Shown in pieces: positions 1 through 64,000 of a DNA stretch of 64,000 nt; the first letter of the stretch is position 1; each line of letters opens with the position of its first letter. The position numbers and the translations under genes were made by a program. The DNA comes from Rhodococcus sp. 1163. GTDB taxonomy: Bacteria; Actinomycetota; Actinomycetes; Mycobacteriales; Mycobacteriaceae. The DNA is taken from NCBI RefSeq assembly GCF_002091985.1, contig NZ_MKKX01000037.1, forward strand, positions 1-64,000, read 5' to 3'. Below the pieces are notes generated by a model. It was not told the DNA's origin, searched no databases, and saw nothing but the letters and a program-made list of their open reading frames with translations.

Positions 1-1071
1 GCCGATCGACATCTCGGTGCGCATCTGTTCGACCCGGCGACCGGTGGAGTGTTGTTGTGGCAGCACTTGTTCTGGTTCTTCGGCCACCCCGAGGTGTACA
101 TCATCGCGTTGCCGTTCTTCGGGATCGTGTCCGAGGTGTTCCCGGTCTTCTCGCGTAAGCCGATGTTCGGATACACCACCTTGATCTACGCAACGATTGC
201 CATCGCTGCTCTCTCGATCGCGGTGTGGGCCCACCACATGTACGCCACGGGTGCGGTGCTGTTGCCGTTCTTCTCGTTCATGACGTTCTTGATCGCGATT
301 CCGACCGGTGTGAAGATCTTCAACTGGATCGGCACTTTGTGGCGAGGTCAGGTGACACTGGAAACCCCGATGCTGTTCGCATTCGGCTTCTTGATCACGT
401 TCCTCTTCGGCGGTCTCTCCGGTGTCCTGCTCGCCAGCCCGCCGATCGACTTCCACGTCACCGACACCTATTTCCTGGTGGCGCACTTCCACTACGTGGT
501 CTTCGGCACGGTGGTGTTCGCAACGTTCTCGGGCATCTACTTCTGGTTCCCGAAGATGACCGGCCGGATGATGGACGAGACGCTGGGCAAGTGGCACTTC
601 TGGCTCACGTTCCTCGGCTTCCATGGCACTTTCCTGGTCCAGCACTGGCTCGGTAACGAGGGCATGCCGCGTCGCTACGCCGACTACCTGGCCTCCGATG
701 GATTCACCACGCTGAACATCATCTCCACCATCGGTGCGTTCGTGCTCGGTGCTTCGACACTGCCGTTCGTATGGAACGTCTTCAAGTCCTATCGCTACGG
801 CGAGGTGGTCACCGTGGACGATCCTTGGGGCTACGGCAACTCGCTGGAATGGGCCACATCATGCCCACCGCCGCGGCACAACTTCACAGAACTTCCGCGA
901 ATCCGTTCCGAGCGTCCGGCGTTCGAACTCCACTACCCACACATGGTGGAGCGCATGCGTGCCGAGGCTCATGTCGGCCCGGGCAGTCATGGCGGACAGA
1001 CCACCGAAGTTCTCGAAAAGGCCCGCCGCGCACCTATCGCAACGGGAGAAGACGAGCATTCTGGGGACTGA
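1..1071 (+). CDS. ctaD: Cytochrome c oxidase subunit I (aa3 type), 3' part
   Basis: This is the C-terminal ~356 residues of the haem-copper oxidase catalytic subunit, which reduces O2 to water and pumps protons in the plasma membrane. The reading frame is open from base 1, so the 5' part lies outside the window. Visible family signatures are WFFGHPEVY (CuB-ligand His and the cross-linked Tyr), AHHMY (two further CuB His) and [10 protein letters not shown] (haem a3 and haem a ligands). Several hydrophobic membrane segments follow, and the hydrophilic tail is typical of actinobacterial CtaD. The stop is TGA at 1069-1071. The next gene, on the same strand 115 bp downstream, is an unrelated sensor-like protein, so ctaD is probably the last gene of its unit. 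Confidence 0.97.
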
Positions 1072-1186
1072 CCTCTGCGGCGAGTTGCTCTCAGACAGTT
1101 CTCAGCACCGGAAGTAATACTTCAGCGATGTCGTCTTCACTGCCTGCGGCATCGCCTACGCGGCGACGGGTCCTCGGGGTCGGCAA

Positions 1187-2113
1187 TTGAACTTCTCGCT
1201 CCACAGCCGGATCCGGGTCCTCATCATCAGTCTGGCAGCTCTTGCGGTTGCCGTGAGCGCACTGGCCATCTACCTGGTCACCGAACAAGCATTGCGTTCC
1301 CAGGTAGCCGATCGAGTGTCTCGAAATGCCGACGCGCTCATTGCAAGTGCCACGTCCGGAGTTCCTTCGACCTTCTTCGGGTTCGGAGTCGGCACGACCG
1401 ACGGGCCCGCGATCAAAGTTGCGTTGGTGACCTCGGACGGCGAACTCGTAACCTTCACCGCAGAATCTCGACCGTTCACCAACCCAGACGGCACTCTCGA
1501 TGCCACCGAACAGGCGGTCGCAACCGGTTCGACCGATCAATCGCTCCGCGAGGTGCGCGGGTACATGCTGTCGGCCAAACGGACCGTATCGGGCGAAACG
1601 GTCATGGTGGCCGAGTCGTTGCAGTCCAACGCGCCGTTGCTCGGCAAGTTGACGCTTGCGCTCGTCGCGATCGGAACTCTTCTCATCGTTTTGGCCGGGA
1701 TCGCCGGAACAGCAGTAGCTCGGACCGGACTGCGTCCGGTCAAACGATTGCGCAATGCCACCGAACGGGTAGCGCGCACCGGTGATTTGCAACCGATCGC
1801 CGTCACCGGAGACGACGAACTTGCGTCACTGGCGACGAGCTTCAATGACATGCTTGCTGCCCTTGCCCAATCCGGCGCGCGTCAAAACCGTCTGATCACC
1901 GACGCGGCAGAGGAACTGATGGGCCCGCTGCATACGCTTCGGGGAAAGATCGATGTCCTGATGGCTCTCGACGGACACGATGGACCGGCGCTATCCCCTG
2001 CCGAGCAGGACGAGCTTCGTGCCGGAGTCATGTCGGACATGGATGTCATCATCCGATTGGTACACGACCTGGTAGACCAGGCGCGCGACGTCCCCGAGTC
2101 AGCGAGCGCGTGA
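1187..2113 (+). CDS. MprB-like sensor protein without phospho-histidine or ATPase domain
   Basis: This 308-residue protein resembles the N-terminal two thirds of MprB-type sensor kinases. It has a TM helix at about 9-30, an extracytoplasmic domain, a second TM at about 155-175, a HAMP linker (TGLRPVKRL onward) and a dimerisation helix. In the H-box, where kinases read DASHELRTPL, this protein reads DAAEELMGPL: the phosphoacceptor His is Glu242 (GAG at 1910-1912). The protein ends after the second dimerisation helix with no HATPase domain, and I see no remnant downstream. It therefore should not autophosphorylate. The start is TTG at 1187; upstream the frame is open only to 1118 and has no ATG or GTG. 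No adjacent response regulator exists. The 3' end overlaps the convergent phosphoesterase by 15 bp. It could act as a dominant partner or decoy for a true kinase; that role is inference. Confidence 0.8.
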   Translation: MNFSLHSRIRVLIISLAALAVAVSALAIYLVTEQALRSQVADRVSRNADALIASATSGVPSTFFGFGVGTTDGPAIKVALVTSDGELVTFTAESRPFTNPDGTLDATEQAVATGSTDQSLREVRGYMLSAKRTVSGETVMVAESLQSNAPLLGKLTLALVAIGTLLIVLAGIAGTAVARTGLRPVKRLRNATERVARTGDLQPIAVTGDDELASLATSFNDMLAALAQSGARQNRLITDAAEELMGPLHTLRGKIDVLMALDGHDGPALSPAEQDELRAGVMSDMDVIIRLVHDLVDQARDVPESASA

Positions 2114-2617
2114 TCGTACGCGAGGCTCGAGCCGATGCAGTTCGACGTCGTGCAGAATCCCGTCGCTGATCTCGGCTGTCATATAGGTGCAGAACGGCTG
2201 CCTGCGTCTGTCGGTCGGTGAGCCAGGGTTGAGCAGCCGCACACCGGTGTCCGTCACGGTGTCCCACGGAATGTGACTGTGTCCGAACACCAGAACATCG
2301 ATGCTCGGGTACTTCTCTGCCATCCGCTGTTCGCGTCCGGCTGAGCTGCCCGTCTCATGAACGACGGCAATCCGAACCCCGTCCAATGTGACTCGTGCGC
2401 ATTCGGGCATCCGGGCACGGAGGTCGTCACCATCGTTGTTGCCCCAGCACGCGATCAACCTTTTCGACCTGGCAGAAATCTGCTCGAACACACCCGCATC
2501 GACCCAGTCGCCGGCGTGAATCACCACATCGGCGTCGTCGATGGCCGTCCACACTTGCTCGGGCAACACCCGAGCCCGAGTGGGGACATGGGTGTCTGCG
2601 AGAAGAAGCAGTTTCAC
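2099..2617 (-). CDS. YfcE/MJ0936-type metallophosphoesterase
   Basis: This 172-residue cytosolic phosphodiesterase of the calcineurin-like superfamily carries the full dinuclear-metal motif set in order: DTH near residue 8, HAGDW near 35, GNND near 59, VVHE near 87 and GHSHIP near 112-117. Length and motif spacing fit the small YfcE/MJ0936 family. The physiological substrate is unknown; relatives hydrolyse model phosphodiesters in vitro. The start is GTG at 2617 (GTG AAA CTG), with a weak GGTGAG upstream. It lies 51 bp downstream of dnaE2 on the same strand and may be co-transcribed with it, but nothing links it to repair. Its 3' end overlaps the convergent MprB-like gene. Confidence 0.9.
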   Translation of the reverse strand: MKLLLLADTHVPTRARVLPEQVWTAIDDADVVIHAGDWVDAGVFEQISARSKRLIACWGNNDGDDLRARMPECARVTLDGVRIAVVHETGSSAGREQRMAEKYPSIDVLVFGHSHIPWDTVTDTGVRLLNPGSPTDRRRQPFCTYMTAEISDGILHDVELHRLEPRVRSRAR

Positions 2618-2668
2618 ATCTCACCGAATGCAGGTGCGGTCATCGCGTCAGATTATCCTGCCCGGTCT

Positions 2669-5600
2669 CTAACGAAAGTCCCGAGATTTCGACATCACCC
2701 GTAGGTCCATGAGTTGCAGATGATCGGCCACCACCGTCGCTGCGCCTTCTGCGTTCTGGACCTTCCCGCGGATGAGCAATGCCGGAGCCGTCAGCGCCAG
2801 CTTGCGGTACTTGGCCCACAATCCCACCGAGCACACCACGTTGACCATCCCCGTTTCGTCTTCGAGATTGACGAACGTGACCCCTGCAGCCGTAGCCGGT
2901 CGCTGCCGATGCGTCACGGCGCCACCGACCAGGACCCGGTCCCCGTCGGGAACCTGCAGTAGACGATTCGCCGGGACTACCCCCAGTGCGTCGAGCTGCT
3001 CACGAAAGAACTGAGTCGGGTACGCATCGGGTGAGACTCCAGTGGCCCAGACGTCCGCCGAGGCCATATCGAGATCGCTCATCCCAGGCAATACCGGCGC
3101 ACGAGTGGATGCCCCGAGCCCGGGAAGGAGATGCGGCCTCTCCCCTGCTGCTGCGCCTGCCGCCCAGAGCGCTTCCCGGCGGGTGATCCCGAAACATCCC
3201 AATGCGCCTGCGGTAGCAAGCGATTCGGCTTGCGTAGTGGACAGCTCTACTCGTCCCGTGAGATCGAGGAACGATACGAACGGACCGGCTGCTGTGCGTG
3301 CGTCGACGATGCGTTCGGCAAGATCCTGCCCGATGTACTTCACGTCAGCGAGTCCCATCCGAATCTCGAGACCCTCGGCAGTGAGATCCGCGTACCACGA
3401 GCTGGCATTGACGTCCGGGCCGTGCACACGCACTCCATGCCGTCGAGCGTCCGCCACCAGAGACTGCGGGGAGTAGAACCCCATCGGTTGCGCACGCAAC
3501 AGACCTGCGCAGAACGCGGCGGGATGATGAAGCTTGAACCACGACGAATAGAAGACCAGCGAGGCGAAGCTCTGTGAATGGCTTTCGGGGAAACCGAAAT
3601 TGGCGAATGCAGAAAGCTTCTCGTAGATTCGATCGGCCGCGTCACCGGTGATGCCGTGCAAGTCTCGCATTCCCTCGTAGAAGCGATCACGTAACAGGTT
3701 CATCTTCTCCGGCGAACGCTTCGACCCCATCGCACGACGAAGTTGATCGGCGTCGGCAGCGCTGAATCCAGCCACATCGATGGCCATCTGCATCAATTGC
3801 TCTTGAAAGAGTGGCACTCCGAGGGTGCGGTCGAGAGCCTTCTTCAACGACGGGTGATCGAATGTGACGGGTTCGAGTCCGTTGCGGCGCTTGATGTACG
3901 GATGAACGGATCCACCCTGGATCGGACCCGGCCGAATGAGTGCGACCTCTACGACCAGGTCGTAGAACTCACTCGGCTTCAACCGCGGCAACGTCGCCAT
4001 CTGGGCCCGCGACTCCACTTGGAACACACCGATCGAATCGGCCCGCTGCAGCATGTCGTAGACGGCTTTCTCACTCAAATCGATATCGGCGAGGTCGATG
4101 CGTTGCCCTTTGTGCTCGACGAGAAGATCGATCATGTAGTGCAACGCTGACAACATACCGAGACCGAGCATATCGAATTTCACCAAACCTACTGCAGCAC
4201 AATCATCTTTGTCCCACTGCAATACACTACGATTGGCCATCGTCGCCCACTCGACAGGACAGACATCGGCAATAGGGCGATCGCAGATCACCATTCCGCC
4301 CGAGTGGATACCCAGATGCCTTGGGAAGCCCTCGATCTGCTGGGCAAGCTCTAGAACAGACTTCGGAATGCCACTGTCTGCCTGATCTCCGACGCCAGAC
4401 CACCGGGTGACCTGTTTGCTCCAGGCATCCTGCTGACCCTGCGAGAACCCGAGAGCACGTGCCATGTCACGTACCGAGGACTTACCTCGGTACGTGATCA
4501 CGTTCGCCACCTGCGCCGCGTACGCACGCCCGTACTTCTCGTACACGTGCTGAATGGCTTCCTCGCGCCGGTCGGACTCGATGTCGACATCGATATCCGG
4601 AGGGCCGTCTCGTTCCGGAGCAAGGAAACGCTCGAAAAGAAGTTTGTTCGCCACCGGATCGACGTTCGTGATTCCGATGGCGTAACAGACAGCCGAGTTC
4701 GCTGCCGAACCTCTTCCCTGACAGAGAATGTCGTGTGTCTTACAGAAGTCCACGATGTCGTGCACGACGAGGAAGTACCCCGGAAAATTCAACCGCTCGA
4801 TGATGTCGAGTTCGTAATCGAGCTGCGCGTAGGCGGCCGGGTGGGTACTGGGTGTGCCGTATCTGCGAGCAGCACCGTCGAGGGTAAGGGCACGTAGATA
4901 GCTGGCTTCGGTGTGGCCGGCAGGCACGTCGAACGGCGGTAGTTGTGGGGCGATCAGATGCAGATCGAAAGCACACTCTCGACCCAGTTCGGCGGCACCA
5001 CGAACCGCACCGGGATGATGCTCGAACAACCGAGCCATCTCGGCACCGGATCGCAGATACGTACCTCCCGTGGGCGCCAACCACCCCGCGGCGTCGTCCA
5101 GACTGCTGCGTGCACGTACCGCTGCCATCGCCATGGCCAAACGCCCGCTCCGCGGAGTCGCATAGTGCGCCGCAGTCGTAGCAACGATCGGAAGAGCGAA
5201 TCTCCGCGCCAATTCGGCGAGCGCATCGTTGCGCTCGTCGTCTTCCGGTATGCCGTGATGAGTCAGTTCCACGGTGACTCGGTCGGCACCGAATCTCTCG
5301 ATCAGATCCGCCAGAGCCGCACCGGCTGCCTCGACGCCACCGGCGTCCAACGCCCGTCGAACATGCCCTTTTCGACATCCGGTGAGAATCTGCCAATGCC
5401 CACCCGCAGCCTCGGACAGGGCGTCGAAATCGTAACGGGGCTTTCCTTTGACTCCCCCGGCAAGGTGAGCTGCGGCAATTTCACGCGACAGCCGTCGGTA
5501 TCCCTCTTGCCCACGTGCGAGAACCAGCAGATGAGTACCCTCCGGATCCAACTCACCTGTCCTCGACGTCGTCGTGTCCAACGACAACTCGGCGCCGAAA

Positions 5601-5956
5601 ATGGTCTTGATCCCCAGCTCCTTTGCTGCCTCGGCGAAGCGCACGACACCGTAGAAGCCATCGTGGTCGGTGATGGCGACGGCTTCGAGCCCGAGCCGTA
5701 CTGCTTCTTCGACCATCTCCTCCGGTTGGCTGGCACCGTCCAGAAAGCTGAAAGCCGAATGTGCGTGTAGCTCCGCGTATGCCGTGGTCGTCGCCGCAGG
5801 TTTCGATATCGTCTTCTCGTACGCCGCACGCTTGCGCGACCACGCTGGACTGTCACCACCGTCCCCGACGATGTCCACGACCTTCGGATGCGAGGGGCGG
5901 CCGGACAACACCCGTTCCATTTCCGACCACGTCGGCGGACCGTCGTTCCATCCCAT
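2669..5956 (-). CDS. dnaE2: Error-prone DNA polymerase DnaE2 (ImuC)
   Basis: This is a 1095-residue C-family DNA polymerase, the catalytic subunit of the actinobacterial translesion mutasome used after DNA damage. An N-terminal PHP domain starts near residue 60 (ELHAHSAFS). The palm acidic motif PDIDVDIES lies near 455-465, and an OB-fold follows near the C terminus. Length fits DnaE2 rather than the ~1180-residue replicative DnaE1. The start MGWNDGPP is at 5956. A LexA-type SOS box lies only 20 bp upstream, so damage induction is expected. The partner proteins ImuA' and ImuB are encoded at 11.6-14.0 kb with their own LexA box, so all three mutasome parts are in this window but in two transcription units. 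Confidence 0.95.
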   Translation of the reverse strand: MGWNDGPPTWSEMERVLSGRPSHPKVVDIVGDGGDSPAWSRKRAAYEKTISKPAATTTAYAELHAHSAFSFLDGASQPEEMVEEAVRLGLEAVAITDHDGFYGVVRFAEAAKELGIKTIFGAELSLDTTTSRTGELDPEGTHLLVLARGQEGYRRLSREIAAAHLAGGVKGKPRYDFDALSEAAGGHWQILTGCRKGHVRRALDAGGVEAAGAALADLIERFGADRVTVELTHHGIPEDDERNDALAELARRFALPIVATTAAHYATPRSGRLAMAMAAVRARSSLDDAAGWLAPTGGTYLRSGAEMARLFEHHPGAVRGAAELGRECAFDLHLIAPQLPPFDVPAGHTEASYLRALTLDGAARRYGTPSTHPAAYAQLDYELDIIERLNFPGYFLVVHDIVDFCKTHDILCQGRGSAANSAVCYAIGITNVDPVANKLLFERFLAPERDGPPDIDVDIESDRREEAIQHVYEKYGRAYAAQVANVITYRGKSSVRDMARALGFSQGQQDAWSKQVTRWSGVGDQADSGIPKSVLELAQQIEGFPRHLGIHSGGMVICDRPIADVCPVEWATMANRSVLQWDKDDCAAVGLVKFDMLGLGMLSALHYMIDLLVEHKGQRIDLADIDLSEKAVYDMLQRADSIGVFQVESRAQMATLPRLKPSEFYDLVVEVALIRPGPIQGGSVHPYIKRRNGLEPVTFDHPSLKKALDRTLGVPLFQEQLMQMAIDVAGFSAADADQLRRAMGSKRSPEKMNLLRDRFYEGMRDLHGITGDAADRIYEKLSAFANFGFPESHSQSFASLVFYSSWFKLHHPAAFCAGLLRAQPMGFYSPQSLVADARRHGVRVHGPDVNASSWYADLTAEGLEIRMGLADVKYIGQDLAERIVDARTAAGPFVSFLDLTGRVELSTTQAESLATAGALGCFGITRREALWAAGAAAGERPHLLPGLGASTRAPVLPGMSDLDMASADVWATGVSPDAYPTQFFREQLDALGVVPANRLLQVPDGDRVLVGGAVTHRQRPATAAGVTFVNLEDETGMVNVVCSVGLWAKYRKLALTAPALLIRGKVQNAEGAATVVADHLQLMDLRVMSKSRDFR

Positions 5957-5975
5957 ACTGACACCTCACTTTCAT

Positions 5976-5991
5976 TCGAACATATGTTCCA
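5976..5991. promoter_or_regulatory. LexA (SOS) box upstream of dnaE2
   Basis: The sequence reads TCGAAC-ATAT-GTTCCA, matching the actinobacterial SOS box TCGAAC-N4-GTTCGA at all but one position of the right arm. It ends 20 bp before the dnaE2 start and lies 93 bp upstream of the divergent MmpL gene, so it primarily serves dnaE2. Confidence 0.85.
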
Positions 5992-6083
5992 TTAGACCCT
6001 TTGGCTACGACACAAATCAATCTGTCTCGAGAGGCAGTTAGGCTCGCCGTGACATACAGCAGCCGAAAGAGCCGGAGAAGAAT

Positions 6084-8213
6084 GTGAATCGTTGGGCCTC
6101 GTTCGTCGTCTCCCACAAGCGTTGGGTGCTCTCCATCGCTGTGGTGGTCGTAGCCCTGAGCGGCATATGGGGACTCGGCGTCTTCGGCAAGCTCAGCGAG
6201 GGCGGTTTCATCGACCCAGGTAGTGAAGCTGCGGAGGTATCGGAACTCGTCGCAGGATTGGGGCAGCAAACCCCCGATATCGTCGCCATCTACACCGCGC
6301 CCGAAGGCAAGACCATCGACGACATCGCCCCGGACGTCACCTCGGTACTCGACGGCTTCCAGAAAAAGTACGCAGTCGCGAACGTCACCTCCTACTGGAC
6401 AGCCGATACCGGGACGAAGCAATTTCTGGTCTCGAAAGATGGAACCAAGGCACTCGCGACGGTCACCCTCGGCCCCGACTCCGGCATCACCTTCGCCACG
6501 TTCGGAGAGATCCCACCGCAGCTCGAGGTACCGGGCGTCACCTCCCAGTTCGCCGGTGGTTCCGTGGTCGGAGTTTCCTTCAGCCAGACGCTCCAGGAAG
6601 ATCTGGTTCGCTCGGAAGCCATCGCCATCCCCATCACGCTCGTTCTGCTGATCGTGATCTTCGGAGGCGTCGTCGCGGCCGCTGTCCCGGTCTTCGTCGG
6701 CATCCTGAGCGTCCTGAGCGCGTTGGCAATCCTGCGTGCCCTCACCTCGGTCACGGAAGTCAGCTCGTTCTCCATCAACGTCGCGTCACTTCTGGGCCTC
6801 GGTCTCGCCATCGACTACGGGCTGTTCATCGTCAGTCGATATCGAGAAGAAATGCGCGACGGTGCGACCCCGACCGATGCAGCGATTCGAACAGTTCTGA
6901 CGGCAGGCCGAACGATCGTCTTCTCGGGCTTGCTGCTGATCTGCGCCTTTGCCGGCATGCTCGTCTTCCCACAACCGGTTATCAAGTCGCTCGGTTTCGG
7001 GGCCATGGCCGCTGTAGCGAGCGCCGCGATCCTGTCGTTGACTGCAGTGCCCGCGTTGCTGGCGATTCTCGGACCACGCATCAATTCTCTGACGTGGAGC
7101 AAAACCGCATCGGATCGAGGTGAGGCGCGCGCCCAGAAATTCTGGGGCGGCGTCGTGACCCGAGTGATGCGCAAGCCAGGCATCGTAGCGGCAGTGATCA
7201 TCGCCGGACTTCTCGTACTGTCGGCGCCGATACTGAAGGTCGCACTCGGCGAGGTCGACTACACCGCGCTCCCCAAGGACGATCCCGCTCGCGTCGCCGT
7301 CGAGACCCTCGGCACCGAGTTCCAATCCTCGGGTGAGAGCGCAACGGTCGTACTCCGGGGCCTCGATGGAGCCAAACCCCAGGGCTCACCGATAGCCGAC
7401 ATCACCCGTCGAGCTGAATCCGTCGACGGCATCGCTCGGGTCTCGTTCATCGGATCCACAGACGATGTCGTCGCGCTGGAAGCAATCTTCAGTGAACCGA
7501 GCGACGGTCGCACCGAAGCCGATGCAGCCGGTGCTGCAGTGGCGGGGCTGCGCGCGATGACGCCACCGGAGGGCACCGAACTGCTCGTCGGTGGCGCACG
7601 GGCACTCGTCGACGACGGCAATGCGGCGATCGCCGCGTGGCTTCCGGTCATGATTGCGATCATGGTCGTCTCGACGCTCATCCTGCTCTTCCTCGCATTC
7701 GGATCGATCGTGTTGCCGATCAAGGCCGTCCTCATGGCGGGACTCAGCCTGGGGGCGACATTCGGAGTGCTCACCTGGGTGTTCCAGGAAGGACATGGCG
7801 CCGATCTCCTAGGGGTGACGCCCGCGCCGCTGGAGGCGACCTTCGTGGTCCTCATCCTCGCCGTGGTCTTCGGCCTGTCGACCGACTACGAAGTGTTCTT
7901 GATGTCGCGCATGGTCGAGGCGCGCGCAGGCGGGGCTTCGACGGAGGAAGCGGTCGTCATCGGCGCCCAGCGCACCGGAAGAATCGTGACAGCGGCCGCG
8001 CTCATACTCATCATCGTCACCGGCGCGTTCACCATTTCCGAATTGTCGATCATGCGGTTCCTGGGATTCGGCATGATTCTCGCGCTCATCGTCGATGCCA
8101 CGATCATCCGCATGCTGCTCGTCCCATCGCTGGTGAAATTGATGGGTGAGGCGAACTGGTGGGCTCCAGCGTGGATGAAGAAGGTGCACGAGAAGGTAGG
8201 TATCGGTCACTGA
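6084..8213 (+). CDS. MmpL-family RND transporter
   Basis: This 709-residue polytopic membrane protein has the two-fold repeated MmpL/RND architecture: one TM helix, a ~140-residue external domain and a cluster of TM helices, then the same again. The characteristic GLAIDYGLFIVSRYREE segment (near residue 245) and its second-repeat counterpart LSTDYEVFLMSRMVEA (near 600) carry the conserved Asp-Tyr pairs associated with proton coupling. It probably exports a lipid or hydrophobic compound; the substrate cannot be read from sequence. It is shorter than the siderophore or PDIM MmpLs (~950 residues) and closer to the compact MmpL3/11-like or actinomycete drug-export members. The start is GTG at 6084 behind GGAGAAG. 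It is divergent from dnaE2 and followed by acrA1. Confidence 0.9.
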   Translation: MNRWASFVVSHKRWVLSIAVVVVALSGIWGLGVFGKLSEGGFIDPGSEAAEVSELVAGLGQQTPDIVAIYTAPEGKTIDDIAPDVTSVLDGFQKKYAVANVTSYWTADTGTKQFLVSKDGTKALATVTLGPDSGITFATFGEIPPQLEVPGVTSQFAGGSVVGVSFSQTLQEDLVRSEAIAIPITLVLLIVIFGGVVAAAVPVFVGILSVLSALAILRALTSVTEVSSFSINVASLLGLGLAIDYGLFIVSRYREEMRDGATPTDAAIRTVLTAGRTIVFSGLLLICAFAGMLVFPQPVIKSLGFGAMAAVASAAILSLTAVPALLAILGPRINSLTWSKTASDRGEARAQKFWGGVVTRVMRKPGIVAAVIIAGLLVLSAPILKVALGEVDYTALPKDDPARVAVETLGTEFQSSGESATVVLRGLDGAKPQGSPIADITRRAESVDGIARVSFIGSTDDVVALEAIFSEPSDGRTEADAAGAAVAGLRAMTPPEGTELLVGGARALVDDGNAAIAAWLPVMIAIMVVSTLILLFLAFGSIVLPIKAVLMAGLSLGATFGVLTWVFQEGHGADLLGVTPAPLEATFVVLILAVVFGLSTDYEVFLMSRMVEARAGGASTEEAVVIGAQRTGRIVTAAALILIIVTGAFTISELSIMRFLGFGMILALIVDATIIRMLLVPSLVKLMGEANWWAPAWMKKVHEKVGIGH

Positions 8214-8255
8214 GCGCCGCCGGTCACCCTGGTGGGCTCTACCGACCTGGCCCAA

Positions 8256-8277
8256 CAACTTACTTCAGAGTAAGTTG
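8256..8277. promoter_or_regulatory. Perfect 9-bp inverted repeat, TetR-type operator candidate
   Basis: Arms CAACTTACT (8256-8264) and AGTAAGTTG (8269-8277) flank a 4-base spacer TCAG. The second arm ends six bases before the acrA1 ATG. Symmetry, length and the TTACT/AGTAA core resemble operators of TetR-family lipid regulators in mycolata; which regulator binds is unknown, and no TetR gene is in the window. Confidence 0.6.
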
Positions 8278-8283
8278 TCGTCC

Positions 8284-10281
8284 ATGTCGAACTACATTGT
8301 CACCGGCGGTACGGGTTTCCTCGGGCAGAATCTGATCCCACTACTGCTCGAGCGCGACCCAGCGGCCGAGATTCACGTGTTGGTTCGCCAGAAGTCGATC
8401 GGGAAGCTCGAACGCCAGGTCGACATGCTCGCCGACAAGACCCGGATTCATCCGTTGATCGGCGATCTCACCGAACCCGATCTCGGATTGCGCACTGTCC
8501 CGGATGGCATCGACCATATCGTTCACCTGGGCGCCATCTACGACATGACCGCCGGTGACGAACAAGCATCGACCAACGTCGAGGGCACCCGTGCAGTGGT
8601 GGCACTTGCCGAGCGGACCGGTGCCCGGTTGCACCACATCTCCTCGATCGCCGTTGCCGGAGATTACGCGGGCACATTCACCGAAGACGACTTCGACAAA
8701 GGACAGGGCTTCCCAACCCCGTACCACCGCACCAAGTTCCAATCCGAGAAGATCGTGCGCGAATCCTCGGTCGACTGGCGCGTCTATCGACCCTCGGTAG
8801 TGCTGGGGCACTCCGAAACCGGGGCGATCGACAAGATCGACGGCCCATACTTCTTCTTCCCCCTCTTCGCCGCGTTGGCCACACTGCCTACTGCGCTTCC
8901 CATCACGGTTCCGAAGATCGGGGCCACCAATCTGGTGCCGGTGGACTACGTCGCCGCTGCGATTGTGGAGTTGATCCACCGAGGCGAGGACGATCAGCGA
9001 GTGTTCCACCTGGTCAACACGCAAGCACAGTCGATGCACGAGGTGTATCGCGCATTCTCCGAGGCCGCAGGTTCGAAAGCGAAGGTCATCGACATTCCCG
9101 GCGCCGTTGCTGCCGCCGTCGTAGCACCGAAGACCGACATCGTCCGCACCGGCCGCAACACTCTCCTGGGCAGATTCGGCATACCGCCGGTAGTGCTCGA
9201 ACATCTCACCTTGCCGACGACCTTCGACTCGGCAGCGACCCGGAAAGCACTGTCGGGCAGCGGAATCACCCCACCACCGCTGGCGACCTACGCAGACCGC
9301 CTGTGGCAGCACTGGCGCGCGCACCTGGACCCGAACCGCGCACGGCGCGACGATCCTCGCGGCCCTCTCTTCGGACGACACGTCATCATCACCGGCGGAT
9401 CCTCCGGCATCGGAAAAGCGAGTGCCGAAGCTGCAGCACGCAAAGGTGCCACCGTCATTCTGCTTGCCCGCGGTACCGAACAACTCGACTCCGTCGTGGC
9501 GAACATCCGCGCACACGGTGGTGATGCCTTCGGGTACACCTGCGACATCACGGACACCGAGTCGGTCGAGCAGACCGTGAAAACTATTCTGAGCGAACAT
9601 GATCACGTGGACATGCTGGTCAACAACGCCGGCCGGTCCATCCGTCGATCGTTGTACCGCTCCACCGATCGACTGCACGACTTCGAGCGCACCATGGCCG
9701 TCAACTACTTCGGTGCTGTTCGCCTCGTCCTGGCACTGCTTCCGCACATGCGTGAACGTCGCTTCGGTCACATCGTCAACGTCAGCAGCGAAGCAGTGCT
9801 CGCTCACGCTCCCCGATTCTCCGGCTATGTAGCCAGCAAGGCCGCACTCGACGGTTTCGCCGACGTCGCCGCAGCCGAGACTCTTTCCGACGGAATAACA
9901 TTCACCACGATCCACATGCCGCTGGTGGCCACCCCGATGATCACCCCGACAGGCCCCAGCAATGCCGGCCCGGTGGTGTCACCGGAGAAGGCCGGGGCGA
10001 TGGTGATTCGGGCGCTCATCCGGAGGCCGAAGCGCATCGACACCCCACTGGGCACTCTCGGTCAGGTCGGCAGCATCTTCACGCCGAATATCAAGGACCG
10101 CACGATGCATCAGTTCTACCGTCGCTTCCCGGAGTCCGCTGCGTCCAAGGGCGAGGTTGCACCTACACAGCCCGCACTCGTTCCACCGGCGGCGCCACCA
10201 CACGACCCGTCGCGTCCGGGAGCACGAGTTGCCAAGTTGGCGCGTCGAATCGGCCGGTTGGTGCCGGGCGTCTACTGGTGA
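8284..10281 (+). CDS. acrA1: Bifunctional fatty acyl-CoA reductase AcrA1 (two fused SDR domains)
   Basis: This 665-residue protein fuses two short-chain dehydrogenase domains. The N-terminal extended SDR has TGGTGFLG at 7-14 and a YHRTK catalytic pair (Tyr147, Lys151). The C-terminal classical SDR has TGGSSGIG near 370, NNAG near 450 and YVASK (Tyr515, Lys519). This architecture and the closing VPGVYW match mycobacterial AcrA1 (Rv3391), an NADPH-dependent reductase of long acyl-CoA to aldehyde or alcohol, linked to wax-ester and storage-lipid metabolism. I chose ATG 8284 (MSNYIVTGG) over the in-frame TTG at 8275, because the latter lies inside the palindrome. Control by the palindrome immediately upstream is likely. 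The 3' end overlaps the convergent hypothetical gene by 10 bp. Confidence 0.9.
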   Translation: MSNYIVTGGTGFLGQNLIPLLLERDPAAEIHVLVRQKSIGKLERQVDMLADKTRIHPLIGDLTEPDLGLRTVPDGIDHIVHLGAIYDMTAGDEQASTNVEGTRAVVALAERTGARLHHISSIAVAGDYAGTFTEDDFDKGQGFPTPYHRTKFQSEKIVRESSVDWRVYRPSVVLGHSETGAIDKIDGPYFFFPLFAALATLPTALPITVPKIGATNLVPVDYVAAAIVELIHRGEDDQRVFHLVNTQAQSMHEVYRAFSEAAGSKAKVIDIPGAVAAAVVAPKTDIVRTGRNTLLGRFGIPPVVLEHLTLPTTFDSAATRKALSGSGITPPPLATYADRLWQHWRAHLDPNRARRDDPRGPLFGRHVIITGGSSGIGKASAEAAARKGATVILLARGTEQLDSVVANIRAHGGDAFGYTCDITDTESVEQTVKTILSEHDHVDMLVNNAGRSIRRSLYRSTDRLHDFERTMAVNYFGAVRLVLALLPHMRERRFGHIVNVSSEAVLAHAPRFSGYVASKAALDGFADVAAAETLSDGITFTTIHMPLVATPMITPTGPSNAGPVVSPEKAGAMVIRALIRRPKRIDTPLGTLGQVGSIFTPNIKDRTMHQFYRRFPESAASKGEVAPTQPALVPPAAPPHDPSRPGARVAKLARRIGRLVPGVYW

Positions 10282-10793
10282 CGCCTGGCTCTACCCACAC
10301 CTGCGATTGCTCGACCGAACCCCCCGACGAGGTACGCGAGAGTTCCCAGTGCGAGCACCCACTTGGTAACGCTGACCGCCGTCGTGGCGCGAACCACCGA
10401 ATCGGTGATCTGTTCGCGGTGATCGAGCAGATACAGACCCGCGATGTTCTCGACGTAGTCACCCGCCGCGGACAGAATCGGAGCTACGGCCAGCACCTTC
10501 GCCGTGGCCGGTGCCAGCTCGGTGAGTTCGCCCAGACGCGAAGCCCCGGCACGCAAAGCCATCGCGTAGATCACCGGATGAACGAAATCGGGGTAGTAGT
10601 GACTCCGAAATCGAGCGGTGGCGGCTGCATCCATGCTGTCGAGAATCTGCCGGTATCGGAGTGCCGACCACGATGTCTGAATCTGTAGAACCCGAGGGCC
10701 TGCCGGCCCCAACAGACGCACGATATTGGCTTGAGAGACAGCGAACATCATCGTCCAAGCGATGAGTGGACGATCCTGCGCCGAAAGTGCCAT
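10272..10793 (-). CDS. Conserved hypothetical protein with hydrophobic C-terminal segments
   Basis: I do not recognise a named family. The 173-residue product has a mixed N-terminal half (RFRSHYYPDFVHPVIYAMALRAG) and two hydrophobic stretches. One lies near 110-125 around VAPILSAAGDYVENIAG; a stronger one near 145-165 (KWVLALGTLAYLVGGFG) could anchor it in the membrane. A basic tail follows. I prefer ATG at 10793 (MALSAQDRP) to TTG at 10799; neither has a strong ribosome site. It overlaps acrA1 convergently by 10 bp and lies 23 bp downstream of the same-strand hydrolase, so it may be the last gene of the imuA'-imuB-hydrolase unit. Confidence 0.65.
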   Translation of the reverse strand: MALSAQDRPLIAWTMMFAVSQANIVRLLGPAGPRVLQIQTSWSALRYRQILDSMDAAATARFRSHYYPDFVHPVIYAMALRAGASRLGELTELAPATAKVLAVAPILSAAGDYVENIAGLYLLDHREQITDSVVRATTAVSVTKWVLALGTLAYLVGGFGRAIAGVGRARRHQ

Positions 10794-10816
10794 CTGCAAA
10801 TACTAGAGCTTGGGAA

Positions 10817-11575
10817 TCAGATTCGATCACGCATCAGGAATGGGAGCACGACGCTTTCGAATGACTGGTAGTCGTCACGATGGATGCTGTGACCGGTATC
10901 GAATGCCACAACCCGACACGAGCGGATCTCACCGGAGAGCATGGCGAGCCTTTCCGGATCGACCATCCCGCCCAGGCCACCGCGGAGCACGAGGGTCGAG
11001 GCAGTGATGTCCGGCAGCCGAGACCACCACTGAGCATTGGGTCGGCGAAACTGAGCAAGAGCAGGTTTGGTCATCGACCGATCGAATGCGAAGACAGCGC
11101 GTGGATGCCTGATGATGCTCGAGCCTGCGTGCCAGAGTTCGGTGATGGTGGGCAGACGGCCGGTGAGCGACGGTGGCGCATCTCCCTGCCGAATCGGAAT
11201 AGGCATCTCCTCGACTACGAGGGACCGAACCGATGTGGGGCGCTGCTGCGCCACCACCGACACTGCATATGCGCCCAACGAATGCCCGACCAGATCTACC
11301 TGCGACAGCCCGAGATGGTCGAGCACCGCCGCCACGTCGCCTCCGAAAGCGTCGAACGAGTAGTCGTCGGCGTGTGCACTGCGTCCGTGTCCGCGCAGAT
11401 CGACCGTGACTACCCGACGACCCACGTCGGTGAGTGCGCCGGCGAAACGGTCCCAGGTGCTGCTGTCACCGCCCATGCCGTGCACCAACACGGTAGGAAC
11501 AGGATCGGCTCCACCGAAATCTCGGTAGGCGATGTCGACGCCGGCCACATCGAGTAATTCCACGTCGATACTCAC
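10817..11575 (-). CDS. Alpha/beta-hydrolase fold enzyme
   Basis: This 252-residue soluble hydrolase shows the oxyanion-hole HGMGGD near residue 35, the DLRGHGRS segment near 65, the nucleophile elbow GHSLGA near 105 (Ser between Gly residues) and the late catalytic His in FDTGHSIH near 235. An acid residue is expected around GGMVDPER. Substrate specificity is unknown. The upstream frame is open to 11839 and overlaps imuB, but the conserved fold begins only after GTG 11575, so I start there. GTG 11575 lies 31 bp after the imuB stop with GGGA just upstream. An ATG at 11638, overlapping the imuB end, is an alternative. Position downstream of imuB suggests co-transcription with the SOS unit, which would be unusual for a hydrolase. 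Confidence 0.85.
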   Translation of the reverse strand: MSIDVELLDVAGVDIAYRDFGGADPVPTVLVHGMGGDSSTWDRFAGALTDVGRRVVTVDLRGHGRSAHADDYSFDAFGGDVAAVLDHLGLSQVDLVGHSLGAYAVSVVAQQRPTSVRSLVVEEMPIPIRQGDAPPSLTGRLPTITELWHAGSSIIRHPRAVFAFDRSMTKPALAQFRRPNAQWWSRLPDITASTLVLRGGLGGMVDPERLAMLSGEIRSCRVVAFDTGHSIHRDDYQSFESVVLPFLMRDRI

Positions 11576-11606
11576 AGTCCCGAGAGTAGCCGCGCTCACT
11601 TCTACC

Positions 11607-13160
11607 TCATTCGTAGATGCCTTCGACTCGCCAAACATCGTTCTCGTACACCAACAGCAGAGCGCGGTTCTCCTCGAGAAGCACCTGCACACGCGCACCT
11701 CGCGCACCCACGACCGGATCCCACCAACGCTCGTCGAGGGACCACGGGCCGGCCCACCCGTGCAGGGTCCACTTCTTGCTACCCCACCGAAGCCCCACGG
11801 GTGCCGTGTCGAAACCACCTCGATCGGTGACGTGTACACCGTTGCCGCCGTCGTTTTCCAGAGCGACCTCCGGGCGTGTCTGCATCACTGCCGCAGGAGC
11901 CGGATGTGGCAACCTGCCCGGCCACGGGGCAGCGGGGTCCAGCAGAGGGACCAGCTCATCACCGAGCGAACGAAGCGTCACTTGCTCCACCGGCCCACGT
12001 CCGCCGCTGAGTACCCCGACCTTGACCGCATCACCACCGAGGAGACCTTGCACTCGTACCAGCGCCCGCCGAGCACGCTCGTCCTCGTCACCGACACTTC
12101 CCCACAAGCCCAACTGCAGCTCACCTGCCGCAACGACCTCTACCGGTTCGAGCCTCAGAAGAATGATTCCTGCCGTGGGCCGACTCTCGCTGCGCCCGGT
12201 GAGCCACCCGTCCAATTGCCACCGCACCCGATCTGCTGTTCCCTCCGGAGTCAGCGGCTCGGCGCACCGCCAGATACGTGAGAGATTCTCACCGTTTCCG
12301 GTGGAAGCATGAACGAGGAGGCGGGTGCATGCCACGGCCGCCGCGGCAAGCGTGCGGTGCAGCTTCTCGGCCATACCTCGGCCGGCGAACGCAGCGGCGT
12401 CGACGCGATCGATGGGCGGGTCGCAGCGGTGTTCCACGTTCAGATCGGGTGGCAGCGCACGCGCCGACGGTGGACGCTCCGGCTCACCTCGCGCACTGCG
12501 GTGAGCGAGAACCGCATCGGACCCGAACCGGGATGCCACCTCCCCTGGCATGAGCGCCGCGAAATCGCCGATAGTTCGTAAACCCAAGCGACGCAACAGG
12601 TCTATCAGCTCTCCACGGTCCGCGGCGGCAAGACTCGGCTCCGCTGCCAGCTCGGCAACCGGGAGTGGAGAGAGAAAATTCGCAGCACCGCCCCGCGGGA
12701 CGACTGCCGCATGACGAGCTGCAATGACGGCCGTCGTCAACTCGTCGGCGATTCCGATCTGGCATTCCACCCCCGCACCCGAAGCCTGATCGATCAATCT
12801 TTCGGCAGCCTTGTGCTCCGATCCGAAGTATCGACTCACCCCACGCGCACTCAGTATCAACAACCCCGGACGCAACACCTCCACACCTGGCGCGACAGCA
12901 TCGATGGCCGCTGCGACCGGTTCGAACAAGCGCCCATCCCTATCCGAATCTGCCGTCGCCACATACACATCCGGACATCGCGCCTGCGCTTCACGACGAC
13001 GTAAGCCTCGGCGGACCCCTGCCGCTCGTGCCGGTGCCGAGCATGCAATCACCCGATTGGCCGAGGTGACCACCACAGGATGAGTCGCCGGCAGATCGGC
13101 CACCGCCGCAGCTGCGACAGCAGGCCAATCCGGACACCACAGCGCTACGACGCGGCTCAT
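11607..13160 (-). CDS. imuB: Mutasome protein ImuB (catalytically degenerate Y-family polymerase)
   Basis: This 517-residue protein has a Y-family polymerase fold. It begins [16 protein letters not shown] where active family members carry the catalytic acidic DxD-like motif; ImuB proteins lack the acidic triad and act as an adaptor. In mycobacteria ImuB binds the beta clamp and bridges ImuA' and DnaE2. A helix-hairpin-like region ([11 protein letters not shown]) lies near 200-215, and the C-terminal part is typical of the family. The start ATG 13160 overlaps the imuA' stop by 4 bp (ATGA), so translation is coupled. The longer upstream frame lies inside imuA' and is not used. SOS control comes through the LexA box ahead of imuA'. 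Confidence 0.93.
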
Positions 13161-14038
13161 GCCAGAACCGCAAGATCCGTCTCGGCACTTACGTTGCCTG
13201 TCGTACTGTCGACCTGCGCTGCGACCGACCATTCGATACGGCCGCGCTCGAGACGAAGATCGAAACACGTACTACGCGGCCGCATCGCTTTGCCCTGCGC
13301 ACGTACCTCCAACTGCAGATTCCGTAAACGCCCACGCCCCGAGCGAACTCCGGTGCCGAATCCGTTGTAGCTGCGTACCTCCGCATCCAGACGTAACTCC
13401 ACGCCGTCCCAGTGGCCGTCGGTAACCAGAAGCGCCGCCCCTTTGCTGCGCGCCCGTGCGACAACTGCACGCGCACGCGAGGGAGGCACCGAACGACCGC
13501 CGAGACCGAGCACGACGAGATCGAGCCCGTCCAACAGAATTGCCGCTACCTCGACCGGGTCCTCCCCCGGATCGGGTACGACGGCCAATCTCCGTAGTTC
13601 TGCGCCCATCTCGACAGCGGCGAGCAAACCGAACCGCGGTTGCCCCACCACTGCGACATGCCCACCCGACGCGGTGACCGCAGCCACCAAGCCGAGCAGC
13701 AGCGAACCTGCACCCGATACCGCTGCGACGGACCCGCGAGCCAAGCCTCCGTACGGGAGCATGGCGGCCAGTGCGGGAGGGACCGCCAGTACCGCTTTGC
13801 TTCGCACAGGATCAACCGCCCGCGGGACAGATGATGCCGGCTCGACACGGGGCCGGATGACGGGTTCGATGGGCTGCCGGACGGAGCGGGTCTCACCACG
13901 TGCCGGAACCGATGCCATGCGTCGCCTCAGATGCTCGACGCGTTCGGACAACGTCATCTCCGACAAGGACGCTTCGGACTGTGACACCTCGAATGAGGAG
14001 TCAGTAGTACTCATGGAAGCACCGGCAGAAAAAGTCAT
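13157..14038 (-). CDS. imuA': Mutasome accessory protein ImuA'
   Basis: This 293-residue RecA-fold-like protein has the order and content of the actinobacterial ImuA' family (Rv3395c type), an essential partner of ImuB and DnaE2 in damage-induced mutagenesis. The core runs from [16 protein letters not shown] near residue 95. The Walker A-like loop is degenerate (SGAGSLLLG), so ATP hydrolysis is doubtful. A 90-residue hydrophilic, poorly conserved N terminus precedes it. I start at ATG 14038 because GGGGAG sits 5-6 bases upstream; GTG 14044 would leave no spacing. The LexA box lies 73 bp upstream. The stop overlaps the imuB start by 4 bp. Confidence 0.88.
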
Positions 14039-14110
14039 GCGCACTCCCCGAAAATTGGCGAAAAAAGTACACTCGAACCAGCTCTCGGGGCAGCGGGGAA
14101 GTCTTACCCT

Positions 14111-14126
14111 TCGAACACATTTTCGA
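14111..14126. promoter_or_regulatory. LexA (SOS) box upstream of imuA'-imuB
   Basis: The sequence TCGAAC-ACAT-TTTCGA differs at one position from the consensus TCGAAC-N4-GTTCGA. It lies 73 bp upstream of the imuA' start and 123 bp from the divergent kinase gene. With the dnaE2 box it puts all mutasome parts under SOS control. Confidence 0.8.
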
Positions 14127-14248
14127 ATTCCTATCCAGTAAAGCCGCTGCGGCGATCCACGTCAAGACGGAAACGAAAGCCCAGGTGGAGGGTCGCCAAC
14201 GGACTACCGACAGCGCTGTCGGCACGGACGTCGATAGTCAACTAACCT

Positions 14249-15472
14249 GTGATCGTGACCGAGAAGCAGCGCACCGTCAGGGTCGTCGGACCCGACTTCC
14301 TACTCGCAGGCAGGTACCGACTCGCGTACAAGCTGGGTGGGGGCGGAATGGGCGCGGTCTGGCTCGCTCAGGACACGCTGCTCGACCGGAAAGTGGCCGT
14401 CAAACAGGTCACGTCCACTGCTCGCCTCAGCGAGCGCGCCGCACGCGAAGTGCGCAATCGAGCCATGCGTGAAGGCAGAATCGCAGCGCGACTGTCGAGC
14501 TTGCACGCCATCTCCATGCACGACGTCGCGATCGAAGATGGCGAGCCCTGGCTCGTGATGGAATACATGCCGTCGAGGAGCCTCGCGCAGGCACTCAACA
14601 CCGCCGAAACACTGCCACCGTACGAAGTTGCGCAGATCGGCGCTCAGGTCGCCGACGCACTCACCGAAGCGCATGAGGCCGGTATCGTCCATCGCGACAT
14701 CAAGCCGGGCAACATCCTGATCGCCGACCGCGGACGCACCCTCGGTGTCGTCAAGATCAGCGACTTCGGTATCTCGCGCGCCAAAGGTGATGTCGAAGAG
14801 TCGGATTCGAGTGTCATCACCGGAACTCCGGCCTATTTCGCTCCAGAAGTGGCCCGGGGACAGGATCCCACCGAAGCAAGTGACGTCTTCTCTCTCGGGG
14901 CGACGCTCTATACCGCGATCGAAGGCAAGCCGCCGTTCGACATCGACCAGGACTCCATTGCACTGCTGCATCGTGTGGCCAAGGGACAGATAATTCCACC
15001 CACTCGATGCGGTGACCTGACCGAGCCACTACTGCACATGCTCGAACCCGATCCTGCTCGCAGACCGACCATGGCTCAGGCACGCGACGAGATCATCCGA
15101 CATGCGATCAGCGGCCGGGCAAACATCGCCGGGCTACGTGGAGTCCCGGTGACCTCGGCCGGCGGGGTCGTTCCGGCCTGGGCTCATCGCTCCACCCCGG
15201 TATCGGAATCGCGGCGCCCTTCGCGAGAATTCGGAAACACGATCGCCGGCCTGCCTGCCGTTCGTTTCAGCGATCAAACCGATGCTCAGACACCGACGCC
15301 GTACGCTCCACCACCATTCGATCCGCCGCGGAAGAAGAACCCACTCGAGGTGGTACTCGATCGCATCGACGACATAGTCGACGACCGGATCGACGTCCCG
15401 CCCGAGGCCGTCCTTGCTGCGTTGATCGTCACCGTGGGACTCGTGATCATACTGATCATCGCCCTACTCTGA
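14249..15472 (+). CDS. Membrane-anchored Ser/Thr protein kinase (PknB class)
   Basis: This 407-residue Hanks-type kinase has a glycine-rich loop GGGGMGAVW near 27-35, the ATP-anchoring Lys52 (VAVKQV), the catalytic loop HRDIKPGN with Asp150, the DFG motif near 173 and the APE-type motif near 200. After the kinase domain (to about 285) comes a ~95-residue Pro-rich juxtamembrane linker, then one TM helix at the extreme C terminus (VLAALIVTVGLVIILIIALL region). There is essentially no extracellular sensor domain, so the signal must come from the membrane or partner proteins. GTG 14249 starts the gene; GTG 14255 is an alternative. It is divergent from imuA'. The adjacent PspC-type two-component operon ends 8 bp beyond it on the opposite strand. 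Confidence 0.93.
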   Translation: MIVTEKQRTVRVVGPDFLLAGRYRLAYKLGGGGMGAVWLAQDTLLDRKVAVKQVTSTARLSERAAREVRNRAMREGRIAARLSSLHAISMHDVAIEDGEPWLVMEYMPSRSLAQALNTAETLPPYEVAQIGAQVADALTEAHEAGIVHRDIKPGNILIADRGRTLGVVKISDFGISRAKGDVEESDSSVITGTPAYFAPEVARGQDPTEASDVFSLGATLYTAIEGKPPFDIDQDSIALLHRVAKGQIIPPTRCGDLTEPLLHMLEPDPARRPTMAQARDEIIRHAISGRANIAGLRGVPVTSAGGVVPAWAHRSTPVSESRRPSREFGNTIAGLPAVRFSDQTDAQTPTPYAPPPFDPPRKKNPLEVVLDRIDDIVDDRIDVPPEAVLAALIVTVGLVIILIIALL

Positions 15473-15480
15473 AAAAATGA

Positions 15481-16128
15481 TCAATCGATACGTCGCTTGT
15501 GAGCCCACCTGGTCAACGCGTTGCGATTGGACTGCTGGGTCTTACGCAGCACGTTCGAGGCATGGGTCTCGACGGTCTTCACCGAGATGAACAGGTCCTC
15601 GGCGATCTCACGGTAGGTATAACCACGCGCCAGCAGACGCAGAACCTCGAGCTCACGAGGGGTGAGTGAATCGAGTTCGGGATCGAGTGGCGGTTCCGGG
15701 GCATTCGACTTCCCAGTGAACGAGTCGAGCACGAAGCCTGCAAGACGCGGGGAGAACACGGCATCTCCACCGGCAACGCGTCGTACGCCGTCGGCGAGTT
15801 CGGACCCCGAGATCGTTTTCGTGACGTACCCCCGCGCACCTGCACGGATGACGGCGATCACGTCTTCGGCCGCGTCGGAGACCGACAACGCCAGACAGAC
15901 GGGACCAGCGGTGATGCGTCCGAGAACGGCGACGCCGCCGCCATCCGGCATGTGGACGTCGAGCAGCACGACATCGGGCTTCGTCGACTCGATACCGGCG
16001 ACCGCGTCGGCCACCCCGCCCGCTTCACCGACGACCTCGATGTCACTTTCCCGACCCAGCTCGGTGCGAACTCCGGAACGAAACACTGCATGATCGTCGA
16101 CGAGAAAGACACGAAAGGTGTCGGTCAC
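15481..16128 (-). CDS. NarL/LuxR-family response regulator, EsrR/LiaR-like
   Basis: This 215-residue regulator has a receiver domain (VDDH near 10-13, phospho-acceptor Asp57 in LLDVHMPDG, Thr/Lys switch residues near 85-104) and a LuxR-type helix-turn-helix from about 150 (LTPRELEVLRLLARG, then KTVETHASNVLRK). GTG 16128 overlaps the kinase stop by 4 bp (GTGA), so the pair is translationally coupled. The upstream kinase carries a PspC domain and a PspC/LiaF-like protein is encoded nearby, as in the Corynebacterium EsrISR and Firmicute LiaFSR envelope-stress systems. The likely target is the TCAGGG-N4-CCCTGA palindrome found ahead of both the kinase and the PspC/LiaF-like gene. The assignment to Esr is by domain logic, not by alignment. 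Confidence 0.9.
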   Translation of the reverse strand: MTDTFRVFLVDDHAVFRSGVRTELGRESDIEVVGEAGGVADAVAGIESTKPDVVLLDVHMPDGGGVAVLGRITAGPVCLALSVSDAAEDVIAVIRAGARGYVTKTISGSELADGVRRVAGGDAVFSPRLAGFVLDSFTGKSNAPEPPLDPELDSLTPRELEVLRLLARGYTYREIAEDLFISVKTVETHASNVLRKTQQSNRNALTRWAHKRRID

Positions 16129-17423
16129 CTGGGCTGCTCCTGCGGTGTCGGTTGGCGTATCGGCTCGGTCCGGCCGTTCTTCGAAGAGTTTGTCGATGAG
16201 TGCTCGCGGGGCATGAGAATGCGGACTTCGGTTCCCTTCCCCACATTCGAGCGTATCGAGACTTCACCGCCGCGTCGCTCGATTCTTCCCCGAATCGATT
16301 TGGCCAGTCCCTGACGGTCCATCGTTACGAGGTTCTCGTCGAATCCGCTGCCGCGATCACGAACGAACACGGTAACCCGCTCGGGCTCGGTCTCGGCGAA
16401 CAAATCGATGTTGACTTCGCCCGAATGCTTCGCCGCATTGACCAGCGCCTCGCGAGTCGCGCCGAGCAGCGCAGTGAAATGCTCTCGGGGCAAACCGGAA
16501 TCGGAATCTTCGAGCGCCAGCTGCACATCGCCGACCGTAATGGGACGCACCGTGACACCGTACTGGTCCTCGACCTCACCCGAGATCGTCTTCAATGCCT
16601 CGGCGAGGCTCGTGTGGTCGGCGTCGCGATCTTCGAACAACCACTTGCGCAGTTCGCGCTCCTGCCCGCGTGCCAATCGCATGACTTCCTGCGGATGATC
16701 CGACTGTTTCTGTATCAGCGCCAGTGTCTGCAACACCGAGTCGTGCAGGTGAGAGGCGATTTCCTCGCGTTCGTCGTTGCGAATGCGAGCAGACCTTTCG
16801 GCGTTCAGCGCCCGCCACATCCGCAGCCAGACCGGAACCGTCAGCAGCGCGGCACCGACCAGAGTGACGATCACTGCCAGCAACGACGAACGCACCGAGG
16901 CCAGGTCGACGCGAGCCAATACGACGACACCGAGTCCGAGGACGATCAGCGTTGCACCGCCGACCACACGTGCCCAACTGAGTACCGTCGGCTTCTTCGG
17001 CATACCGAGAATAGAACGCGGTCCCTCGGAATCGAATTCGCGCCAGACCAACGCCGCGCCGACGACGACGACCACTATCGGGGCGAGGACCGCCGCAGCA
17101 GTTCCGTCGAGCAGCCACGCCAATCCGGCGGCCAACCCGAGCCCAATGGCGGCTAGTCCGAAAGCTCGCTGTCGTTCGTCGCTACTCGGACGATCCACGT
17201 CCGTTCCGACCGGGCTGAAAATCCACAGGAGGCCGTACGCGAGGATTCCCGCCCCCGCCATGATCGCCAGCAATGCAAATGCAACGCGGACTTTGAACAC
17301 GTCCACCCCGAGATGGTCTGCCACACCACCTGCGACTCCGCCCACAATGCGTCCACCGCCACGCCGATGGAACTTGGCGGGCTCGTAGCTTCCGACGGAA
17401 GCGGGCGGGTCGACAGGGTGCAC
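16125..17423 (-). CDS. PspC-domain sensor histidine kinase, EsrS/LiaS-like
   Basis: This 432-residue membrane kinase begins with a PspC domain (about 13-70, GGVAGGVADHLGVD then a TM helix). Four further TM helices follow to about 205, then a NarX-type catalytic core: phosphoacceptor His227 in SHLHDSVLQ, N-box REALVNAAKHS and G-box DRGSGF. The frame is open to ATG 17459, but I place the start at GTG 17423. A -10-like CAGGAT lies 6 bases before it, and the 16-bp palindrome at 17459-17474 is then centred at -43.5, exactly as at the partner gene; a start at 17459 would put the operator inside the coding region. It overlaps its response regulator by 4 bp. PspC domains usually sense or transmit membrane stress. 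Confidence 0.9.
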   Translation of the reverse strand: MHPVDPPASVGSYEPAKFHRRGGGRIVGGVAGGVADHLGVDVFKVRVAFALLAIMAGAGILAYGLLWIFSPVGTDVDRPSSDERQRAFGLAAIGLGLAAGLAWLLDGTAAAVLAPIVVVVVGAALVWREFDSEGPRSILGMPKKPTVLSWARVVGGATLIVLGLGVVVLARVDLASVRSSLLAVIVTLVGAALLTVPVWLRMWRALNAERSARIRNDEREEIASHLHDSVLQTLALIQKQSDHPQEVMRLARGQERELRKWLFEDRDADHTSLAEALKTISGEVEDQYGVTVRPITVGDVQLALEDSDSGLPREHFTALLGATREALVNAAKHSGEVNIDLFAETEPERVTVFVRDRGSGFDENLVTMDRQGLAKSIRGRIERRGGEVSIRSNVGKGTEVRILMPREHSSTNSSKNGRTEPIRQPTPQEQPR

Positions 17424-17429
17424 GATTCG

Positions 17430-17435
17430 ATCCTG
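17430..17435 (-). promoter_or_regulatory. Predicted -10 element of the sensor kinase operon (leaderless)
   Basis: On the minus strand CAGGAT ends 6 bases before GTG 17423. This fits a -10 hexamer for a transcript that begins at the start codon. The equivalent element at the PspC/LiaF-like gene is CACGAT, 7 bases before its ATG. Confidence 0.5.
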
Positions 17436-17458
17436 GCACGAATCGACCATCCCGCGCA

Positions 17459-17474
17459 TCAGGGTCTCCCCTGA
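17459..17474. promoter_or_regulatory. Palindromic operator TCAGGG-N4-CCCTGA (kinase side)
   Basis: Arms TCAGGG (17459-17464) and CCCTGA (17469-17474) are perfect inverted repeats with spacer TCTC. The centre lies 43.5 bp upstream of GTG 17423. An identical pair of arms stands at 18242-18257 at the same distance from its gene. It is the likely binding site of the NarL-type regulator encoded downstream. Confidence 0.7.
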
Positions 17475-17477
17475 TCT

Positions 17478-18155
17478 CTAGGCAGTAGCAGCGCTCCATT
17501 CCGGTGCCCGCTCGGTTGTTGCCTCCGCCAGCGCTGCCTTCACGCCGTCTGTATCGAAGTCCTTTCCATACACGGGAGTACCTGGATGCTGACGCCACGA
17601 ATCCGCTAGCGCGCCGCCGTCGACGGGGTCGAAGCCCAACTGCTCGACGACGTCGAACACCACATCCTTGCCGGGTCCGTCGGCACCGGCGATAGGGAGC
17701 GCGATCCGACCTGCTGCACTCTTCGGCTGCCCCTTCTCCAGGAGGTGCTTCCAGTAGATTCCGTTGAACACCTTGACGACATCGGCACCGCGGGAGCCGA
17801 GATGCTCTGCTACCCAGACGCTTTCCGGCTTGCCGTTCTCGATGTCGGCGATAAGGCCGTCACGTTGCTGAGGGTAGTAGTTGTTGGTCTCGATGATCGG
17901 GGCACCATCTTTGGCGGCGTCGACGATGCCGGCGGCCAGGTCGGGAACGTTTTTCTGTGGGATGCTCACGATCACCAGATCGGCATCGAGAGCCGCTTCC
18001 GAACTCCACACTGCTTGTGCGCCGGTCTCGGCTGCCAGCTCGGACAAAGTCTCAGGAGACCTCGAGTTCGATACCCGAACCTCGTGCCCGAGCGCGCTGA
18101 GCCGCCGTGTCAATGTGCCACCGATGGATCCTGCGCCGATGATTCCGATCTTCAC
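17478..18155 (-). CDS. NADPH:F420 oxidoreductase-like Rossmann protein
   Basis: This 225-residue soluble protein has an N-terminal GIIGAGSIGG nucleotide-binding loop, followed by the HEVRVSNSRSPE segment where Ser/Arg residues favour NADP(H). It belongs to the F420-dependent NADP reductase/NADP-oxidoreductase family, which moves hydride between NADPH and F420 or a related acceptor; true F420 specificity cannot be decided here. I start at GTG 18155 because AAGGAG sits 8 bases upstream; the longer frame to 18200 lacks a site. It lies between the divergent envelope-stress genes and has its own ribosome site. The kinase promoter starts right after its stop. Confidence 0.85.
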   Translation of the reverse strand: MKIGIIGAGSIGGTLTRRLSALGHEVRVSNSRSPETLSELAAETGAQAVWSSEAALDADLVIVSIPQKNVPDLAAGIVDAAKDGAPIIETNNYYPQQRDGLIADIENGKPESVWVAEHLGSRGADVVKVFNGIYWKHLLEKGQPKSAAGRIALPIAGADGPGKDVVFDVVEQLGFDPVDGGALADSWRQHPGTPVYGKDFDTDGVKAALAEATTERAPEWSAATA

Positions 18156-18241
18156 TTCGGGAACTCCTTCGTTATGCGAATGACTTTCTGTCAAGCACAA
18201 CCTCCATCGAAGGCCGATTCATTCCTACCCCGGCGTGAATA

Positions 18242-18257
18242 TCAGGGCTATCCCTGA
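18242..18257. promoter_or_regulatory. Palindromic operator TCAGGG-N4-CCCTGA (PspC/LiaF-like side)
   Basis: Arms TCAGGG (18242-18247) and CCCTGA (18252-18257) flank spacer CTAT. The centre is 43.5 bp upstream of ATG 18293. Arms and distance are identical to those at the kinase operon, and the placement is just upstream of or overlapping the -35 region, as for an activator. Confidence 0.7.
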
Positions 18258-18279
18258 TGTGCTCGACACAGCAACCCGC

Positions 18280-18285
18280 CACGAT
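18280..18285 (+). promoter_or_regulatory. Predicted -10 element of the PspC/LiaF-like gene (leaderless)
   Basis: CACGAT ends 7 bases before ATG 18293, the spacing expected for a leaderless transcript, which is common in actinobacteria. No ribosome binding site precedes ATG 18293, which supports this reading. Confidence 0.5.
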
Positions 18286-18292
18286 GGTCTAC

Positions 18293-19660
18293 ATGAGCAA
18301 CGCAACCGTCTCCGAGCAGCTCCAACAGATGTGGCGCACCCGCCCCTACCGATTGCCGCAGCGAGGCCACATCGCGGGTGTCGCGGCCGGCATCGGATAC
18401 CGCTACGGCGTCGACCCTGTTCTCGTTCGAGTCGCGCTCGTCGTCGGGACGATCTTCGGCGGCGCCGGAATCGTTCTGTATCTCGCCGCATGGTTGCTGT
18501 TGAGCAAACCGGGTGATTCCGCCTCTGCGGCACAATCACTGGTCGGCAGGGGCACCAGTACGAAAACGATCGTTCTGGTAGTTGCGCTGGTCATCGCCGT
18601 CACGACGATCGGTCCCGCCGGATTCGGTCTCGACGGTTCAGGTCTGGTCAGTACGCTCGCTCTCCTCGGCGGCCTGTGGCTTCTGCACCAGCGTCGTCCC
18701 GAGCCGCCGGAGTTTCTCCCGGACGGCTCCACCGCTTATCCCCTAGGCGGAGCCTCGTCCTACGCACAGTCGAGCTTTCCGATCTCCTTCGACACGCCGT
18801 ACAACGCCTCTTCCCAGCCCAACTCCTGGGGAGCAGCGCAGCATCGTCCTCCGCAGTACGACGCCGGTCGAGGCGGATACACCCCTTACACGACGCTCCC
18901 CAAGAGTTATGTCCCTACTCCACCGCCGGCGACGGGCGTCGATCTCACCAAATCCACTCCCCCGCAGGGTCTTTCCGAGCCACCGTCACCACCCTCTTGG
19001 GATCCACTCGGAGTCGCTCCGTTCGCCTGGGACCTACCCGAACCCTCAGCACCACGTACGCCGGAGATGATCGAGAAGAAGAAGCACTCTCGGTGGACAT
19101 CGAGCTTCATCGGACTCGCGTTGCTGGCTGCGGCTCTTACCGGAGCCATTGCCGCAAGCAGTGAATCGATGTGGCTCACCCCGGCGCGGGTCGGCGCAGT
19201 CGCCCTCGCGGTGGTCGCGACCGGCTTGATTCTGGGCGCGTTCCTGCGAAAGGGTTACGGACTACTAGTCGTGACCGGCCCGTTGGTGGCATTCGTGGTG
19301 TTCGCGTCGATAATCGGACCCATCTCCTTCGACAGCCAGTACGCGGGTCAACAGGAGTATCGACCGACGACGATGGCAGATCTGCAATCCGAATACACAG
19401 TGCAGGGTGGCGATCTCCAACTCGATCTGCGAGGTCTGGACCTCACCGAGGACCGAACGATCTCTGTCGACGTCACGGCAGGAAACGCGAAAATCTTCGT
19501 CCCCGACGGGATGAACATCCGAACCGACTGCACGTCCGTGGCGTCCAGCACGAAGTGCGGCCCCACCGGTGTGCAGCAAGGCAATTCGCCCGACAACACG
19601 TCGATCCTGACCATAGAAGGATCAGCGCGGGCCGGCAATCTGGAGGTACTCCGTGGCTGA
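18293..19660 (+). CDS. PspC-domain membrane protein with LiaF-like C terminus (EsrI-like)
   Basis: This 455-residue protein starts with a PspC domain (about 10-72: AGVAAGIGYRYGVD, then a TM helix). Two more TM helices follow, then a ~130-residue Pro/Ser/Tyr-rich cytoplasmic linker, three TM helices (about 265-345) and a C-terminal soluble domain ending in repeated strands (VDVTAGNAKIFVP, then GNLEVLRG) like the LiaF C-terminal fold. In LiaFSR the LiaF protein inhibits its kinase, and in C. glutamicum EsrI plays that role, so an inhibitor or stress-effector function is inferred. ATG 18293 (MSNATVSEQ) fits the leaderless promoter; in-frame ATGs at 18257 and 18284 fall in the operator or -10. 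It overlaps the next gene by 8 bp. Confidence 0.85.
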   Translation: MSNATVSEQLQQMWRTRPYRLPQRGHIAGVAAGIGYRYGVDPVLVRVALVVGTIFGGAGIVLYLAAWLLLSKPGDSASAAQSLVGRGTSTKTIVLVVALVIAVTTIGPAGFGLDGSGLVSTLALLGGLWLLHQRRPEPPEFLPDGSTAYPLGGASSYAQSSFPISFDTPYNASSQPNSWGAAQHRPPQYDAGRGGYTPYTTLPKSYVPTPPPATGVDLTKSTPPQGLSEPPSPPSWDPLGVAPFAWDLPEPSAPRTPEMIEKKKHSRWTSSFIGLALLAAALTGAIAASSESMWLTPARVGAVALAVVATGLILGAFLRKGYGLLVVTGPLVAFVVFASIIGPISFDSQYAGQQEYRPTTMADLQSEYTVQGGDLQLDLRGLDLTEDRTISVDVTAGNAKIFVPDGMNIRTDCTSVASSTKCGPTGVQQGNSPDNTSILTIEGSARAGNLEVLRG

Positions 19661-19901
19661 GTCCTGGCAGTACGGCGACAGCGACGACGACACCACTCTG
19701 GAGAATCGCGCTCGAACACGGCCGTCCGCTCTGCTTTTCCTCGTCGGACTCGCGGCAGCAATCGTCAGCGTCTGCGCACTGATCGGCCCGAGCGCGCTCG
19801 TCACGCTCGGCACCGTGCAGTTCCGCTGGGTATTCGTGGTGGCGGCGATCGTGGTAGGGACGGTACTACTACTTGCCCCTGGACGAAAAGGTAAGCAGTA
19901 G
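19653..19901 (+). CDS. Small two-helix membrane protein
   Basis: This 82-residue protein has an acidic N terminus (ESWQYGDSDDDTTLEN) and two hydrophobic helices at about 27-47 and 57-75, then a basic GRKGKQ tail. Both ends are probably cytoplasmic. GTG 19653 has GGAGG 7-8 bases upstream and overlaps the 3' end of the PspC/LiaF-like gene by 8 bp, so it is co-translated with it. I do not recognise a family. The overlap makes it a probable fourth member of the envelope-stress system. Confidence 0.75.
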   Translation: MAESWQYGDSDDDTTLENRARTRPSALLFLVGLAAAIVSVCALIGPSALVTLGTVQFRWVFVVAAIVVGTVLLLAPGRKGKQ

Positions 19902-19908
19902 CACCATT

Positions 19909-21499
<1,591 letters not shown>

Positions 21500-21566
21500 C
21501 CGATCAGCTTAGTGGGCACACCCGGGATAGCGACGCAGCACTCGGCCTGGACGAGCCGGCGAAGGA

Positions 21567-23297
21567 TCACGCACCTTCCGACATGGCAGTCTTCGATGAT
21601 CGAATCTCCACGATCGGCAGGCGCAACGCCGCTGGCGCCGACACGGGGACAACCGGGCTGACAGGCGAGATGGGGTCGAGCCGTCGGTACGGCTCCCCCT
21701 GACGTGGACGTAGATCCTGCTCGCCCTTGTTCGGCCACAACGCAGCGGACCGCTCCGCTTGCGCGGTGATGGTGAGTGACGGGTTGACTCCGAGATTGGC
21801 CGAGACGGCCGAGCCGTCGACGACGCTCATCGTCGGGTAGCCGTACACACGCTGGTACGGGTCGATGACTCCGTGCTCGGCATCCGAGGCGATCGCGCAG
21901 CCGCCGAGGAAGTGGGCGGTGAGTGGGATGTTGAACAGCTCGCCCCACGTTCCGCCTGCCACGCCGCCGATCTTCTTCGCTACCCGACGCGTCGCATCGT
22001 TGCCCTCGGGTATCCACGTCGGATTCGGCTCGCCGTGGCCCTGTCTGCTCGAAACCTTGCGTCCGAACAGACCACGCTTGGTGAACGTGGTGATCGAGTT
22101 GTCGAGGTTCTGCATCACCAACGCGATGATGGTGCGCTCGCTCCAGTTCTTGACGCTGACGATTCGCACGAAATCGAGGGGATGTGCGATCGCAGTGAAT
22201 AGGAATTTCAGCCACCGCGGGATACGTCCTCCCCCGTCGGTCATCAGGGTCTGCAGCAAGCCCATCGCGTTGGAACCCTTGCCATAACGCACGGGCTCGA
22301 TGTGCGTGTTCGGCGACGGGTGGAACGACGACGTGATGGCCACGCCGCGTGTCAGATCCATTGTCGGATCGACCTTCAACTTGGCTGCGCCGACGATGGA
22401 TTCGGAGTTGGTACGTGTCAGCTCACCAAGCGTGCTCGACAGCAATGGCAAAGCACCGTCGTCCTTCATTCGATGCAACAGATTCTGGGTACCCCAGGTC
22501 CCTGCGGCCATTACGACGTGGGCGGCGGTGTACGTCTTGGCGGCCTTGCGTACCCACGCCCCGGTCCGCTCGGTGGCGACGTCCCACGTGCCGTCCGGAA
22601 GCGACCGAAGACCACTCACGGTTGTCATGGGGATGATGTCGGCTCCGGCACGTTCCGCGAGCGCGAGGTAGTTCTTCAGGAGTGTGTTCTTTGCCCCGTG
22701 TCTGCACCCGGTCATGCACTCCCCGCACTCGATGCAGCCGGTGCGCTCGGGCCCCACGCCACCGAAGTAGGGATCGGCGACCTTCTTGCCCGCCTCGTCT
22801 CCGAAGAACACACCGACCGGAGTCTGAATGAAGGTCTCGCCTACGCCCATGTCCTCGGCGACGGACTTCATGACTTCGTCCGCAGGAGTCATGTGTGGGT
22901 TGCGGACGACCCCGAGCATGCGAGTGGCCTGGTCGTAGAACGGGATGAGCTCACTGTTCCAGTCGGTGATGTGAGCCCACTGCTTGTCATTGAAGAACGA
23001 CTCCGGCGGCTGGTAGAGCGTGTTGGCGTAGTTGAGCGAACCACCCCCGACACCCGCGCCCGCGAGGATCAGGCAGTCACGCAGCAAGTGAACTCGCTGA
23101 ATGCCGTAGCACCCGAGCTTGGGTGCCCACAGAAAGCGCTTGAGGTCCCAGCTGGTTTTCGCGAAGTCCTTGTCCTCGTACCGGCGACCGGCTTCGAGAA
23201 TCCCTACGCTGTAGCCCTTCTCCACGAGCCGCAACGCGGTGACGCTGCCACCGAAACCGGATCCGACGATCACAACATCGTAATCGGTCTTTCGCAT
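21567..23297 (-). CDS. choD: GMC-type flavoprotein oxidoreductase, ChoD (putative cholesterol oxidase)
   Basis: This 576-residue FAD enzyme of the glucose-methanol-choline/cholesterol oxidase group has the FAD loop VIVGSGFGGS near residue 10, GAGVGGGSLNYA near 75-85 and a C-terminal region with VVDGSAVSANLGVNPSLTITA. Its position next to guaA/guaB3/guaB2 matches Rv3409c (choD). A role in sterol oxidation is suggested by family; the main steroid dehydrogenases of rhodococci are different enzymes, so the substrate is uncertain. Around 185-196 it carries four Cys spaced C-x2-C-x2-C-x3-C, which could bind metal or an Fe-S cluster. The C-terminal ~45 residues are Pro/Val-rich and poorly conserved. 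Start ATG 23297 has GGAGG upstream; the frame to 23426 is not needed. Confidence 0.88.
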   Translation of the reverse strand: MRKTDYDVVIVGSGFGGSVTALRLVEKGYSVGILEAGRRYEDKDFAKTSWDLKRFLWAPKLGCYGIQRVHLLRDCLILAGAGVGGGSLNYANTLYQPPESFFNDKQWAHITDWNSELIPFYDQATRMLGVVRNPHMTPADEVMKSVAEDMGVGETFIQTPVGVFFGDEAGKKVADPYFGGVGPERTGCIECGECMTGCRHGAKNTLLKNYLALAERAGADIIPMTTVSGLRSLPDGTWDVATERTGAWVRKAAKTYTAAHVVMAAGTWGTQNLLHRMKDDGALPLLSSTLGELTRTNSESIVGAAKLKVDPTMDLTRGVAITSSFHPSPNTHIEPVRYGKGSNAMGLLQTLMTDGGGRIPRWLKFLFTAIAHPLDFVRIVSVKNWSERTIIALVMQNLDNSITTFTKRGLFGRKVSSRQGHGEPNPTWIPEGNDATRRVAKKIGGVAGGTWGELFNIPLTAHFLGGCAIASDAEHGVIDPYQRVYGYPTMSVVDGSAVSANLGVNPSLTITAQAERSAALWPNKGEQDLRPRQGEPYRRLDPISPVSPVVPVSAPAALRLPIVEIRSSKTAMSEGA

Positions 23298-23441
23298 CTT
23301 TCGACCTCCACCTCGTACGTACCGCAACCAGCCTCGCCTGCCGACCCGCCACACCTGGATGTGATCGAGACCACATGATAGGTGACAGAAAGCGCGACCT
23401 GACCACAAGGCTGTGACAGTTGACACTCGACACCTTAGCTG

Positions 23442-23453
23442 TAACTGCAGTTA
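23442..23453. promoter_or_regulatory. 12-bp perfect palindrome upstream of choD
   Basis: TAACTGCAGTTA is a perfect 12-bp dyad about 145 bp upstream of the choD start, in the only intergenic stretch that can hold the choD promoter. It may be an operator. The rest of 23298-23490 shows no other clear element. Confidence 0.35.
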
Positions 23454-23493
23454 GCACCATCTTCGGGGCCGAACCACCCCGAGAATGCACAAA

Positions 23494-23530
23494 AAAGGCG
23501 CGCACCCCGACGACCAGGGTGCGCGCCTTT
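23494..23530 (-). terminator. Rho-independent terminator after guaB3
   Basis: Perfect 14-bp arms (23494-23507 and 23517-23530) with a 9-base loop are followed on the minus strand by a run of six T. It lies 15 bp past the guaB3 stop and separates guaB3 from choD. Confidence 0.9.
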
Positions 23531-23545
23531 CGGTAGAGACGAAGC

Positions 23546-24685
23546 TCAGCCTCTGACGTTCAGGCCCACCTTCTGAAACTCCTTCAAATCGGAATAGCCC
23601 GACTTTGCCATCGAACGACGCAGTCCACCAACAAGATTGATCGAACCGTACGGCTCACTCGAGGGCCCGTGAAGCACCTGATCGAGGCTCGGGCGCTCCC
23701 CTGCCGCAACCGGCAACAGCGCACCGCGAGGCATGGACGGATGCGCAGCCGCCGACGGCCAGTACCAACCCCTACCGGGAGCCTCCGCTGCGGCAGCGAG
23801 TGGAGCCCCGAGCACCGCAGCGTCCGCACCACACGCGATGGCCTTCGCCAACCCACCCGAAGTGGTGATGCCGCCGTCGGCGATCACGTGGACATAGCGT
23901 CCACCGGTTTCGTCGAGATAATCCCGCCGTGCAGCAGCGGCGTCTGCGATCGCAGTCGCCATCGGCACTCCGATGCCCAGGACCTCACCCGTCGTCGTGC
24001 CACCCTCCACCGAGCCGTACCCGACGATGACGCCTGCCGCACCGGTCCGCATCAGATGCAGCGCAGTGCGATGATCACTGACGCCACCCGCGATCACGGG
24101 AACGTCGAGATCTGCGATGAACGTCTTGAGGTTCAATGGTTCGTCGTCACTGCGCGCGACATGCTCGGCAGAGATGATCGTGCCCTGAATCACCAGAAGA
24201 TCGATGCCGGCAGCAACCAATGCAGGAGTCAAGCTTCTCGCGCGCTGGGGACTCACCCGAACTGCCACCGTCACCCCCGAGGCACGAACCTGCGCGATGG
24301 CAGCTGCGAGTAGTTCCGGCTGCAGTGGAGCCGCATGCAGCTTCTGCAGAAACGCTACCGGCGCATCGGCGTCGAAATCGCTTCCGGCGATAGCAACCAG
24401 CTCGTCGATCTTCGCTTGTACGTCGGAATGCCGCGCCCACAGACCTTCGCCGTTGATGACACCGAGCCCACCCTGTTTACCGAGTTCGATCGCGAATTCG
24501 GGTGACACCAAAGCGTCGGTGGGGTGAGCCAACACCGGAATGTCGAAGCGGTATGCGTCGAGCTGCCAGGCCGTCGAGACCTCCTTCGACGACCGTGTAC
24601 GCCGGGACGGCACGATGTCGACGTCCTCGAGCTGGTAGGTACGCCGGGCTTCTCTGCCCATGCCGATTTCAACGAGGTCGCGCAC
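23546..24685 (-). CDS. guaB3: GuaB3, IMP dehydrogenase-related protein
   Basis: This 379-residue (beta/alpha)8 barrel of the IMPDH/GMP reductase superfamily lacks the CBS pair. Phosphate- and nucleotide-binding segments are visible (VIAGGVSD, then VHVIADGGI near 280). Where IMPDH has the catalytic Cys loop GSICTT, this protein reads VGYGSVEGGTTTGE: there is no Cys, so the covalent thioimidate mechanism cannot operate in the usual way. Position and sequence match Rv3410c. A GMP-reductase activity has been described for a cyanobacterial GuaB3; whether the Cys-less actinobacterial form is active is open. GTG 24685 starts it, with AAAGGGG upstream, 63 bp after guaB2. A strong terminator follows. 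Confidence 0.9.
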   Translation of the reverse strand: MRDLVEIGMGREARRTYQLEDVDIVPSRRTRSSKEVSTAWQLDAYRFDIPVLAHPTDALVSPEFAIELGKQGGLGVINGEGLWARHSDVQAKIDELVAIAGSDFDADAPVAFLQKLHAAPLQPELLAAAIAQVRASGVTVAVRVSPQRARSLTPALVAAGIDLLVIQGTIISAEHVARSDDEPLNLKTFIADLDVPVIAGGVSDHRTALHLMRTGAAGVIVGYGSVEGGTTTGEVLGIGVPMATAIADAAAARRDYLDETGGRYVHVIADGGITTSGGLAKAIACGADAAVLGAPLAAAAEAPGRGWYWPSAAAHPSMPRGALLPVAAGERPSLDQVLHGPSSEPYGSINLVGGLRRSMAKSGYSDLKEFQKVGLNVRG

Positions 24686-24748
24686 GGGTGCGCCCCTTTC
24701 TGGTGAGTTACAGGTGAATGCTTCAGCACGCCGGATCGGCGCGGCGCA

Positions 24749-26977
<2,229 letters not shown>

Positions 26978-27012
26978 CCTACACCGAAATCTGATCGACT
27001 TCCACAACTACC

Positions 27013-27053
27013 AAGACAGGCCCGACACGAGAACTTCGTGTCGGGCCTGTCTT
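27013..27053. terminator. Bidirectional terminator, 18-bp perfect stem
   Basis: Arms 27013-27030 and 27036-27053 are perfectly complementary with a 5-base loop GAACT. It lies between the convergent DUF5319-type gene and rsdA. The stem begins with AAG and ends with CTT, giving short U tracts in both directions. Confidence 0.9.
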
Positions 27054-27093
27054 GTCGTGTCCGTCGTCTGTGCTGAGGTGTCTGCGCTTGGAC

Positions 27094-28107
27094 CTAGCTG
27101 CCGTCGAGTGTCTCGACGCGCTGCTGCGAGGTGCCTCCCCCGCCGTTCGACCCACTGGCAGCTGCCGTGGTGGGACTCGGTTCCTTCACGATCGTCGGCG
27201 AAGGTGGTGCGGTTTCGGTGAACGGCGGCGCCGAAGTTGTCGGCGGTCCTGTCGGAGTAGAAACCGGTGGGGGCGGTGGGGGGACGTCGACCGGTGACGT
27301 CAGCACCGGAGGAAGCGGCAACTCCTGCGTCGGCACCTGCATCGGAGGGATGTCGGAAGGAACGTTCTCCGGCAGCGGAACGATCGAATCGGTCGCGGGT
27401 GGCGCAAACGGCGGGAGAGTGGGGAGCGTCGGGATCAATGCTTGCAGTTGATCCATCAGACGATGCAGCCACATCTCGAGATCTGATCTCTGGGCTCGGT
27501 CGGTGACCGAATCCGTCGTCGAAGTCGCACCGTCGAGCAAGGTGCGCGCGCCCTGGACATCACCGGCGGCAATCAACTGCTCTGCCTGCTCCAACTTGGA
27601 TGTCGTATCGATCTGCGCAACTGTCGAATCCGCCTGCTGAGCGAACACTACCGACTTGACGCTCCACAGCGGATCACCCGGCGCGGAGTTGTACGAGAAA
27701 ACGACCAACCCGCCCATCACGACGGCGATTGCTGCGGCAGCACCCGCGATCGGACGTAGAAAACTGGACCGACCCCGACGGGAGTTTCTCCGAGACAGAT
27801 CCGCGGCAGCGATCTCCTGTTCGACGGCGACAACGACGTCGTCGACACTTGGGCCGCTGGGCAGCGCAGGCGAGATGACCTCGGCTCTCCAACCGGCCAA
27901 AAGCAACGCGAGGCGGTACTCGTCTGCATTGTCCGTCGAGACCGGACCGTCATTTCTCAGAGCCTCGATGAACTGGTCGTCACGACGCACTGCAGCGATG
28001 TCGACGGGACTCGCATCGGTGTATGGGTCATTTCCGGGCGATGGGGACGACGACCCGTCGGGTCGACCGATACGGGGAATGCCATCACGGCCGTTGTTCC
28101 TAGCCAT
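27094..28107 (-). CDS. rsdA: Anti-sigma-D factor RsdA (membrane)
   Basis: This 337-residue protein has a cytoplasmic N-terminal sigma-binding region (about 25-75), a basic stretch (DLSRRNSRRGR), one TM helix at about 117-137 (FLRPIAGAAAAIAVVMGGLV) and a long external part that ends in a Pro-rich low-complexity tail from about 230. This matches Rv3413c, the membrane anti-sigma factor of SigD, whose degradation releases the sigma factor. Start ATG 28107 overlaps the sigD 3' end by 8 bp, typical of a coupled sigma/anti-sigma pair; an upstream GTG at 28116 is less likely. The terminator at 27013-27053 ends the unit. Confidence 0.9.
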   Translation of the reverse strand: MARNNGRDGIPRIGRPDGSSSPSPGNDPYTDASPVDIAAVRRDDQFIEALRNDGPVSTDNADEYRLALLLAGWRAEVISPALPSGPSVDDVVVAVEQEIAAADLSRRNSRRGRSSFLRPIAGAAAAIAVVMGGLVVFSYNSAPGDPLWSVKSVVFAQQADSTVAQIDTTSKLEQAEQLIAAGDVQGARTLLDGATSTTDSVTDRAQRSDLEMWLHRLMDQLQALIPTLPTLPPFAPPATDSIVPLPENVPSDIPPMQVPTQELPLPPVLTSPVDVPPPPPPVSTPTGPPTTSAPPFTETAPPSPTIVKEPSPTTAAASGSNGGGGTSQQRVETLDGS

Positions 28108-28678
28108 ACATTTCACCCGCTTTCACAACTTCGTTCTTCAACTTCGCGAGGGCTCGATGTTGAGCCACGCGGACAGCGCCTGCAGTACTCCCGACTGCTG
28201 CCGCAGTTTCCTCTGCCGACAATCCGACGACAAGGCGAAGCACGAGAATCTCGCGATGCTTCGCCGGGAGGGTTCCCAGCAGTGCAGTCATCTGTCGGCT
28301 CGACTCGGATTCCAAAGCTCGCTGCTCGGGTCCGTGTTCGGTGGAGACGACATCTGGTACTTCGGCGGCTGGGTCCGATTTGTTACGTGATGCGCTTCGG
28401 TGTGCATCTGCAACCTTGTGAGCGGCAATGCCGTAGACGAAGGCCATGAAGGGCCTGCCCTGATCCTGATAGCGAGGCAAGGCGGTCATGACTGCCAAGC
28501 AGACCTCCTGCGCAACATCGTCTGCCGAAAGTTGACCACGCTCGGCGGACCCCACTCGAGCGCGGCAATACCGCACGACCAGTGGACGAATGATTTCCAA
28601 TACCCGGGAGAGCGCAGCTCTTTCGCCCTGCGCAGCAGCAACGACGAAGGAGTCCAACTCCTCACCCGTGTTGTTCAT
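28100..28678 (-). CDS. sigD: ECF sigma factor SigD
   Basis: This 192-residue ECF sigma factor has region 2 at about 25-95 (LVVRYCRARVG, DVAQEVCLAVMTALPRY, then FVYGIAAHKVADAHR for -10 recognition and melting) and region 4 at about 130-185 (LPAKHREILVLRLVVGLSAEE, then the HTH AAAVGSTAGAVRVAQHRAL). It is followed by RsdA with an 8-bp overlap. In mycobacteria SigD directs stationary-phase and starvation genes. ATG 28678 is the start. The 123-bp region upstream carries its promoter; a GTAACGC lies close to the start, but I could not fit it to a defined promoter. Confidence 0.95.
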   Translation of the reverse strand: MNNTGEELDSFVVAAAQGERAALSRVLEIIRPLVVRYCRARVGSAERGQLSADDVAQEVCLAVMTALPRYQDQGRPFMAFVYGIAAHKVADAHRSASRNKSDPAAEVPDVVSTEHGPEQRALESESSRQMTALLGTLPAKHREILVLRLVVGLSAEETAAAVGSTAGAVRVAQHRALAKLKNEVVKAGEMYG

Positions 28679-28801
28679 CGCTCAAGGATTCCCCGCGTTA
28701 CAGTGACGCCGCCCGGATCGACTGGCGCTCCCACCCGCAGGTGGAACCTAGTAAGGATAGCGACCCTCCCCGTTCATAATCGAACCGCTCGGTCCGCGTT
28801 G

Positions 28802-29641
28802 TCACACAGCGATAACGTCACCACCGCGTCGGCCGAGAAGTGCAGCACTCTCGGCGACGACCTTCTCTGCTGCGCCCCCTTCGCCGATGCCGTGCGCCAG
28901 CATGGCACTCGCCCAACGCAAAGGGAGAAGTCCTAGCTCCGAGCAGGCATCGAGCACCGAATAGGCGAGCGCGCGAGCACCGTCGAGGTCCCCCACCGAA
29001 CTGTATGCGGCAGCGACGATCAGATCGGTCTTCACTCGGTGCCGTAACGAAACGATATCGGTCGCGCGTTCGCGTGCATCGAGCGCGTGTCGCACCGCCG
29101 CGGGTCCGTCGCCCGAGAACATCGCCAGCTCCGCCATGACCCACCGAAGTCTCAGCTGCGGTCGCCACAGATCCCAGCTCGGGTACTGCGCGAGCGTCCT
29201 ACCACATCTGTCGAGAAATGCCGAGGACAAGGCGAATCGCCCCGAACCCAGGGCGTCGGCGGCCAGCCCGGTGAGCGCATCACATCGCGCCTCGACCAGC
29301 AAGGGGCATTCGACTCCGCCGGTCACGCCCACCAGAGCAATGGCGAGTCCGTCGAATCGCTCTGCAGTTCGGTGATCACCGATCTGTCTCGACCACGACG
29401 CGCGTGTCGATCCGGCAAGCGAGAGCACCGTGTGCCCCGCCGGGAGTGCGTTCTCGAGCGTGTCCAGTTCGGCGCGACCCAGCGCATACCTCCCCTGTCC
29501 CCCCAGCGCAATCGCTCGAAGCCACGTCGAAGTCGGGTCGTGCGCCGACGGGAGCGGCCACAGACCGGGATTCGCTCCGAACGCGGCCGACTGCAGGACA
29601 TCGACCGCCGTCGGGACACGTTCTGTATCGGCCAGGTGCAC
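28802..29641 (-). CDS. Conserved Rv3415c-like protein, TPR-like helices
   Basis: This 279-residue soluble, Ala-rich helical protein is predicted to form tetratricopeptide-like repeats (for example GQGRYALGRAELDTLENAL and AAAYSSVGDLDGARALAYS, each with the A-G-A spacing of TPR helices). No catalytic motif is visible. Its place between sigD and whiB3 matches Rv3415c, whose function is unknown. Start at 29641 (GTG or equivalent, MHLADTERV); later starts such as VPTAVDVLQ are possible. It is transcribed toward sigD and might be co-regulated with it. TPR folds suggest a scaffold role, but no partner can be named. Confidence 0.75.
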   Translation of the reverse strand: MHLADTERVPTAVDVLQSAAFGANPGLWPLPSAHDPTSTWLRAIALGGQGRYALGRAELDTLENALPAGHTVLSLAGSTRASWSRQIGDHRTAERFDGLAIALVGVTGGVECPLLVEARCDALTGLAADALGSGRFALSSAFLDRCGRTLAQYPSWDLWRPQLRLRWVMAELAMFSGDGPAAVRHALDARERATDIVSLRHRVKTDLIVAAAYSSVGDLDGARALAYSVLDACSELGLLPLRWASAMLAHGIGEGGAAEKVVAESAALLGRRGGDVIAV

Positions 29642-30457
29642 CGAGCAAGAGTACCTTCGGGAAACAACATGGGCCGAAGGTTGGATCCCACCGAGCAGAG
29701 TGAATGCGTCATTTTTCGGGATAGCTCGACCATTTCCTTGTTTCGCAAACCGAATTCGAACTATTCCGCGACTTGTTTCACAGAATTAACATTTCTTCCG
29801 TCGACGAATGTATGAGTAATGCCAACCGTTTGTGAACGGAAGGTTAAACCGTTTCGGTGTGCCACAGGCAAGCACCTAGTGCCGAAGCGAACGTGGTGGA
29901 TATGTACGAGACCAACTCATTCGCTACCTACGTTTCGAACTCGACCGTCCCCCGAATCGTCCACAGGCGCGGATTCGTGAGAGCCCCTCACGTTCACCTA
30001 GCGCAACCTCAGCCGCTCTACCAGCAAGGATGCCGGAATTAGCAGGTCAGTTCCCTCTGCTGGTCCCGTGGTGGTTCACCAGTGTGCATGACCTTCCATC
30101 GCACGGCGAGGGTGTGGACACTCCCCTGTCGGCGCTGCGGCCACGGCCACTTCTTCGACCGTACCGCCATGCACGAGATTGTTCCGAAGTAAATAACCAA
30201 CAAGTAAAAGTTTCGTGATTGCCTACGCACATGGACACGATGAGAAACTATTGACTCGTTTTCCTCGACTCACATAACGTTGTGGATGTTCCGACAAGGT
30301 CGGTGAACGCGTACCGACCCGAACTTCAATCATGCTCAGTTCTACTCGCGGGCCTTGTAAAGAAAGTTCATGTCTACACCGACGCCAGCCCCGCTTGCCG
30401 CTCTTCCCCCACTCGCCGACTTCACAACGACGCGAGCCTGCCACCCTAGGAGTAGTC
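29642..30457. other. 816-bp intergenic region upstream of whiB3, no convincing gene
   Basis: This is the longest non-coding stretch of the window. Short ORFs exist on both strands but lack codon bias, ribosome sites or family resemblance. It is AT-richer than its surroundings at 29700-29860 and 30170-30330. AACCGTTT occurs twice as a direct repeat with 23-bp period (29824-29831 and 29847-29854), and CCGTT-TGTG-AACGG (29826-29839) is a dyad. It probably holds the divergent promoters of the Rv3415c-like gene and whiB3, with a long whiB3 leader. Confidence 0.6.
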
Positions 30458-30751
30458 ATGCCACAGCCGAACCACCTCCCTGGGCCCAATGCCGACATCT
30501 GGGACTGGCAGATGCACGGCCTGTGCCGTGGAGTCGACTCGTCGATGTTCTTCCACCCGGACGGGGAGCGAGGACGCGCTCGCGCTCAGCGAGAGATGCG
30601 CGCCAAAGAAATGTGCCGCAGTTGCCCTGTACTCGCACAGTGTCGTACACATGCGCTCAGCGTTTCCGAACCATACGGAATCTGGGGCGGAATGTCGGAG
30701 AACGAGCGGGACATCCACGTCCGCCACCACCGCCGTCGAATCGCGGTGTAG
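30458..30751 (+). CDS. whiB3: WhiB3, iron-sulfur redox regulator
   Basis: This 97-residue Wbl protein has Cys23, Cys53, Cys56 and Cys62, the four ligands of the 4Fe-4S cluster, and the GIWGG turn at 74-78 followed by a basic DNA-binding tail (HVRHHRRR). The N-terminal MPQPNHLPGPNADIW closely resembles WhiB3 of mycobacteria (Rv3416), which senses redox and NO, binds the primary sigma factor and controls lipid synthesis. Start ATG 30458 has AGGAG seven bases upstream; the open frame from 30332 is leader. The long upstream region suggests multiple controls. A 22-bp-stem terminator follows. Confidence 0.96.
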   Translation: MPQPNHLPGPNADIWDWQMHGLCRGVDSSMFFHPDGERGRARAQREMRAKEMCRSCPVLAQCRTHALSVSEPYGIWGGMSENERDIHVRHHRRRIAV

Positions 30752-30766
30752 TCGAAGAACTCGCGA

Positions 30767-30813
30767 TAAACGCGATGGACCCCCTCCGTTTCGGAGGGGG
30801 TCCATCGCGTTTA
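30767..30813. terminator. Bidirectional terminator, 22-bp perfect stem
   Basis: Arms 30767-30788 and 30792-30813 are perfectly complementary around a TTT loop. It separates convergent whiB3 and groEL1; each side ends in AAA/TTT. Confidence 0.93.
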
Positions 30814-30830
30814 TTCGTACAGCGTGTCGA

Positions 30831-32540
<1,710 letters not shown>

Positions 32541-32840
32541 TTACTTGGCGATGACAGCCAGCACGTCGCGTGCCGACAGAATCAGGTACTCCTCGCCGGC
32601 GTACTTGATCTCGGTGCCGCCGTACTTGCTGTAGATGACGGTGTCGCCTTCTTTGACGTCGACCGGGATCCGGTTGCCCTTTTCGGTGACACGGCCTTCG
32701 CCGACTGCGACGACGGTGCCTTCCTGAGGCTTCTCCTTGGCTGTGTCGGGGATGACCAGACCGGAGGCGGTCGTCGTCTCGGCCTCATTGGCCTGGACGA
32801 GGATCTTGTCCTCGAGCGGCTTGATTTTCACGCTCGCCAC
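32541..32840 (-). CDS. groES: Co-chaperonin GroES (Cpn10)
   Basis: This 99-residue HSP10 forms the heptameric lid of the GroEL cage. It shows the N-terminal [13 protein letters not shown] strand, the mobile loop ([22 protein letters not shown]) and the [13 protein letters not shown] roof region. GTG 32840 starts it with GGAGGG upstream. It is the first gene of the groES-groEL1 unit, controlled by the CIRCE element about 140 bp upstream. Confidence 0.97.
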
Positions 32841-32977
32841 GTTGAGCCCTCCATTGTTATGGGGTACGCGTCCGGGGTCGGATCCCCGGACAGCTGTGTT
32901 GGGTCGTGCATCTTCTACGTTCGTAGCTCTGCGCTCGTTCCCGTCGTCGCGGGTGCCGGAAACTCACTCAGTGCCAA

Positions 32978-33004
32978 CTAGCACTCTATACACGCGAGTG
33001 CCAG
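32978..33004. promoter_or_regulatory. CIRCE element (HrcA operator) of groES-groEL1
   Basis: CTAGCACTC-N9-GAGTGCCAG matches the CIRCE consensus TTAGCACTC-N9-GAGTGCTAA, with exact 9-base spacing and full GCACTC/GAGTGC cores. An overlapping dyad GAGTG-CCAG-CACTC continues to its right (to 33009). It indicates HrcA heat-shock repression. Confidence 0.9.
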
Positions 33005-33059
33005 CACTCAAGGTCTGGGCTGTCCGACGTCTAAGACTCGCCCCAGCCGCGCACACCGA

Positions 33060-33599
33060 TCAACCGGCGTTTCGCGCTTGCCCTCGCCTGATCGCGGCCA
33101 AGAGGAGTCGGCCACCGAGCGCGATGATCACCAAATTCCCCACGATCTGTAGCGAAACGACGGCGCGCGCAGAATCGGTGGATGCGGCAATATCACCGAA
33201 CCCCACGGTGGAAAACACGGACAGAGTGAAATAGAGGCTGCCCATCCGGGACACCGGCTCGGTGAAATTGTCGGACGCCGCTTCGGCCATCAAGTAGTAA
33301 ACGGTAGAGAAGCCGATCAGATATACCGGGACGATCGCCGCAGTTGCTTCGATCGCTTGAATTGTCGGATAGTCGGCCTTCAATACCTTCATGACCTGCC
33401 AGGCGAATACGACGCCCACCCCGATCAGCACGACGGCCAGGATGGTGAGGGAACCGACGTCGGCGACGTCGTTCATCGGGGCGACGAAGTAGAAGGCAGT
33501 CAAAAGGACTGCGGTGACGATGGGTCGAAACAGTGCGCGGCACAGAAGTACCCGACGTTCCTTCTCGCCCAGCCGAGAATAGGGCGTAGAACCAGCCAC
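33060..33599 (-). CDS. Two-pore-helix potassium channel protein
   Basis: This 179-residue membrane protein has hydrophobic helices at about 25-43, 48-70 and 85-107, a re-entrant pore loop with the K+ selectivity filter TVGFGD (near 131-136, in FSTVGFGDIA), and a last helix at about 145-168 ending in basic residues. It belongs to the ion-channel Ion_trans_2 group and should form a tetramer. No cytoplasmic RCK domain is attached, so gating is unknown. The filter is GFG rather than the common GYG, a tolerated variant. GTG 33599 follows GAGGGG. It is divergent from the Hsp70-like gene across a 219-bp region. Confidence 0.88.
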   Translation of the reverse strand: MAGSTPYSRLGEKERRVLLCRALFRPIVTAVLLTAFYFVAPMNDVADVGSLTILAVVLIGVGVVFAWQVMKVLKADYPTIQAIEATAAIVPVYLIGFSTVYYLMAEAASDNFTEPVSRMGSLYFTLSVFSTVGFGDIAASTDSARAVVSLQIVGNLVIIALGGRLLLAAIRRGQARNAG

Positions 33600-33818
33600 A
33601 TTCGCCCCTCGAGAGAATTGACAGAAACGCAGACCTCCTTGTCATAGCGGTATCGCGGCGCGGAAGTTCACGTTCTTCCGAAAAATTCTGTAACGTTCGG
33701 ATAACGAGACGATATAGTTCCGATAGTGGACTTCTGACGCAGCACCGGGCTGCCATGACACGGAGCCGCAACAGCGTCCGGACATGTAGTCGATTTCGAA
33801 CAGGGTGGGAGGTGCGCG

Positions 33819-35561
33819 ATGAAGGTTGGAATAGGGGTTTCTACCGGAACCGAGGTCGTGTGCGCTGCCCTGGTCGTGGTGGACGAGGATGGTTCGCACA
33901 CCGTCGAATACCGCACCGTGTCCGCCGACAGTGAAGCCAACACCGACATCGGTCAGCTGGTTACATCGGCAATAGAGTTGATGACGACCCTGGCTCCTGC
34001 ACCCGCCGGGCAAGGCACACATTCGACTGGACGGCGCGAGCCGGACTCCATCGCGGTGTCGTATCGCACTCCAGAGCAGTCTTCATCGATTCGTTCGGCA
34101 TGCAGCAATTCACACCGTGCGCTCTCGTTGGTTCCCGAGTCTGCGGCTTCCCACGCGTTCCTTGTCGAGTCCGGGCTCATTGCGCGCTATGGCACCGTCT
34201 CGGTTGTCGACCTGGGCGCCTCGGGCTCGACCGTGACGATCATCGACGCCCAATCCGGTGTCGTCCATGCCTACGAACACAACGCCGACTTCGGTGGTGA
34301 CGCGGTCAACAGTCTCGTCAAAGATTTTGTACACGGTAAATCCGAACGCGAAGCTAGAGCGCGAGAGGTCGCCCGCAGCAACGATTCTGCGCGGTACCGC
34401 ACGGTGAAAGAACACCTGTCGACATACGATTCGGCATCCATCAGCCACGACGGGGTGACGACCACAGTGGCTCGGACGGAATTCGACGCGCTGATCCGCC
34501 CGTCGGTGACAAAGGTGGTGCGCCGTGTCACGCAGGCGGCCGATCGGACGGGCCGTGCACCCGAAGCGGTGGTACTCATCGGCGGCGGCGCACACATACC
34601 GCTGGCGCGGACCGTCTTCGAGTCCGAACTCGGGCTTCCGGTTCTTACCGTCGACGAACCCGATGCCGCCCTTGCTACAGGTGCCGCTCACGTGGCCCTG
34701 ACCGCTGCTCAGGGGCTTTATCCCACGGTCGGCGCCACTGCCGGATCGCCCGCTCGATCGGTCGGCCGCTACTCCGGGGCGTTGGTCGGAGCGCTCCTGG
34801 TCGCCGGAATCGTCCTCGTCTACGGAATTCAGGCCTTGACCCCCTCCGATGACACCGGCTACTCCCCCGCAGGCACCGAAGTTCCATCCGAGCAGCACAG
34901 CGATCAGAGCAACACCTCGATCGCAGACATCACCACCAACGCGGCCGATCCGCGGGCCACGACAACCTCCACCGACGTCTCGACAGGGAACCCGACTTCG
35001 GCCCCGACTTCGGCATCGACCACATACGAGCGTGGCAACGTCACCGACATAGCGCCGACGCCCACCAGTTGGCCGGCGGCATCGACTCCCACGCCGACGC
35101 TGCACCCGGCGCCGGATCTTCCGTTGATTCCGTTTCCTGCTCTGCCGAATTGGGACGAGATCGTTCCGTTTCCCGACAGCACCACTACCCTGCCGCCCTC
35201 GCCGACTCCGAGCATTCCGGAATCGACACTGCCTGAGTCGCCTCCTCCCGAGTCAACGCGTCCTGAGGCCACTCCGTCCGAAACGACCCCGACGGGACGA
35301 CCCTCGGTGACGTCGAGCGAATCCGTTGCGGTCCTCCCGCCTGGCACACCGGACGTTGTCCGCACGGCGGACGCCGGCGGGACACCCGCTCCTCCGCCGT
35401 CACCGGAGCTGACGCCCCCACCGACCGTGTGGTCGCCGCCCGCTGCTGTTCCAGCGAACCCGGCTTCGCCCTCGGAGGAACCCGCAGACAGCGTGACAGA
35501 ACCACCGGCGCAACCGGCCCCGGGTCCAGTGACGGCGAATCAGCCGGTCACGACCAACTAG
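33819..35561 (+). CDS. Hsp70/actin-fold ATPase-like protein with TM helix and Pro/Thr-rich tail
   Basis: This 580-residue protein starts with an Hsp70-like nucleotide-binding fold (about 1-300): [15 protein letters not shown] replaces phosphate loop 1, [13 protein letters not shown] near 130 is phosphate loop 2, and [14 protein letters not shown] near 250 is the adenosine motif. Loop 1 is divergent from DnaK (GIDLGTT). There is no substrate-binding domain. Instead one TM helix (about 319-339) leads to a ~240-residue external tail rich in Pro, Thr and Ser (repeats such as [19 protein letters not shown]). DnaK- or FtsA-like ATPase activity is possible, and an envelope or cell-shape role is inferred. 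Start ATG 33819 has GGGAGG upstream. CGGAAG/CTTCCG arms (33661-33680) lie in the shared upstream region. Confidence 0.82.
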
Positions 35562-36601
35562 GCGCGGCCCGATATCAGGCTGGTGGACACCGGGAGCCCC
35601 GGGTCGGTCGCCGCTCGCAGGTCGGATGCCTCGGCCCCACCCGCTATCAGGTGCGCGCCCAGCGTGGCGATCATGACTCCATTGTCGGTGCACAACCGAG
35701 GCTTCGGAATTCTCAAGGTCAATCCCGCTGCGCTGCACCTAGTTTCGACCAACGAGCGGATTCTCGAGTTTGCGGTGGCTCCGCCCCCCAACACGAGTGT
35801 GTTCACATCGACATCCTGAGCTGCGCGCACCGCCTTCATGGTCAGCACATCGGCCACGGACTCCTGAAAAGACGCAGCGATGTCGGCGACGGGAATGCTG
35901 TCTCCTGCGCGCCGACGTGCCTCGACGAATCTGGCAACCGCCGTTTTCACCCCGGAGAACGAGAAGTCGTACCGCGCGTCGCGTGGTCCCGTCATGCCTC
36001 GAGGAAACGCAATAGCGTGCGGATCACCTTCTCGTGCAGCATCATCGAGCGCTGGGCCGCCCGGGTAACCCAAACCGAGCAACCTGGCAACCTTGTCGAA
36101 CGCTTCGCCCGCTGCGTCGTCGACAGTGGTGCCCAACTCTACGATCGGAGCACCGAGGTCGTCCACGTGCAGCAAGTGCGTATGCCCGCCGGAGACCAGT
36201 AACGCGACGCACGGCGGCATCGGCCCATGCTCGAGGGTATCGACCGCCACATGGCCACCCAAGTGGTTGACGGCGTAGAACGGCACACCCCATGCGGCCG
36301 CATACGCTTTGGCTGCGGCGACGCCGACGAGCAGGGCGCCCGCCAATCCGGGGCCGATCGTCACGGCCACTGCGTCGGGCCGATCGATGTCGGCAGTCGC
36401 GAGCGCACGCCGCATCGTCGGAACCATCGCCTCGAGATGCGCGCGTGACGCTACCTCTGGGACAACACCGCCGTATCGTGCGTGCTCGTCGACACTGGAC
36501 GCGACCTCGTCGGCGAGCAGTTCGCACACACCGGAATCACGCCACCGGACGACACCCACACCTGTTTCGTCACAAGAACTTTCGATACCCAACACGATCA
36601 C
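35558..36601 (-). CDS. tsaD: tRNA t6A threonylcarbamoyltransferase TsaD
   Basis: This 347-residue ASKHA-fold enzyme transfers the threonylcarbamoyl group to A37 of ANN-decoding tRNAs with TsaB and TsaE. Visible signatures are [10 protein letters not shown] at the N terminus, the metal-binding HLGGH pattern near 115-119, SGGHTHL near 140 and [10 protein letters not shown] near 163. GTG 36601 overlaps the rimI stop by 4 bp (GTGA); GTG 36595 is an alternative. The frame upstream of this lies in rimI. It is the last gene of the tsaE-tsaB-rimI-tsaD run. Its 3' end overlaps the convergent Hsp70-like gene by 4 bp. Confidence 0.96.
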
Positions 36602-37074
36602 GAGAGCGTGCCTCCATTCCCGACTTCGCGCCGCATCGTGTACGCGTCCGCACCGCTCGGCTGGTAGTACTTCCGCCGAGTCCCGACCACCACGAACCCG
36701 GTACGGGTGTAGAGCTCGATAGCCGGTTCGTTGTCGGTACGCACTTCGAGGAACACCGGTCCACCGTGGCTGTCGGCTACCGCGAGCAAATCGGCCAACA
36801 ATGCCCCACCGATGCCGCGGCGGTGCGCGAGAGGATCGACTCCGATGGTGTGTACTTCCGACTCCGCCGACTCCCCCTTGCCCAGCAAGGCGACCCCGGC
36901 GTAACCCACCAGCGTGCCACCCTCGCGCGCGGCAACGTAATGATTGTGCGGCGCAGCAAGTTCCGACAGAAAAGCCTGCGCGGTCCATGGGCCGTCCCCG
37001 GGAAACAACACGCTCTCGAGTTCGGCGCAACGCTCTGCATCGGCTCTGAGCAGTGGCGACAGAATTACGGTCAA
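36598..37074 (-). CDS. rimI: Ribosomal protein S18-alanine N-acetyltransferase RimI
   Basis: This 158-residue GNAT-fold enzyme carries the acetyl-CoA binding motif around [14 protein letters not shown] (about residues 84-97), followed by the beta-bulge [20 protein letters not shown], both typical of RimI. It acetylates the N terminus of S18, and in mycobacteria also of other Ala-starting proteins. The start appears to be TTG 37074, overlapping the tsaB stop by 4 bp (TTGA). Fusion or adjacency of rimI with tsaB and tsaD is common in actinobacteria. Confidence 0.92.
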
Positions 37075-37733
37075 GGTGTCACCGCCTTCGCTGCCGCGCG
37101 CTCCTCGAGAGTTTTCGCGTCCGGCCGGCGAAGGTAGAGCGGCACGATCGGTGCCGGCGCGGATCCGGATGCCAGGCGCTCGAGAGCCGCCAGTACCAAC
37201 CCCTGCGGCGACGGCGACTCCACTTCTCGGACAGGAACTTCGAACAGCGCGACATGAGCCGGAGACCCAGCAGCCGCGCTCGCCCCGGCAACATCGAGCA
37301 GAGCAGGAGCAACGACTTCCGGGCCTGCACAGCGGACCGCATGTCGGTACCGCGCCCAATACACCTCGCGGCGCCTGGCATCGGTGACGACCACCAGATC
37401 GAGCTCGTCGGGAAGTTCGGCGGCAATCGCGTCGAGACTGCAGACACCGTGGATCGGGATGCCCAGTGCGTCGGCAAATGCGGAGGCCGTTGCCATTCCG
37501 ACGCGAAGACCGGTGAACGGGCCGGGACCGACACCGACGACTACGGCCTGCAGATCCTGTGGTGTCAGTGAGGCGTCGGCCAGACATCGGAGAATGTTGG
37601 GCGTGAGGACTTCGGCGTGAAGTCGAGGGTCGACCACGATTTGCTGGGACAGGGTATGCGGCTGCCCGTCGGTGACGCGAACCACACCGGCGGTGACTGC
37701 GGGCGTGGAGGTATCGACAGCGAGAACGAGCAC
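37071..37733 (-). CDS. tsaB: t6A synthesis protein TsaB (YeaZ)
   Basis: This 220-residue ASKHA-fold protein is the catalytically inactive partner that stabilises TsaD. It has the N-terminal [15 protein letters not shown] strand-loop, HAEVLTPN near 39 and the [17 protein letters not shown] segment (about 67-84) characteristic of TsaB. GTG 37733 starts it. It overlaps rimI by 4 bp and lies 47 bp after tsaE on the same strand. Confidence 0.94.
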
Positions 37734-37780
37734 GGTTTCTCAGAGTACCCGCATGTCACTGCGGGCCTGCCGCGGCACCG

Positions 37781-38338
37781 TCAGTCCTGCACCGAATGTT
37801 GGACTCGGTTCACTTCGACGGACCTGTCATCGGTGTCGAGGTCGCGTCGAATGCGGACCGACACGTGAGAATCGGTGAGCTTCTCGACCAGTCCCTCTCC
37901 CCATTCGACGACGACCACAGCAGCTTCCAGATCGGTGTCGAGGTCCAGCGCATCCAGTTCGTCGAGAGCAGACTGCCCTGTCATTCCCAGCCGGTACGCG
38001 TCCACGTGAATCAAGGACACGGGCGCAGCACCGTTCGGCCGAATCCCGGCCCGGTGTTCGCGGGCAATGACGAACGTCGGCGAGCTGACCCTGCCCTGCA
38101 CCCCGAGCCCGGACGCAATGCCACGCGTCATGGCGGTCTTCCCCGCACCCAGCGGTCCATCGAGGATCACGAGGTCGCCGGCGACAAGGGTTTGGGCCAG
38201 CCGGTATCCGAAGTCCTCCGTGTCGGCGGCCGTCGGCAAGATCAGTGAGCGCCCATCGAAATGCAACGTGGACGGCGACGTGGACTCAGCCAATGCCCCG
38301 CCATCCGCTTCGTCGACGTGCCCGCACAGCGGTCGCAC
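37781..38338 (-). CDS. tsaE: t6A synthesis ATPase TsaE
   Basis: This 185-residue P-loop ATPase of the t6A machinery has Walker A GPLGAGKTAMTRG near 61-73, SPTFVI near 86 and the VVVVEWGEGL Walker B-like strand near 140. GTG 38338 gives an N-terminal extension of ~15 residues overlapping the hydrolase 3' end by 53 bp. TTG 38293, overlapping that stop region, would give 170 residues and is equally plausible; neither has a convincing ribosome site. It matches Rv3422c by position. Confidence 0.9.
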   Translation of the reverse strand: MRPLCGHVDEADGGALAESTSPSTLHFDGRSLILPTAADTEDFGYRLAQTLVAGDLVILDGPLGAGKTAMTRGIASGLGVQGRVSSPTFVIAREHRAGIRPNGAAPVSLIHVDAYRLGMTGQSALDELDALDLDTDLEAAVVVVEWGEGLVEKLTDSHVSVRIRRDLDTDDRSVEVNRVQHSVQD

Positions 38339-39326
38339 GGGTGAGCAGGCGCACGAGGGCGGCGTTGACTTTGTCCGGAAACTCGAGCTGCACGAGATGA
38401 CCGGCTTGAGGCACCCGAACCACCTCTGCTTCGGGCAGTGCTTCAGCCATCGCCAACGTGCTCGCGAGCGGGATTATCCAGTCTTCGTCGCCACACATGA
38501 CGGTCACCGGAATGCGCGTGAGGTGCGACAGCGCATCCTTCTCGTTGTGCAGCTCGAGGGTTTTCAGAAAGTTGACGATCGTGACTACCGAGGTGTCGTC
38601 GATCATCGATTGTGAGAAAGCAACCAAGCGCGGACTCACCCGCGTTCCGTACGACGCCGCACGAAGCACCGGCGAGATCAGCGCTCGCACAGTTCCGCGT
38701 CCGAGCTGGACCACGCCTGGCGAGGTGCGGACTGCAAGGCGAAACGCGTCGATGACGGGGTTGTTCAGGCTTTTACCCAAGCCGGTTTCGGCCAGCCCGG
38801 CGGCCGTCGTCGATAGCAAGGCAACGCCGACCACCCTGTCCTTGATCAGATCCGGACGCTGACGCGTCAAGGACAGAATCGTCATTCCACCCATCGAGTG
38901 GCCGATGAGGACGAGATGGCCGCGCGGTGCGACTGCACGAATGACTGCGTCGAGATCGGATCCGAGCTGCTCGATGGTGCAGCTTTCGGGCGTCGGTTCG
39001 CCGGACTTGCCATGGCCGCGCTGATCGTAGAAGACCATTCGGACGGACGAGCCCCACTCTTGCTCCAACGCCTGGCGCTGAAAGTGCCACGAGGACATAC
39101 GGAGGCAGTACCCGTGTACGAACACCGCGGTGATGGGTGCGTCGGTGGGCCCGACTTCGCGAACCGCGAGTGGAACTCCATCGTCGGCGATGACGATGGA
39201 TCCGCGATCGGCGTCCATCAGCTCGAGGTTCTCACCGGCAAGAGGATCCTTGTTCGAACGCAGCATCGTTTCGCGCAGGGCTATCCCGACGCTGTTGACT
39301 ATGCCTAGATGTCCGAGCAGATTCAT
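38286..39326 (-). CDS. Alpha/beta-hydrolase
   Basis: This 346-residue hydrolase has the oxyanion region VFVHGYCLRM near 68, DQRGHGKSG near 101, nucleophile elbow GHSMGG near 142 (Ser144), the catalytic acid in CGDEDWIIP near 275 and the catalytic His in QAGHLVQLE near 303. Residues 1-60 precede the core and could cover a membrane-proximal helix, but no signal peptide is clear. It belongs to the broad epoxide hydrolase/haloperoxidase-like group, and the substrate is unknown. ATG 39326 overlaps the alr stop by 4 bp (ATGA), so it is coupled to alanine racemase. Confidence 0.88.
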   Translation of the reverse strand: MNLLGHLGIVNSVGIALRETMLRSNKDPLAGENLELMDADRGSIVIADDGVPLAVREVGPTDAPITAVFVHGYCLRMSSWHFQRQALEQEWGSSVRMVFYDQRGHGKSGEPTPESCTIEQLGSDLDAVIRAVAPRGHLVLIGHSMGGMTILSLTRQRPDLIKDRVVGVALLSTTAAGLAETGLGKSLNNPVIDAFRLAVRTSPGVVQLGRGTVRALISPVLRAASYGTRVSPRLVAFSQSMIDDTSVVTIVNFLKTLELHNEKDALSHLTRIPVTVMCGDEDWIIPLASTLAMAEALPEAEVVRVPQAGHLVQLEFPDKVNAALVRLLTRATAVRARRRSGWRGIG

Positions 39327-40576
39327 CTGGCTACCTCACCCAATGTCTTCGCCGGCAGTACCGCACCGAGACCCCGGTACGACCTGCGTACACGGCCGCG
39401 AATTCCGGTGACTATCTCGTAGTGGATGGTGCCCAACCGATCCGCCCAGTCCTGTGCACGCGGCCCCCCGCCGTCACCCGATCCGAACAGGATCGCCGAA
39501 TCGCCTTCGGTGACACCTGCCCCGCTCGGCCCGAGATCCACCACACATTGGTCCATGCATACCCGCCCTACCGAGGGAAACAGTCGCGAACCGATCTGCA
39601 CGTCGAAACGCCCGCTCAGGTTACGTACGACCCCGTCGGCGTATCCCATCGGGATGAGCGCAACCGTGGTGTCCTTCTCAGCGGTCCAGGTGTGCCCGTA
39701 GGACACTCCGTCACCGGCCCGGACCTTCTTCACCAACGCGACCGGCGCCGACACCGTCATTGCGGGCCGCAGGCCGAAATCACCGAGTTCCGGTATCGGC
39801 GACAAGCCGTACATCGCAATACCAGGCCGGACCATGTCGAAACGGAGATCGGGACGAGTAACAGTGGCCGCCGAATTGGACAGATGTACCCGCTCGGGCT
39901 GCAGACCGGCTGCACGCACGCGCGCCAGAGCGGTACGCAAGTTCTCCGCTTGGCGATCGTTGGCAGGATGCTGCGGACTGTCCGCGCACGCCAGATGAGA
40001 GAAGATTCCGCGTAAGTGGACGGACTCCTCGGCGACGGCCCTACCCAGTGCCTCGATCACCTCGTCCCACTGTTCGACGGGAATGCCGTTTCGGTTCAAG
40101 CCGGTGTCGAGCTTCAACGTCACGACTGCGGGGACGTTCGCTAAGCGAGCATCGGCTACTACTGCCGACAGTTGGGCGGCCGAGGACACACCGATTCCGA
40201 CCCCAGCCGAGATCGCCGGAGCGAAGTCGGTGCCGTGTCGGTGCAGCCAGGCAAGAATCGGGGCAGTGATGCCGGCCCTGCGTAGGGTGAGCGCTTCGTC
40301 GAGTGTCGTAACACCGAGCTCTTCGACTCCCGAGTTCAGGGCCACTGTTGCAACCGCCAGCGCACCGTGGTTGTAGCCATCCGCCTTCACGACGGCCATC
40401 ATCGAGGCGTCACCAGCGTATTCACGGAGAACAGCGACGTTGTGAGCGATCGCGTCGAGATCGATGGTGGCAGTCGCACCGGTACCGGAGTTGGGGTCCT
40501 CTGCGCTGACTGCTGCCACATCGACTACCGGTCCGAGTTCACTGTCCACAACGTTCGATGATGCCACTCGCAACAC
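39323..40576 (-). CDS. alr: Alanine racemase
   Basis: This 417-residue PLP enzyme makes D-alanine for peptidoglycan. The N-terminal barrel holds the PLP-Schiff-base Lys in VVKADGYNHG near 80, and the C-terminal beta domain holds the catalytic Tyr in SYGHTWTAEKD near 300. An N-terminal extension of ~35 residues precedes TIDLDAIAHN. GTG 40576 is preferred over the much longer open frame because GGGAG lies 5 bases upstream. It overlaps the following hydrolase by 4 bp. Upstream nnrD is separated by 85 bp. Confidence 0.95.
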   Translation of the reverse strand: MLRVASSNVVDSELGPVVDVAAVSAEDPNSGTGATATIDLDAIAHNVAVLREYAGDASMMAVVKADGYNHGALAVATVALNSGVEELGVTTLDEALTLRRAGITAPILAWLHRHGTDFAPAISAGVGIGVSSAAQLSAVVADARLANVPAVVTLKLDTGLNRNGIPVEQWDEVIEALGRAVAEESVHLRGIFSHLACADSPQHPANDRQAENLRTALARVRAAGLQPERVHLSNSAATVTRPDLRFDMVRPGIAMYGLSPIPELGDFGLRPAMTVSAPVALVKKVRAGDGVSYGHTWTAEKDTTVALIPMGYADGVVRNLSGRFDVQIGSRLFPSVGRVCMDQCVVDLGPSGAGVTEGDSAILFGSGDGGGPRAQDWADRLGTIHYEIVTGIRGRVRRSYRGLGAVLPAKTLGEVAR

Positions 40577-40661
40577 ATCGCTCCCTACTCGGTGCACCGA
40601 GGTCCTCGTTCGACTTCCCGACGATCGTGACCGAAAACACCTTGAACGTCTGACCGACACC

Positions 40662-42095
40662 TCACACTGTGACGGAACGCAGAATCCTGATGGCCTCGGG
40701 GAGCGCGGACAGGAGAGGTCCGGCCGAAATCGGTGCCGCGAACTCGCCCCTGGACCCATGCGCGGCCGTCGCGGCCGCCAACGAGTGCGCCCGGGCCCCA
40801 CACGCTGCAGCAACGGACGCATCGAGGCCGGTGGCCAGCAGCGCCCCCAGCACTCCGGACAGAACATCTCCCGATCCTGCCGTCGACGCCGCGGATCCGC
40901 CCGCATCGTTGACGAGGACCCGGCCATCCGGGTCGCCGACCACCGTCGCTCGGCCCTTGAGTAGTACGGTCACGCCCCAACTCGACGCCAGATCACGTAC
41001 CGCGGACACCTTGTCGGCGCCGGGCACCCGGCCGGTCAACCGCTCGAATTCACCGGCGTGCGGTGTGAGCAAAGTCGGTGCCGAGCGCGACCGAACCAGC
41101 TCTGGTTCCGACGCCAGAACGGTCAGGGCATCTGCGTCGACTACCACGGGCAGATCGGAGGCGAGGATGTCGGACAACCACTCCCTCGATCTTTCCCCGG
41201 TGTCGAACCCTGGACCTACGACCCATGCCTGCACTCGTCCAGCACTCGACGGATCGGCCGAGACGATGACCTCGGGATAGTGGGATACAACCTCAGCTTC
41301 CGCGCTCCCCACGTACCGCACCATGCCCGACGTCGCGGCCACCGCCGCTCCGGTGCACAACAATGCAGCCCCCGGATATCGCTTACTGCCCGCGGCGATC
41401 CCTACGACACCCTGCGAATACTTGTCGTCCTCGGCTGTAGGAATCGGCCAGAGGGCGCCGACGTCGGCAGGCTCGAACGCACGAATGTACGGATCGGGCA
41501 AGGTCAACCCGATCTCCACGAGTTCGACTCTGCCGCAATGCGGCACCGCAAGCACATGCACGGGTTTGCGCGCACCGAAGGTCACGGTCACCGCAGCTCG
41601 AACGGCTGGACCGTCCACACCGCCCGTCGTCGGATCGACACCGCTGGGAATGTCTGCGGAAACGATCGGAGCGTCGAGCGCGGAAACGATGGCGGCCGCA
41701 TCGGGTCGAAGCGGCCCCGTGCCGGAGATGCCGACGATGGCATCGATGACCAGGTCGGGATTATCCGGTGCGTCCACGACCTTGCCGCCGGCGCGTCGAA
41801 ATGCCGCAAGGCCTTCCGGGTGCGTGCGGTCCGGTTTCAGCAGGACCGCACTGACAGCTACCCCCCGGGTACGCAGGATGGCGCCGGCCCACAGTCCGTC
41901 GCCGCCGTTGTCACCGGACCCGACGAGAATGCTCACCCGTCGACCGACGACCCCGCCTGTCCGGCCCACCAACTCGCGCGCCACTACCGTTGCCAGACCG
42001 TAGGCTGCACGGCGCATCAGAACCCCCGGCGGCAACGCCTCGAGGAGCGGTCGCTCCGCGTCGCGAACCTGATCAGGCGTGAAGTAGTGCCGCAT
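40662..42095 (-). CDS. nnrD: Bifunctional NAD(P)H-hydrate epimerase/ADP-dependent dehydratase
   Basis: This 477-residue metabolite-repair enzyme restores damaged NAD(P)HX. The N-terminal YjeF_N epimerase (about 1-210) shows GSGDNGGDGLW near 60 and DAIVGISGTGPLR near 118. The C-terminal ribokinase-like dehydratase (about 220-470) shows GSKRYPGAA, LLTPHAGEFERL and the anion-hole NDAGGSAASTAGSGDVLSG near 415. ATG 42095 starts it. It lies 36 bp after glmS on the same strand and corresponds to Rv3433c. Confidence 0.95.
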   Translation of the reverse strand: MRHYFTPDQVRDAERPLLEALPPGVLMRRAAYGLATVVARELVGRTGGVVGRRVSILVGSGDNGGDGLWAGAILRTRGVAVSAVLLKPDRTHPEGLAAFRRAGGKVVDAPDNPDLVIDAIVGISGTGPLRPDAAAIVSALDAPIVSADIPSGVDPTTGGVDGPAVRAAVTVTFGARKPVHVLAVPHCGRVELVEIGLTLPDPYIRAFEPADVGALWPIPTAEDDKYSQGVVGIAAGSKRYPGAALLCTGAAVAATSGMVRYVGSAEAEVVSHYPEVIVSADPSSAGRVQAWVVGPGFDTGERSREWLSDILASDLPVVVDADALTVLASEPELVRSRSAPTLLTPHAGEFERLTGRVPGADKVSAVRDLASSWGVTVLLKGRATVVGDPDGRVLVNDAGGSAASTAGSGDVLSGVLGALLATGLDASVAAACGARAHSLAAATAAHGSRGEFAAPISAGPLLSALPEAIRILRSVTV

Positions 42096-42131
42096 AAACA
42101 GTCTCCCGTCGGACGTTCACCTACGTTGCTG

Positions 42132-43994
42132 CTACTCGACAGTGACGGACTTCGCCAGGTTCCTCGGCTTGTCGACATCGTATCCCCTGGTCTGGGCCAC
42201 TTCGGCGGCAAAGACCTGCAACGGCACAGTCGACAGCAGTGGCTGCAGAAGAGTCGGAGCCACCGGGATCTCGATCAGATGGTCGGCAAAGGGACGGACA
42301 GTGTCGTCACCCTCCTCCGCGATCACTACTGTTCGAGCACCACGCGCCTGGATCTCACGAATGTTGCTGAGCATCTTCGAGTGAAGGACCGCGCGCCCCT
42401 TCGGCGAGGGCATGACCACGATCACGGGCAACCCGTCCTCGATCAGCGCAATGGGGCCATGTTTGAGTTCACCTGCAGCGAAGCCCTCGGCGTGCATGTA
42501 CGCCAGTTCCTTGAGCTTGAGGGCGCCTTCGAGTGCCACCGGGTATCCGACGTGGCGACCGAGGAACAGAATCGTCGGCGACATAGCCAATTCTCGTGCA
42601 AGTTCACGCACCGGTTCCACCGAATCGAGTACTTTCTGCACGAGTTCGGGCATCGTTTCGAGGTCTGCGAACTCCCGTGCGACCTCGTCGGGGTACTTCG
42701 TTCCGCGAGCCTGCGCAAGAGCAAGCCCGACGAGGTAGTTGGCAGTGATCTGAGCGAGGAAAGCCTTGGTCGACGCGACGCCGATCTCTGGACCCGTTCG
42801 CGTGTACAGGACTGCGTCGGCCTCGCGCGGAATCTGGGAGCCGTTGGTGTTGCACACGGCGAGAACTCGCGCACCCTGATCTTTCGCATGGCGTACGGCC
42901 TCGAGCGTGTCCGCGGTTTCGCCGGACTGCGAAATCGCGACCACGAGAGTGGATCGATCGAGAACCGGATCTCGGTAACGAAACTCGCTGGCAAGTTCGA
43001 CCTCGACCGGAAGTCGCGTCCAGTGCTCGATGGCGTACTTCGCAAGCAACCCGGAATGATAGGAACTTCCGCACGCTACGACGAAGATCTTGTCGACCTC
43101 GCGTAGCTCCTGATCCGACAACCGCTGCTCGTCCAAGACGATCCGCTGATTCTCGAAGTGCCCGAGCAAGGTGTCCGCGATGGCAGCGGGCTGCTCCTGG
43201 ATCTCCTTGAGCATGAAGTAGTCGTAGCCGCCTTTTTCGGCGGCAGCCAGATCCCAATCGATATGGAAAGGGCGTCCCGACGCTACGTTGCCGTCGAAGT
43301 CGGTGATCTCGTATCCACCGGCAGTGATGACGACTACCTGATCCTGGCCGAGTTCGACAGCCTCGCGCGTGTGCTCGATGAATGCAGCCACATCCGAACC
43401 CACGAACATCTCGCCGACACCTACTCCGACGACCAGCGGCGTCGACCGACGCGCGGCGACAATGGTGTCGGCGTGATCGGAATGGGTGAACACGAGCGTG
43501 AACGCGCCCTCGAGTCTGCGCAACACCGCTTTCGCGCTGGCGACGAAATCGCCCTTCGTCGGTCCCTCCTCGTACGCACACGAAACGAGGTGGACTGCCA
43601 CCTCGGTATCGGTGTCACTGGAAAACTCGATGCCCCGGGCTTCGAGTTCGGCGCGGAGTGGTCCGAAGTTTTCGATGATCCCGTTGTGCACGACCGCGAC
43701 CGCCCCCGACACGTCGCGGTGCGGATGTGCATTTCGATCGGTCGGACGCCCGTGAGTTGCCCACCGGGTGTGACCCATGCCCGTCGACCCGACGAACCTC
43801 TCGGTGCCGACTTCTTCCAGTTCGGCCTCCAGATTCGCCAGCCGACCCGCCTTGCGTTCGACGGCGGTGTTCCCGGCACCGTCGAGTATCGCAATCCCCG
43901 CTGAGTCGTATCCCCTGTATTCCATACGCCGAAGCGCCTCGACCACTACACCCAGAGCTTGGCGGTGGCCGACGTATCCCACGATTCCGCACAT
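42132..43994 (-). CDS. glmS: Glutamine-fructose-6-phosphate aminotransferase
   Basis: This 620-residue enzyme makes glucosamine-6-phosphate, the first step to UDP-GlcNAc. The nucleophile is Cys2 (MCGIVGYVG), followed by an N-terminal glutaminase domain with HTRWATHG near 78. Two SIS domains follow (CGSSYHSG near 310 and ISQSGETADT near 355), and the conserved C terminus is DVDKPRNLAKSVTVE. glmM, the next enzyme of the pathway, lies 4 kb away on the same strand. No glmS ribozyme is seen in the 111-bp region upstream. Confidence 0.97.
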   Translation of the reverse strand: MCGIVGYVGHRQALGVVVEALRRMEYRGYDSAGIAILDGAGNTAVERKAGRLANLEAELEEVGTERFVGSTGMGHTRWATHGRPTDRNAHPHRDVSGAVAVVHNGIIENFGPLRAELEARGIEFSSDTDTEVAVHLVSCAYEEGPTKGDFVASAKAVLRRLEGAFTLVFTHSDHADTIVAARRSTPLVVGVGVGEMFVGSDVAAFIEHTREAVELGQDQVVVITAGGYEITDFDGNVASGRPFHIDWDLAAAEKGGYDYFMLKEIQEQPAAIADTLLGHFENQRIVLDEQRLSDQELREVDKIFVVACGSSYHSGLLAKYAIEHWTRLPVEVELASEFRYRDPVLDRSTLVVAISQSGETADTLEAVRHAKDQGARVLAVCNTNGSQIPREADAVLYTRTGPEIGVASTKAFLAQITANYLVGLALAQARGTKYPDEVAREFADLETMPELVQKVLDSVEPVRELARELAMSPTILFLGRHVGYPVALEGALKLKELAYMHAEGFAAGELKHGPIALIEDGLPVIVVMPSPKGRAVLHSKMLSNIREIQARGARTVVIAEEGDDTVRPFADHLIEIPVAPTLLQPLLSTVPLQVFAAEVAQTRGYDVDKPRNLAKSVTVE

Positions 43995-44105
43995 GGTGCT
44001 TGAGGGTACTCGGAGACAGACGGAGATCCTCGCGGGAGAACGCGAGAACCCCTACTCGGCCCCTTACCCCCGCCGATCACACCCGATCCGATAGCGTCTA
44101 CACCC

Positions 44106-44960
44106 GTGGCGACACCCAAGAAGCTCGCAGCAGAACTCAGCAAGCGCGGTCCGCACGAAGTGCTCCGCGGCGACCTCGCCCTCGCCGGCCAACCCGGCGT
44201 CGTCTACACCCCTGCGGAGGGCTACAACCTGCCCGGAGTCGCTTTCGGGCACGGCTGGCTGTTGCGCAGCGACCATTACACGAACACCCTGAAGCACCTG
44301 GCATCATGGGGCATAGTCGCCGCGGCGCCCGACACCGAACGCGGGCCGTTTCCGTCACACCGCGGTCTCGCCGCCGACCTCGGCACAGTGCTCGACATCA
44401 TGACCGGAGTGCGGTTGGGAACCGGAAACATCAGTGTGCACCCCGACAAACTCGCCGTCGCCGGCCACGGCATGGGAGCGAGCGTTGCAGTTCTCGCAGC
44501 CGCATCACGCTCGGACATCAAAGCCGTAGCCGCGCTCTTTCCGGCACCGACGGTGCCGAGCGCGGAAGACGCAGCGCAATCCTTGTCGGTGCCCGGGTTG
44601 GTGCTGGGAGATGCAGCCATGACCGATTCGCTGAACGACAACACACTCGCGCTCGCCGGCGCATGGCGAGGACCCTCCACATTTCGACGCATCGACAAAG
44701 CGTCGTCCGACGGCATGGTCGAAGGAAGACGGCTGCTCAGCCCCCTCGGCTTCGGCGGTACCGAGAGGTCGACAGTCGAGGTCGTCCGCGCGCTACTGAC
44801 TGCATTCTTGTTGTTCCACCTCTCCGGCGACAAGAAGTACGAAGAACTCGCCGGTGCAGCGGAATTGAAGAACACGCGAGTAATCGATCCTCACGCACCG
44901 ATCGCGGAGCAGCCGAAGCCGAGCGCAATCTCGGCAGTGCGTGCAGTGATCGGTCGCTGA
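44106..44960 (+). CDS. Alpha/beta-hydrolase fold protein without nucleophile Ser (Rv3438-like)
   Basis: This 284-residue protein has a dienelactone-hydrolase/PET-hydrolase-like fold: GVAFGHGWLL near 43-52, WGIVAAAPDTE near 68, and LAVAGHGMGASVAVLAAAS near 117-135. The nucleophile elbow GxSxG reads G-H-G-M-G, so Gly replaces the catalytic Ser (codon GGC). It is therefore probably not an esterase and may bind a ligand or partner. The position after glmS matches Rv3438. GTG 44106 starts it. It is divergent from glmS and convergent with the three-gene ESX-like operon, whose last gene ends 6 bp away. Confidence 0.85.
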   Translation: MATPKKLAAELSKRGPHEVLRGDLALAGQPGVVYTPAEGYNLPGVAFGHGWLLRSDHYTNTLKHLASWGIVAAAPDTERGPFPSHRGLAADLGTVLDIMTGVRLGTGNISVHPDKLAVAGHGMGASVAVLAAASRSDIKAVAALFPAPTVPSAEDAAQSLSVPGLVLGDAAMTDSLNDNTLALAGAWRGPSTFRRIDKASSDGMVEGRRLLSPLGFGGTERSTVEVVRALLTAFLLFHLSGDKKYEELAGAAELKNTRVIDPHAPIAEQPKPSAISAVRAVIGR

Positions 44961-44966
44961 CCCTCT

Positions 44967-45284
44967 TCACCTCAGCCAGCTCGAAGGCGGGTCGTCCTCG
45001 GCCCAGGTTGCCTGCGCTGCTGCCTGCACCCGCGTATCCAGGTTCGCCGGCAACAGATACGACCGGTACGCGTTCACGGATCGATCTTCCTCGACGTTCT
45101 TGTTCGAAACTCCACTCGGCTCGGGACGCGGGCCGTGGTCGTCGATTGCGGCCGGTGACGGCCCGACGCCGGACGTAGTGTGCGCAATCGTGTCGAGTCG
45201 ATCCGACACCCGATCCAGTGCGGCACGGTGCTCGGCGCGCACGCGCTGGATTTCACTCCTCCACGTGCCCCCACCGCCGGTCAC
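44967..45284 (-). CDS. Small protein, third gene of the ESX-like operon
   Basis: This 105-residue protein has an N-terminal helix TWRSEIQRVRAEHRAALDRVSDRLDTIAH (roughly residues 7-36, with the heptad-like pattern of a coiled coil), a Gly/Pro-rich middle and a C-terminal NAYRSYLLPANLDTRVQAAAQATW ending WLR. I do not recognise a family. GTG 45284 overlaps the upstream gene's stop by 4 bp (GTGA), which is strong evidence that this short frame is real and co-translated. The longer frame to 45455 lies inside the previous gene. Confidence 0.7.
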   Translation of the reverse strand: MTGGGGTWRSEIQRVRAEHRAALDRVSDRLDTIAHTTSGVGPSPAAIDDHGPRPEPSGVSNKNVEEDRSVNAYRSYLLPANLDTRVQAAAQATWAEDDPPSSWLR

Positions 45285-47236
45285 AGCGGCCCGGCTTCGG
45301 CAAGGTGTGCACCCGAGTCCAACGATGGCCCCTCTGCGTCCTGCTCCGCCGCTGAAGGTGGCGGACCCTCTGCCGGTGAAGGTGGCGACGGAGTTCGTAT
45401 CGGGGGCTCCATCGGGGCGGCTTCGCCCTCTGCGCTCCCCTCGTCCGGCGTGCACACCCCAGGTTCGAAATCTTCAGGTTCTGAGTCTTCGGGGACGGAA
45501 TCGTCGGTTACGGAGCCTTGCGTTACTGAGTCTTCGGACGCACCGAGGTCCGCCGCGACGGGTGCAGGCTCCGGCTCCGGCTCGGGCCCTTCCTTCGGTT
45601 CCACCTCCGGCTGCTCTACGTTCGATTCACCGGCAGGTCGTTCGGGATCTCGCTGTTCAGGAGCCGAGCCGGAAGCGACGGGCGGAGGGTCGAGGGACTC
45701 GACGATCACGGGTAGCCCGAGCGGACCCATCCGAAGTTCGAATCGACGTACGCTGCCGTCCGGGCTGCCGAGTTCCAACGACACCGTTCCATTCTGTGCC
45801 ACCGCGATCTTCGCGTTGTGCCCATCCAGTTCGGCCTCGAGGTGCCCTCGTTCTGGTGACACTCCACCCGAGTCCGGTTCCACCGGACCAGCAGTCAGCG
45901 GAGGAGTATCAGCGTTCACTGGTTCCCCATCAGCGTTCGGCGACTCCACGGAAGCTGGTGAATTTCGTTCTCGTACAGAGTCATTCGAGCTGAACTCCTC
46001 CTCTTCATCGTTCGGCGGGGTCGGTGTCTCACCGGATTCGGAATCGAGAATGCGATCTATGGCCGATCGAATATCGGCAGTGAGCGGTTCCATTGCACGT
46101 TGCACCGCCGACTCGATTGCTGCCGCCGAGTCGGGTGAGCCAGCTGAACCGGAGGGGCCAGTGCGACTTCCGGTGTCGATGTCCGGGCTCCGCTGCGGCT
46201 GCGGCACCGGCATGCTGCTGGTCGCGGGGGCTGTTGTCGGCACAGCCTGATTCGGTATTGCGGACCGCGGCAGTTCCGACAGCGGCTGTACGGGCAGTGG
46301 CTGTACGGGCAGCGGCCGTGTCGACTGAGGCACCGTGCCCGGGACAGAATTCGGTAGACCGCCGGGCGCAGTTCGACACCGCGTGTCGGGTCTATCCACA
46401 GCCGAGTCGTCGATATCGGTGGACGGAAATTCGGAATCTTCGATGGCCTCGGCTGTCTTTGCCACGACTGCCAGAAGGTCTCGTACACCGGTGTCCGTAG
46501 CCGCGCAGATTTCCACGAAGGCGAGGCAGGTCTCGATGACCGCGGGCCGAAAAATATCGTTCAGCCACGCATCGCAGACTCTCCGAACCTTGCTCAGTCC
46601 GACACTGTCGAGGGGTGTTCGCGTGTCGACCACCTCCGCGACCTCCGGCAGTGCAGCCTCGACCGCAACCAGAAAGGCATTCGCGACCGGTCCGATACTT
46701 TGGACGGAATCAGGGTCCAGGCCTGCGAAGTACGCGATGGCATCGATCGACTCGATCGGTTTGCCGCCGACTCGAGAGAAGTCGATCGATGCCACGACGG
46801 CGGCCTTGTCCCGCACGATTTCGCCGATGACATCTGCCGCGGTGTGCATGGATTGGTAGAGCTGATCGATCGAGTCCACACGCGACAGCGCGCGCTGCAG
46901 GTCCGATTCCATGTCCGACATCGCCGCCTCACCTGCCGGGCCCGACCACGAACGGGCCAGTACCGCGCACAGACGCCGCTGTTCCTCGATCTGCGAGCGT
47001 GCAACCTCGAGCACTCTGCCCAAGGCGTCGGCATCGGCAGTCAAAGCCGCGATATTCAACCCGCGTTGCTCGTCGTAGCGTGCGCACATTTCGGCGTACG
47101 TCCACTCCAGAGAACCATCGATGCGATGCAGCGTCGGGAGGTGACGTTCGAAATACAGCAAGCCACGGGTGCCGCCGTCGAGAAGGCTCTCGACCGAGAT
47201 CACAGACTCCACGCCCGGCATCGTCGGTGATGTCAT
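45281..47236 (-). CDS. WXG-like N-terminal helical domain fused to long Pro/Glu/Ser-rich tail (Rv3439c-like)
   Basis: This 651-residue protein has a helical N-terminal domain of ~280 residues in which ARSWSGPAGEAAMSDM near residue 97 has the W-x-G turn flanked by two helices, as in WXG100 or long T7SS substrates. From about 290 it becomes low-complexity, rich in Pro, Ser, Thr and Glu (stretches such as VPQSTRPLPVQPLPVQPL, and EVEPKEGPEPEPEPAP). A short ordered island near 440-500 resembles beta strands (NGTVSLELGSPDGS). Position matches Rv3439c. No TM or signal peptide is seen. It overlaps both neighbours by 4 bp, so the operon encodes a small type VII secretion-like set; secretion by ESX-4 is inference. 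Confidence 0.75.
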   Translation of the reverse strand: MTSPTMPGVESVISVESLLDGGTRGLLYFERHLPTLHRIDGSLEWTYAEMCARYDEQRGLNIAALTADADALGRVLEVARSQIEEQRRLCAVLARSWSGPAGEAAMSDMESDLQRALSRVDSIDQLYQSMHTAADVIGEIVRDKAAVVASIDFSRVGGKPIESIDAIAYFAGLDPDSVQSIGPVANAFLVAVEAALPEVAEVVDTRTPLDSVGLSKVRRVCDAWLNDIFRPAVIETCLAFVEICAATDTGVRDLLAVVAKTAEAIEDSEFPSTDIDDSAVDRPDTRCRTAPGGLPNSVPGTVPQSTRPLPVQPLPVQPLSELPRSAIPNQAVPTTAPATSSMPVPQPQRSPDIDTGSRTGPSGSAGSPDSAAAIESAVQRAMEPLTADIRSAIDRILDSESGETPTPPNDEEEEFSSNDSVRERNSPASVESPNADGEPVNADTPPLTAGPVEPDSGGVSPERGHLEAELDGHNAKIAVAQNGTVSLELGSPDGSVRRFELRMGPLGLPVIVESLDPPPVASGSAPEQRDPERPAGESNVEQPEVEPKEGPEPEPEPAPVAADLGASEDSVTQGSVTDDSVPEDSEPEDFEPGVCTPDEGSAEGEAAPMEPPIRTPSPPSPAEGPPPSAAEQDAEGPSLDSGAHLAEAGPL

Positions 47237-47565
47237 CGGGTCGATTCGATTCGGGGATCGTGCAGGGAAGTCGACAGCTCATCGTCGACAAATCGATATC
47301 CGTCGACGATGGTATGGAGCCGGTCGGCGTTGTCCTCGGACGCCTCACTCCAGCGTCGTAGCGATGACCCCACAAGACCGCCGGCCGCTGCAATGCGCAC
47401 ACCGAGGTCGCCGTAGTTCCGGCCGGCGACCGCCGGACCGAAAGTGAGCCCGCTCGCAATCTCGGCAGCCGACACGATTGCCTGGGCGGAGTCGCCGAAA
47501 GCTCCGGCTACAGCACCGACTGCCTCCGCATCGATATCCAACTCGTCACACATCTCGCACACCAC
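47233..47565 (-). CDS. EspC-like type VII secretion target (Rv3440c-like)
   Basis: This 110-residue all-helical protein resembles the EspC/DUF2580 group. It has a helix from ELDIDAEAVGAVAGAFGDSAQAIVSAAE, a loop (GLTFGPAVAGRNYGDLG) and a second helix RWSEASEDNADRLHTIVDGY, closing with a D-D-E-L segment like a Y/F-x3-D/E secretion signal (YRFVDDEL). Its genomic place matches Rv3440c. The start could be GTG 47565 or ATG 47553; neither has a strong site. It overlaps the next gene by 4 bp (ATGA) and begins the operon, divergent from the F420-type oxidoreductase. Confidence 0.75.
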   Translation of the reverse strand: MVCEMCDELDIDAEAVGAVAGAFGDSAQAIVSAAEIASGLTFGPAVAGRNYGDLGVRIAAAGGLVGSSLRRWSEASEDNADRLHTIVDGYRFVDDELSTSLHDPRIESTR

Positions 47566-47702
47566 GCTTCCACGTCCGTCGGGCGAAATACCCCTGTCAT
47601 GTTCGACGCAGCCCGCATGGGATCGGTTCCCTCCGGTACCGGTAACGTCCCAGCTATACAGCTCGGGTTACAGATAACACGCTCACACCTGCGAGGAGTC
47701 TC

Positions 47703-48743
47703 ATGCATATCGGAACCACGCTCAACTACTCAGGCGGATTCAAAGAAACCGTGGCCGAGGTAGAAGAACTCGAGAAGTCGGGCCTCGATATCATCTTCGT
47801 TCCCGAGGCATACTCGTTCGACGCCGTCAGCCAGCTCGGCTTTCTGGCCGCGAAGACGTCGACGATCAAGATCGCGTCGGGAATCTTCCAGATCTACACC
47901 CGCACACCATCGTTGACCGCGATGACTGCAGCCGGCCTCGACTACGTCTCCGACGGTCGCTTCGTTCTCGGCCTCGGTGCGTCCGGCCCGCAGGTCGTCG
48001 AGGGTTTCCACGGCGTCAAGTACGACGCGCCCATCGCCCGGACCCGCGAGGTCATCGAGATCTGCCGTCAGGTGTGGCGTCGCGAAAAGGTCGTCCACCA
48101 GGGCAAGCACTACCAGATCCCCTTGCCCGCAGACCAGGGCACCGGCCTGGGCAAGCCGCTCAAATTGATCAACCATCCTGTGCGCGAGAAGATCCCGGTA
48201 GTCATCGCTGCACTCGGACCCAAGAACGTCGAGCTCACCGCAGAAATAGCCGAGGGCTGGCAGCCGATCTTCTACTTCCCGGAGAAAGCGGACCAGGTGT
48301 GGGGAGACGCGCTGAGCGCAGGCAAGGCCAAGCGCGACCCGCCTCTGGGCGACCTGGAGGTCTTCGCAAGCCCCACTCTCGCCATCGGCGAGGACGCTGA
48401 GAAGTACCTTCCGTGGGTCAAGCCCCACCTCGCCCTCTACATCGGCGGAATGGGTGCCAAGGGAAAGAACTTCTACAACGACCTCGCTCGACGGTACGGC
48501 TACGAAGCCGAGGCCGAGAAGATTCAGGACCTGTATCTAGCAGGCAAGAAGGAAGAAGCAACGGCTGCAGTGCCCGACGAGCTCGTGCGCGCCATCAACC
48601 TGATCGGGCCGGAAAGCTACGTGAAGGAACGCGTCGCGGCATTCGCCGAGGCCGGTGTCACCACGCTGAACGTCCAACCCCTGGCTGAAAACACCGCAGG
48701 ACGTGTCGCGCAGTTGACGGCGCTTCGCGCTCTGACGGACTGA
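47703..48743 (+). CDS. Luciferase-like F420-dependent oxidoreductase
   Basis: This 346-residue (beta/alpha)8 enzyme of the LLM class shows GLDIIFVPEAYSFDA near 29, IASGIFQIYTRTP near 58, DGRFVLGLGASGPQVVEGFHG near 83-103 and a C-terminal TTLNVQPL strand. This pattern fits the F420-dependent branch common in mycolata; the substrate is unknown. ATG 47703 has GAGGAG six bases upstream, a strong site. It stands alone on the plus strand between two minus-strand units and ends at a hairpin shared with glmM. Confidence 0.9.
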   Translation: MHIGTTLNYSGGFKETVAEVEELEKSGLDIIFVPEAYSFDAVSQLGFLAAKTSTIKIASGIFQIYTRTPSLTAMTAAGLDYVSDGRFVLGLGASGPQVVEGFHGVKYDAPIARTREVIEICRQVWRREKVVHQGKHYQIPLPADQGTGLGKPLKLINHPVREKIPVVIAALGPKNVELTAEIAEGWQPIFYFPEKADQVWGDALSAGKAKRDPPLGDLEVFASPTLAIGEDAEKYLPWVKPHLALYIGGMGAKGKNFYNDLARRYGYEAEAEKIQDLYLAGKKEEATAAVPDELVRAINLIGPESYVKERVAAFAEAGVTTLNVQPLAENTAGRVAQLTALRALTD

Positions 48744-48758
48744 GTCGATCGAGTAACA

Positions 48759-48784
48759 CTGAGCTCGGGGACGGCCCGAGTCAG
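48759..48784. terminator. Hairpin between the convergent oxidoreductase and glmM
   Basis: CTGA-g-CTCGGG pairs with CCCGAG-TCAG (loop GACGG, one-base bulge), 15 bp after the plus-strand stop and touching the glmM stop. It probably terminates both; there is no clear T run. Confidence 0.5.
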
Positions 48785-50118
48785 ACCTGCCCGACCCGAT
48801 TCGCCAATTCCTCGGCGAGTCGACGGGCGAGGTCCGGCTCGGCCGCCTCCACCATCACCCGCACCAACTGCTCGGTGCCGCTGGGCCGCAACAACACTCG
48901 ACCAGTATCCCCCAACATCCGCTCTACCTCGGCCACACCTTCGAGCACCGAAGGCGCCGTCGCCACAGCTGCCTTGTCCGACACCTTCACATTGATGAGC
49001 ACCTGCGGAAGTGTGGTCATTGCCGAGGCCAGATCGGCCAAAGAACGACCGGTCTCGGCCATTCTGCCCATAATTCGCAGCGCGGTGAGGGTTCCATCAC
49101 CGGTGGTCCCGAACCCGGGAATGACAACGTGGCCACTTTGCTCGCCCCCCAAGGCGTAGCCCCCAGCCCTCAGATCCTCGAGAACATACCGGTCTCCGAC
49201 TGCTGTGGTGCGCATGTCGATATCAGCGGCGCGCATCGCGATGTGCAAACCGAGATTGCTCATGACGGTGGCGACCAGCGTATTTTCGGTGAGCTCGCCG
49301 GATTCCTTCATTCCGATAGCCAGTATCGCCATGATTGCGTCGCCATCGACAATGCGTCCGGAGGCGTCGACGGCGAGGCATCGGTCGGCGTCGCCGTCGT
49401 GAGCGATGCCCAGGTCCGCTCCATGGGACACCACGGCCGTCTGCAAATCTTCCATATGCGTGGATCCGCAGCCGTCGTTGATATCGAGGCCGTCCGGGTC
49501 CGCGTTGATCGCGATCACCCTCGCTCCCGCTGCCCTGTACACCGAGGGTGCGACGGCGGACGCAGCACCGTTCGCACAATCGACGACAACGGTGACGCCG
49601 TCGAGCCGAATCGACAGCGCCGAGCCGAGATGCGCCGCATATTCCTCGGCAGCACCCGTCATCACTCGGACGCGGCCGATACCCGAACCAGTAGGTGCCG
49701 GCATGGCACCGCCTCCGGCTACGAGGGTCTCGATTCGATCTTCGACGTCATCGTCGAGCTTGTGACCCCCTGCCGCGAAAATCTTGATTCCGTTGTCCGG
49801 CATCGGATTATGAGACGCGGAGATCATGACACCCAGTTGCGCACCGCGCGCCGATGTCAGATATGCAACGGCGGGTGTCGGGAGGACCCCGACGTCGAGC
49901 ACGTCGACTCCCGACGCGGTCAGGCCTGCGGTCACCGCAGCTGCGAGCATCTCGCCACTCGCTCGCGGATCGCGACCCACCACCGCGACGGGGCGTTCTG
50001 TCGGTGAAGCCTGCGTCAATACGGTTGCGGCAGCCCTGGCCACCTTCACCGCCAACTCCGGAGTCAACAAGCCGTTGGCCAGCCCCCGCACACCATCGGT
50101 ACCGAACAGTCGAGTCAT
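48781..50118 (-). CDS. glmM: Phosphoglucosamine mutase
   Basis: This 445-residue enzyme interconverts glucosamine-6-phosphate and -1-phosphate for UDP-GlcNAc. The catalytic phosphoserine is Ser102 in [12 protein letters not shown]; the metal loop is DGDADR near 240; the sugar-specificity loop GGEQSGH lies near 325; the phosphate loop [10 protein letters not shown] is near 415. ATG 50118 ([12 protein letters not shown]) is the family start; the longer frame to 50160 runs into the terminator region. It lies after rpsI on the same strand, as in mycobacteria (Rv3441c), separated by a terminator. Confidence 0.97.
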
Positions 50119-50163
50119 CTGGAGTTCGTCCCCCTTCGCCAGAAAAAAATTGATCTTCAAACG

Positions 50164-50208
50164 CCGCGAGGGCAGGCATCCGAGAATTCTGGACGCCTGC
50201 CCTCGCGG
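50164..50208 (-). terminator. Stem-loop terminator after rplM-rpsI
   Basis: Perfect 14-bp arms (50164-50177 and 50195-50208) enclose a 17-base loop that can itself pair partly (TCC/GGA). It begins 19 bp past the rpsI stop and separates the ribosomal operon from glmM. Confidence 0.8.
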
Positions 50209-50226
50209 GTAGAACTGGAAAGAACG

Positions 50227-50763
50227 TCAGCGCTTGGAGTACTGCGACGCCTTACGTGCCTTCTTCAGACCGTACTTCTTGCGCTCCACCGAACGCGCAT
50301 CACGCGTGAGGAAGCCGGCAGCCTTGAGCGGCGGACGGTCTTCCGGGGTGAGCTCGATGAGGGCGCGCGCGATAGCCAGACGCAAGGCGCCTGCCTGTCC
50401 GGACGGGCCGCCACCGTGAAGCAGGGCGACGATATCGAAGGACTCTGCCCGATCGACGAGGACCAACGGAGCCTTGATCAGCTGCTGGTGCACCTTGTTC
50501 GGGAAGTAGTCTTCGAGGCTACGGCCGTTGAGCTTGAACCCACCGCTGCCCGAGGAGAACCGCACGCGAGCGACGGCTTCCTTACGGCGACCGACTGTCT
50601 GGATCGGGCGATCGAACAGGATCGGTGCAGGCGCTGCAGCAGCGGCTTCGATCTCGTCGACAACCTCAGGCTCTTCGACGGCCACGAACTCGTCCGCGGC
50701 GATCTCGACGACCTCTTCGGTGTTCTCCTGCGACGTCACGTCATTTCCCTCCGGCGCCGTCAC
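50227..50763 (-). CDS. rpsI: Ribosomal protein S9
   Basis: This 178-residue small-subunit protein has a conserved core from [14 protein letters not shown] near 55 to the basic tail [19 protein letters not shown], whose final Lys-Arg reaches the P-site tRNA. An acidic N-terminal extension of ~50 residues ([20 protein letters not shown]) is usual in actinobacteria. GTG 50763 overlaps the rplM stop by 4 bp (GTGA). Confidence 0.97.
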
Positions 50764-51203
50764 TGGGACACCTGCTTGATCTCGAACGGAACGGGCTGCT
50801 GAGCTGTGTGCGGGTGGTTCGGTCCCGCGTAGACCTTCAGCTTGCCCGCGATGGCACTGCCGAGCTTGTTCTTGGGGATCATGCCGATGACGGCTTTTTC
50901 CACGAGGCGATCAGGGGTCCTGTCGAGAACCTCACCGACCGTGCGCGACTTCAAACCGCCCGGGTGGCCGGAGTGGTGGTAGAGGAACTTGCCATCGCGC
51001 TTGTTACCGCTGATGGCAACCTTCTCTGCGTTGATGATGACGACGAAGTCGCCACCGTCGACGTTGGCTGCATAGGTGGGCTTGTGCTTGCCACGGAGCA
51101 AGTTTGCTGCCTGGACGGCGAGCCGACCGAGTACAACGTCCGTAGCGTCGATCACATGCCAAGTCCGGGTGGTGTCCCCGGCCTTCGGGCTGTATGTAGA
51201 CAC
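50760..51203 (-). CDS. rplM: Ribosomal protein L13
   Basis: This 147-residue large-subunit assembly protein shows [15 protein letters not shown] near 15-29, [22 protein letters not shown] and [17 protein letters not shown] choose GTG 51203 ([10 protein letters not shown]): AGGA lies 6 bases upstream and the length equals that of mycobacterial L13. The in-frame ATG 51221 would add six residues. First gene of the rplM-rpsI operon. Confidence 0.96.
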
Positions 51204-51367
51204 AAAAATTCCTGTCTTCATGATGTCGCTGCTGGCCAAGACGTGTGTATCCCCTCGGCGGCCAGTTGAGACCCGAGAGCAAGTGATCGCCGCACAAAGA
51301 GCGCGACGATCTCATCCACGCCATCGTGGGACAATACCGGTTGGACCTGCAGCAGGTCAAAACGCCT

Positions 51368-51715
51368 TCACCGAAGTCGCACGCAGACTATGCAGCGCCG
51401 AGCCGCGGGGAGCGCTTCCAAGCGGGGATCGGCGATAGCTGACCCGCACCGCTCGCACACTCCGTAAGAAGCTGACGCGACGCGTTCCCGAGCTGCATCG
51501 AGCTCACGAACTTCGTCCTCTGCATCGCGCGCCAGCCCGATCACCTTTGCTCGCTCGAAGGCGATGGTCGATCCTTCCGGGTCGTGCTCGTCGTCATCGG
51601 TGGTCCACTCGGAGCCTGCCACGATCACCTCGAACTGTGCACGCAAGGACTCCAGCCGACTCTGCGCTGCACTCCGCGCATCGGCTATGAGCCTGTGCGC
51701 TTCGATGGGGTCCAC
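51368..51715 (-). CDS. DksA/TraR-family zinc-finger protein
   Basis: This 115-residue protein has a long helical N-terminal part with the DDDEHDPEGSTIAFERA segment at the coiled-coil tip (about 40-56). Its C-terminal four-Cys zinc finger (CERCG near 86, then CIVC near 108) is that of the TraR/DksA group. Such proteins enter the RNA polymerase secondary channel and modulate initiation, in DksA together with ppGpp; the role of actinobacterial members is less clear. GTG 51715 starts it. It lies between esxT and rplM, where M. tuberculosis has no such gene. Confidence 0.85.
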   Translation of the reverse strand: MDPIEAHRLIADARSAAQSRLESLRAQFEVIVAGSEWTTDDDEHDPEGSTIAFERAKVIGLARDAEDEVRELDAARERVASASYGVCERCGSAIADPRLEALPAARRCIVCVRLR

Positions 51716-51745
51716 GCTTTCACCTCACAGGTGCGACGACATAGA

Positions 51746-51784
51746 AGCAACCCGAGCCGAGTGCCGATCAGCACTCGGGTTGCT
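51746..51784 (-). terminator. Second hairpin downstream of esxT
   Basis: AGCAACCCGAG and GTGC on the left pair with GCACTCGGGTTGCT on the right, with a four-base bulge. It lies between esxT and the DksA-like gene and can back up the hairpin at 51806-51831. Confidence 0.6.
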
Positions 51785-51805
51785 GGTCCTGTGGACACGG
51801 CACGG

Positions 51806-51831
51806 CCCCGGCATCGAGCGCAATGCCGGGG
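51806..51831 (-). terminator. Hairpin downstream of esxT
   Basis: Perfect 9-bp arms CCCCGGCAT and ATGCCGGGG with an 8-base loop lie 20 bp past the esxT stop. It probably ends the ESX-4 minus-strand operon. Confidence 0.65.
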
Positions 51832-51851
51832 CACATGGCCACACGACTACC

Positions 51852-52142
51852 TCACGAGAAACGGGACCGGTTCATCGCTTCCTGTTCCATCATCTTCTGG
51901 TTGCCGGAGTTGACCGCGCCGATCAGGCTCTGCAGGACCGTGGTGAGCTCGGTCTGCGCCGAGTTCCATTCCCCTTGCTTGACCTGGTAAGCGTCGGCAT
52001 CGGCACCCTGCCACGTCGCAACGAGAGGTTGAATCGACGACTTGATCTCGTCGAGTTTGTCGTTGAGCGACTGCCATTTGTTGGTCATACCGCCGGCCAG
52101 ATCGGTGATCGAGCCGAAGTTGTATCTGATTTCGCCGTCCAT
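51852..52142 (-). CDS. esxT: WXG100 protein EsxT-like (ESX-4)
   Basis: This 96-residue helical hairpin protein has the W-x-G turn WQG near residue 44-46 (LVATWQGADADAY) and a following Y-x3-D/E-like region. Members are secreted as heterodimers with their operon partner. It is the second WXG100 gene of the ESX-4 locus, by position Rv3444c. Unlike mycobacterial EsxT as I recall it, the WxG turn is intact. ATG 52142 has GAGGAA upstream. It follows esxU by 91 bp, and the gap contains a strong hairpin. Confidence 0.9.
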   Translation of the reverse strand: MDGEIRYNFGSITDLAGGMTNKWQSLNDKLDEIKSSIQPLVATWQGADADAYQVKQGEWNSAQTELTTVLQSLIGAVNSGNQKMMEQEAMNRSRFS

Positions 52143-52197
52143 AGTCAGTTCCTCGTTTCCGTTCGGTGGGGCAAGTGGTGGACTCTCATGAGATGTG

Positions 52198-52231
52198 TTC
52201 GAGTGCTTCGCAACCGCGAAGCACGCTCGAA
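52198..52231 (-). other. Stem-loop directly after the esxU stop
   Basis: TTCGAG-TGCTTCGC (52198-52211) pairs with GCGAAGCA-CG-CTCGAA (52216-52231): a 14-bp stem with a 2-base bulge and loop AACC, starting 2 bases past the esxU stop. No T run follows, so it may be a processing, stabilising or partial-termination element between esxU and esxT. Confidence 0.65.
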
Positions 52232-52233
52232 CA

Positions 52234-52542
52234 TCACAGGTTCAGCGTGCCTGCGACCGCATTGATCGACGAGACGTTGTCCTGCTCGGACTGGTCGTAC
52301 TCGATACCACTGGTCTTGATCGACTGACTGATGCCCGCGAGCGCATTCTCGAGTTTGAATGCGCTCGAATCCCAATTGGTCATGACCTGACCGAACGAGG
52401 TCGACGCCTTGCCCTTCCAGATTCCCGATGCCGCAAGGTCGACATCCGAGCGAAGCAGCCTCAGCAGCCCTCCGATCTGGTCGCGCAGGCCGTCGACCTT
52501 TGCGGCCACGGCGATCATGGTTTCGATATTGGCTTCTGCCAT
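52234..52542 (-). CDS. esxU: WXG100 protein EsxU-like (ESX-4)
   Basis: This 102-residue helical hairpin protein has its W-x-G turn at WKG near residue 42-44 (SGIWKGKASTSFGQVM). It is the expected heterodimer partner of EsxT and a substrate of the ESX-4 machine. ATG 52542 has GAGGAG six bases upstream. The 165-bp gap before it contains GAGTGCTCGG twice in tandem but no gene. It corresponds to Rv3445c. Confidence 0.9.
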   Translation of the reverse strand: MAEANIETMIAVAAKVDGLRDQIGGLLRLLRSDVDLAASGIWKGKASTSFGQVMTNWDSSAFKLENALAGISQSIKTSGIEYDQSEQDNVSSINAVAGTLNL

Positions 52543-52707
52543 GTCAACTCCTCGATGTCTTCGGTTCCGAGTGCTCGGTCGAGTGCTCGGACTGGGCAGC
52601 GGTTCGCCTACGGCGCAAGTGCGATTCTCCCCTACATCTGATTGGACGCACGCGCGATGCCCTTCGGTTCCATGGATGTGGAAATTTCTGGACGAATTGT
52701 TCGCAGT

Positions 52708-54300
52708 TCACTCGGGTGCGACCGTCACAGTGGAGACGACCCCGGCGCATTCGGCATCGAGCAGGTGCTGTTCACCACGCCGACTCTGGCAACCGATGCT
52801 GATCTGTAGATCGCCCTCGACGAAGATCTGCCAGTTCACCGTCGAGTCGATATCGGGAGATTCCGTGTACGACAACGCTACTCGGCCGCCGATGTCCCTC
52901 GCCCGTATAAGATCGCCGACCACGCCATCGGAAGCACGGGCAGCCACCATCGCAGACAGATCGTCGGCTACCTCGTCGAACGATGCACCCGAACGAAGAA
53001 CGGTGGTAGTGACCACGATTCTGCGATCGGGCAGATCCGACGGCACGAGAATCGACCGCTCGGCTTCCTCCCGGTGCGACCATCCGTCCGGAATCCGAAG
53101 CTCGACGCGGCCGTAGGTGTATTTTCTCGACGGTCCGTCTTCGACTCCTCTCGGGGCCGAGGTAGCGGGTGCGGCAATGCTCGGCGCCGGTGGGGATGAG
53201 GTGACAGGACCAGGCACCGACGCGGACGGGATTATCACCGATGCCGAATCCGCGCGCGAGGGATCAGCGAGCCGATCCGGTTCTCCACGCATCGAGACGA
53301 GGGCCACCAACACCGCCGAGCTCATCGCGACCACGACCGCCACCAGGACCGCCTGCTGCACCTTCCGACGACGATGGGCACCAGATACCGCGCCGGTATC
53401 GACCTCGTCCAGCCAGGCTGCCGCACGGACAGGCATGGGCGTCGTCCTCGCCCAGCGATCCTCCGTCTCGTCTTCGAAGCTGCCCGAAGAACCAGCTTCA
53501 TCCGCTGGAATCGACAGCCCTGCGCGAGCCGCCATGGACCGAACGATGTCCACGCCGCGCATTCGGTGGATGCGATACGGCGATTCGGCGAGTACTTTTG
53601 CGTCACCGCCAGCCGTAGTGTCCAGTACGAATACATCCACCCCCTCCCGATGGCGTTGCGTAGCAACGAATGACGAGACCCGGTCGTTAATCGAACGTTC
53701 TGCCCCTCGATCACCACCCACGTCGCGCGTGCCCTGCACATCCCATCTGCATGTCCTGGTGTATCCGCCTCGGCCGTCGGCGGTGACCGCACACACCACC
53801 GAATTGAGTTCGGCCAATTCGACGACGATGGCGTACGAAGGCGCTCGCTGACCGAGGGAGTGTGTTGCCGCGCTTGCAGCATCGACCACGATCACCTCAC
53901 GCGCCAAAGGCATGGCGGCAGCGCGAACGGCGCCCACAGCGACGGGCCCCCAGTGCGACGGGCATGCAATTTCGAGGACGTCGACGATCGGTGGTGCACC
54001 GGCCGCAGCGAGCGATGCACCGAGGACACCGTGCACCACCACTGCCGTGGGTAGAACGGTCGAATCGACAAGGCACTCGGCGTCCTCGACGAAGCTGATG
54101 GGGTACGCGTGCGCCACCTCCGGTGGGGTATCACGCCCGAGTTCGGTTACCAGGTACTCGGGCGTTCCGTCACGCATCGTTACCGTAGGTCGAAACTCGA
54201 ACTCGGCGGAACCGAGACTCGACACCGTCAATACCGACACCGGACCGTCCCCGAAACTTACTGCAGCGTAGCTGCTTTCGCTGATCACCGCGCTGTCCAC
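52708..54300 (-). CDS. Type VII secretion-associated protein, Rv3446c family
   Basis: This 530-residue single-pass membrane protein has a cytoplasmic N-terminal half (about 1-310) with an actin/ribonuclease-H-like feel (FGDGPVSVLTVSS, then YAIVVELAELNSVVCAV), a TM helix at about 316-338, a Ser/Pro/Ala-rich linker and a C-terminal external domain (about 395-530, starting VELRIPDGWSHREE) that typifies the Rv3446c family found only in ESX-4 loci. Its role in secretion is unknown. It overlaps the eccC 3' end by 16 bp, so it is translationally linked to the ATPase. Confidence 0.88.
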   Translation of the reverse strand: MDSAVISESSYAAVSFGDGPVSVLTVSSLGSAEFEFRPTVTMRDGTPEYLVTELGRDTPPEVAHAYPISFVEDAECLVDSTVLPTAVVVHGVLGASLAAAGAPPIVDVLEIACPSHWGPVAVGAVRAAAMPLAREVIVVDAASAATHSLGQRAPSYAIVVELAELNSVVCAVTADGRGGYTRTCRWDVQGTRDVGGDRGAERSINDRVSSFVATQRHREGVDVFVLDTTAGGDAKVLAESPYRIHRMRGVDIVRSMAARAGLSIPADEAGSSGSFEDETEDRWARTTPMPVRAAAWLDEVDTGAVSGAHRRRKVQQAVLVAVVVAMSSAVLVALVSMRGEPDRLADPSRADSASVIIPSASVPGPVTSSPPAPSIAAPATSAPRGVEDGPSRKYTYGRVELRIPDGWSHREEAERSILVPSDLPDRRIVVTTTVLRSGASFDEVADDLSAMVAARASDGVVGDLIRARDIGGRVALSYTESPDIDSTVNWQIFVEGDLQISIGCQSRRGEQHLLDAECAGVVSTVTVAPE

Positions 54301-57300
54301 GCTAGCTGAACAAGCGACTGGCCTCGCCTGTCGACCAGCGTGCCACGCCCGGGCGGCATGGCGCTCGGTTTGACCGAACCGATCAGATTTCCCTCGTCTC
54401 GACTGCCGCTCATGACCAGACCAGGCGACACGAGATCACGCATACGTGAAATGACGGGGTCGTACAACGCCCGCGATGCCCCGCCCGATCTCCGCGAGAG
54501 CACCACGTGCAATCCGATGTCGCGGGCGTGTGGCAGATACTCGACGAGAACGGTCAACGGGTTTCCCGTCGACGTGGCCACCAGGTCGTAGTCGTCGACG
54601 ATCACGAATATCTCCGGTCCACTCCACCAGGTGCGCTCACGAAGTTGCTGTTGGGTGACGTCGGGCCCAGGCATCCGATCGGCGAGTTTGGCGGCGAGCT
54701 CGGTCATCATCGTCATCAGAACAGCTTGCGAGGCTGCATATCCCGCGAGATGGTCGGTGTCGACGGTGCCGAGCATCGTGCGACGGTAGTCGGCGAGGAT
54801 CAACTTTACCTGCGACGGCGTGTTGGCCTCGACGAGAGAAGTGCAGATCGACTCGAGCAACGCCGTCTTCCCGCACTCGGTGTCACCGAATACCAGGAAG
54901 TGCGCCTGCTCGGCGAAATCGAGTGTCACCGGATCGAGTTCTGCCTCGTCGATTCCGATGGGAACCCGCAATTCCGGCACCGATCCGCGTGAGCGTGGCC
55001 AGCGGCCGACAAGCAGATCGACAAGCTCGCCTCGCGGCAGACTCTCGGGAAGCATCCGCACAGGTGGCGCCGAAAGACCGACATAGGCCTGCGCAACTGC
55101 AGCCACCGCATGCTGAATTCCGACACCGAGATCGACGGTCGACGGCGCGCCGTCGACACGCGGCAATCCTACGAGGAGGTGCAACCCCTCCTTCGTGATT
55201 CCGCGACCGGGCCTGCTGTCCGGAACCCGCGCGGCCTTCACTCTCCCGAACTCGGAATCGGACGCGTCACCCAACTTCAATTCGATCCTCGTTCCGACAA
55301 GATCCTTTGTTGCAGGACGAATCTCGGCCCATCGCGACGCGGTGAGGATGAGGTGAACTCCATACGACAACCCCTGCGCTGTCAGCGCGGCAAGCTGAGG
55401 CTCGAGGGCTTCGAAATCGGATCGAATACTGCCCCAGCCATCTACGACCAGGAAGACGTCTCCGAAACCATCCTCGTCGTCGATCAGTTGCTCGGCGCGA
55501 CGACGACGAAATTCGACGATCGAGTCGATACCCCGTTGTTGGAATATTCTCTCGCGTCGTCCGATCACTGCCGCGACTTCGGCGACCGTCCGCCGCACCC
55601 GGTCGACGTCGAGCCTGCTCGCGACGGATCCGACGTGGGGAAGAGCGGCGAGTCCGCCGAGCGTTCCTCCGCCGAAATCGAGGCAGTAGAACTGCACCTG
55701 CGCAGGCGTGTGGGTCAGCGCAAACGACATGATCAGTGTTCGCAGCGCCGTCGACTTCCCGGACTGTGGCCCTCCGACGATCGCGAGGTGGCCTTGGGCC
55801 GCTGACAAGTCGACCACCAGTAGATCGCGCCGTTGATCGAATGGGCGGTCCACTATGCCGATCGGTGCCCGTAGCGATGGGATCGCTGCAACCGGCGCCG
55901 ACAGGACCGAATCGGGAATCATTCGATCGAGCGTGGGCGGCAGATCGAGCGGAGGCAGCCAGACCTCGTGTGCCGCACGACCGCTGCCCTGCAGTCGTTC
56001 GACCACGACGTCGAGCACCGTCCGGCTGTCGGGCCTGGCTTCTTCCTCCGGTAGGTGCTCGTCGTACCGGCCGCCGATATCGTCGACTGACGGTTCGACC
56101 ACATCCATCTGCACCGGATAAGCGCTGAAGATCCGCGGTCGAGCGGTCGCCGAACTATGGCTGCTCCCCCGTACTGCATCGCGAGGGCGGACGTAGGGCC
56201 CGGACACGTATGCCGCCGCGAAGCGGACGATCTCGGCAGAATCGCATTTGAGATACCCGGCGCCGGGTTGTGCCGGTAGATGATACGCATCCGGAACTCC
56301 GAGAACCGAGCGAGACTCGTTGGCGGAGAAGGTTTTCAAGCCGATCCGATACGACAGGTGGCTGTCCAAACCGCGCAGCTTCCCTTCCTCCAGACGCTGA
56401 CTCGCCAGTAAGAGGTGCATGTGCAGTGACCGCCCCAACCGCCCGACGGCGACGAAGAGGTCTGCGAACTCGGGCTGTTGGCTCAGCAACTCCGAGAACT
56501 CGTCGACGACGATGAACAACGCAGGCAAGGGCGCGAGCGCGGCACCGGCAGCCCTTGCCTTCTCGTAGTCGGACACATTGGCGTAGTTGCCCGAATCCCG
56601 GAGTAACTCCTGACGGCGATTCATCTCGCCCGCAATGGCGTCCTTCATCCGATCGACCAGCGACAGGTCTTCGGAGAGGTTGGTGATCACCGCAGCAACG
56701 TGTGGCGCTCCTTCGAGCCCGGCGAACGTCGCACCACCTTTGAAATCGACGAGTACCAGATTGAGCTGGTCCGGGTCGTGTGTGGCAATGAGACCCAGGA
56801 CGAGTGTTCTGAGAAACTCCGACTTTCCCGAACCGGTTGCGCCGATGCACAATCCGTGCGGGCCCATACCATTCTCGGCCGACTCCTTCAGGTCGATCTC
56901 CACCGAGCTTCCGTCGGGTGCAATTCCGATGGGTACACGAAGGCGATCACGGCCACGACGGGTTACCCACGCGCGACTCGGGTCGAGGAGACCGACGTCG
57001 GCGATTCCGACAAGAAAGTTCCAGCTCGAGATCGACTCTGCGTCCTCTCCCCCGGAGTCGATACCGACATCGACTGCGGTTCGATACGGAGACAGCCTTC
57101 GAGCCACGGTTTCCGCCTGTGCGACGCTCATCGCGTCCGAGACGCCGAATACCTCGACGCGTGAGCCGCTGACAGCGCCGATCGAACCGTTCTCGGAGAA
57201 CAGACGAATGCCTCGGCTGGCAGCAAGCCCGGTGCAGAAGTCGGACAGATCGACGATCGTCACCGAATCGAGCCCTGTTCGCGAAAGATCGGTCCCACTG

Positions 57301-58283
57301 TTGTCGAGTAAGCCACCGTCGACGATGATCACCAGTTGCGGGACTCCCGCGGCCGGCGAGCCACCACGGGCGAATCTGTTTCTCAGTGAGAGGTGTTCGC
57401 CGAGCGAGGATTCGAGTTCGAGAAACGATCCATAGATCATTCGCGCAGTGCCGACACCGTCCCTGGAAACTTCGTGCTGAGTGTGGGGAAGCCATTTGGT
57501 CCAGTCCCAGAACGCAACCGTGTCGGGCCCGCAGACCACTGCGAGCCGCAACTGGTCGGGATCGTGGAACATACAGAGCGCCGCCACCATCGAACGCACC
57601 ATGGCCCGCGAGGAATCACGATCGCCGGACACGGAAATTGCAGCGAATCCGCGAAGCGACACCGCGGTGGGGAGACTACCCACAACGGAATGTGCCCGCA
57701 CGAACCGCCTCAGTGACACCGCAGAGACTGGTTCGAGTTCTTCGACGGGTCCGGTCTCCGGGGGAACGAGGCGCGTCGCCAGACGCTGGTCTCCCCGACC
57801 TATCCGAACATGACAGAAGTCCGGATCGGAGGTGCGGCGCTCCCACATCCGCGGGGTGCCCGCATACGACCACAGAATCGCCGGGTCAGGGTGCGACCAC
57901 TCGAGCGCCTCACGCTGGCTGGTCGCGGTTGTCGCCACATCCCTGCGCAGTTGGTCGAGGTAGCGCAGATAGTCCTTGCGGTCTTCGTTCGACTCCGCCG
58001 TTCTGGCGCCACCACCTCGACCACCACCGGCAACCATGCCCAGCATCGACACCAGCATCATCGCCGGAAACATCAGCATCATCGGGTTGGCTGCCATGCC
58101 GGAGGTGAACATCAACGCGACCATGCCGACCATTGCTGCCACCATGACCAGGGGCATCAGCTTCATCAGCAAGTTTCCCGGGACCACCCGAGGTATCTCC
58201 GGTGGCGTCTGAAGCGTCACCTCGCCGCCAGGAGTGCGTGGAACTTCACGCCGTGCACCACGAACGAACCGAACAGTATTCAC
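54285..58283 (-). CDS. eccC4: Type VII secretion FtsK/SpoIIIE ATPase EccC (ESX-4)
   Basis: This 1332-residue motor of the ESX-4 machine has two TM helices near 35-85, a DUF-like region and three P-loop ATPase domains with Walker A GATGSGKS near 485, GGPQSGKS near 842 and GDTECGKT near 1137. Domain 1 has a canonical Walker B (LFIVVDEFSELL), and it is the domain that powers secretion in characterised EccC; domain 3 binds substrates. I take GTG 58283 (VNTVRFVRGARREVPR) as start, since conservation with EccC4 begins shortly after; GTG 58325 would add 14 residues. It is first in the minus-strand ESX-4 operon. Confidence 0.95.
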   Translation of the reverse strand: MNTVRFVRGARREVPRTPGGEVTLQTPPEIPRVVPGNLLMKLMPLVMVAAMVGMVALMFTSGMAANPMMLMFPAMMLVSMLGMVAGGGRGGGARTAESNEDRKDYLRYLDQLRRDVATTATSQREALEWSHPDPAILWSYAGTPRMWERRTSDPDFCHVRIGRGDQRLATRLVPPETGPVEELEPVSAVSLRRFVRAHSVVGSLPTAVSLRGFAAISVSGDRDSSRAMVRSMVAALCMFHDPDQLRLAVVCGPDTVAFWDWTKWLPHTQHEVSRDGVGTARMIYGSFLELESSLGEHLSLRNRFARGGSPAAGVPQLVIIVDGGLLDNSGTDLSRTGLDSVTIVDLSDFCTGLAASRGIRLFSENGSIGAVSGSRVEVFGVSDAMSVAQAETVARRLSPYRTAVDVGIDSGGEDAESISSWNFLVGIADVGLLDPSRAWVTRRGRDRLRVPIGIAPDGSSVEIDLKESAENGMGPHGLCIGATGSGKSEFLRTLVLGLIATHDPDQLNLVLVDFKGGATFAGLEGAPHVAAVITNLSEDLSLVDRMKDAIAGEMNRRQELLRDSGNYANVSDYEKARAAGAALAPLPALFIVVDEFSELLSQQPEFADLFVAVGRLGRSLHMHLLLASQRLEEGKLRGLDSHLSYRIGLKTFSANESRSVLGVPDAYHLPAQPGAGYLKCDSAEIVRFAAAYVSGPYVRPRDAVRGSSHSSATARPRIFSAYPVQMDVVEPSVDDIGGRYDEHLPEEEARPDSRTVLDVVVERLQGSGRAAHEVWLPPLDLPPTLDRMIPDSVLSAPVAAIPSLRAPIGIVDRPFDQRRDLLVVDLSAAQGHLAIVGGPQSGKSTALRTLIMSFALTHTPAQVQFYCLDFGGGTLGGLAALPHVGSVASRLDVDRVRRTVAEVAAVIGRRERIFQQRGIDSIVEFRRRRAEQLIDDEDGFGDVFLVVDGWGSIRSDFEALEPQLAALTAQGLSYGVHLILTASRWAEIRPATKDLVGTRIELKLGDASDSEFGRVKAARVPDSRPGRGITKEGLHLLVGLPRVDGAPSTVDLGVGIQHAVAAVAQAYVGLSAPPVRMLPESLPRGELVDLLVGRWPRSRGSVPELRVPIGIDEAELDPVTLDFAEQAHFLVFGDTECGKTALLESICTSLVEANTPSQVKLILADYRRTMLGTVDTDHLAGYAASQAVLMTMMTELAAKLADRMPGPDVTQQQLRERTWWSGPEIFVIVDDYDLVATSTGNPLTVLVEYLPHARDIGLHVVLSRRSGGASRALYDPVISRMRDLVSPGLVMSGSRDEGNLIGSVKPSAMPPGRGTLVDRRGQSLVQLAWTAR

Positions 58284-58526
58284 GCCTCGATGCCCCCACC
58301 GGTCGGTATCCCCATTACCGCGCACACTTCACGTTTCCCCAACGAGCAGTATGTTTCGCGAAAGGCTAACTCATTCGGTGCTTCACTGCCACCGACCACC
58401 CGCTGCTTACCGAGGCGGAATAGGACTACCTCTCGCACGGTTGATTACCGCAGGAAGTGAGTACTCACACTCTTACCGGTGTGTCACTTCGCACTCGAGC
58501 TCCTCCGCGAAAGGCAGGCGTACACC

Positions 58527-59516
58527 GTGTCCGTTCCACTCTCGATTCTCGATTTGGCCTTCATCGGCGAAGGCGAGAGCGTCAAAGACAGTTTCGACGC
58601 CAGCGTGGAGCTCGCGCAGCGAGCCGAAGAATGGGGCTACCAACGCATTTGGTATGCCGAGCACCACAACATGACCACGATCGCCTCGTCGGCGACCAGT
58701 GTTCTGATCGGACACGTGGCTGCGAACACCAGCCGTATTCGATTGGGATCCGGCGGCGTGATGCTGCCCAACCACGCCCCGCTGACCATCGCAGAACAGT
58801 TCGGCACGCTGGCCACTCTGCACCCTGACCGAATCGATCTCGGTCTCGGACGTGCACCGGGCAGCGACCAAGCCACCATGCGCGCGATGCGCCGCGACCC
58901 GTCGTCGGCCGAGCGCTTCCCACAAGATGTGCAAGAGCTGCAGGCATACCTGTCGGACGAATCGTTGATTCCAGGAGTGCGCGCCACCCCAGGAGCGGGA
59001 ACGCACGTGCCCCTCTACATTCTCGGTTCTTCGCTTTTCGGCGCCCAGCTCGCTGCCGCACTCGGACTCCCGTTCGCGTTTGCCTCGCACTTCGCACCCG
59101 ACGCACTCGAGCAGGCCGTCGCAATCTATCGACGTGATTTCAAGCCGTCGGCGCAGCTGGAAGCACCACACGTGATCGCCGGCGTCAACGTCATCGCCGC
59201 CGATACCGACGAGGACGCTCAGCGACAATTCCTCGCCACCAAGCGAAGCCGAGTGAGTCTCCTCCTCGGCCGCGGACGCAAGTTCACCGACGAAGAAGCC
59301 GATATGCTGCTCGATTCGCCCCAGGGACGCCAGATCAACCAAATGACGACGTACTCCGCCGTCGGCACGCCCGAGGTGGTTCGTGAGTACTTGGACGGGT
59401 TCGCGCGTCACGCGAACGCCGACGAGCTGATCGTTGCTTCCGGCGTCGTGGATCGACAGTCGTGGCTGCGCTCGTTCGAGCTCCTCGCCGATGTCAGCGA
59501 ACTGGCCCCCGTCTGA
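58527..59516 (+). CDS. Luciferase-like monooxygenase-family oxidoreductase
   Basis: This 329-residue LLM-class flavin enzyme begins [14 protein letters not shown] and shows [10 protein letters not shown] near 45, [17 protein letters not shown] near 72-88, [12 protein letters not shown] near 108 and [16 protein letters not shown] near 165: the group 1 luciferase-family pattern, usually FMN dependent. GTG 58527 follows AGGCAGG; the frame from 58479 adds no conserved residues. It sits between eccC4 and eccD4, where M. tuberculosis has no gene, on the eccD strand but 134 bp before eccD. A functional link to secretion is not evident. Confidence 0.88.
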
Positions 59517-59650
59517 TCTCGGCCCCGACCGAGCTTCGTTCGCGGTAGCTGATACACCCTCGACGACTCCGGGACGGTACAGTCTCTCGCTGCCGGCATT
59601 CGTGCGGAATGCGGCGGTGATTTGCCGTAATCAATTCCGGGGGGAACTTG

Positions 59651-61162
59651 ATGACAGGGAACCTTGTCGAGTCCGTCGACCACACCGGTCTTCGCGTCAC
59701 GGGTGGGGAGCGTCGCCGCTCGGTCGGCACGTCCGCGCCGATAGCGGCCATGGAGCTGTGCCGACTGACGATTCTTGCCCGGTCGGTGCAAGTGGATATG
59801 GCGCTTCCCACCGATGTGCCGATCGCGCTGATGATCCCGGGGATCGTCGATCTGGCGGGGAACCGAGCAGCGCGCGGCGAGGCTGCAGACACCGAGAGCC
59901 GTCGGCCGGCGGCATGGGTTCTTTCCAGAGTCGGTCAACCGCCGCTGGAGGCAACTCAGACGCTGAGCGACGCAGTAGTCCGCGACGGTGAACTTCTCGT
60001 CCTCGGCGATGCCGAATCTCCAGCCCCGCCACCGCTGTTCGACGACTTGATGCATGCCGTTGCGATGTCGGGAGCTACCGAGAGTCGACTGTGGACGCCC
60101 CGGACTGCCCGGTCGGTCGGGTTCGGTATCGCCGCTGTCGCACTTCTGATTACCTGTTTCGGTCTTCTTCGAGAGCCGTTGTCTCGAGGTCCCGGGTATA
60201 CCCCGGATATCTTCCTTGCTATCGCAGCTGCATTTGTCGGACTGATGTTCTTGGTCGCCGGCTCGATAGTCGGACGTGCCTACTCGGACGAGCGCACCGG
60301 AATTTTCTTGTCGGGATGCGCTCTGCCACTGGTGTTCTCCTCGGGTGTGCTTTTCGTCCCAGGTGCGCTGGGCGGTGCGCATCTGATGCTCGGCTCCGCG
60401 GTCGCGGGAGCAGTCGCTGTCCTTGCCCTCCGCCTCGGTGGACATGGCGGGGCATTGTTCACCGGTATTGCTGCGCTTTCAGGCATTGCTGTAGCAGCTT
60501 CTGCAGTGATGCTGTTCGGCTCTCTTTCACCGTCCGCAGTCGGTGCCGGCGCCACCGCGGTGGCGTTGTTGGGGCTGGCCGCTGCGCCGCGGATGTCGAT
60601 GATGCAGGCGCGAATGCCACTGCCCCCGGTGCCGACCGCTGGTGCATCGCTCGACGGAGAGGGCGAGACGGATTCGAATTCCTTTCAAGATCTGGAGGAC
60701 GTCTCACGCACTGCGCGTAGCTACCTCACCGGTTTCGTCTGCGCTTGTTCGGCTGCCGCGACCGTCGGTGCGTTCTGTGCAGCATTTTCCGGCCACCCGA
60801 TTTCCGAGATCTATTGGCCGGGAGTCGTCCTGGCGTTGCTGACTGCGCTAGTACTCGTCCTTCGCGGTCGCACGTTCGCCGAACTCGACCATGCAGTCCC
60901 GGTTGTTGCTGCCGGTTCGATCATCGTTCTCGCCGTGTCGACGACATGGGTGTTTGCCATTCCCGATCGACCGATCATCCCCTTCGCGGCTGCCATCGGT
61001 GTCACCGTCATCGCACTCGTCTTCGGATCGTTCGTTCCCCAACGCGAATACTCACCAGTGCTCCGACGCGCCGGAGAACTCGTCGAGTACGCGGCGATCG
61101 CTGCGATCGTTCCCATCGTCTGCTGGGTCTGCGGCCTGTACGCGGCGATGCGCGGGCTGTGA
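59651..61162 (+). CDS. eccD4: Type VII secretion membrane channel protein EccD (ESX-4)
   Basis: This 503-residue polytopic protein has an N-terminal ubiquitin-like domain (about 35-120, CRLTILARSVQVDMALPTDVPI) and eleven predicted TM helices from about 155 on, interrupted by a cytoplasmic loop near 325-355. EccD lines the central pore of the ESX core complex. ATG 59651, preceded by GGGGGGAAC, is preferred to TTG 59648. The stop overlaps the mycP start by 4 bp (GTGA). Confidence 0.93.
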   Translation: MTGNLVESVDHTGLRVTGGERRRSVGTSAPIAAMELCRLTILARSVQVDMALPTDVPIALMIPGIVDLAGNRAARGEAADTESRRPAAWVLSRVGQPPLEATQTLSDAVVRDGELLVLGDAESPAPPPLFDDLMHAVAMSGATESRLWTPRTARSVGFGIAAVALLITCFGLLREPLSRGPGYTPDIFLAIAAAFVGLMFLVAGSIVGRAYSDERTGIFLSGCALPLVFSSGVLFVPGALGGAHLMLGSAVAGAVAVLALRLGGHGGALFTGIAALSGIAVAASAVMLFGSLSPSAVGAGATAVALLGLAAAPRMSMMQARMPLPPVPTAGASLDGEGETDSNSFQDLEDVSRTARSYLTGFVCACSAAATVGAFCAAFSGHPISEIYWPGVVLALLTALVLVLRGRTFAELDHAVPVVAAGSIIVLAVSTTWVFAIPDRPIIPFAAAIGVTVIALVFGSFVPQREYSPVLRRAGELVEYAAIAAIVPIVCWVCGLYAAMRGL

Positions 61163-62607
61163 AAGCCCTGACGCGACGGACGATGGGTGCGATCGGCGTC
61201 GCGGTCGTCGTGGCTGCATCCTTTCTCGGCGGCGGAGCGGCATCCGCGGACAGGCCGTTCGTCGACCCCGCGCTGCTCCCCGAACCGGCTCCACCTGCGC
61301 CACCGGAGCCAACCGAACAACGAAATCTCTGTGTGCCCGCTTCGCCCACCCCGGACGGCCCCGCCGTACCCGATGCACAGGGTGTACTCGATTTCCGTGC
61401 CGTGTGGCCGATCACGCGTGGTGCCGGTCAAATAGTCGCTGTCATCGATACCGGGGTCTCACCACACCCCCGACTACCCGGCCTCCGGCCGGGAGGAGAT
61501 TATGTATTTACCGGCGACGGGTTGTCGGACTGTGATGCGCACGGAACTTTGGTAGCGGGACTCATCGCTGCACAGAGTGTCCCCGGCAGCGGTTTCGCCG
61601 GTGGAGCTCCCGACGCCCAAATTCTGTCGATACGTCAGTCCAGCAACGCATTTCAACGTGAGAGAACTGCAGGGGACGAGGAGGCGGAGACACCAGCTGA
61701 CAACGCATCCGGATACGGCAACGTCATGACGATGGCGCAGGCCGTGCGCACCGCCGCAGATTCCGGCGCTTCCGTCATCAACATCTCCGAGGTCGCGTGC
61801 GTTCCGAGCGGTAGGGGGATCGCCGACGGGCCCCTCGGCGCGGCGATCGACTATGCCGCTCGCATCCGCAACGTGGTTGTCGTCGCGGCCGCCGGCAACA
61901 CCGGCGGTAGCGGTGAAGCCCAATGTCGCAGTCAGAACCCTCCACCCGATCCAGCCGATCCCGATGCCGAGCAATGGGATCGAATCGCGACCATCGCCAC
62001 CCCTGCGTGGTTCGACGAGCAGGTGTTGACCGTCGGATCGGTAGACCCGGACGGACGACCCTCAGCCTTCACCCTCGGTGGCCCCTGGGTGGACGTTGCA
62101 GCGCCTGGTACCTCGATGACCTCACTGTCCCCGACGGGCGGCGGTTTGACCAACGGCACAGTCGACGGGCAGGGCAATACTGTGCCGATCCAGGGCACCA
62201 GCTTCGCCGCTCCCCTTGTCTCCGCAGTAGCGGCGCTGATTCGGGCTCACCGGCCCGAGCTGACCGCGATGCAAGTGATCGAACGTATCGAGGCCACAGC
62301 GCACAAGCCCGCGGATGGCTGGAATCCACTGATCGGTCACGGAATCGTCGATCCACTCGCAGCCGTAACCGCACAAGTGGAAGGAATCGCATCAGCAGCC
62401 GCGGTGGACCCGGTGTCGATGCCGGCGCCCGTCGTACCCGACCCACCGGATCTTCGGCCACGGACGATTGCTACGACGGGATCCATCCTCGTAGGGGTCG
62501 TACTCCTACTGGGGTTGGGAATTGCGATGCCGCTTCGGCGCCGAAACCTCAGTGGTCACCCTGTCGGGAGGCGCGCCGCATCGGGATCGGGTCCAACACC
62601 GTCGTGA
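61159..62607 (+). CDS. mycP4: Mycosin protease MycP (ESX-4)
   Basis: This 482-residue membrane-anchored subtilisin has a signal peptide (about 1-31, VVVAASFLGGGAASA) and the catalytic triad Asp97 (VIDTG), His128 (DAHGT) and Ser348 (GTSFAAP). A mycosin-type loop with Cys pairs (VACVPSG and AQCRSQ) is present, and a C-terminal TM helix near 438-458 is followed by a basic tail. MycP stabilises the ESX core complex and cleaves specific substrates. GTG 61159 overlaps the eccD stop; the long upstream frame lies inside eccD. The 3' end overlaps convergent eccB by 52 bp. Confidence 0.95.
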   Translation: MKALTRRTMGAIGVAVVVAASFLGGGAASADRPFVDPALLPEPAPPAPPEPTEQRNLCVPASPTPDGPAVPDAQGVLDFRAVWPITRGAGQIVAVIDTGVSPHPRLPGLRPGGDYVFTGDGLSDCDAHGTLVAGLIAAQSVPGSGFAGGAPDAQILSIRQSSNAFQRERTAGDEEAETPADNASGYGNVMTMAQAVRTAADSGASVINISEVACVPSGRGIADGPLGAAIDYAARIRNVVVVAAAGNTGGSGEAQCRSQNPPPDPADPDAEQWDRIATIATPAWFDEQVLTVGSVDPDGRPSAFTLGGPWVDVAAPGTSMTSLSPTGGGLTNGTVDGQGNTVPIQGTSFAAPLVSAVAALIRAHRPELTAMQVIERIEATAHKPADGWNPLIGHGIVDPLAAVTAQVEGIASAAAVDPVSMPAPVVPDPPDLRPRTIATTGSILVGVVLLLGLGIAMPLRRRNLSGHPVGRRAASGSGPTPS

Positions 62608-64000
62608 GCAGTCAGTGCCGCGGCACGACTCAATGTGGGCCCAGTGCCCAATAATCGAACGATCTGCCACGGCGCAGGGGCAGGAACACCAAGACCCAAC
62701 GCATCGACGGCATCAGCGTCGGGCACGCCGAACCGAACTCCGGTATCGGCAACGAAGAACGACGCGTCCTGTCGCAAGCTCGTCGGTTCGATGCCGGTGG
62801 TCTGCACGAAACCACCGCTGCCAGGCTCGAGGTAGACCTCATCGGCAGCCGCTCCTCCCCCGTCTGCCTGCGCAAGACGCACCGGACGCGCCGAGCCGAC
62901 GATAGGAAGAGTGCGCCCAGCCGACATGACCAACTGTGCAGTAGGACCACCGTCGGGGGCAGCCTGAGGAATCCACGTCGAACATCCGACCGGCTCGGCG
63001 GCCGTATTCACGATCTTCGGGGCCACCCGCGGATACATCTCGACCGGCAACCCTGTCACCGTCGGCGCCGAAGGCAACACGTCGGGGTTGAGGGAATCGA
63101 TCTCGGGGCTGCCCTGTGAATCGGCAAACTTGATCAGCTGCGCCGTCGACTCCGTGATCGCCTGGATACCGTTTTCCAACACGACGTAATACCGAACGTC
63201 GACACCCGACACCTTCACGACCGAACCGATCGTCTTCCCCGCAATCGGGTAGGCCGGAATCTCGCCTGCACGCGCGATCGCCGGTGGGACGATCGCCGGC
63301 ACCACAGGAACAGCATTCGCAAGTCCGTCACTGACACTCGACGGCCGCACGCCCTCGAGCCCGAGTGCACGCACGACCGAGCGATCGCCCAGATCGATCA
63401 GTGCACGGACGCCGTCGTACACCAGGTACGTTCCGTCCGTCGTGCTCCAGAGGAAGGCTTCGCCGTCCTCGAGTGGACCGATTCTGTCGTCGTAGCGCGG
63501 GTCCCCCACCACTACGGTCGTACCGGCGACGGCACCCGTGGAGTCGAGCGTGTCGCACACGGTCCATGACTCCGGTGAGCCGGACTCCTCATGCGGCAGG
63601 CTCGACGGCGCTCCGGGTATCCCCACCAGCGAACCCCGATCAAGTTTGGCCAACTCGGATTCCTTGACGATGACAGGGCTGTCCGGGCTACCGACGATCA
63701 ACCGCGCCGAGGCCAGATTCAGAACCGGATGAAACGCTTCCTCCACTCGGACGAACATCGCACCCGAGTCCTTCCCCACCGCGATCGTCGCGTCGCCGAT
63801 CTTGTCCTGGGGCCGAAGCAATGCCAATGCGGCGCATCCGGCAAGACCCAGACACGCCACTACGAGGCCTACCGCCAACGCCCTCGATTGTGAGCGCATC
63901 GGATCGTGCAGCATCCGCACATCGCGACGCACCAAGGCGTGTTCCATCCGTCGGACGAGAAATCGATACCCGCCGACCTGCCACTTGGTTGTAGGCGTTG
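62556..64000 (-). CDS. eccB4: Type VII secretion protein EccB (ESX-4), 5' end beyond window
   Basis: The frame is open from the right edge: the first residues in the window read TPTTKWQVGGYRFLVRRMEH, the family N terminus, so only a few residues including the start codon are missing. After a short cytoplasmic part there is one TM helix (ALAVGLVVACLGLAGCAALALL, about residues 40-60) and a large periplasmic domain with repeated PKI/Wx-type folds and a conserved Cys pair (WTVCDTL and VGCSTW). Beginning at ATG 63947 would wrongly remove about 18 residues. EccB is part of the core complex with EccC, EccD and MycP. It is convergent with mycP. Confidence 0.93.
   Translation of the reverse strand, partial: TPTTKWQVGGYRFLVRRMEHALVRRDVRMLHDPMRSQSRALAVGLVVACLGLAGCAALALLRPQDKIGDATIAVGKDSGAMFVRVEEAFHPVLNLASARLIVGSPDSPVIVKESELAKLDRGSLVGIPGAPSSLPHEESGSPESWTVCDTLDSTGAVAGTTVVVGDPRYDDRIGPLEDGEAFLWSTTDGTYLVYDGVRALIDLGDRSVVRALGLEGVRPSSVSDGLANAVPVVPAIVPPAIARAGEIPAYPIAGKTIGSVVKVSGVDVRYYVVLENGIQAITESTAQLIKFADSQGSPEIDSLNPDVLPSAPTVTGLPVEMYPRVAPKIVNTAAEPVGCSTWIPQAAPDGGPTAQLVMSAGRTLPIVGSARPVRLAQADGGGAAADEVYLEPGSGGFVQTTGIEPTSLRQDASFFVADTGVRFGVPDADAVDALGLGVPAPAPWQIVRLLGTGPTLSRAAALTAHDGVGPDPDAARLPTG

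Follow-up and report, generated by a model that had tools for sequence, protein, structure and literature searches.

The closest described system is EsrISR of Corynebacterium glutamicum, reportedly the subject of Kleine et al. 2017. Its component EsrI is itself PspC-like. Excerpts of published accounts present EsrISR as a three-component envelope-stress system in which PspC is the input module of the kinase and the regulon includes the inhibitor gene esrI; esrI is upregulated under secretion stress, and EsrISR represses nlpC under stress (PMC6975037, PMC9960051, PMC9239133). The excerpts also name MtrA and GlxR as regulators of nlpC. The PspA-free Lia-like systems of Actinobacteria, as outlined in parts of Ravi et al. 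2024 (PMC11237479), have a PspC-HISKIN protein and a REC-HTH regulator that share their promoter region with a PspC gene on the opposite strand, which possibly ends in a toastrack domain; 4QRK is an example of this fold. The same parts of that paper give no operator, start or regulon.

The system itself is of a known kind, and its sensor architecture is known. A literature search over titles and abstract openings, with the primary EsrISR and MacRS accounts outside its scope, yielded among the matches listed no TCAGGG-N4-CCCTGA operator of such a regulator, and no responding promoters in the family outside Corynebacterium were found in the literature searched. The operator may already be described in EsrISR work. 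Concerning the promoter type, excerpts of earlier studies report that leaderless genes carrying TANNNT about 12 bp upstream are frequent in Actinobacteria, and that 33% of C. glutamicum mRNAs are leaderless.

The locus and its two palindromes

In the window (the whole stretch of DNA that was analysed, 64,000 nucleotides), we delineated the following features.

15481..16128, minus strand: NarL/LiaR-type response regulator (receiver plus GerE HTH), the proposed operator-binding protein (Pfam Response_reg 4.2e-19, GerE 3.8e-18)
16125..17423, minus strand: sensor histidine kinase with a PspC domain, corrected start GTG 17423 (Pfam PspC 1e-15, HATPase_c 1.8e-8; frame test in relatives)
17430..17435, minus strand: -10 element CAGGAT, 6 nt before GTG 17423 (sequence; promoter alignment)
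17459..17474, no strand: putative operator 1, TCAGGG-N4-CCCTGA, centre 17466.5, 43.5 bp before GTG 17423 (sequence, phasing, conservation)
17478..18155, minus strand: NADP/F420-type oxidoreductase gene between both operators, with GTG start and AAGGAG ribosome site (Pfam F420_oxidored 1.7e-19)
18242..18257, no strand: putative operator 2, TCAGGG-N4-CCCTGA, centre 18249.5, 43.5 bp before ATG 18293 (sequence, phasing, conservation)
18280..18285, plus strand: -10 element CACGAT, 7 nt before ATG 18293 (sequence; alignment A1)
18293..19660, plus strand: PspC-domain membrane protein, an EsrI/LiaF-like partner with the corrected start ATG 18293 (residues 346-455 a predicted toastrack-like beta domain)
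19653..19901, plus strand: 82-aa ORF that overlaps the 3' end of pspC (ORF overlap)

The kinase fuses a PspC domain to a NarL-class histidine kinase, as in EsrISR and the PspA-free Lia-like systems; its HisKA_3 score is 19.7 bits, under the Pfam cutoff of 24. The kinase and regulator ORFs overlap at 16125-16128, placing the kinase and a REC-HTH regulator in one operon, and the closest solved relatives of the regulator by sequence are DevR, VraR and NarL. The PspC gene (18293-19660, plus strand) is divergent from the kinase on the minus strand, with one gene between them. The shared divergent promoter region that is typical of such systems, without defining them, is absent from the window, where the oxidoreductase gene splits it. 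No PspA/LiaH was found among the six neighbouring proteins scanned. The 82-aa ORF, which matches nothing in Pfam or NCBIfam at E 0.001, is probably co-transcribed with the pspC gene, judging from the overlap.

The PspC partner scored 19.8 bits against Pfam LiaF-like_C and missed the cutoff of 29; nonetheless, the predicted fold of its C-terminal residues is toastrack-like, with 4QRK as the best fold match (VIA-align only). It would thus end in the toastrack domain that some EsrISR or PspA-free Lia-like members carry. The other VIA-align rows for this protein are helical matches at residues about 262-345 and mean little.

The sequence-only reading had reported TCAGGG-N4-CCCTGA at both positions, and both copies are present with zero mismatches. 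The equal phasing that it described is also there: the two centres lie 43.5 bp from the first base of GTG 17423 and of ATG 18293, CAGGAT and CACGAT precede these starts by 6 and 7 nt, and no Shine-Dalgarno sequence was seen between hexamer and start. Its claim that this arrangement is improbable by chance holds through conservation in the genus, while the window pair alone is just mildly unusual. In 40 order-2 Markov simulations of the window, same-arm 6-N(2-8)-6 palindrome pairs less than 1 kb apart had a mean of 0.125 and a maximum of 1, and the exact TCAGGG-N4-CCCTGA pair pattern appeared in 0 of the 40. Matches with up to three mismatches numbered 18 in the window, below the shuffle mean of 31.67.

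Phasing, start codons and the -10 element in relatives

The corrected starts are strongly supported by a frame test in relatives. Upstream ATGs fused to the palindromes are in frame only at the 43.5 spacing; in relatives with 42.5 or 44.5 bp they are out of frame, and several of these relatives have a stop between the upstream ATG and the corrected start. Since the spacing changes break the frame, both GTG 17423 and ATG 18293 are confirmed, and the upstream ATGs at 17459 and 18257 were ruled out as starts.

We then compared the true arms with permuted ones on 67 rows. With up to two mismatches at 42.5-44.5 bp, the true arms were found in 59 pspC-side and 34 kinase-side rows; 40 permuted arms gave averages of 0.6 and 0.175, respectively. 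The rows include near-copies, with 58 distinct among 64 pspC picks and 40 distinct among 44 kinase picks. Among the permuted arms, TCGGGA did best, with 16 pspC rows at up to two mismatches; it resembles degenerate real sites. Operators were picked at spacings of 39.5-46.5 bp only, with preference for hexamer-bearing sites, and the permuted-arm test was run without that preference; 105 of the 108 picks from the hexamer-preferring search carry A-11 and T-7. Checking for the PspC start region revealed wrong picks in kinase rows L155 and L165 and in pspC row L167; pspC row L026 was wrong in the frame test and right in operator picking. The phase scan also had side peaks at 34.5 (11 pspC rows), 52.5 (8) and 61.5 bp (10 kinase rows), which probably reflect second start codons, or the other operator at each of these loci.

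The spacer within the palindrome varies. Arms with 0-1 mismatch (12 perfect) around a 5-bp spacer, at 43-45 bp, occur in 15 of the 26 re-examined kinase rows and likewise on the pspC sides of L017, L028, L029 and L032. Some genera have spacers of 5 and 6 bp, and therefore the geometry is not one fixed form.

Across 51 aligned promoters, 36 of them pre-filtered for A-11 and T-7, both bases are invariant (51/51). Position -12 is C in 33 rows and A in 15, a departure from the TANNNT consensus, and no -35 element is conserved. The -10 element lies about 12 bp before the start codon and no ribosome site intervenes, as in leaderless genes. The fixed phasing and the leaderless-type starts suggested earlier are both supported by sequence. 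At L167 the operator and hexamer are present, yet the in-phase ATG opens just 7 codons; because the pspC gene starts further down, that promoter is leadered. Five ABC genes in other genera (G054, G056, G058, G061 and G063) also seem to have a leader.

The oxidoreductase insert is confined to one clade among the 68 rows of the kinase tree, and each operator in this clade keeps the distance to its own start. In nine relatives (L013, L014, L021, L023-L027 and L030), the two operators are 50-84 bp apart. The sequence-only reading had not noted this separation. The insert clade offers a natural test of whether each operator serves its own gene.

Sites in the genome, the genus and other genera

The genome-wide search for the 16-bp motif that had been proposed returned three exact sites in the Rhodococcus genome, all 42.5-43.5 bp before a start; the third stands 42.5 bp before a gene for a 77-aa protein. 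A one-mismatch site lies 44.5 bp before a MacB/FtsX-type ABC operon, and two further ones (C18:97313 and C38:28208) are out of phase with every ORF of at least 50 aa. The sites at the 77-aa gene and the ABC operon go beyond the pair in the sequence-only reading. Nine of the 134 two-mismatch sites were examined; three were in phase, with TTG-started ORFs only, and were left out of the support.

Over the 37 genomes of the genus, we counted 74 exact sites, spread over 30 of the genomes; the reversed pattern, as a control, gave 3. Because the sites are conserved to this extent, chance alone was ruled out as the origin of the palindromes, in agreement with the permuted-arm control. Four gene families (kinase, pspC, ABC and 77-aa) account for 71 of the 74: 56 sites are at the kinase/pspC locus, 11 before the ABC ATPase and 4 before the 77-aa family, with 3 elsewhere. 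The exact sites L078, L083 (32.5 bp) and L093 (beside tRNA-like sequence, by eye) fit no member.

All seven genomes lacking an exact site have the kinase, and in five of them degenerate kinase-side sites are in phase. G018 (L138), whose contig begins inside the kinase, was left out of this judgement; in G035 (L139) the kinase-side degenerate site is not in phase and the pspC-side site is. For the ABC gene, 28 of the 30 best-match loci in the genus are in phase with the operator, and L119 and L120 have a decayed site. The site is absent from the small-protein homologues L128, L131 and L134/L135. Small-PspC sites have 3-5 mismatches of 12; the in-phase site is among the best in 28 of 30 cases and the sole best in 18, ties not favouring phase.

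With one genome per genus, the sensor kinase was found in 26 of 30 genera; all but one of the 26 (25) have the pspC-side operator in phase with its gene start. No kinase-side operator within the limits was found at 42.5-45.5 bp in 7 of the 26 rows (L155, L162, L164, L166, L168, L169 and L170); L166 has a one-mismatch kinase-side site at 46.5 and L168 a three-mismatch N5 site at 43.0. In G038, a 2.3-Mb genome of the family whose kinase has 43% identity, both operators are in phase.

The promoter model R1 matches in 26 of the 30 genera, and the four without a match are the same four without the kinase. This co-occurrence is partly built in, as two of the promoters are those of the kinase locus. 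With off-locus sites included, the four kinase-less genomes gave no match at E 0.05. In the Rhodococcus genome the four strong matches are by construction, since they were training rows; the best of the weaker ones (E 0.056, L222) has no in-phase start. Of the 26 loci from other genera, one (L147, G058) has a pspC promoter with exactly the sequence of a training row. Nineteen off-locus matches were examined, of which 10 lead to the ABC gene and 3 to PspC proteins. At G045 and G049, the genes look MMPL by eye, with no confirmation from Pfam on 75 residues, and the ABC exporter reached no NCBIfam cutoff among the 25 matches listed.

Proposed regulation and comparison with known systems

We consider it quite likely, going by sequence comparison, that the locus encodes a PspA-free, Lia-like system resembling EsrISR, in which the NarL-type regulator binds the operator and activates leaderless promoters. 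The sequence supports the neighbouring regulator as the likely binder, and the same operator and phase at the ABC exporter and PspC genes speak for an envelope-related regulon, as the sequence-only reading had proposed in both respects. The three components of this envelope-stress system would be the PspC-fused kinase, the NarL-type regulator and a PspC membrane protein whose gene is transcribed separately. TCAGGG-N4-CCCTGA (in its 18-bp form ATCAGGG-N4-CCCTGAT) would most likely be the operator of the phosphorylated regulator and would replace a -35 element, its centre lying about 43 bp upstream of a start codon at which transcription also begins and about 31 bp from the CANNAT -10 element. 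Binding would recruit RNA polymerase in a class II-type activation and yield leaderless mRNAs. The sequence, the phasing, its conservation, the co-occurrence with the kinase and the gene content were observed directly, and from them we infer binding, phosphorylation dependence, the direction of control and the transcript ends. The leaderless mRNA of the sensor operon would provide positive feedback, and we infer positive autoregulation by the NarL-type regulator, as was first suggested. The PspC partner would be induced as well; if it is an inhibitor by analogy with EsrI, delayed negative feedback would therefore follow. Further targets would be the MacB/FtsX-type ABC exporter, the 77-aa protein and, via a weak site, a small PspC protein.

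The same operator could serve repression by the neighbouring regulator, or repression as well as activation, with stress relieving the repression. The operator covers the -35 region, and a repressor overlapping it would sit at the identical place; moreover, EsrISR of C. glutamicum is described, in excerpts, as repressing nlpC under stress, and therefore a family member can repress. We regard this as unlikely. Promoters without a conserved -35 element or T at -12 are as expected of activator-dependent promoters, and regulators centred near -42 are usually activators. In addition, the excerpts place esrI in the Esr regulon as a gene upregulated under secretion stress.

That some other transcription factor binds the palindrome and controls an envelope regulon including the two-component operon seems more doubtful still. 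Sequence does not prove the identity of the binder, and MtrA and GlxR act at nlpC according to the excerpts; however, the kinase-less genomes (four of 30) are also without a model match at E 0.05, and exact sites cluster at the kinase and pspC genes. It is hardly credible that the palindromes act as RNA hairpins or terminators, such as one for the oxidoreductase transcript ending at 17478: operator 1 is 3 bases past the end of that ORF, but the palindrome is conserved where the oxidoreductase gene is absent, lacks a T-run, precedes a -10 element and keeps the same phase before unrelated genes.

Returning to activation by the NarL-type regulator, we lean towards one hard-wired promoter form in the family Mycobacteriaceae (GTDB): ATCAGGG-N4/5-CCCTGAT about 42.5-45 bp upstream of a start codon where transcription begins as well, and a -10 element keeping only A-11 and T-7. 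Its core regulon would comprise the sensor operon, the PspC/toastrack partner, one MacB/FtsX-type ABC exporter and small PspC proteins, and insertion would have split the divergent promoter of one clade with the phase kept. If true, operator position alone predicts start codons and regulon members in most kinase-bearing genomes of the family. An operator at near-fixed distance to leaderless starts gives a target list and corrected gene starts for each genome; it also ties the conserved ABC exporter and the small PspC proteins to envelope stress and supplies promoters that can be used as reporters.

Among known systems, MacRS of Streptomyces has as its consensus a 16-bp palindrome with an arm sequence unlike TCAGGG-N4-CCCTGA. 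A review excerpt notes that its regulator has a known consensus sequence; the best NCBIfam match of our kinase is MacS, at 107.7 bits, far below the cutoff of 300. With LiaFSR/VraTSR of Firmicutes the locus shares a putative membrane inhibitor, a NarL-type kinase and regulator, and a predicted toastrack-type C-terminus of the partner; it differs in the LiaF-like_C score below cutoff, the lack of a PspA/LiaH among the six neighbouring proteins scanned, the PspC-fused kinase and the leaderless-type promoters. The PspA-free Lia-like systems, as far as the excerpts describe them, have the same gene content and may have a toastrack partner, whereas in this clade a gene interrupts the shared promoter region. 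The likeness to EsrISR, again from excerpts, lies in PspC as the kinase input module, the three components, the probable role in envelope stress and a putative inhibitor gene in the predicted regulon. Unlike EsrISR, the Rhodococcus locus has an oxidoreductase gene between both promoters, and its predicted regulon consists of the ABC exporter, the 77-aa protein and the small PspC.

Paired putative operators and promoter architecture

The sequence-only reading placed two identical TCAGGG-N4-CCCTGA palindromes, here called operators, 43.5 bp before two corrected start codons, each start being preceded by a -10-like hexamer. A check of the sequence found both palindromes, both starts, both distances and both hexamers as described:

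14249-15472: Ser/Thr protein kinase gene, convergent with the regulator gene
15481-16128 (minus): NarL-type response regulator gene
17423 (minus): GTG start of the PspC-domain sensor histidine kinase
17435-17430 (minus): CAGGAT hexamer, 6 nt before the GTG
17459-17474: kinase-side operator
17478-18155: NADP/F420-type oxidoreductase gene, clade-specific, with its own ribosome site
18242-18257: pspC-side operator
18280-18285 (plus): CACGAT hexamer, 7 nt before the ATG
18293 (plus): ATG start of the PspC membrane protein

The pair had also been judged unlikely by chance. It is suggestive but not decisive, because about 0.1 same-arm palindrome pairs within 1 kb are expected in the window alone; the decision comes from other genomes.

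The genome-wide search for the 16-bp motif proposed earlier was run on the 4.46 Mb assembly (43 contigs) and returned three exact sites, two in the window and one at C13:32550-32565. The latter precedes a 77-aa ORF: its centre is 42.5 bp upstream of the ATG, CAGACT stands 6 nt upstream of the same codon, and the site has TCCCTGATGTGCTCGAC in common with the pspC-side site. Three further sites carry one mismatch: C17:418685 is in phase, with 44.5 bp between its centre and the ATG that opens an ABC ATPase gene, itself followed by a MacB/FtsX-type permease gene, and the other two are out of phase. A small PspC protein at C18:400410 has a fifth, weak site 43.5 bp upstream, with 5 of 12 positions mismatched and tied with one other place. 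A promoter model built from 51 aligned rows (R1) gave E values of 8.6e-6 or lower to the first four sites, each of which had served as a training row, and returned no other match below 0.05.

Information in the 51-row alignment concentrates in the arms and flank (columns 4-9 and 14-21), the -10 element and the start codon; columns 22-40 hold at most 0.4 bits, and the alignment contains no conserved -35. A-11 and T-7 occur in all 51 rows (the 36 kinase/pspC rows were pre-selected for them, the 15 ABC and small-protein rows were not), and A-8 in 39. Since position -12 is C in 33 rows and A in 15, the element departs from the TANNNT consensus. Leaderless genes, common in Actinobacteria, are described as marked by a -10 that ends 6-7 nt upstream of the start codon and by the lack of a ribosome site (PMC3160421, PMC3890552).

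Two other ATGs, at 17459 and 18257, are fused to the right operator arm and are in frame with the downstream start at 43.5 bp only. Where relatives have a spacing of 42.5 or 44.5 bp, they fall out of frame, which rules them out as starts, and in several a stop comes first (L010 and L012 on the kinase side; L007-L009, L011, L013 and L015 on the pspC side); the downstream start holds its position after the -10. This comparison bears out the earlier correction and makes GTG 17423 and ATG 18293 very likely the true starts.

Conservation of the operator in the genus and family

Across 37 genus genomes, 74 exact sites were found in 30 genomes, against three for the reversed pattern. The kinase/pspC locus holds 56 of the 74, with both sites in 27 genomes and a single one in each of two others (G004 and G025). 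Eleven lie upstream of the ABC ATPase, every one at 44.5 bp, four upstream of the 77-aa family (at 42.5, 44.5, 42.5 and 43.5 bp) and three elsewhere. All seven genomes without an exact site encode the kinase; five have a degenerate kinase-side site in phase, the pspC-side site alone is in phase in G035, and the G018 contig starts within the kinase.

Among 30 other genera, sampled by one genome each, the kinase was found in 26 (E 1e-40 or better). With up to three mismatches allowed, 25 of these 26 rows have the pspC-side operator 42.5-44.5 bp upstream of the pspC start; the exception, L167, has both operator and hexamer, but its pspC gene begins further downstream. On the kinase side, 19 of 26 rows have an in-phase operator (42.5-45.5 bp), with up to three mismatches for N4 and one for N5 or N6. 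At two mismatches or fewer with N4, all 67 rows together gave 59 pspC-side and 34 kinase-side sites, compared with averages of 0.6 and 0.175 for 40 permuted-arm controls. In rows from R. opacus, jostii, globerulus, yananensis and other relatives the arms persist around a 5-bp spacer, with the centre at 43-45 bp; this form occurs on one or both of the kinase and pspC sides (L016-L020, L022, L028, L029, L031, L032, L034).

R1 matched 26 of the 30 other-genus genomes at E 0.05, and the four without a match are the four without the kinase. One genome, G058, has a promoter that was also in the training set in identical form, by way of its near-copy L016. In a hand-chosen set of 19 off-locus matches from a longer list, ten led to the same ABC ATPase, three to PspC proteins, one to a DUF4870 membrane protein, two to large membrane proteins whose family is unconfirmed, one, by eye, to an oxidoreductase-like gene, and two to nothing clear.

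Further candidate genes and the inserted oxidoreductase gene

Of 30 ABC-gene loci, taken as best hits from 30 of the 37 genus genomes, 28 have a site with 0-2 mismatches at a distance of 43.5 or 44.5 bp, and two have a decayed site. The divergent deoxyribonuclease IV gene (L109:660-1424) has its operator region in common with the ABC operon, and a possible start of that gene is 30.5-31.5 bp away from the palindrome in relatives. Homologues of the 77-aa protein (L001:1551-1784), which had no significant Pfam or NCBIfam match, occur in 10 of 37 genus genomes, seven with the operator in phase. The small PspC protein is present in 34 of 37; when a 100-bp stretch was scanned at 30 of its loci, an in-phase place ranked with the best palindromes at 28, though with 3-5 mismatches. 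Relatives add two candidates, a leaderless membrane protein and a short-leader small membrane protein. The latter (MFWKVLGFIVLIWIALALLG...) lies downstream of an operator in L213, L220, L221 and further genus genomes, and was absent among the strong R1 matches in the window's genome.

In nine panel rows (L013, L014, L021, L023-L027, L030) a single intergenic region contains both operators, 50-84 bp apart. The F420-type oxidoreductase gene separates them in 13 rows, the window included, with 11 different kinases among the 13; each operator keeps the distance to its own gene. These rows fall within one clade of 15 on the kinase tree (support 100/99), in which L138, whose contig starts within the kinase, is unscored. 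The distribution needs two changes, most simply a single gain and a single loss, the latter at L013.

Proposed mechanism and relation to known systems

The sequence supports a regulator-kinase operon with a PspC partner that has a predicted toastrack domain, leaderless-type promoters that share an operator, targets of envelope type, and co-occurrence of the promoter with the kinase. We propose that the phosphorylated regulator would bind the operator and activate from a position replacing the -35, which would make the sensor operon autoregulated. If the PspC partner acts as an inhibitor of the kinase, the role reported for EsrI in C. glutamicum (PMC6975037), it would close a negative loop. The main rival is that the regulator represses these promoters instead.

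None of the papers listed names the TCAGGG-N4-CCCTGA operator in its title or the opening of its abstract. The window's system falls below the formal LiaF-like_C cutoff and, relative to MacRS, below the formal MacS cutoff. It is a member of the EsrISR or PspA-free Lia-like kind, whose divergent genes are reported to share a promoter region (PMC11237479). The parts are familiar; what is unfamiliar is how complete the promoter rule is and how far it reaches.
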